From Aldrovandia affinis (lineage: Eukaryota > Chordata > Actinopteri > Notacanthiformes > Halosauridae), in NCBI GenBank assembly GCA_029706075.1, contig JAINUG010000136.1, positions 588,501 through 652,500 on the forward strand: a stretch of 64,000 bases of DNA, given 5' to 3'. The first letter of the stretch is position 1, and every line of letters begins with the position of its first letter. Below the pieces are notes generated by a model. It searched no databases and had not been told where the DNA came from. It saw nothing but the letters and a program-made list of their open reading frames with translations. This document shows positions 1 through 64,000 of this stretch, one piece after another. The position numbers were made by a program, and so were the translations under genes.

Positions 1-3000
1 AGCTAGCTAGCTACTTGCTAGCAAGCTCAATTGTGAAAAATAAAGGTTGTTATAACTTTGCTAGTTACAACAAACAAATCATGGTAAAGCATTAACATAA
101 AATATGGATACTGTAACACGTGTATATGCTAGCCTAAAGCAGTACAGTGTGGTTTTAAAAGTCAATATTTATAGCTCAATACAAAAAGATGCAAAATCCA
201 TGGGAGCCGCCATTTTAGCACAGCAGACGACGCTTTGCAAGAGAAGAGAAAAAAGCCGGCTGGTCAATAAGTGAGCCCATGGGCCACCAGGAGGAACAAT
301 CGTTTGCATTTGGTGCTTCTCTTCTTCAGACAGAATAATATTGTTTATTATTCTCCACATAGAACATCAGATAATTTTATCCTGTCGTTAAATCCCCCCA
401 GAAGTAAAGCAGTGCCACTCCATGGGAGCCGCCATCTTGTAACAACCAAACAAACCTCCGCCAGTCTAAAAAATGGCGGCGCTAAATGATGTAAAAATCA
501 AAAGGGGGTTGAACCCTTGATTGTTGCGTTTATGTAGCTAGATATGTACAAACCGCAATACACTTACTACCAAATGTATAACAGAATACCCCTTAACTAA
601 ATGAAAATATGTCTGTGAATTTCAAATGTACTACAAATAAGCTAGTGTGTTAGTTCCTAGTTAGCTGGCTAGCTAGTTAGCGAGTTGCCGCAGAAGGCGA
701 TTTTCATGCCTCTCTGGGAGTCGCCATCTTGTCAAACAACCCAAACACAATCCCCTCCTGTCAAGTAGCAGCGAGTGCGCTCCCTGATTAATTCCGACTC
801 ACACACACACACACACTACTACACAATTTAATGAGAAATCATCTGTATATTTAATGTTTGAAATTCAATTTCCATTTCAACTATGTTAGCTATCAGTTGT
901 ATATGAATAGTAGCTAGTCAGCTAACGGGATAGCTAGATTGATAGCTAGTTAGCAGGCTTACTGAATCTATGTTAACATGCAAACGGAAAACAAACAATT
1001 AGTAACTTAAGAGCAATTATATGAGAATACTCGCAATGCATTAAACGCATTAGAAAACGTTTAAACAGTATCGATGTTCAAAATACTTTCTATTCATGCT
1101 CCTTCAGTGGAAGCAGCCATCTTGTTGACTAAACAACTGCTAGCTACCTTGCTAGCCATCTTCCCTCAAGAAAAATGGCGGATGTAGCTAGCTAACATTA
1201 GCTATAACAAAAAGATGCGAAATAGCCGAGCGCATAATTTTCATAATGTAAAATACTTACACCTTTTGAGTTATCTTGCGCAAAACGTCTTGATGATGAG
1301 ACTTTGAGAAGTTAACCCCGGTGATTTCGGTTTGTTAAGAAGTAGCTACCTCCTCTCATGCCTTTCAGGAAGCCGCCATCTTCTTGACAACCAAAAAACA
1401 AGATGCTGCTGCCACCTCCGTTGCCTTGGCCCTCAACATAAATGGCGGGCAGCTCCCTAAAACACAACCCAAATGTTAATAGCTAGCGAGGCAGACCGTG
1501 GCCTCTGTCATTCATTCAACTAGGATACACTGACTCTTATAAAATAAATAATGTTACGTGCTTTTCTATTTAAATGGGAGAACGGTAATTGTTGGAACAG
1601 TTCCCTTTATTTAAAGTACTTAAAAGAAGATGGCGACGGTTATACTTTAGGCTATCATAATACAGCTAAAGCTAGGTTGCTAATATCGTTTGTAGTTAGT
1701 TAAAACGTCGGTTGAACATCGATTTCTTTTTACATAAATATGTCACGTTTGCATTTTATTTTCCTTCAGGGGTTCAACCAAAATACATAAACAGCTACAT
1801 TCTTGAATGCAGCAATGAAAAAGTAGGTAGAAATGGTGAGCTAGTTTGAACCCTTTGTAGAAGCCGCCATTTTCGGGCAACCCCTCCCCGCATCCACCTG
1901 ATTTAGACAGAATGAAATGGCGGTTCGATTCAAGTAGAATACCGTCATAAATACAGCATGTTAGGTCAACGCAACATTAATAGTATGCGCACACACACAC
2001 AATGGCCAAGCGGCTTACATAGGCTACAAGGGTAATGACTTCAGTCTACTTGTAGAAACCATGAATTTACTACCCGTTAAGCTCTAACCAATTAAAGCCC
2101 AGTGGCTTCAAGTGACCAGAAAATATACCACCCTTTCAAAATGATAGGATTGTAAAATAAACTGCATTTTATGTATGCTATTATAAGGAACTTGGATTTA
2201 AACCACAAACCAGCTACTACAAGCACTTGAATTGAAAAGCACAAACTTGGCTAATAATGATTGGCCCACCATAAACTAAAAATTGGTTTAAAAAACCCCA
2301 AAATAATAATTACACAGCATACAGCCAGCATTCTACATTATTGAATTGGGACAATGCACATTAATCAACATATCAGCTTTACACATCAATGTAAATGTGC
2401 CGGAATTAGCACAATTGCTACATTTCATTAATGTATTTAAAAATTGAATATTTGCATTGATTCATTTGTAGTTTTGTGTTGATTTATAGAGAAAACCAGA
2501 CAATTGATTAGTGAAATAGAGTTGCCAGGAATAGCAGGATGGAATATGCCTCTTACTCTGACACAAAGCATCATCAGGAAATTGTACTTTCCATTTAAGT
2601 ACCTCCTTGTGTTACAGGGGTTGTCATGAACATGCACGTTAAAGAATATTTAAGAAAAACATTGAAAATAATGATGTCCTCGTCAACTTCCCACAAAACT
2701 GGCTCTTTGCATCTGACCGAATCATCCCCCTATATCTGATTGGCTAAAGCCTACCTATTTTGATTGGAAGACAATTTAGTTATGTTGGCATACCTGGTTA
2801 AATAAAAAGGACACAAAAAAAACATTGTGTATGGTATGATTGACTGGAACCCCAAAGAGTAGACATTGGACTACTAAAATAATTAAAGTAAAAGTTGAAA
2901 TTACAAAAATGTTTGACACTGAATGTCCTCAATGTATTCCTGCTGTGCACCTACAGATACATAGCCATTGAAGTCATCTGGAATTTATGCCCACAACCCC

Positions 3001-3400
3001 CAGTCTCTGTACCTGACCTTGCTACACAACTAGAGCCTCTTGTGATGCATTATTAAAAGCATCATGTATTCACAGTAACAAAGGTTTCCCACCTTACCTT
3101 ACATTGAAAGTTATAGCCCTACATTATTTAACACAAAAGTTACAACACTAAAACATCTTTGAGTCCAAAATGTAAAGTTTCAACACCAAGCCCTTGAATC
3201 CCTGCACGTTTTCATTTTAGCAGGGTTTTTACTTAAACTCTGTTTTTACTTAGATTTTGTAAATGAACACATCGGCAACCTTTTCCATTTAAATAGTGCA
3301 CCGCTATTTAACATGAAGCCTAAGAGCACATTTACGCTTTACAAAGAGTAATTCGATTCCTTAGTAGGAGACCAACAATAATTTCGCCTAAGTAGGCTAC
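1..3400. other. non-coding, GCTAGC-rich DNA with YY1-like motif array
   Basis: No recognisable exon on either strand. The first 1.7 kb is dense in TAGCTAGC-type words and carries eight exact CCGCCAT/ATGGCGG motifs between 207 and 1923 plus near matches. The same TAGC-rich texture occurs just inside irak1 intron 1, so this may be the 5' intronic zone of a neighbouring gene. From 2 to 3.4 kb nothing stands out. Confidence 0.6.
207..1923. promoter_or_regulatory. cluster of YY1-like motifs
   Basis: Exact copies: 207-213, 429-435, 1373-1379 and 1864-1870 (CCGCCAT) and 473-479, 1175-1181, 1442-1448 and 1917-1923 (ATGGCGG). Near matches at 720, 1113, 1152 and 1630. Most fit the YY1 consensus AAnATGGCGGC. 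They sit in repeated modules with a reverse motif followed 40-70 bp later by a forward one. Confidence 0.6.
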
Positions 3401-3922
3401 AACAGTGCAGTTTAATTCCTGCTAAAAGGGGGGGGCGACAACTTTTTTTTCTTCAATCAATTTAAGTCAGCTTACGTCAACTTGTTTCCGGTCGCAGCCG
3501 TAGCCTACCCTAAAGGCCAAACAAGATTTGTTTAAAGTCTTCAGCCGACGAGAAGCGTTTGGAACGTCTACAGAGGAATTTCTGTTAGGTGTGAGCTACT
3601 GAGTTTGGAATCTCTGCTGATGGTCATTGTAGTCTCCGAGATTCAATAGGCCTATGTCAAATCTTGTTGTTATGGGAATTGTGCAATGTATAGTTTCTAC
3701 TAAGTGACATTCTGTGTTTTTATTGAAAACGACATTCTTGTCTGCTGTCGCAGTTTTGAACTAAACTTTAGTTTTAAACTAAACTGGGCCTAACACCAAT
3801 AACAGCTTCCATGTCAGTATGCTTGAATGAAGTTTACACCTGCCTTTTCCAGGCGTTAAATAATGAACACAATCTTTTAATTGTTACCAACCTTGATAAA
3901 TCACATCGAATGGCTGATATAT

Positions 3923-4271
3923 ACTGATAAGTGCCAAAATAAAGTAAGTACCCACATAAAGTGTCTTAATAGGGTGTTGGGCCACCACGTGCTGTAAAAA
4001 CCGCTTCAATACTGGAACTCTATTGGAGGGATGCAACACCATTCATTTACAATAAATTACATCATTTTGTGGTTTGTTGACGGTGGCTGAAAATGCTGTC
4101 TCAGGCGACAATTCAGAATCTACCACAAGTGTTCAATTAAGTTAAGATCTGGTGACTGAGACATCCATGGCATACTGTTTACATCGTTTTCATGCACATC
4201 AAACCATTCAGTGACCACTCGTGCCCTGTGCATTTATTGGCGTTTACCTTGCCCTCTAAGGGGTTGAGGTG
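3923..4271 (-). mobile_element. Tc1/mariner remnant
   Basis: Minus-strand piece of the same Tc1 family as at 12023: it starts with a decayed terminal repeat (GTGCCAAAATAAAG) followed by TAAAGTGTCTTAATAGGGTG and ends near CTCTAAGGGGTTGAGG. The other terminal repeat is missing. Confidence 0.75.
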
Positions 4272-4591
4272 AGCAGACTGCTGAATTATAAAATCACTTT
4301 CACAAGTTTAATATCACTCAAAATGTGTTGCATTTTTTGTGTATGCATCAGTTTGACATGTTTTTTGCAGGACTACATGAAGGTACTGCAAATTTTGTTT
4401 GTAATAATTCTGTTAACTTAAACCACAATTTAGAACATTTCTTCCCCTGACAATCTTTGAATTTGTAAAACACATCCTGTCAGTCACAATCCAAAAAATG
4501 TCTACTGTTGCTTGGAATTTAACTATGGAAAATATCTAATTTGAATCACTAATCTCATTTACTTTTGTTTTAATATAAATGTATTTCAAAT

Positions 4592-4905
4592 TTTTCTCCC
4601 AATTGAGTTGCCAATTATGCCCTCTATTTATCTCAATTCCCCCTCCCCCACGAGTCCGCCGCCCGTTCTCCGGGTCGAGACACTATTTCCGGGCCGATTT
4701 TATCTGCCTCTTCCGAGACGGAATTCTACCACGGACGCCTTTTTTCTGCTCCTCGACGGACTCGTGCCGGTTCACCCTCCCCCCTCCCCCGGAGGCGGAC
4801 CAGGGCCGGTCTGGTAGAGACGCGGGTTTCGAACCGCGTCCCTGACAGGCAGCGCACACCACACCGGACCAGCCAAAGTGTGGTGCGTTAGACCGCCTAA
4901 TCTCA
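4592..4905 (-). mobile_element. tRNA-derived SINE (family B)
   Basis: Read on the minus strand it begins with a tRNA-like head (GCGGTCTAACGCACC, B-box GGTTCGAAACC), then a GC-rich body, ending near GGGAGAAAAAT. It is the same family as the plus-strand copy at 26003. Confidence 0.75.
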
Positions 4906-6459
4906 TTTTGTACTATAGACTTGGACATCGTGCATAAACATGGAGCCAAAGGAGTTTGCTCAGCAAATTGTTATTACAATGGATAGCTGACCTTTGCCTA
5001 CCATGACCTTTTCCCTCAAGGTAGTTCTAACTTTAAGGCATACATACCAAAAGTGGATTTCTTTACAGTTCAATACCTGCATGGTATGCAGCCATATCAC
5101 CCATTTTATTTTAAGGAAAGAGAAAATGGGGGTTGCAAGCAGAAATATAACGAGACACCTTAGTGCAGTGAAATTAAACCTGATGTCTTTTCAAATACAA
5201 CAGTAACACAGAGGTGCAAACAAAAAAACATTTTATCATCGTAAATTGTACATTTTCGAACCGTTTTAAAGTAATAATCAAACCAAGCTTTCAATAAATT
5301 AAAAAAGACACTGAAGAAAAAAAAGATTGCTTATCTTATATAGTTACTTTGCAATGGCATACGCACATGGGCCATTAAAAAATATCACTCTCAGTAGTAT
5401 TTAAGTGACCCATAAATCACTTGATTTGGGTTGTGCATTCATACTTCTCTCACAACCTGTAACACACTCTTCTCTTTGGAAGCAAGCCAGAATGTTTTTG
5501 CTGAGTTTTGGCAGCATATCATCATTGACATGGCCAGGTAATCAAACCCTCAATGTGAGTTGTATCCCAGTTGATCCCAAGAGTTGTATCATGAGAGTGA
5601 AGTCTTTAGGATGAAGGTCCTTCGAGAAACTGCCTCCTTGTTTGTTAACATTAACCTTATGACAGTATTGTCAGTTTCTGCAAACAATTGTATAAAAACA
5701 TGGTTGTATAAAAACAGGTTGGTAGCACTTTTTTGGTAGAAGCTTTAAGGGCTTTGCTGATAGTTTTCAGATTTCAGTTCAGATTTGAACCCTTGGTCCC
5801 TGCCACGGTCATTGTACAGCTGCATAAATAGACAATACTTTAGTTTGGAGGATTTTGACATGCATTTCAACCAGCCTTTCCAAGGAATTAATCAATACGA
5901 CTGCAAAGATCTGGATATGAAATTCATTGTTTTAATAAAGGACACACACATTGCGTACTTATGTCTTCCAAATGACAGGCTGTGTGAACACTGAACTGGG
6001 CTTTTTTTTTTTTTGCATGAACAAGCACTTTCCATTTCACCATCTCTAAATTGCTCAAGTGAGAGACCTCGCTGTACAAGATCAGATATCACTTTGTTCA
6101 TATTAACAGGTCAACTGATATTTGGTAGACATACTTCTGAAAATAAAAGTCAAAATCCTCCAAGCATAAAAAATACTGTATGAAAACGGAAAAGGGTGAA
6201 AAAGCACATCGGAAAAGCAAATAAATAGTTTAAAGAGTACCATCAAGAGTACGTAAGAGTACCACCTTTGCCTCAAATACTTGCAGTGTCCATCATACCA
6301 CACTCATGTTATGCTAAAAAGTTTGTCCATGGTGATGTTGGTATAAAATGACATGAAGACACTAACAGGTGCAGTACGGAACATGTGATAGTGGTTTCGA
6401 AGAAGCTGTACCGTATTTTTTGACAACTATAAAACATTGACATAAATTGAACTGCGGTG
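4906..6459. other. intergenic, nothing recognised
   Basis: AT-rich DNA beyond the irak1 3' end. No exon, repeat family or RNA gene was recognised in either strand. Confidence 0.5.
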
Positions 6460-6678
6460 TGTGAAATGATAACGCCCACAACTTTATTAGGGCTTGTAAA
6501 CAACCATATGGTTTTGAGAACTTTGATTTAAGGGTTTGTGTGCAAACTGTTTCCCCCAATTTAAAAATAACATTTCTACACATTTTCTCTCACTTAATGT
6601 GCTCTTGTTACAGAACACTTCATGTATGTAAAGTGGACATTTTGTTTTATGTATTTGTTTGTGGTTAATTGGATGTGT
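6460..6678 (-). other. irak1: irak1 3' UTR, candidate
   Basis: The transcript would continue past the TGA at 6679. The first AATAAA on the minus strand lies at 6483-6488, giving a UTR of about 200 nt if used. No other landmark fixes the end, and later sites are possible. Confidence 0.45.
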
Positions 6679-29987
<23,309 letters not shown>

Positions 29988-30170
29988 GTTCAAGCGAGCA
30001 ACATGTGATTTTTCTATCCAGTGGTTTTTTTTGTTGTTGCAGAAGTCCAATGAATACTGCTAGGAGTTATTTTTTACATATTATGATGTGTAGAACCATC
30101 GCCTCAAATTACTTGGAACACGTTATGTGCAGAACCATCACCTCGGATTACTTGACAACGCCATCTGTAT
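29988..30170 (-). promoter_or_regulatory. irak1: irak1 5' UTR / proximal promoter with a 39-bp tandem repeat
   Basis: Sequence directly upstream of the irak1 start. Two imperfect copies of a 39-bp unit (GAACCATC at 30093 and 30132) lie here in tandem. No TATA box is obvious. The region is placed only by its position before exon 1. Confidence 0.4.
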
Positions 30171-32120
30171 TTTAAAAACGCGTTTAGTTTTATTAACTGC
30201 TCGTGCTGCCTTTACTCACTTCCCCTTTCATCACTGCCCAGGCAGGGACTTTATCTGAAACTCCCATTTGCGGAGGCGTGCTCATAGAACCTACGAGACA
30301 GCTCTGTTTAACTAGTGTCTTTAGTAACTGGTCTGGGATCAGCTTAAATCCAATCCCATAATTTTTTGGCCAATGCAATCCTGGATCTCTGTCCCGCTCT
30401 CAAACATTCGATCAGGTGACGCTCTGGACAAACAGTCGAATGCGAATAATTCAGACCCTTGTCCAAAAAAAGGCGAGACGCCATCTTGGCGTTCTAGCCT
30501 GTTGTTTGAAGATCTATTTTGTTGAAAAAAGTGGGCATACATCAGCCAGTTACTTCTAATTATATTTGTGTCCAGGTACCATGTCTGATAGAGGAGGATA
30601 GGATATAATTGTATCAGATGTGATAGGACATGGATTCTGGGCCATTTTTTCTTTGCATTGTTAAGGCGACATGAAACGGAGTGTTTCAGAATTCTGTTTA
30701 CTGATTAAGTATTATTGTTTAAAAGGGCCATAATTGGAACTCTGGGGTCCGATATATTTGGGTGAACCTGAAACCTGAAGGGGGACCTCCATAGGTGCCC
30801 CCCATGTTACAGACATGTCTCGCCGTAAATCAGCAAGACCACGACGAGCATCTGTGATAAGAAATCACCCAAATATATCGGACCCGAGTATGTGCCCATG
30901 TGTGTTGTGTTGTGTGCAACCATTAAAATCCACAAAATGGGATGCCTGGCCTGTATTCTTACTGGTACCCCACGGTAACAGCGATAGTTATCACACCCAG
31001 CACAGGTATAACAGGGAAACAGCAGTGGATAACTAGCAGTTACTGGGGGTTTTTAAACTACGAAGGTTGTGTCATTGATTTATATTGTGGTAAGCCTTCA
31101 AAAACCATTGTGTATATCAGCCTTATCTCCAAAACATCAATGTGAGCACCTGAGTGGCTAATCAGTTTAATAAATTGATCCAGAACATACCGTGTTATGG
31201 GGCTTAAAGATGTAGAGCTAAATACTTACCTTATTCTCCTCTGTTTCTTTCATTTTTATATGGAGAAGAGGGTGAAAAATAACACCGTCATAGACTCTCA
31301 AGCACCAACCCGAGTTCCATAAACAGGCTGCAGAAGGCTTTATTTTGCGCCTGAGTGATTTGAGAACAGGTTGACCACTCACTAGTCATCATTTCAAAAT
31401 GCATGCCCATCAAGACCTATCAATGCTAAGACATGCCAGCATTGAGAAAGTCAAAAGGAATGTGGAAAAAGTAGTTTTAACTAACATTGTCTTTAGTTTG
31501 TATAGCTTGTTACACTGGTGTTTGTTTAACATTGGTGTGCTTGACTGTAGGCTAAACAGGAGCAGTATGTACACATTTTTTGTGTGTTTATTTGCAATAT
31601 TTTGAGTGGGGAAGTTAAGAGGAACAGTAGCAGCATGTAATAAAACAAAATCTTTCTTGTATTATTCTACTGCAAGAAACAGAATATTGAGGAAAAGCAA
31701 CAGCTAGGAATTGAAGAATTATCATTGGGCATCATTTGTATTTTTACTCCCCCACCCCACTGAAGATGTAGAATTGCATACCCCCTGTCGGAACACACAT
31801 GTCATTTTAATGACTGACTACAGGAATTTTACTGTGTTCATTCCAATTGTCAGTGTGATAGCTGTTGGCAAAGTTGGTGTCACATTGATTTTGGACAGTT
31901 GTAGAATAACAGATCCTTAAACTGCATTGTAACTGGTCAGTATTTTTGGAGATATTAACTGTACTTCATTTTGTTTTGTGTCATGCCCATATATGCAAAA
32001 TGTAGCCTATTTTAGCATTTCTTTCTGGCTAATTCTTTTTACCCCCCATAGTGACATATATTAATGTGTTTGAGAGTGTGATGTAAAACTGAATTTAAAT
32101 GAAAGAAGGGAAAGACTTTT
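30171..32120. other. intergenic DNA upstream of irak1
   Basis: No exon assigned. A perfect 21-bp inverted repeat lies at 30745-30765 and 30865-30885. A 73-codon frame at 30815-31036 starts MSRRKSARPRRASV. One YY1-like CGCCATCTTG lies near 30479. The rest is AT-rich with nothing recognised. Confidence 0.5.
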
Positions 32121-32121
32121 C

Positions 32122-32268
32122 ACTCTGTGGCTCAGTTGGTAGAGCACAGCGTTGGCAACGCTTAGGTTGTGGGTTCAATCCCCACTGGGGCCACATATAC
32201 TGAAAAATGTATGCATTCACTACTGTAAGTCGCTTTGGATAAAAGCGTCTGCTAAATGGCGTATATTA
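32122..32268 (+). mobile_element. SINE (family C)
   Basis: Same as the copy at 11847: CTGTGGCTCAGTTGGTAGAG, GGGTTCAATCCCC and GTAAGTCGCTTTGGATAAAA. Confidence 0.85.
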
Positions 32269-32505
32269 TATTATTATTATATTACTTCATTGCACATCTG
32301 TGAAGCCTTTTTTGTCATTTTGACTGTTTTCTTGCAAGGGATTTTCATGTATGGAGTGGTAGGACTTCAAGTTGAAAGAATCCTTAACATCCATTTTGTA
32401 CTTATTGTGAGGGCATGGAGGCCCTACACATACACTTTTTAATGAAACCCAAGTTTATATTCAGATTGCTGATATTAGACCTTGTGTGCCCAATGTTATA
32501 ACAAC

Positions 32506-32533
<28 letters not shown>

Positions 32534-32536
<3 letters not shown>

Positions 32537-32660
32537 CATATGCCATGTAGCAGACTCTTTTATCCAAAGCGATTTACAGTAGTGAATGCGTACACTTTTC
32601 AGTATATGTGGTCCCAATGGGAATCAAACCCACAACCTAAGCACCACGCTCTACCTATTT
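32534..32660 (-). mobile_element. SINE (family C), inverted to its neighbour
   Basis: Tail first on the plus strand (TATCCAAAGCGATTTACAG), then GGGAATCAAACCCACAACCT and AGCACCACGCTCTACC. It forms an inverted pair with the copy 270 bp to the left. Confidence 0.8.
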
Positions 32661-34329
32661 AGAATACACACAAAAGTACAATAGGTTTTGGTAGGTAATT
32701 TCAGAATAACTGTTTATGTGCATAAAACAAAAAGAAAATCAGTTAATGTTAGTCGATGTCCTTCACATTAAATAAAACTTCAATTAAATATTTAAACAAG
32801 AAATTAAGTGTTGTTAATGTTGTAAGAAATATGTCACTATAGTTTTCTTTTATTTGATATACGATATTAAATTTAGCACAAATCTAAGAAGCCACAGATA
32901 TTTAAAAAGTTACACAAACATAGTCCAGGGAACTGAGCTGCCTATCACTTCTCAATAAATCTTACAGTGAAATCTGTGATTGCTACTTAGACAAACCATT
33001 ACTTTTATTATGGTAGAGAGTAGGAACAATTTTCGGGAAGCACAAATAAAAATAAAAATTGTAAGAACTATTGTGGGCACTACGAAGCTTATTGTAAAGA
33101 GAACTGCACAGCTGATCCACAACACAAAGAAGGTCAGAATGAATATAGTCATGTTTTGACCAACTCAGTATGACCTGTACGTATGCATAAGTATATATAT
33201 ATATATATACTGTACATGCTTAATGCTCTCTCCACACTCACTGTGGCATCGTTCCTCCTCTCCACATATGGGCTCTTCACAATGCGTCCGGCATTACTTA
33301 AAGCAACAGTACGCACAATTGAACACTGCTTTTATGATCCTATAAGTTTCAGAATGCGCCATTTGGTATTTTTTAATTATGTAATATGGCAACCACAATG
33401 TGACTCACCATCCGCAGCCAAAACTTCCTCAAAGCCTCCAGAGTTTTGAAATTTAAATAATGGTAAATACTGCATTCATATGATAGAAAATAGATCTGAT
33501 CTTGCATGCATCTTTAAACAATCACATCAGAATGTTCAAAACAACATTCCAGTTGAACAATATCAGCTATTAAGCCTACTACTTCACATTGTACTAGTAA
33601 GTAATATTGCAGTGTATGAGCAAAGAAAATGTATTGCGCACTGGTAAGATAATTCGTCTGTTGAAGTTTTTTAAAACTATTTTAGCAACAGAATATATAT
33701 TTTAAACATTTAAAAACACTCCTGTGTTTAATAAGTTAATTATCTTATCATTAATGTTATACCATTAAATTCTAAATTAACCATCAGGTGAATGATAGTT
33801 GAGTATCAGGGCTCATCCATTCACCACAGTGAATTAAATTATGGTATAAAACCAGAGGTAATTTTAAAAAATTGTCATTTAAATGTAAATGTTCATACAT
33901 TCAAGTTAAACTCACAGATGGTATCAGAAGTGGCAACAAAGCTGTGGCACTCACAACATCATTACTTAATGACTTTCTGCAGTAAAAAAAAGTAAATGTA
34001 AGTCATTCCTAACTCAATGGATTTATTTAATTAATATTAACATTAATTGTTCTTACAGAATTACCACGCAATATGTAAATTGACTGAAATACTATAAAAG
34101 TATATAAAATAATATAATATATAAATCTACCAGTTTCTCGCCTTGAGAAGCTATTTTATTTGGAATTATTTGGAATTTACTAAATAAATAGTTCAATTTC
34201 AGTCAAAAAAGCAGGTTCATGACAGGTTATATGCTTAAGTCTTAAGTAATACTTCTGGATTTATTCATATGGATTTTAAATGTTAAAGGTAGTGATAAAG
34301 AAAACTAAAACCAGATATGGGTTAAAAGG
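32661..34329. other. AT-rich intergenic DNA
   Basis: A TA repeat near 33194 and otherwise low-GC sequence. No exon, RNA or repeat family recognised. Confidence 0.5.
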
Positions 34330-34384
34330 GGTTAACCGATTAAAACGTTTTAGAACACCCCCGTTAACCGATTAAAAAGTTTTA

Positions 34385-35505
34385 GAACACCCCCGATTAA
34401 AAAGTTTTAGAACACCCCCATTTTCCAGTTTTTACAGAAATTTAAGCAGTTCAAGTCCAGTGAATAACCTAAGAGATGAGATGTTTATCAGTTGTTACTT
34501 AGAAGTTGTTACTTGTTACTTCCTTATCTTTTAAGGAAACCATTTTATTCATTATTTTGTTCCGTGTATTATTTACTACCGGTCAAAAGTAAAAAATTTT
34601 GGCAGTGAGCCCGACCATCACACTTCCTCCTCCATGTTTGACAGTTGGTGTCACACACTGAGGAACCATATTTTCGCCTACTCGACGGCCTACAAAAACC
34701 TTTCAAAATTTCAAGATTTCGATTAATCGGTCCATAAGACCTTTTTCCAGTCTTCAGTAGTCCACTGGTGGTGCTTCATAACATACGCCATTTAGCAGAC
34801 GCTTTTATCCAAAGCGACTTACAGAAGTGAATGCATACATTTTCAGTAGTGGCCCCAGTGGGGATTGAACCCACAACCTAAGCGTTGCCAACGCTGTGCT
34901 CTACCAACTGAGCCACAGAGAACCACCTCATAGCCCAGGCAAGCCTCTTTTTCTTATTTTGCTATCTTAGCAATGGCTTTCTTACTGCCACTCGACCTGT
35001 CAAACCTGGAGCTCGAAGTCTTCTCTTCAGTTTAAATTGAGTTCAAATTTACTTCGACCAGTGTTAAGCTGTGCTTGAAGCTGTTGTCCTGTGAACCGCC
35101 TATCCTGCAAGCTGTTGACTCTCATAAACTTGTCTTCTGATTTTGTTGTGGCTTTGGGTCTGCCAGACCTCTTCCTGTCAGTTTCCAAGTGACTTTAGAT
35201 GGTGTAGGAAACTACTCACTGGCAAAAAATGTACCTTATTTTTCAGTTTTGGTAACCTAAACTTTTTTATTTTTAACCTCTGGCAGTTTACCGCTTACCT
35301 TTGTACCATTTTAGGCTATTCACTGGACTTGAACTGTTTAAATTTCTGTAAAAACTGGAAAATTGGGGTGTTCTAAAACCTTTGACCGGTAGTGTATAAT
35401 ACACGGAACAAAATAATGAATAAAATCCTTAAAATATAAGGAATTAACAAGTAACAACTTCTAAGTAACAACTGATAAACATCCAATCTCTCAGCTAGGT
35501 GAGAG
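34385..35505 (-). mobile_element. Tc1/mariner element, rearranged, with a nested SINE
   Basis: 34600-35300 is minus-strand Tc1 transposase DNA (CTCCATGTTTGACAGTTGGT, CTACTCGACGGCCTACAAAA, GCTTGAAGCTGTTGTCCTGT). The right end 35310-35395 is a terminal repeat ending TTTGACCGGTAGTGTA. The left end is disordered: a terminal-repeat piece (34385-34470) precedes a 118-bp sequence (34477-34596) that is an inverted copy of the right flank (35385-35505). A family C SINE (34784-34925) is inserted. Confidence 0.75.
34784..34925 (-). mobile_element. SINE (family C) inside the Tc1 element
   Basis: Plus-strand order: ATTTAGCAGACGCTTTTATC, AAAGCGACTTACAG, GGGGATTGAACCCACAACCT, CTACCAACTGAGCCACAGAG. It splits GGTGGTGCTTCATA from CTCATAGCCCAGGCAAGCC of the transposase DNA. 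Confidence 0.85.
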
Positions 35506-35587
35506 AAGCATAAATACATTTGTATTAATGAACTCTTGGGGAATTGGAGTCTAAAGGATGTGCGAGGACACACACACACACACATGT

Positions 35588-36381
35588 ATATAACTGCCAA
35601 AAAAGGAAAAAATTAAGAAAACGAAGGGTTCTGGTGGCTGTTATTGTCTGGGGTGCATTTTTCGGGCATGGTGTAGGTTCACTCAACCCCTTAAAAGGTG
35701 AGTTAAATACCAACAAATACAAAGCCATTCTGAGTGATCACCGTCATCTTATGGTGAAGCATTTCCATCCTGATGGGAGTGGTCTCTTCCAAGATCAGAC
35801 CCCAGCTAGACCCGTCCACTCTGCCTCCTCTGGCCAATTGGCTGCCCTGTCCCTTCAGGCTCCCGGCAGCCACTCCTCTCGGTCTCGCCTCTTCTCTGCT
35901 CTCCCGTGGTGGAATAGCCTTCCGTACTCAGTCAGGACCGCAGAATCACTTCCGCAAGAGGCTGAAAACCAACCTCTTCAGACTCCACTACCACTGAATA
36001 TGTATATAACAAAAGAAAATGTACTAACCTTTCTCTCCCAGTTTTATAGGTGTGGTGTGCAGCTGTCTACGGTGATGTCTGTTGTATTGTTGCTGTGCTG
36101 ATCTCTTGCGCTAGCTGTGATTTTTCTTGCAATTTTTAAATTGACTCCTTGTAAGTCAGATAAGAGTGTCTGCTAAATGCCAAAAATGTAATACAAGCTT
36201 ATACAAGCGTTTTCCACCAATGATGGAATTTCTCATGGAAGAATGTTATTGCATCCCTGCAATAGAGATCCAGACACTTGTAGAATCTATGCCAAGGCGC
36301 ACTGAAGCTGTTCTGATGTCTTGTGGTGGCCCAACACTCTATTAAGACACTTTATGTTGGTGTTATTTTAGCAGTTACCTG
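35588..36381 (+). mobile_element. Tc1/mariner element with nested LINE 3' end
   Basis: Same family as at 12023: worn left end AACTGCCAAAA, AAGGGTTCTGGTGGCTG to GTGGTCTCTTCCAAGAT, then from about 36204 AGCGTTTTCCACCAATGATG to the right end TTTTAGCAGTTACCTG. About 400 bp of LINE DNA interrupts it. Confidence 0.8.
35798..36200 (+). mobile_element. L2-type LINE 3' end nested in Tc1
   Basis: Encodes ALPWWNSLPYSVRTAESLP and, in another frame, FRKRLKTNLFRLHYH and stop: the C-terminus of fish L2-type ORF2. It ends with CCTTGTAAGTCAGATAAGAG then TGTCTGCTAAATGC, the same tail as SINE families C and D. Confidence 0.75.
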
Positions 36382-37799
36382 TATATATTTGACTAAATAG
36401 GAACAAATTGACATTTCTTTGGGAGAAAATATGTACTGAACATAAAGCTCGGGCATTTCTGACCCATTCAAACCCATTAACAGCCCCCCACAGGGTTGTG
36501 TGAGCCACTCCCTGATTATCAACCTCTCCCTTTTTTAGAAAATTTTTGGTTGCTTTAACACAAATAATTATTATTAAATTCTGCGCTCTGTACGGTCACC
36601 CACAAGCAAATGAATACTTCACAGTACAGGCTACACAGCGTACTGCAGGAGATCTAGCGCTGTTTGGAGGAGTGGTGCATTGCTCACTGGCAGCCTGCAG
36701 GACTGTAGCCAGGGTACGCTGCTGGAGGATTCATCCAAGGAACCCTTGCAAACTGAACCCACCATACCCGAGCTGTCCTCCTGAATTCAAGTGTGGTTTT
36801 CAAAGGATATGGGGGGAAAAAAAGTAATTGTCTCTTTTCATTTTCATATTACAAAAATGAAGTCTTTTGACATCCAGATGCATTTCACTGACTGGCCAAA
36901 AATCAGATCAGCCCTGACAAGCAAGCAAGTACTCATTTAAATCATAAAATAAGCTTCTACTTCTATTTTACAATTATCTTTTGAAATGTGTACTTTTGTC
37001 AACTTTTCAGTGTTCTGTTTGCATTTTCAGATTACATTTTGAAATAAGCAAGTCAAATTCAATCACGAGGAGCACAGTGTGGAACAAAAGGTGCAGGATA
37101 TAGGATTCAAACACAATTACAATGCCCTCTGAAAGTACAATAGTTTACATTTAGGATATTATCATAACTACATTACAAATGTATATATTTCACCCCATAA
37201 GTTCCAAATGTAGCAAGATGCTTTAGACATGTGTTTGAGTAAACCAGACACATTTGTTTGTTCAAAAAGAAGAAACTTCATGACAAATCACTTCTAATTG
37301 ATTTGATTTCACCATCGGAACGACTCAAGTTCTGTAGAGCTCACCCACGTAAGAAAGAAAAACTCCAGTGAGTCACCGTGGTTACTGCGGGGTCGGCCAG
37401 CACGGTTCGCCTCACAAGTGACGTTCATCTAGCCACATATCAGGCTTCTGTGTGTATGTGTGTGCGTGATTCATAATATCTTAAAGCAACAAAGCACCAT
37501 TCAGGAGGATGACTCCCACTCCAAATGGATTGTACGAGCAGTGGAAAATGGAAATTGACTTGTAATGGAGATGAAATTGTGGAAACCTCATATATAAATA
37601 AGGGGAAAATAAATTATGATTTTTTTTTTTTTTTAAAGGAAGTAAATGAATGGTAATGACAGGGCAGCTCGAACATAAGAGTGGTTCCCATGAGATTAAA
37701 ATCATGGGTGGCAGACAGTACCCTTGTGTACTTCACGTAAATTGCTCTAATAAAAACCCAGCTGTATAAAAAGATTGTAAAAATTTTTTTTTTTTTTTT
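36382..37799. other. intergenic DNA between the Tc1 copy and the mecp2 end
   Basis: No exon recognised. A worn family D SINE (AATTGCTCTAATAAAAACCC, AGCTGTATAAAAAGATTGTA) lies about 37660-37790; it is the last SINE before a long SINE-free stretch. Confidence 0.5.
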
Positions 37800-40700
37800 T
37801 AAAAAAATACAGAGGTAAGCCAAGCAGAATAAATGTTTCCGCTGACCAAAACATTTTTATTTACGAAATAGATTCATTTAGAAAGGGAAGAAGAAGAAAA
37901 AAAGTATTGGTGCATCTCTGGAAACTGTCTGCTGTTCTCCCCGATTAATCTTACCAGGTCAACTTCTTCAAATGATAATTCATAAAACATAGTTATTATA
38001 CACAACTGTGGACATAACAACCCTGTGCATGATTATTTTTTTTTTTCCTTCTTCAATGGAAAAATTACAAATTAAGTGTTAATTGCAGACATACTAATTT
38101 GCAGAACAAGAATGGGTAAGAAAGGGGTTTATTAATACAACACTGATTTTAACTTTTTTTGGTACAGACTTTTGTCATGGATTGAGGGCATAACATATGG
38201 GTGAGATTTTCATGATATTGACATGTGGTAGGCTTAAAAAAGAAAAAACAAGATAAAAAATGATTAGAGGAAGGGGTGAAACAAGCAATCACAGTATCAC
38301 TCTCTCGCTGTCTCATCCACCCCACAGCCATCCTATGCCACCGTCAGCACGCTGTGTCTATTTTTCCATTCTTTTAAATTAATTACAAATTAACTTGACT
38401 TATACTACTGCATTTATCAACTAAACGGTAGATAGCTTTGTTGATTCAACAGAGGCAGTAGATGCTAGGATACGCATTCAACGCTAACGTCTAAGTCTGG
38501 AGGTATTTTATTTGCTTGCTTGGTATTATACAGTAAAAGCAAAATTACTTAACGTCTTAAGTCATAGTTGTGGAAATGATTTGGGTGTTCTCGTTACTCA
38601 CATTGAAAGTAGTCGGTGTTAACGGGTCCCTATAAAAAATAAATTTTTAAAAAAACTCGCGAAAAGAAAAACGGTTCACACGGCTTATCAAGCCCTTGCA
38701 TCCAATCTGTGTTCCGTGACAGTACGATAAGGCATGACACAAAACGAAACCATGGGGGTAACCAGGGATGTCATATTTAAGATGATGACATAAAAGAAGG
38801 TATGACGCACAGTGGCATATTCATATTTGTTGTTACTTTTCAGCTTGCCAGCCAAAAATGAGTTGAGAAAGTTCAGAAGGCCAAAAAGAAAACTAAAGTC
38901 TTACAGGAGGTTTAATCATACGATTTTGGATTCAAAAAACATAGACCCCAATAGTTTCAATCTTCAGGAACATAACATAAGATACAGTATATACACTTAT
39001 GTATATATTGTGTAACTAAATATTCAATCTGGTTACTGTAGCCACACTAAATTATATATACTGTATGAAGAAATTAAAACGATGAATGAAAAGTTGAATA
39101 ACACAACTAAAACAATAATACACATCATCTTATCTGTAAAAGTGCAAATATCCTATTAAACAGCAAGACAATAACAAATAAAAAACTAAGTTTTTCAAAA
39201 ACAATTTTCTTTACTAAAAGTAATTAACGTTCGAAGAAACATTTATGTATGCATGTACAGTATGTATATACAGCCAGTGGATGTTTTTTTTTTTTTTTTT
39301 TTTTGTGTTTAAAAAAAAAAAAATCTTTTCTGAGGCTGAGAAAAAGGCGTCCCTCTGCATGGGTATTTTGGTCGACGTGGGCAGTCGCCTTGTTCCCCAT
39401 GCACAGGCGGTTCCGCCCATCTCTCAACCCGACTGCTGATCTCTACAGTATATTAATATTACCAATACAAACATCAGTGTGCCTGACTGAGCAGCATGGC
39501 TCCACCCAGGGGCTTCGCACTCTGCTCTCTTTAACAAGTCTGTCAAACAGGAAACATACATTTAGAGTAAGACCGTAACCAGGAAATCCGGTTCTATACA
39601 TGAACACAGCCCCCCGCCAATGTCAAGGGACAGACCAGGAGCAACGTTTCGCACTAAAAGCTCAGTCGTGTTTCAAAGGCTCCCTCCTTCACTGTGGGTC
39701 CGAATGAGCATCGAGCAGAGGTACAGAGGAGATGTGGCCAGTCTTCACAGAAAACTCTACGAGTTAGCTTCTCCTTCGGCACTCAAAGAGTAGCTAAACA
39801 ACATGAACTGCAGAGGAAAGCAAGCTTCAGAACGTTCCTTAAACACTCAGGACTAGCTACTCAATTTGAGCAAATTTCTTTTCACCTTATTTTCATTCCA
39901 AAGCCCTGCAGTAATTACCCTATAACATATGTTCTACTTTTCCCATGCTGTTGCTGCAACTGTTTAAGTAAAGTACAGTGTTTGTCGATTTTCCATGAGT
40001 TGTACACCAATGGAGGTCTTTCAAAAAATAAGTTTAACATCTATGCCACAAGGTTTTCAAATATTTTAAAGAGGTCCTAGTACTTTTTAATAATATTCTC
40101 CATTCAAGTATAAATACATTGCAGGCATCTTACATACTTCTTATATGCTAGATTCACAGACAGGCAATACATTTATAACACTGTACAACTTCAGGAAATA
40201 ACATCTGGGGCTCAGGGCCCTGCCACTTGAATTCAGGGACTAATTTGAATCAAATGTATGTGGTACATTTGGTCCAATTAGAATTATAAAATATATGGAA
40301 TGTAGAGTCAAAGTGGCCTTGCTGAGATATTGCTGTCACAAGGCAAGAGCTGATGGGTGTCAATACAGTGCCAATATAATATTATGGGGAAATGACTTTA
40401 CCTCAAGCAAAAGTACAAAAAACAAAACAAAAAGAAGATAAAGGTAAGATATCAAATTGGCAACTGTAGAGGAACTAATTAAGAGTGCATCTCTACAGTG
40501 CTCCTACAAACTTTATCGAAAACAATATACATTCAAACTTGTAACCAATTTGTGAATCTAGCACTTGATATATCCATTAAGAAACATTGTGGACTGTAAT
40601 TGCTACAGGAACACAACTGAGCCCCTCATTTGTAGACGGTGCCAAACGTGGAGATGTCTTGAGGCTTGAGCGAGTGCGGTTTTTTGAAATGACGGGTGTC

Positions 40701-42724
40701 CACAAACCTTTCCAACAGTGACAAAAACATGAGCGTAAATGGCTATTGAAAAGTTTATTTAAACAAAGAACAGTTTGGGTGTACTTTAACAGTTGCAGCT
40801 ACATGTTACAATGAAAAGAAATAGGGAATTGTGGCTGTTGAAAACCAATGCTTACAATACGGTACAAAGCTGCTATCTTTTGAAGATTGGGGAAGTGAGG
40901 TGGGGCTGATTTCGTGGTTGTTAAAAGAAAAAAAGAAAGAAACACACATAACACACGCTGTAACCACACTCCTCTTTGGCCCTTCATCTAACCAGACTTG
41001 AAAAGAAAACGGATGCAGAAACCAGCCTTCAACTCAGGAGGAAAACTAATCTTTTTTTGTGTGTGTTGTTGTTCTGTATTTTTTTGTATTTCGGTAACGC
41101 ACGCTTCAAAGGCCACTTCAGTTGATGCTGTAGACGCACACGCATATCGTTACATTTCCAGACACCACCGTTCGGGAGTGAGTCTGTCGGGCTGAGTCCA
41201 TCTCGCCAGCACGCCACTGCACAGTCCTGGAGTCACCGGTGCTGAAGACACGGGAGGTGCTATCAAAACTGCCCGACTAATAAGGAGGGAGGGGGGAGAG
41301 ACGGAGGGGCCCCCCCTCCCTCGTCCAGCAGTTGAAGTCGTACGCTCGGTACACTCAGGCTGGAAGCGCTGGGATTGTTAGTTTCTTCCTCCTCCCCATG
41401 GGCACGCTCAGGTCCCACGTACACCCAGGCAGCGTGCAGTTTCTGTGCACCAGGACTGGCTCCAGCATCAGAGCATCCAGCAGGGTCTGGCTGCTAGCTT
41501 TTTAAAAATCACGCTCGTTTCACACCTGCTCCGCACACCCAGTTCCAAACACACCAATTAGCATCAGGTAAGGCCTGGTGACAGAGGAGCTACATTGTGC
41601 CAATAGCGTCCCAAGTTTTTGTGCGTGTCGGTCTTGTGGGCGACGACAGCTACATGTGCACTTCCGTTCTCACATGCAAGGGTAGTCATCTTTTCTTGAA
41701 CCTTAAAAGGACTCAAAAGGTTAGTTTTCCCCTCTGTGAAAAAAGATATTACATGAGTTACAGGTTGCTGTTTTTTTTGTTATTTATTTATATGGTTGAA
41801 CCATGAACTGTTTTTGTTTTCTATTTTGTTTTTGTATTTTATACCGCATACAGGATAAACAATACACAATATATTACTGTAAAAGCAGACAGAAACTGTA
41901 CGATTTTTCAGTTTCAGGAAGGCAAGGACTTGGCCGGGCAAATGACAAGTGACCTTTGACATGCAGGTTTAATATTTGTTTTGATAAAATGATTTTTGCA
42001 GATACATTGGACAGCCCATCCCTTTTTGGATAACTTATAATAAAATGAATAATATAAAATTAAAAAACAACTTTGGAAGAATGTAAAAACACATACAAAA
42101 GATAATTGGGTGTTCCACCAGGCAACACATCTCATAAAGTGCAAATTTTCCTTTTTAAATCTTACTATTCATCAACTGGCCATGGTTAAAACATTCTTCT
42201 TTCTTTTTTTTTTCTCTTTTCTTTTTTCAAAGGATGTAAAGGTGTGGTTGGCAAGAATAAGGTGGGCTAAAAACGACCAAGAATCTGTGTTTGTGTTGAA
42301 ATCTAAGATAAGGAGATATCCTCAAACCAACCACTTCCATTGAAGTGGCATGAAGACATCATAAGCGGTAATTCATAACTGTCACATGATCTTGGTCCTG
42401 ACACGTTCGTTATTGCCTTGTCAAAATCTCTTCCCAACACAGTTGATTTTCAAAACCTCTTGTTTCCCCAATGCATTTGTCTGTCTAACTGCAGGCAAAC
42501 AAATAAGTGCGAAAGTAAAATAATAAGGTTCTGAGACCTAGGCCTTTACTCCTTAAAACACTGAAAGACACAAAATGCTTATAGGAGGCAAACACAGGAC
42601 AGGACTCAGAATGAGGAAAAAACATCAGCTTTAAAGATTAATTCTAGTAACTTCAAGGCACAATACAACACATTGCTATGCTATATAGTAGTGACACACT
42701 TAAATTCCCAGTCAAAAGGATTCA
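37800..42724 (-). other. possible distal part of mecp2 3' UTR
   Basis: AT-rich sequence without a convincing exon. It continues the SINE-free stretch. Several AATAAA words occur on the minus strand (for example 37857-37862), so the transcript could end anywhere here. It may equally be plain intergenic DNA. Confidence 0.3.
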
Positions 42725-42732
42725 TAACAGTC
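42725..42732 (-). promoter_or_regulatory. mecp2: candidate miR-132/212 target site
   Basis: Minus strand GACTGTTA is the 8-mer complement of the miR-132/212 seed. miR-132 repression of MECP2 through the long 3' UTR is established in mammals. An 8-mer has a modest chance of turning up by accident in about 9-14 kb. Confidence 0.45.
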
Positions 42733-44039
42733 GTCATTAAAGAACCAATTCACAAGTGTATAAATGTCAACTCTAACAGGTCAGAATTTAACTGGGGTTT
42801 TCTTTAAGCCTGAATTGGTAACCAATAAGCAATTTTCAAAGCAATATTAAACCTGTCTTCACCTTTGAGCAATTTACTTGTTAAAAAAATAATAACGGTT
42901 GTCACTTTAAAATACGTAATGTCTTATACTTCGTTTAAACGGGTAAGGCTGCTGCAGCAGCACACATCAGAGAAGTTGACCTCGTGCACAAGCACAGCCG
43001 ATGAGCAGTGCGCGTTGGCAAACCGAGCCTTTCGTTTAATATTGCTCTGATCACGAGCTCCGTGAGGAGATGCCGAATCTGGTGACTAACTGCTGTGTTC
43101 CACTGCCGCCAACACCAGCAGCAGTCTAAACCCTGCAGGGGGAACGTCAAACGCATGCTTATGAGCAGAAAATTAACACCACTGGGGACGACGAACGACA
43201 AATAAAACCACATCTTTCACAGCCGAGGGGCACAGAAACCGTAGGCCACGGAGTTCGGGTCTCAGGGGTAGAACGGACGGCCTTCAGAAGGTGTTCTGGG
43301 TCAAGTCCACTCCAGCGCTTGTCACGCTGGCACAACGGTAAGAGGCGTCATTTCTGCCCACGTGGATAACAACAAAAAAATTCTCTGACACGTGTGCTTG
43401 GGCATTCCCTTTTCTCGTGTAACCCGGTGTTAAAAACACACGTTTCTATTTCCCCCACTGTTCCTGGCCCTGCCGGATTGTCCCTCCACAAGCAATATCT
43501 GCCTTTATAGACTAATCCACCGCCCCCCCCCAAAAAAAGTTTCCTTTTTAAAACGAAATAATATTAGCTGGGGAAGTAGAGGATAGAAAACAGCATACTT
43601 GGGAAAAGTACGGTATAAGCCCATCTCAGACTCGTTTGGGAAAAGGAGATAGTCGCTTTAATCAAAGGCCACTTCTATCACCCAGGTCATTCTCCAGAGC
43701 AAGGCACTGTCCCATAGGTTTGCAGCCAGGCGGTCCGTGCTGCTCACATAGATGTGTCCTTTGTGTGCGGTTTGACCTCTTTAAGTCAAACCCACGCAGG
43801 TGTACACACTGCTAAACACCACCTATAGACTTCAGACGCCTGGAGGTTTTTCCGTTGTGTATTTTTGATTTTCTGTTGAATTAACTCTTTTTATTGTCTT
43901 TATTCCTTCTTTTTATCTTTTTTTATTATTTTTTTAATAACTTTTTAATTTTTTTTTAACAGATCTCTGTGAAAGCGTGCGTGGCGGGTTGTCGCTTGTT
44001 TTCCGACAGATTAGCACTGACGTCCCTGCCCCCTCCCGC

Positions 44040-44220
44040 GTGTTCTGTCAGTATCCCAGCTGCCCCTCCCCGCCGCCCCCCTCCCCTCTGTGTTTTGTTG
44101 TGTCAGTGTCCTCGCTGCCCCCCCCCCCCCACCCTCCTCCGCATGTTTTTGTGTCAGTGTCCTCGCTGCCCCCCCCCGCTCATGTTTTGTTGTGTCAGTG
44201 TCCTACCTGCCCTCCACCTC
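44040..44220. repeat. C-rich minisatellite, about four units
   Basis: Repeated GTGTCAGTGTCCTCGCTGCC followed by C runs and TGTTTTGTT. The mecp2 sense strand is G-rich here, with several runs of seven or more G. Confidence 0.75.
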
Positions 44221-46606
44221 CTCAGGCCTCCTCTTCAGGGTTACTGCTGTACCAGGGTGCGCGCTCCCAGACCTACAGGGAAGGGGGGTCAGGGGGCGCG
44301 TCCCTGGGGTGAGAGAGTGCTCGAAATGAAACTCTGTACACAGAGTGAGCCAGTGGTGCTTGGAGTCACTGGGACACTCAGGGAGGGGGGGGGGAGAAAA
44401 AACACCAAAAAAAACAAAAAACGCCTGCCACCTGTGAGCCATTCACAACACGAGCGCTGTGCTACAGCGTCGCTTAGAGCAGCCAGAGGCTTGGCTTTTC
44501 AGCTTTCTTTCCCCCCCCACCACCCCCCATATCTTTTTTTTGGGTGTGGTAATATTACATAGCCCTTTTCCAGCAAGAAAATCTGCTCTTGTCCAATAAG
44601 CCCCGGCCTTGGGAGTAAGGTCGGGGGGAGAAGGGAGGCGAGAGGAGGAACACGGGCCACACGCATCAATCCCTTCGTCACACACACACGGAGACATCGT
44701 TTCTTCCCATGGCTACGAAGGATTCTTTTTCAAACTTGAGTTCAAGATGAAAGAAACTGGGGGGAAAAAAATGAGGGGAAAAGAGAAGTCCTGGTATGGA
44801 TTACAGTATATATATTTTTTTTTTTTCTTCTTATAATTTGCGCTTATATCATTTCCGATTGTCGGCGTTTTATGCTGTTTCATAGATTCACTTTCCACAT
44901 CTACAGAAAACAATGTCAGAATGTCACTTGAGTATTTGAAGTTTAAGATATTGGTGCATGAAAATTGTACACGCTGTTCTAAGCACCTTAAAAAAGTCAC
45001 TAACAAATAGCACTCTCTAGAATTGCCATGCAAGTGTTAAAATCTAAATACCAATCTCTCAAACAAGACCATTTCAGCACAGAAAACAAATGAGTTCTCC
45101 TATCTAGTGCATTCAGTAGTGAGTAGCGTTTGCAGGAGCGTTGATTTCCCACCCTGTTCCTTACATGTTTTATTAACGTGGGTTTACATTGAGTCCCGGC
45201 TGCATGTATGCATGGCGTTTTGCTGGTGCGTGTGTGTGTGTGTGTTTGTGTGCGCAAATCAAATCTAGGGTCAAATACAAATGTATCTGCAGTTAAAGAG
45301 TAAGAGTGTGTCGCGGCGTACTGTGAGTGACACTTGCGGTTATGTCTTTTGAAATACTTCCCTCTCCAGATACACCGACGTCACATTTCGCATTCGGAGG
45401 TGCAGCTGCATTTAATTCTTACTTTCTCTTTTTAAACAAGGTAGGATTCAAAATGTATTCCGGTGATTCGGCCCCCACATAAGCTCATGTAAATGTATTA
45501 AATCGTGTTCGACACATTGTATTAATATTGTCTTTATTTGATATAGCATGTTTATTTGAACACCTATGGAGCCTGAACATTGAGAATGTTGCGCTGGTAA
45601 CTATGGAGACAGGGAATGCATTCTTAATTTCCTGTTCTCTGTGTGAGGGATGTCTGATTCACAAAGACGGGGGGGGGGGGTGTCCCATTTGAGATGAGGC
45701 CAGCATGGTGCATTCGTCTGGGTTCTGCGTTTTGTTTCTCAACTCTTTTGACTGCAGGCGTGAACAGTAATCAAGACAAAGGCTTGCAGCAATAACAATG
45801 TGCTTTCTGTTTCCGTAGCACGGCCACCGTATTGTACAAACAAATTCCTTTTTCAACAAAGACATCTGGTGCCACATAAATACAGTGAAACGCGAGGGTG
45901 TTCCACTTTTCAATCCTGAAAGCTGACAATCTTTTGAGATGCCAATTTGTGATCTGAAAATCATTCCAGCCTCAATGGTCTGTGTGTTGTATGCGGTCTT
46001 CCACGTTCTATAAATATATATATATATATATAGAGGTGTATACCTCAAACAGAATTCCTTTCAGACATCTTTTGGTTTAGACCACCAGGTCATTTTCATT
46101 ATTCTATTACAACACACCATTTAGACAGGCCAGTTTGTTCTCCTTACTGCTTGTGTCTAATTCCACTCTCTTCTGCTGAAATCAGCTACGCCACTCTCCC
46201 ACTTAAATTAAGTGAAATTAGCGGCTTTTATACGCACAAAGATCATTTCGAAACAAACATTTTGAGTGAACATCATCAAGACTAACTGTCAAAGCTTTCA
46301 TCCTTTACGCTCAGAACATCCTTACAAGAACACCCGCATTGATCCCTTTTCCCACAGCTTGTTCCGTCGTACGTTCAAAAGGCACACTTTGTCCATTTTC
46401 GTGTTAAAAAAGCGGAACGTTTTTTTGAAATTCAGGGAGACAACTCAAGGTGCAGACGCCAGAGGCACGACGTGCACACACACGGTGGTATACTGCGGTA
46501 GCATGTAAGCGCCCAATGCACGAATCAGCACTTCAATCTCCAATATTCCACATTGAACGGAAGTTACTCTTGTCTGCAGTCAAATTCAGTGACGGGCCAA
46601 TTCAGA

Positions 46607-46727
46607 GGCTGTGTTCGAAACCGTTCCCTATTCCCTAAATAGTGCACTATATAGTGTGCTGAACAAATTGGCGAACACACTATATAGTGCACTATTTAGG
46701 GAATAGGGAACGGTTTCGAACACAGCC
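46607..46727. mobile_element. palindromic MITE, perfect 52-bp arms
   Basis: Left arm 46607-46658 starts GGCTGTGTTCGAAACC; right arm 46676-46727 is its exact reverse complement; the loop is 17 nt. The end sequence and TATAGTGCACTA core belong to a repeat common in fish. It lies in the probable mecp2 3' UTR. Confidence 0.9.
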
Positions 46728-46856
46728 AGAGATCAAAACAACAGGAACTCCAAAACGCCAATAGTGTAAGAGAACTGGGCACGGCAGGACCTCGTGCTAA
46801 ACCAAATTGGGACCGCGCGGCCACTGCTCGCCATAGGGACTTGAATGTTTGTGTGT

Positions 46857-46857
46857 G

Positions 46858-46895
<38 letters not shown>
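46857..46895 (+). repeat. (GT)n microsatellite
   Basis: A GT run of about 35 bp; a CA run on the mecp2 sense strand. Confidence 0.9.
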
Positions 46896-46896
<1 letters not shown>

Positions 46897-48008
46897 TTGT
46901 GTGCTTGTTGGAAGCCAAAATATATGTTCTGAGACCTTCTGAAACTTTACAAGACCCAGGGTCGAATATAAAAATGAACCAAATGTTGCACACCGCATAC
47001 TGTATGCAAACGAAGTAGCACAATGGAAACTACTTTGATTAAATAATTACACAAACTCATGGGTGTGGAATGAACTGTGGAACCGGCAAAGCGTTTTTTT
47101 TAAACTGTAGCATGCATAATGATATTATGCTACATATTTTCCTTTTTAATCTGCGGTTTGGGATAATTACTCAAAACTAAACCTATTTAGCTCCTAGTAG
47201 CCATCTTCACAATGAAACTGAGAAAATACCTGAACGTGAGAACATGCAAACAGAGAGTACTGAAATATTATACAGGTCTCAACCTCCGGACATGAAATTA
47301 AAATCAGTGCGTGTAATGTTGGGTGAATCAACAGCCTGTCTGCTGAGAACAGGGAAGGGCCTCAAAATACTTTTAAGCCATGTAATCATTCTTATTCCAT
47401 ATTTTGTTTTTTTGGATGGTTTTCATCCATGTAAAAAAACAAACAAATAAACAAAAAAACAAACAAACAAAAAAGGAATATTGCTAATAAGTTTTCGTTA
47501 ATTATTTTTAAAATACACAACAGGACACACAAGAACTTCCTTAAGTGGACTCCGGTATTTGAGAGGATGTCTTTGGGACAATAAATGTGAGAATTTCAAC
47601 ACTCTCCAATATTCCAACCTATATTCATGATCATACATTATTTTAGGCAAATTTGCATTTCACCAAGCAAGAAAAAATAAATCACCCTGTACATTTTTAA
47701 AATGGAATTTAGAACATTTTATAACGACCCCCAATGTCATTTTATCTGTTAAAATCGGTCAGCCTACATCTATTAAATACAAATGAAGACACTGATAATA
47801 AGCATGTGCAAGGTATTTCAGAAAGTCGGAAAGTTGGAGCTGTCATCATTTATCCCCATAAAAAAAAGAAGGGTATCAAAACTAAACTAAATCAAATCTA
47901 GGATACAGATTCTTTGGCAGTCTTTCGTTCAAACAACACGATTTCTTCACATGCACAAAACATAGTTCTGTTCTATGAAGTCTAAAAACCAGCCGAGTCG
48001 TTGGAAGG

Positions 48009-48140
48009 CAGTGGTTCCCAAACCTCTCCTCAGGAATCCCCACATGTTTGTTAAGCTCCACCACCAGCGCACCCGATTGGTGGAATTGAACAAACACCTG
48101 GATTGGCTGGGGGTTCACGAGGAGAGGGCTGGGAGCCACT
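48009..48140. mobile_element. hAT-like MITE
   Basis: Ends CAGTGGTTCCCAAACCTC and, on the other strand, CAGTGGCTCCCAGCCCTC; the similarity goes on for about 30 bp. Flanking 8-mers TTGGAAGG and GTTTAAGG agree at five positions. 132 bp. Confidence 0.7.
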
Positions 48141-51100
48141 GGTTTAAGGGCTTAAGTTGTGTCACGCTGAAGAGCACAGGGCATCGTTACGGAGACACGA
48201 GGAGGGTGAAAACGGCCTCGCGCATAAACCAGCGCCCCAGCCTCAACGCTTTCTTTAGCACGACATACTACTTAGCCACTGAGTTGGTCAAGGTTGTGCC
48301 CAGGATACTAAATGTGATTATATGTGTTAATGTGCAGTTTCATTTCACTCCCGTTCTTCCTGCTCACAGGCAGTGACTTACAAGTGACTTACATTCCCTC
48401 TGCCCACAATGGGAAGGGGGGGTCACGGAGGCCAAGGTGCACAAGCGGGAAAAGCGTGCAGAAAATGGGCGTGAATGAAGGGGTGGATGAAGAGGTGATG
48501 AAATCACCTGCCATCGTCCTTTGAGGATCTGTCTGCCCTTCAATTATGGAACGTTAATATAGAGCTGCCTCGCCCCTCGGCACTGCAATCCTAGCCAACT
48601 TCATCTGGGCTGCCGAAGTTCAAGAGTTGAAGCTGCTGGAGAAGGGACAGAGCAATGATGTGACTCAGCGAGCCCAGTGAGTCTACAGAGGTCTCCCTAC
48701 AGAAACCAACCAATCAGAGACGCTCGCTGAAACGTCCAACCAGAACATCAGTTCTGCCTCTCGGGAGATCTGAGCAGGTCCAGACGCTGGTCGGGCCAGA
48801 AGGTCGAGGGCAAACCCTTCACCAGTGAGTTTAAGAAGCAGGGCTGGGAAGGTGGAGATTTGAGATTTGGAAAAGACCTGGGGCTGCGATCGATGTTGAG
48901 AGACAGGGACTACGGTTCTCAGGGGATTTAGAGCCTCCCCATCCAGTGGATACAGATCATTAATTTATACCAAGCAATAAATAAATAAATAATATTAAAA
49001 CCTGGCCTGGGTACGGTTATGGGGCCGAGACTGCCCCCGATGGGTACAGGAGGGTACTGCAGAGGCACAGGAGTGAACACATCCGCTTCACCGCACCGTG
49101 GCAGATCGACACTGCAAGAGTCACTGCCCTCACTCGAGTAGGAAGCTCTGTGGTGTAAAAAAATAAAATAATTTAGCTTTGAATTACAAATCAACAACAA
49201 GGTTTCATCTTGGCCTTATTTTCCATTGCTTAGTTTGCGGAGCAGAGACCCTCATCCAGGGTGCGGAAGGATACTTATTTTTGTGTATTCCGAAGATCGT
49301 TTTACATTTCGCTCTAGTTTTCTGAAGCAAAGGAGGCAAAGTGGGCCCTATGGAAGTAGATGGCTGCCCCACACTTTTATTTGGCTATTTTACAAAAAGT
49401 ACTTTTGGTTGCCGTCTTACTCAGCATGATGTCACCAACTCTCTCTCTCCCTCTCCCTCGCTCTGCCTAAACCCTGCTAGGACACGACTCAGCCCACACT
49501 GAAGATGATGTCCACCGGGGTGGGGGGTGGGGGGGGTGAGCTCTGGAAAGATGTCACGGTGCAGGTGACTGTGACGCCCGCGGAGTGTGAGCAGGCCCTC
49601 AGCATCTCTCCTGTTCTCCACAGGAAACGAGTGGGATGTGGAAGACGTTTTCCCCCGGCGCTGTGACACCTGCACTTCCTGCCAACCTCTGGCCTCCACA
49701 GCCGCTACAGAAAGCCCACGGGAGCAAGAGACCACGAGACCTGAGACTCGGCGCTTCACCGCAGCCCGTGTGCAAGTCAACGCCCAGGGATGAGCAGCTT
49801 CGACATATCCACCTGGCTCGCCTGGGGTCAACGGGAGGGGGGTCCAAAAGAACAAACAAACAAACAAAAAGAAAACACCCATCTAATGCCGAAAGCGTTC
49901 AGCCCCAGCAGGTGACAGACTGATCGTGTTATGGAATTACCCTGTTATGGTCGCGGTGTCCCACCCTCCCGACCGTAATCACCGTTACTTTCCCTTGATG
50001 CGTGCTGACACAGGGGAAATTCTCTCCTTCTGTGGGGAGGTTAAAGAAGAGAAGAAACGTACAGCAGGCTGTTTCCGGTGTGTTCGCGCACCGGCCCAAT
50101 TAGCAGCACTGTCATTGCGCTGCTCTTTATCCTGCACCCGAAGCCCCGAATCCTACGCTATGGCACAACGGAACAACACCAAGCCACTCTCACCCACTCG
50201 CTTCATTTAAGATTTAACAACAACACAAAATATATCATTTCTTTTTAAACTCTGTACCATGTCTGTGAAAGTGGCATTACTAGTTAATGCGATAAATGTT
50301 TTAAAAAAAATAAGAATTTAAGAATTAAATTAAAAGAATTTAAGAATTAAGAAAAACAAAAAAAAAAAAAGCCTTAATAACGGAAGCTCCTCACTGAGTC
50401 TTCATTTACGAAAGGGCCCTCAGACATCGCTCACCGTCACCACCTGTTCGGAAGTTCTTATCTGACTGTAAACAAATAAAACAAAAGCAAAACAAAAACA
50501 GAACATGTCTTTGTGCAAAGCTTCAGTGGAAATGGAACAGGGCAAGGATAAAACTTTTTTTTTTTTTTTTACAGACTATTTTCTGGTCGGAGGCCGAAAA
50601 TTCCAGTCTCACAGGGCCACGGTCTTCTTCGTCACTGGGGCACGTATGAAGCCAAACGTGACAACGGCTGAGAATCCACAAGCAATTGGGAGACGCCCTG
50701 CTTAACAAACACTTGAAAAGCCCCTTTTCACGTATTCAGAGCCATTCTGTTTGCCAGGAGAGAACATAGATGGGCGTAAAAGTGTGTGTAAAAGAAAAAT
50801 CTCAGGTCGATATTAAGGTAGCGAAACAGGACAATGTCACATCCCTCTTAAACTGCTCAAACACTGAGGTCGCCAGGCAACAGTGCTTCGCTTCCCGTAG
50901 CTATGGGTTTCCCCTCATCTCTCTCCCCGAATAACCAGTCGTAAAACACAAGAGAATGCGATGTGATGAAAACACACCCATGACTTGTGCATCAGTTGAC
51001 GTTTTACTGATTGTAACCACTGAGAAAAATATGACTTGGAGGCCCCCCCCCCAATGACACAACACTGACGAACCCCGCTGGCCTTCCACATCCATGAAGC

Positions 51101-51279
51101 TTTGACAAAAGGTATAACAGGGCAGGGTGGTTGATAGTTGGTGTAAAAAAAAAGAAGAAAAAAAAAGTGATAGAACATTTTGGAGAAAAAAAAAATACCT
51201 GCAAATTTAATCAGGAAGTAAAATCTGGTTTTTTTTGTCATTATCGTTGGTTAAATAGCCCAACCCACAGAAAGAACAA

Positions 51280-51300
51280 GACACAACAGCTGCCTTTTGT
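51280..51300 (-). promoter_or_regulatory. mecp2: conserved proximal 3' UTR block of mecp2
   Basis: Minus strand ACAAAAGGCAGCTGTTGTGT, about 200 nt after the stop. The human transcript, as I remember it, has AATAAAGGCAGCTGTTGTCT at a similar distance. Conservation across this depth suggests a UTR control element. Confidence 0.55.
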
Positions 51301-51496
51301 TTTATCATACTATATATGTATATATGTGCTTATACATACACACACACACATGTATATACATATAAACATATATACACACATATACACACACATTTTTTGT
51401 GTCTTTTTTTTTTTTTCTCAAAAAAATTGCTGCTCTCTCTGCCGACGCCCATCTCCCACCCCCCCTTGCACCCTTCCGCTCTCTTGGCTACGTCAG

Positions 51497-52790
51497 TCAG
51501 CTTACTCTCTCGCTCACTGGCGTCCTGGACTCCACCGTCTCCTCCCGGCCGGGCCTCGGCACTGCTGATGTGGGCACAATGTCCTTCATCTCCCTCCCCC
51601 CCCCCTCACCGACCCGGTGTTTGCCTTTCAGGTCGGCCGCCACCGGGGGCGCTTGAGTCTTGGTGACCATCTCCCGGGCTACCTCTCTGCGGGCCACCAG
51701 CGGCTGCTTGTCGTCGTGGCAGGGCCTGGGGGTGCTCAAGTCCTGAGGCTCATTGTCCTGCAGCCCTGGGGTCCCTCTCGGCCGTGCCTGGCTGTGGGAG
51801 TGCGGGTGTGCGGGCGGGGACGGGGGAGGGGGCGAGTGCGGCCGGTGGTGGTGGTGGTGATGGTGGTGGTGGTGTTTGTGCTGCTGTGAACGCTCTTTCT
51901 TCTTGTGGCTCTTGGAGGGGCTGGCCCCGCCCCCTGACTCCGTCCCCGGAGACCCCTCCTCCTTGTGCTTCCTCCCCGGGCTCTTTGGCAACTTCTGTCC
52001 CTTGTCCGTCGCCTCGGCTCCGGCCGTTCCCGCCAAAGCGACGGTGCTCGCCTCCGTCCCCGCCCCCGCCCCCGCCGTGCCCGCCCCCCCGGCTCCCCCC
52101 TCAGTGGCGGCGGGCGCGGTGGGTGCGGCGGGAGCCTCCGGCTCCTCCAGTGTCTCTCGCGTCTTGCGTTTCTTGATGGGCAGGGCCGTCTCCTGCACCG
52201 GCTTTGCGGAAGACTCCTTCAGGGCTTTCTTCTTGGCCTCGGCGGCCAGCGCGGCTGTGGCGGTGTATGACGCGCTGGAAGCCGCCGTTCCCGTGGATAC
52301 CGCCGCCGCCGCCGCCGCCGCCGCAGCTGCTGCTGCTGCTGCCGCTGCTGCAGCCGCTGCGGCCACTGTTGCGGCCGCTGGCTTCCGGCCTCGTTTTTTC
52401 GGGGCGGTCGGCGGCTCCTGCTCCGCCTTCCTCTTGCGCCCCGGACGCAATTTGGCAACGACAGCCTGCCCTGAGGGGCCCCCGACCTCGGCTTTGGGGG
52501 CCACGAAGGGCATCTTCACCAGCAGTTTGCCAGGGCTCTTCTCCACCACGCGCTTCATGGCCACGCCCTCAGTGGCCTGCCGCACCTTGCCGCTGCCTTT
52601 CGGGCGCCCCCTCCCCCTCCCCGACGGCTTCACCACCTTGGCCTTCTTGGGGGGCTTCTTCTCGCGGCGGGAGGGGCTCCCACGGCCCGTGACCGTGAAG
52701 TCAAAGTCATTGGGGTCAGTGTCGGTATCTCCTACCTTTTGGAAGTACGCAATCAGCTCCACTTTGGAACGGAAGGCTTTCCCCTCTGGG
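51497..52790 (-). CDS. mecp2: mecp2 terminal coding exon: MBD end, AT-hooks, NCoR-interaction region, C-terminus
   Basis: Methyl-CpG-binding protein 2, a nuclear chromatin repressor that recruits NCoR/SMRT to methylated DNA. The exon starts after acceptor TATTTTTCAG and adds 430 codons. It reads [20 protein letters not shown] and [19 protein letters not shown], nearly the same as human. Exon residues 58-66 are AT-hook RGRGRPKGS, 131-137 the second hook KKRGRKP, and 186-211 the NCoR/SMRT region with [10 protein letters not shown] intact. A His tract and the end [10 protein letters not shown] match human SRTPVTERVS. Differences: 21 Ala at 143-163, and an Ala/Gly/Thr-rich insert after the NCoR region. 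This part is about 70 residues longer than in human. The upstream junction phase (AA + C gives Asn) fits the exon at 63986. Confidence 0.97.
52301..52363 (-). repeat. mecp2: poly-alanine coding tract in mecp2
   Basis: 21 consecutive Ala codons of mixed kind (GCG, GCA, GCT, GCC) between the second AT-hook and the NCoR-interaction region. Human has only about five Ala here. Confidence 0.95.
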
Positions 52791-54445
52791 CTGAAAAATA
52801 AATTACATTTTCTTAATATTCACAAAATGATGCATTCCCCTCAAGCTTCACCTTGTTAAACTACATGTTATTGAGAGGTTACGTTGAACTGTGACATCCC
52901 TGCCTAAAATAACAATTCATACTCTCAGAGATGTTAGAACACAAGTGCAGTTTTGAATCTTTCTGCACACAGCTTAAGATCATATTACTTAAAAAAAGTT
53001 TTTAAGGAATTTAAGCAAAGATTACACACAGAACAAATTACAACATATTTGAAAGTGACCGCCCCAAAAAAGAAAGAAAAAGATTCCCCTACAAAACCAA
53101 CAAAAAGTAAGGAAGTGGAATTTATACAGAAACAATAAATGCAATTGTTGTATTAGAAGGTTTCAAATGACTTTAACAAGGGTAAACATCAACATCAACT
53201 GAAATTATTATTATTATTATTTATATTTTTTTAAGTGCCTCTGAATCATTGTGGGTCTTCAGTCAGTTGTTCCCTCCCCGGGGGACGGGCCCTTGCAGAG
53301 GGAGCCCTGCAGGACGGCTCCCTGCAACCCAAGAATAGAGTGAAATATGGGCCGCGCGGCTACGCGTGTCACACTGCCCCACATTACACTGCCAGCATCA
53401 ATCAGGCAGCGCTGCGATCCCACACTGTCACATCACACAGATCCAAGACACATCATAGGGACCAATGGGCCCAGGCCTCCTCCTCCTCCTCCTCCCTCCC
53501 CCTCACACGCCTTTACAGGCCACAATTCCGCCCCCCACCCCCATCACTTGTAGCGTTTGACACCATTAGCTTGTTGTGCCAGAGCTTAAATCATTATCAG
53601 TACATCGCACAGTTAATAAAGGTGATTTAGGGGCCCGGTTTCTCAGGACCTTGTCACAGGTTGTTTGTCACTGTTGTTCAGCCGGGGGGGATATCGCTCT
53701 CCGGCCACTAGGAGGCGATCCCAAAAGGGATGGACCGGAGGGAATGGTAGCGCTGCAACACCTCTCCACACACCATCACGGCGAGGCTTACAAACGCTAC
53801 CACTGTTACACCTCTCCACACAATGCAAACTCTCTTTGTCACACTGAATGTGTTGTTGTCTTTAAAAGGGAATTACAAGTAAGGACATTTACTTTACAAT
53901 TTTTTATATTTTGTTCTTCATCCTTATTGTAGTATGAATGGAATGGTATATATATATATATATATACACATATATATGCATACATATACACCACGGCTTG
54001 GATGAATACTCCATTCATTCATTCATTGTTTTGTAAACAAGTGTTGTAACTGTGTGCAAACATGATATATAATACACACAGGCAAAACCTTCTGCCTTCA
54101 AAAGAAAAAAAAAAAAGGTTCCACATTAATTCATCCAAAGACAAGCTGCATAAAGAAGAATCAATGTTAGTTCAGCACCGGAACTACTTCTCATTTGTAC
54201 GATCAGGATTCCAAATTCAAACGGACACGGCAGCTCATCTGCAGATCAGTCAAGTTACGAAATTAATGTCCAGACAATCAAGCCGGCGTGGGAGTTTGCT
54301 ACAGCAACAGGACTCATTTGTTTAGATCAAAAGATTGCAATAACTTAGTGAAATGGTTTTCGAACATACCCAGAAAAGCAGCGCACCCCAGAACCACCCC
54401 AGGCATGTGCATACACACTGAGAATGCACGGCTTGTTGTGGTTTC

Positions 54446-54554
<109 letters not shown>

Positions 54555-56804
54555 CTCTAGAGATAAGAATCATTCAAAGTAAAAGAAATGAAGACATCTT
54601 TCTATGCAACTTCCTGTTCAGATTGCTGAAACTACAATCTCCCATAATGCATTTCTACCTCTCTTGCCCACAACAATGCAAAAAAACATTTATTGCTGTA
54701 TGGGAAAATCAGGCAGTGGGGAAAAGAAAATACAGGACAATTGACTGCGATGTAAAGTGTTTAATACATCCAGGACAATTGCATGTATATGCCACAAGAC
54801 CCGCACTGCAAAAAAACTCAATACCAATTTGTAAAAATAGAAGGCAAATTGAGCTGCCCTGCCTTTTTTCCCCTTCTGTTCCGTTTCATCGTCACAGAAA
54901 AAAGCGCAGGTTAAAATTGATCCGATTTCAACATGAAAGGCATACTTTGTGTGTCCAAACCGCAATGCCCCAATGTTTATCTCGAATGTGCAGGGTGAAA
55001 ATGTTCCAGAAAACACAGGCAATTAAAGGAAGGTCCCTCACGTCGTTGGCGGATCTAGGTATGGCGTCTCGTGATTTGTTTCTGTCACATACACTGCGGA
55101 AAGACGGGAACGTGGACAAGTCGGCCGTTGAAGTCGAACAATAATTACGCCCCCTCGCCATCATTCAATGTGTCACGGCTCGAAATCCCCCACAGATCTC
55201 GCTCTGCCCATTTTGTGGTTATGTAAGAATGGAAAATCACGCAAAGACACAGAGGCTGAAAGTTCTACTGTAAAGTTGGCATTAAGCACTTCTGCACAAG
55301 GAGTCGTTTCCTTGGAAGCCGGGCAATAGTCAAACGTACCGAGGTTTCGATAATCAGATCAGGGCATGCGCAATTAGGAAAAAAATAAAATAAACGCCTG
55401 CTTTCTGAAATCGTATCTGGTGGAGTTTGCGCGTGGCCATCATTCCTGGTCGGGTTGTGGACACAGAGGTGAAATACAGTAGTGAGAAACTGCCAGTTCA
55501 GCAGACGGAAGATGTTGTAGTCGGGTCCCTATTGTCCATCCCCGGGATGTACCACATCATTCAACATAAAGACACCTTCAACAAGCTAGTCTGGAGTAAA
55601 TCAACCTGTCACAGAAAGGGCCATTACCGCATTAAAACAAGCAGATCCCGCTATTGATATTGGAGCGTGCGCCTGCCGTGACAAATTCACTACAGTACAT
55701 TACGGCCCATAAAACGGAGTTAAGAGACAGAATCCAGGCAATTTGTTCAACAGAAAACTTTATAAGTGAAGCCTGGCCTGAATAATAGATTTCTCAACAT
55801 AGTTCGTGTAGACACACTGTGCAAAACCTATCCTAACATTGTTACTTCCGTGGGTCAGACACATTGTGTGGCTGTGATGGTTGAGGTGGGCGCCCCCTTT
55901 CAGATCCCTGAAAGGCGATATATAAATGAAATTCAATATTAATATTACTGTTCTATTTTTTTATATTTATGACCATGGTCTGGTGTCCACTGGCCAGGAG
56001 TAGGCCTGACTCCAATATGCTCAACATCCAAGTTAGGACGGAGGTACGAAACATTTCAGCTCATTTGCACCACGTTGCACCCAGTCACGCCCTTATGTGT
56101 ACTGTACTGAGTTTATTGTAGGTGCAAATGAGATGCAGCCTATACATATCCTGTGTCGTGAAAACCTCAAGTTTAAATTATTCTCATCCACTTACACTGA
56201 GACAAGAGAGTACAGATATTTTTCTATTGCCATTTTTCCCCCTCCACTCAGACATTATTTAAACAGATAGACTGAGGATGTTATTTGAATTACATACAAT
56301 TTATACCGTAAGTATAATAAAATAAACTTAATTGTGTTGAACTTTGCACATAAATGTGCCATAAAGACCCCATCCTGAAGAAAGCTTAACTACATACTAC
56401 TTGATAGACTGACTGACTTAACGACAGAATGATTAGATACGTACATATTGAATAAATTGATTCAAGTGGCTGATTGCTTGAAGATGAACATATGCGAAAC
56501 ATTCCGATACCGAGTGCAGAGTGAAATGGGCTCATGCCTCAATCCAACGCAGGGACGTTACCTCGTCTGGGTGTTTCCTGTGGCGTACAGTCAGCCTTCC
56601 CTCCTCACGGCAGGTCAGAGCCAATAGCAGCATAACCAAGTGCATAAACTACTCTACTAAATGACTGCACATTATAATAATAATTATTATTATTGTTATA
56701 TTTATTAGAAACTACAGTACTAAATGAATGGACATTATTATTCTAAACTACAGTACAAAATAACTGTACATTATATAATAATAATTATTATTATGATGAT
56801 GATT

Positions 56805-56945
56805 CTGTGTGGCTCAGTAGGTAGAGCACGGCATTGGCAACACCATGGGTTCAATTCCCACTGGGACCACATATACTGAAAATGTATGCATTCACTACTG
56901 TAAGTCACTTTGGATAAAAGCGTCTGCTAAATGGCATATATAGAT
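56805..56945 (+). mobile_element. SINE (family C)
   Basis: TGTGTGGCTCAGTAGGTAGA, GGGTTCAATTCCC, ACATATACTGAAAATG and GTAAGTCACTTTGGATAAAA. The only clear family C copy in the mecp2 intron. Confidence 0.85.
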
Positions 56946-59021
56946 ATATATAACTAGAGTACTAAATGACTGTACATAATAATAAAATAATAATAATGAC
57001 TTACTTTTACTGTAGTTAGAAATAACTAGAGCACTAAACTATTGTACATGTGGTTGCCACACGGCTCACGAGCAGAGGGCACAGCGAACAAAGCCAGCTG
57101 AGGGCCGAGGCCTTGTCTCTTGTTCGACGGGGAACGTTCAGAGAGATTTGCGATGATTGCAGGTAATCCCATTTCAAATTGATAATGACTGCGACACAGC
57201 GGTTAACGAGGACGGTAAAGGGAATCACTCACAGACGCACAGCAGAGCCCGCGCTGGAGCAACGCGACGCATAATCCGACACAAAGTGTGGCTTGTCCAC
57301 ATCTCCCCCGTTTAAATGTCAGTTTGCAAATGTCAAGTGTATAAATAAACAGCACTGGAATATAATTATTCCACAACGATAGAAACTTCAGATCTCGCAC
57401 AGACATTACCCTCATTTTCTTCACAACGGAATTGAAAAAAACCAAAAAAACCTTCGCGTGATGTGGCATCCTCGAGTCTACGGCAAAGCCACTAAACGTC
57501 AACGACTCGCAAACTCTCATTGTGGCTTCGCGAACTAAACCGGTAATCTGATATTTTTTTTAACATTTAATATCATTTCACATTTGCATGTAGACGACAT
57601 CAATAAATTGAACAATAAAAAAATTAAAGAATCAGCCGGCGTGCGGTGTGTAATTTACATTTGTATAAATCACGATCGCCTCCTGGTACTGCCTTCATTA
57701 CCATCACAATGAACAAAAGACCTTGCACGTTTTAGAAATGTGATAAAAACGGTCTCTGGGGAACACGGAACTGACAAAGAGGCACATGGTGAAAACAGTG
57801 GACGGTTCCACACCTGCGGTCTCCAGCATAAGGAATTAATAGAAACGTCAGTGAAATATACAGTATGCATTACGCACCATTACTAAATGTGTTATTAATA
57901 ACTGTAATTTTATTTTCAGTTTCTAACACTGCGACATTTATCCCATTCCTGTACATTGACTGATGATCATTCAATTAGATACAGTAGGCCCAACAGCCCG
58001 AGGTTATAATGAAAATAATGTCGTTACAGCTGCACTTTCACCAGCGCACAATGAACACTGGTGGTGCGGACACCATAGGGCATATCTGCACAAAGGTTTA
58101 TCATAGCTGTGATCGCTTAAGGCAGATACCATCGTTTGTGGGAACTTTCTGTCCACTTAAGCTTTTGCAGTCAAAGACTGAAACGACAGCGGGAAAGAAA
58201 AACAAAAGGTGATGGACAAAAGGACCTCGCTGCGGTATTATGTCAAACACCTGGCCACGTCTGGTTACAGCCACTAGCCTGTAAACTCCTTTGTGAGCGA
58301 TCTGAAAGTGGTCCACACTTCACATTTATAACAATGTAACCTTTTGGGAAGAAAAAGCAAACAAATCGTTTGTAAGTTTGTTTTAAGAAATGTTTCTGAA
58401 ACATCAACCATTACTAAGCACTCTTTTAAATGCAGACATGGGGCCTTCCAGGACCACTTCCTAAATACACAAAAGGTACAATTTATTGTTATTATTTTTT
58501 TCAACTTTACCTTTTTTTAAAGACACCAACATGAAATGTTTGCTATCAATGTCAAATGCACACATGCATATACAAGCATAGCAAACGCAATGTAGGCCTA
58601 CAGTATTACTGTGCCCTGTGTGCAGCTTGCCAGCTCTGTAGCAAAGCCAGTTGGAAAACACAGTTCTCGTTGGACTATATATACACCATCAAACATATGC
58701 AGCTAATGAGTCCCTGCATCACCACTGTGAACAGCAATGTGGGGCCCAGACCTGTAAACACAGGCTGATTGGAGCGGCTGTACCAGCCCTGTAGAAGTGT
58801 GACCCTTATCTGCACAAACGGGGAGCACAGTCATCAATGAGACGGGCTGGTGATGTGGACAGGCCAGAGCAGCTGAGTGACTGAAATACAGCTACACCTC
58901 ATCAAATGCTCCAAGCGGTGAAGCAACACTCACATTTATCTGTACTACCGTTGAGTGCTTTCATTTGAATATTCCAGTACAGTTCAATTTTTTAAACTTT
59001 TTTTTTTTTTGCCCAACGGTT

Positions 59022-59085
59022 CATTACATTACATAACATTACAGGCATTTGGCAGACGCTCTTATCCAGAGCAACGTACAACAAA
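59022..59085 (-). mobile_element. SINE 3' tail fragment
   Basis: CATTACATTACATAACATTA then GGCAGACGCTCTTATCCAGA: the tail of a family D element on the minus strand with its TGTAA repeats. No head visible. Confidence 0.7.
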
Positions 59086-59514
59086 GTGTTAACCGTAGTC
59101 AAGAACAGTTTATTGAACAGTTTATTGAACATGTTCAGTTTCCCCACCCCCCACCAAAAACACCAAAACATGCATCACATCACTGATACGCCTGAGCACC
59201 TCGCGCACCCAGTCAGAGAGACAGAGCAAGAGAGGAGAGGAAGCTTTCATGCCTTTCCTGTCATGTGAGTCAAACGATGTCAAACGGAAATTCAGACGCC
59301 GAAGCTGAAATAAGAGCCTTCTTATAATGAAGGTGCTGGGTGCTCCTGGACTTGGCTGATTCCAAGTAAATGTTTGTTATAATGAGCACAGAAAACAATT
59401 AATGAGTCTGGACAATTTTAAAAATAGATACATTTGTCTTAGCCTAGCAAACGTTTAGGGCTCCAAAGAGGTGCATTGTGTGCAGCGGTGCATTCTATGG
59501 ATCGAATCCGGAGT

Positions 59515-59565
59515 GTGCCAGTGCCAACAGCGTCCGGCCCGGTGGGGCGCTGTTGGCACTGGCAC
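59515..59565. repeat. perfect 18-bp GC-rich hairpin
   Basis: GTGCCAGTGCCAACAGCG at 59515-59532 and its exact reverse complement at 59548-59565, with a 15-nt loop. It lies in the mecp2 intron; no element family recognised. Confidence 0.9.
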
Positions 59566-62500
59566 TGAGGACATCCTAATGGGTGCGTGATAGACCGCAG
59601 CAGACTTCATGGTTTATCCAAATAACCCTGGGCGAAAGGTGCTTCCTGGTAACGAATATGCCAAACGCTAGTGAGCGCGTGCCGAATTAAAGGCTTTTGG
59701 CTCCCGCCCGTTGTCGGCTCCCCCGTGCAAACAATAACAGACTTGTGACGTCAGTAAAGACACTGAATGTCTACTCCAATCAGGGTCGGAGTAAATTATT
59801 ACAGCCTGGGACGCAGCAGAATGCATTTAGCTAAACCGGGGTCAAAGAGCCCGTAAAGATTTTACGACAAAGCCTAGATGCCTAAAATTATTTCTTAAAC
59901 GGAAAAGTGCCGAAAATGTTTTCGTGCCGAGCGGAAAGATTAATGTGCGTATTACGGAGAGGTCAAAGCCAGCCGACCCCTACAGAGACACAATTCTGCT
60001 TGGATTGTGGCCAAAGGAAACAGGGAGGCATGCCGCGGGCTTTTATGACGAGGTAGGTTATTGCAGCCAATATACGAGTTTATCCACGTTTAAGTGCATA
60101 CATGGCCATTTACAGTAAGGCGACTATTAAAAGCAATAAACAAAACAAATGATGTTGTCAAAAGTGAAAAAGCAGGTCAACGCAGTGCATCACATTTGGA
60201 GTGAAATCCTTTAATTAAGCACTCTTGCATTTATTAGAAGTTCCATTAACTCGGGGGTCGTGCAAACTGCAGTTCTTGAGAGGATACTGCTTCTGTCCGT
60301 TTTCTATTCGATGGATACTAATCATATATACTAATACATTTGACCAAGCGGTCATGCTTTAATTGCACATCGTTATACATAATATCTGTTATCTGCTACT
60401 ATATTGGCATATATAATAAAACCAATCTGGGGCAATTTTAAGCGACAAAACTACTATTTTTTTGTGTGTTTGTTGTTAAGTCGATTCCAGGAAGAACACT
60501 TCTACTTCTACGAAGTTAAAATTTCTCGAAATGTCGGTGGAAATCTGAAGACACTTTTACCACGGCTGCGCCAAGACGAACACAAGGCGATAAGCAGATA
60601 GATGTTCATTCCCCAGAATCACACCTCTGCCACCGCCAACATGGGCAGCTTTTATTGCCGTGTCTTGTATTTCATTCAGGAAGTGGGGGGACAGAGAAGA
60701 AGGTGCTAGTTTTAGAAGCCGCCTGCTCAAACCGAAGCATCGAGCGCGGTCAAGTTCATGTGTACAGGCCTGGCGGAAGGCCAGCACCGTCCCCCTTGTA
60801 CTCACCCTCCTGACAGCAAGCATTTCAAAGTAAACAACTAATGCTTATTTACTTTCAATAATTCTACATGTTTACGCAATCCCCTCCCAAACAAGCAACG
60901 TTTAACCATCTATCCATGCTTCTAGATTTTAATCAACACCAAAAAATTTGAAATGAGTTGGCGACCACACACATAACGCCTGGACTGCCTACGGGTGAGT
61001 GCTCTTGAAACGCTCCATGACTGGACCATCACACTTCCATCAGTCCAACGGACCTTAAGCGAAGGCATACATGGAATGCACGCTTCGTAAATGTTATGCT
61101 TACAAGACCTCCGATTAATAAGCATGTAATGAATGTGTCCCATAAATGTGACCCATTTATAGTAAGGTTTGTTCGCTTTGCCACAGCACGAAACCGCTCG
61201 GCTCATTTAGGATTTACCCTGCCTCGCTGAATCGTCCTGATTCGCTCACCGAACGCAGTCATTTCAGTTTGACTGACTTTCATGTGCCGTCGCTGGATGT
61301 TTTGCTGAGGGACAGTTGAAATCCTGTGAAAGCCCCTCTTTGCACTAATACGTGTACCCACGATGACTACTCTGGCTTACTTCTGCTGCCTTCTTTCCCC
61401 CGACGTGTTGACTTTGCTCATAGAGAGCCCTGTGTCCAACATATACCTCAACCACATTCAAAGTACTTTGGAGGGGAAATTGTATCAATGGAAAGCATTC
61501 ATCAACAGTTCTGTCTGCAGTTCATTAAACAGGGCTGTTGTAGGGAGGCTTCGAAATTCCTGGAATGTTTCAGAGAACAGAAAGGCGTGCCATTAGAGGA
61601 ACCCAAAAAAAAAGGGACAAAATTCCACTTACATGATTAACGCATTAACCTTGGGTAAGATTTAGTTATTTTCTTCAATGAAAAGTCGCACATCTCAAAT
61701 ACATTCTGACCGACATTTCAAATGAATAGGCATGCAAATCACATTAGTCAAGGCAAAACAGCCTATTTTAGGGACTGTCTTCTGAACTGGGAACAGCAGA
61801 CGTTGGTCAAATATGAAAGCAATTATTCGAGTTTTTGTATTCATAAGGACATTTTTAGAAGCATGTCAAGCTTTTTTCAATTACAATGCTGAAAAGTGAT
61901 TAGTTAAAAAAAAAGTGGTTTACTAAAAATATTTTTTTCCCCAAATTCGTTTGAAGTACAAATATTTTTCCAATACTTGAACACATTTTTATTTTTAAAT
62001 CATTTCACCAAATACTTATCAGTAATGTTTCAAAGGCTTCACATAGCTTTCAGTAGCATTTTCAATCACTGCTCACTCTCAGACAGTCTCTTTAAAGACA
62101 ACTTTAGAACTGAAATATAGAGAAATTGACTTTGCAATGATTCATGTACAGGTAGTGGCCGAAAAGGTCAATTCCAATTGAATATGCATGCTTTGGAGAG
62201 GACTCTTAATACCGTTGGCGCGCCACAAGTGCTTTCTGTTGTGTCCTCGAGTTCAGGTTCTAGCACATGAATGCAACGGAGAGCGCAAACAATGGGACTG
62301 AATATGTCGTTTTTAAATGCCTAATTGACAACTTGTATAGAAAATATAACTATGGCCTCTATATGGAATATGACCACTAACTAATGTTAGGAGAGAAATA
62401 CTGTTGTTGCTAATTAGGAAAAGGCTTCTTGAGAGTTAACTATAATTCCCATGCATTTACAGTTAACACTAATGACTAGCGTAGATAGCCTAAGTTGTTA

Positions 62501-63985
62501 ACTCAGGCTTTCTACCTGCAGGTGAAAAAAGACCTGAGGAAATGTAATGAATTAACTTAGTCCATTTATACAACCTGCAGATTCAGTCAAAGCAGTTAGG
62601 CACTTTAACTTTTACTAACAAACTTGGCAAAGTGATAACTATATCGCTAGTCAGCCTGTGTAACTTACTGTAGCAATAAACAATAAAACTATGCAATAGC
62701 CTCGCTGTCTGAACGTGACACTTTATGCTGTCAAATTAAATTAAACACATTTAACTAAACAACGGCATCATAGACTACATGGCACAAAATCATGCATCAT
62801 ACACAATACAATAACTATGCCACCATGGGAATATATCAATTGAAAGCTTCACTGAATCCATGCAGGTCGTTCTTGATTTAAGACAGGCATTACTCATCTT
62901 TATTCATCGTTGCAAAGCGATACGGGAGTCCCAATATAAATATAATTCATCGTTTTGTTGCTTCTGAATAGAGCCTGCTGGTGCAGTCTATGCAATTTAG
63001 ACATTCAAGCAAAATTAAGGTTTTAATAGATAGGCTACTTGTTTTATCTAGCTGCTTGTTTTATTTCCGTGATCATGATCTCACCATTATTTGCAATTTT
63101 ATTTCTAGACATTTCTATTAAAGTCAATATTGTGTGATTCATTAAAAATATGCCTGTAGGCGTCCAAAACACAAAACATATTCTGTTCGGCCAAAATATA
63201 GACTATTCCAGTAGTGCACTTTTTGTACACAACCATGAGCATGCTAGTATGTTAACCGCCTAATTAATCCAGGATTAGGATCAGGATAATTCAATATATT
63301 TTGTGTTCCTCATTTACCCAAGTGTTTCCACCTTTTTGGCCACTACCTGTATATAAAAATATATATTTGCCAACTGTGGAAAAAGTTCAACTATTCAAGT
63401 TGTGCTTGTTGGTATTCGATATAAAAATGTTAAGTATCTCAATGCATTTAAAATGGAAAATGGATTATTGGAAAAATACTACTCAAATACGTGTGTATTG
63501 TATTCTCAAATGCAATCATCTTTAAATATAGAAAATACATTCCTGAATGAAAACACTGCATTTGAAAATACTGTATTTCAAATATTTGGAAATACTTTAA
63601 ATGCGTATCTGACCCAGGTCTGACACAGTGTTACCGAGATGCCATTTAATCCAGACATCAAAGCAGTGCTTTGGCCATTAGATGTTGCCATCTTAACAGC
63701 TGAAATCAAAACACTTGCAGAATGACTTTAGATGCTAGTCTTTCGTTGACAACAAAAATCCACAAATGCCAAAATTGCACTACAAGGAACAACTGACAAG
63801 AAATGTGAAGGGACTTCCTAACCTGCATCAAAAACCCCCAATAACGACATGACCAGCCCCACATACTCAGATCATAAAAAAATACAAAATTAGGCCAGTT
63901 CTACTTAGGCTTCAGACAGAAAGTTCCATTCTGGGGCTGCCCCAGTCCACACACAAAGTTGTTCCACAGTTCCTGCACTACTCAC

Positions 63986-64000
63986 TTGATCAGGTAGACG
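63986..64000 (-). CDS. mecp2: mecp2 MBD exon, last 15 nt at the window edge
   Basis: Read on the minus strand, CGTCTACCTGATCAA is followed by GTGAGTAG. It encodes VYLI plus two bases of Asn, matching the YDVYLIN end of the human methyl-CpG-binding domain exon, and the phase joins exactly to the terminal exon. Short, but residues, donor and phase agree. The exon continues outside the window. Confidence 0.85.

Follow-up and report, generated by a model that had tools for sequence, protein, structure and literature searches.

The 64-kb window (the whole stretch of 64,000 bp of Aldrovandia affinis DNA analysed here) begins with an array of eleven YY1-like sites, predicted from their motif and spread over positions 206–1924, with the first coding exon of hcfc1 directly downstream of it on the minus strand. 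The array is a homotypic YY1 site cluster, as it holds far more consensus sites than chance would supply, and it is very probably part of the promoter region of hcfc1. The explanation preferred here, to which a probability of about 70% is given, is that it is a YY1-bound cis-regulatory array that tunes the dosage of hcfc1; we infer both the binding of YY1 and the direction of its effect. That YY1 is the bound protein is suggested by the motif together with mammalian data.

The neighbouring gene was sought in 40 kb to the left of the window, taken from the 1.22-Gb assembly. The first coding exon of hcfc1 is present there on the minus strand, with 92% identity over 52 residues to human HCF-1, and the next three ungapped stretches are 90–98% identical to the human protein. 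By Pfam, exon 1 matches profile positions 1–50 of Kelch_HCF (PF13854) with an E-value of 9.6e-22, which for this short piece alone is below the curated cut-off, while the next exons, in another frame, match the profile with an E-value of 2e-49, above the cut-off, one of them at profile positions 50–103. The left flank and the window are contiguous, as shown by a stretch that spans the join unbroken, and the hcfc1 ATG precedes window base 1 by 104 bp (the A is at 9897 of the left-flank piece L009, minus strand). The array is thus 309–2027 bp upstream of the start codon or, given an unspliced 5'UTR, at c.-309 to c.-2027. This position supports one guess of the first-pass annotation, in which the motifs serve a neighbouring gene, not visible in the window, as a promoter-proximal control element. 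Directly before the ATG, a pyrimidine-rich stretch that ends in AG was read by eye as a candidate 3' splice site; if it is used, the array might be situated in a 5'UTR intron. One further strict YY1-like site occurs outside the window, in hcfc1 intron 1 (window position -862; L009 9138–9148).

Several other identities for the region were considered and set aside. An HCF-1 exon within the window itself gave no convincing match, the exon being just outside. The autoregulatory cluster of YY1 gene intron 1 does not apply, as the adjacent gene is hcfc1. Coding sequence was looked for in the six frames of nt 1–9000 by Pfam, which returned two weak matches below the cut-off, both outside the array, and the Rfam matches in the window (seven UnaL2 and three tRNA) include none in the array. 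Elsewhere in the window, tRNA-like heads stand beside UnaL2 LINE tails (11852–11989, 32121–32265, 34782–34923). These are probably tRNA-derived SINEs, and a tRNA-Ala called by ARAGORN at 34849–34923 is probably one of them.

Table 1. Predicted YY1-like sites and the CpG-kept stretch upstream of hcfc1 exon 1, in window coordinates
Feature	Positions	Strand	Sequence	Basis or remarks
CpG-kept, GCTAG-rich stretch around hcfc1 exon 1, upstream part	1..1930			27.5 CpG/kb, o/e 0.71; continues left to about -1250
YY1-like site, unpaired, closest to hcfc1 ATG	206..216	-	AAAATGGCGGC	matrix and strict rule
YY1-like site, pair 1 left arm	428..438	-	AAGATGGCGGC	zero mismatches; matrix and strict rule
YY1-like site, pair 1 right arm (42 bp)	470..480	+	AAAATGGCGGC	matrix and strict rule
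YY1-like site, unpaired	720..730	-	AAGATGGCGAC	matrix and strict rule
YY1-like site, pair 2 left arm	1113..1123	-	AAGATGGCTGC	matrix and strict rule
Weak YY1-like site within pair 2, outside the eleven	1152..1162	-	AAGATGGCTAG	matrix only
YY1-like site, pair 2 right arm (59 bp)	1172..1182	+	AAAATGGCGGA	matrix and strict rule
YY1-like site, pair 3 left arm	1372..1382	-	AAGATGGCGGC	zero mismatches; matrix and strict rule
YY1-like site, pair 3 right arm (67 bp)	1439..1449	+	TAAATGGCGGG	three mismatches, heptamer exact; outside strict set
YY1-like site, unpaired	1627..1637	+	AAGATGGCGAC	matrix and strict rule
YY1-like site, pair 4 left arm	1863..1873	-	AAAATGGCGGC	matrix and strict rule
YY1-like site, pair 4 right arm (51 bp), array's outer end	1914..1924	+	GAAATGGCGGT	three mismatches, heptamer exact; outside strict set

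The sites are listed in Table 1. The window contains ten exact CCGCCAT/ATGGCGG heptamers, eight of which lie at 207–1923, and first-order Markov simulation of the array stretch gave a mean of 0.11 with a maximum of 2 in 5000 runs, which bears out the original observation of eight clustered heptamers where fewer than one was expected. What stands out is how the heptamers cluster, as their total over the window exceeds expectation only mildly (shuffle mean 4.0, with 3 of 100 shuffles reaching ten). Under a strict rule (AAGATGGCGGC with at most two mismatches and ATGGC intact), the window has 15 sites, nine of them inside the array, and 1750-bp stretches sampled beyond position 2000 never contained more than one. 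Simulated means for strict sites were 0.08–0.12 (orders 1 and 2) against the nine observed; a third-order model that had the array's own sequence as its training set gave a mean of 0.74 and a maximum of 5. The sites were also scored with a hand-made matrix, built on the YY1 consensus rather than drawn from a database, and its scan, near matches included, gives eleven good sites and one weak site (1152). At thresholds 9 and 10 it finds 12 matches in the array, while the remaining 62 kb yield 34 at threshold 9 and 22 at threshold 10; at threshold 12 there are nine in the array and six outside it. The weaker sites of the array are those at 1152, 1439 and 1914. ATGGC is on the minus strand in six of the eleven sites and on the plus strand in five, and the CpG is kept in ten of them.

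Genome-wide, the pattern CCGCCATCTTGT has 248 matches in 1.22 Gb, compared to 36 for the reversed pattern, and taken alone it is not specific. One hundred of these 248 places were listed, and 48 of the 99 other than the array served as control loci. These loci carry at most three strict sites per 1750 bp (32 have one, 13 have two and 3 have three) against nine in the array; with the looser core GCCATnTT the controls have up to five and the array ten. The control loci are not wholly independent, as six share a dispersed repeat and two others (L047 and L050) are alike around the site. The dispersed repeat, in which CCGCCATCTTGT is embedded in a shared context (L005, L014, L027, L039, L044 and L048 of the 48), has members that align to L027 over 72–349 bp at 85–90% identity. 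Pairs of sites were also searched for. A tight pattern, CCGCCATNTT and AAAATGGCGG separated by 15–45 bp, is found once in 1.22 Gb, at pair 1 of the array, a rarity that is partly by design because the pattern was written to fit that pair. A loose pair pattern matches 112 places, compared to 11 for the reversed pattern; the 50 listed of these 112, counted by eye, consist of 30 members of one repeat family, three matches in the array and 17 single cases, and among these 50 listed matches only the array has several (three) within 2 kb. The repeat family carries CCGCCAT and ATGGCGG about 63 bp apart (for example C304:1177–1253, C325:4055–4131 and C398:1787–1863).

The existence of such repeats, one shared by six of the 48 control loci and another making up 30 of the 50 listed loose-pair matches, raises the question of whether the array could itself be a transposon, or a dispersed repeat, with YY1 sites inside it. 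This is hardly credible, as a DNA search of the 1.22-Gb genome with the whole array (very common words being skipped) returned no second copy, the one match being the array itself, and positions 1–2000 match nothing elsewhere in the window. The two tests proposed in the first-pass annotation, enrichment over simulated sequence and copies of a dispersed repeat across the genome, thus both favour the array, the first of them strongly.

CpG content was followed along the stretch that holds the array (Table 1). Density is 44–57 CpG per kb from -1250 to 0 and 27.5 per kb from 0 to 1930, and at 1930–3200, beyond the outer end of the array, it falls about fourfold to 7.1 per kb with an observed/expected ratio (o/e) of 0.23. 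From -1250 to 1930 the o/e is 0.71–1.05 at a GC content of 0.39–0.51, compared to 0.23 beyond the array, and the GC content is near constant across the region except in the exon. This might fit the non-methylated islands of zebrafish, which are described as having a high CpG o/e with a GC content like that of their surroundings (PMC3583005). The o/e of positions 1–2000 is 0.73 (0.67 without the heptamers), compared to a median of 0.56 for 500-bp windows; it is not unusual among the 2-kb bins of the window, six others of which reach 0.73–0.86, and it dips to 0.44–0.53 at 1–450. The CpG evidence is rated as moderate.

The drop from 27.5 to 7.1 CpG per kb at the array's outer edge, and the retention of the CpG in ten of the eleven sites, could also be read as signs of a mainly architectural role. 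The array would then be a boundary or loop anchor, keeping methylated DNA towards irak1 apart from an unmethylated promoter domain of hcfc1. This is one locus with one edge of a sort that promoters are expected to have anyway, and a second CpG block follows at 3200–3750, so that we consider a mainly architectural function improbable. The second block, which has 32.7 CpG per kb and is reached past the CpG-poor gap, contains single matches to ETS (3491), CRE-like (3479) and ACTACA (3633) words, all on the minus strand, and is possibly where hcfc1, or a different transcript, starts.

The word GCTAG is also concentrated here: positions 1–2000 have 27 occurrences, and the rest of the window averages 1.8 per 2 kb. 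Next in richness comes the bin at 28–30 kb, where the first exon of irak1 lies as judged by eye. The first-exon regions of irak1 (window 28750–30000) and hcfc1 (L009 9300–10000) share an abundance of CpG and of words of the GCTAG/GCTAACGTTAGC type, and this combination may be a sequence mark of fish promoters.

The four pairs described at first are real (428/470, 1113/1172, 1372/1439 and 1863/1914, spaced by 42, 59, 67 and 51 bp), and in all four the sites are opposed, a minus-strand site being followed to the right by its plus-strand partner. The chance that at least four of six minus-strand sites have a plus-strand partner 38–75 bp to the right is about 0.0004, for a range chosen after seeing the data. 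Opposed sites form inverted repeats, and the paired motifs could in principle be RNA hairpins in a transcript. The arms, though, differ from each other at 1–3 positions without compensating changes, each departing independently from a common consensus; arms that do not vary together argue for protein sites and against a hairpin, which, from this comparison of the arms alone, is a most improbable explanation.

The 20 bp to the left of the six minus-strand sites have a mean identity of 47% compared to 26.5% at random places (none of 3000 reached it), while the 25 bp to their right are 32.5% identical, a value reached by 1.7% of random places, and the flanks of the plus-strand sites are 31–32% identical, which is weakly significant or not significant. 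CATG, which the first-pass annotation gives for its modules, is indeed found within 30 bp to the left of five of the six minus-strand sites, but at differing distances. CAACC occurs within 25 bp to the right of four of the six, and the minus-strand sites share, to a differing degree, GGGA/GGAA/AGAA beside GCCGCCATCTTGT-like sequence. Two pairs of modules can be aligned to each other: nt 413–466 with nt 707–762, around the site at 720 (79% over 58 bp), and nt 704–750 with nt 1356–1401 (79% over 47 bp). No further self-alignments were found within the array. Two module pairs that are still at 79% suggest an old local duplication, and the proposal in the first-pass annotation of an old tandem duplication holds in part for how the array arose.

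In a further reading, the array would be what is left of old tandem duplications, local in extent, of a module of about 50 bp around one functional YY1 site, the extra copies being without function. Both alignments and the alike left flanks of the six minus-strand sites are what such a history would leave behind. The sites are better kept than their flanks and spacers, however; the flanks of the plus-strand sites are little alike (0.31–0.32 compared to 0.265), and in three of the four pairs the arms differ at 2–3 positions while the left arm is within one position of the consensus. A functionless relic is thus a very improbable account of the array.

Taking the array to be a functional set of YY1 sites, the proposed mechanism is that YY1 would occupy the sites within an unmethylated promoter domain, and that occupancy of many sites would give a graded hcfc1 output that follows the level of YY1. 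Most likely it would act as a brake with activating potential, although the evidence does not decide the sign. YY1 and HCF-1 are both found in BAP1 complexes (PMC7822832), and a ternary complex is named in the title of a paper cited in the same source. As HCF-1 is a partner of YY1 in the BAP1 complex, the array would couple the dosage of a cofactor to that of its factor.

Data from mammals speak on both sides of the question of sign. Mouse Hcfc1 is reported to have the strongest promoter YY1 peak among X-linked genes, and upon degradation of YY1 its expression goes up from the active X and down from the inactive X, while among direct YY1 targets, taken as a group, a fall is more frequent than a rise when YY1 is removed (PMC11094009). 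The opposite responses of the two X chromosomes, together with targets that more often fall, indicate that the sign of the YY1 effect depends on context. At the Peg3 array, half the dose of YY1 raises expression, so that YY1 is described as a dosage repressor there (PMC4361396), and a damping role at fish hcfc1 would be favoured by this array and by the result for the mouse active X. In intron 1 of the YY1 gene there are five YY1 sites in both orientations within about 100 bp, which the promoter requires for its activity and through which feedback acts (PMC2743690); this cluster and the behaviour of the mouse YY1 targets as a group would favour an activating role.

A rival reading, with an activating role, is that the array is a core-promoter platform, in which the YY1 sites are initiator-like, each sets a start, and YY1 is mainly an activator; if each site sets a start, hcfc1 would have many dispersed starts. 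Six of the eleven sites are in the sense of hcfc1 transcription, the sites of the YY1 gene are needed for activity of its promoter (PMC2743690), and the direct mouse targets more often fall on removal of YY1 (PMC11094009). As the remaining five sites are opposite in sense, and as mouse Hcfc1 rises from the active X when YY1 is lost (PMC11094009), a platform of this kind is judged to be unlikely. A more far-reaching version of the preferred explanation, dosage tuning by bound YY1, is that hcfc1 carries a long-range YY1 dosage sensor, whose opposed pairs would count YY1 (perhaps as YY1-HCF-1-BAP1 complexes) and would close a feedback loop on the gene of the cofactor. This would be an ancient vertebrate circuit, with the human element at c.-970 as one that remains. 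We regard this extension as tentative and rather doubtful.

Within the genome, a search with the hcfc1 exon-1 protein gave two matches, hcfc1 itself and one hcfc2-like gene, the second HCF-type gene, which we take to be hcfc2. There are no strict sites in 3.1 kb around the first exon of the hcfc2-like gene. A surviving hcfc1 duplicate would have been useful for comparison, and the hcfc2-like gene is the sole other match at E-values up to 0.01.

Both irak1 and mecp2 are in the window on the minus strand: kinase pieces at 15.5–15.8 and 22.1–22.3 kb have IRAK1 as their best solved relative and are also recognised as kinase by Pfam, and a stretch at 52.4–52.8 kb is 66% identical over 151 columns to human MeCP2. 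The association of the array with irak1 that was drawn at first is positional only, the nearest recognised kinase exon being at about 15.4 kb. In the gar, the gene order is HCFC1-TMEM187-IRAK1-MECP2-SWS2-LWS (PMC5686071) and, with irak1 and mecp2 in the window, either hcfc1 or tmem187 was to be expected as the left neighbour. Although the gar has tmem187 between HCFC1 and IRAK1, Pfam gave no match to it in window positions 1–18002, and there was no Pfam match to an opsin or other gene at 54–63 kb.

The main worth of the array is the link that it makes between fish, mouse and a human disease site. HCFC1 dosage matters in humans, where the promoter variant c.-970T>C, in a YY1-binding element, is listed as pathogenic and as a cause of X-linked intellectual disability (PMC11078748). 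Were the fish gene under the control of a YY1 array, the connection between YY1 and HCF-1 would predate the mammalian X chromosome, and a fish promoter, in which sites, spacing and orientation can be changed singly, would serve as a model for the human regulatory site. In that case hcfc1 would also be the second gene of the YY1 circuit, after YY1, with a YY1 cluster beside its first exon.

No report of a YY1 array upstream of a fish hcfc1 gene was found in the open-licence literature searched, which is not proof of absence. The array joins a known class, the homotypic YY1 clusters beside first exons, in a paired layout. Like the intron-1 cluster of the YY1 gene, it consists of homotypic sites of either orientation close to the first exon of a YY1-circuit gene. 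The spacers of that cluster are described as not conserved, and the cluster differs in having five sites in about 100 bp that are reported to be conserved across vertebrates including fish (PMC2743690), while the present array has eleven sites in 1.7 kb upstream of the hcfc1 start codon. The imprinting control region of Peg3 likewise has multiple YY1 sites near a promoter and first exon, but these are in tandem, within intron 1, and subject to allele-specific methylation in mammals (PMC4361396), compared to the opposed pairs upstream of the fish gene. The mouse Hcfc1 YY1 peak and the human c.-970T>C variant involve the same gene, on its promoter side, and the same factor as is predicted here (PMC11094009, PMC11078748).
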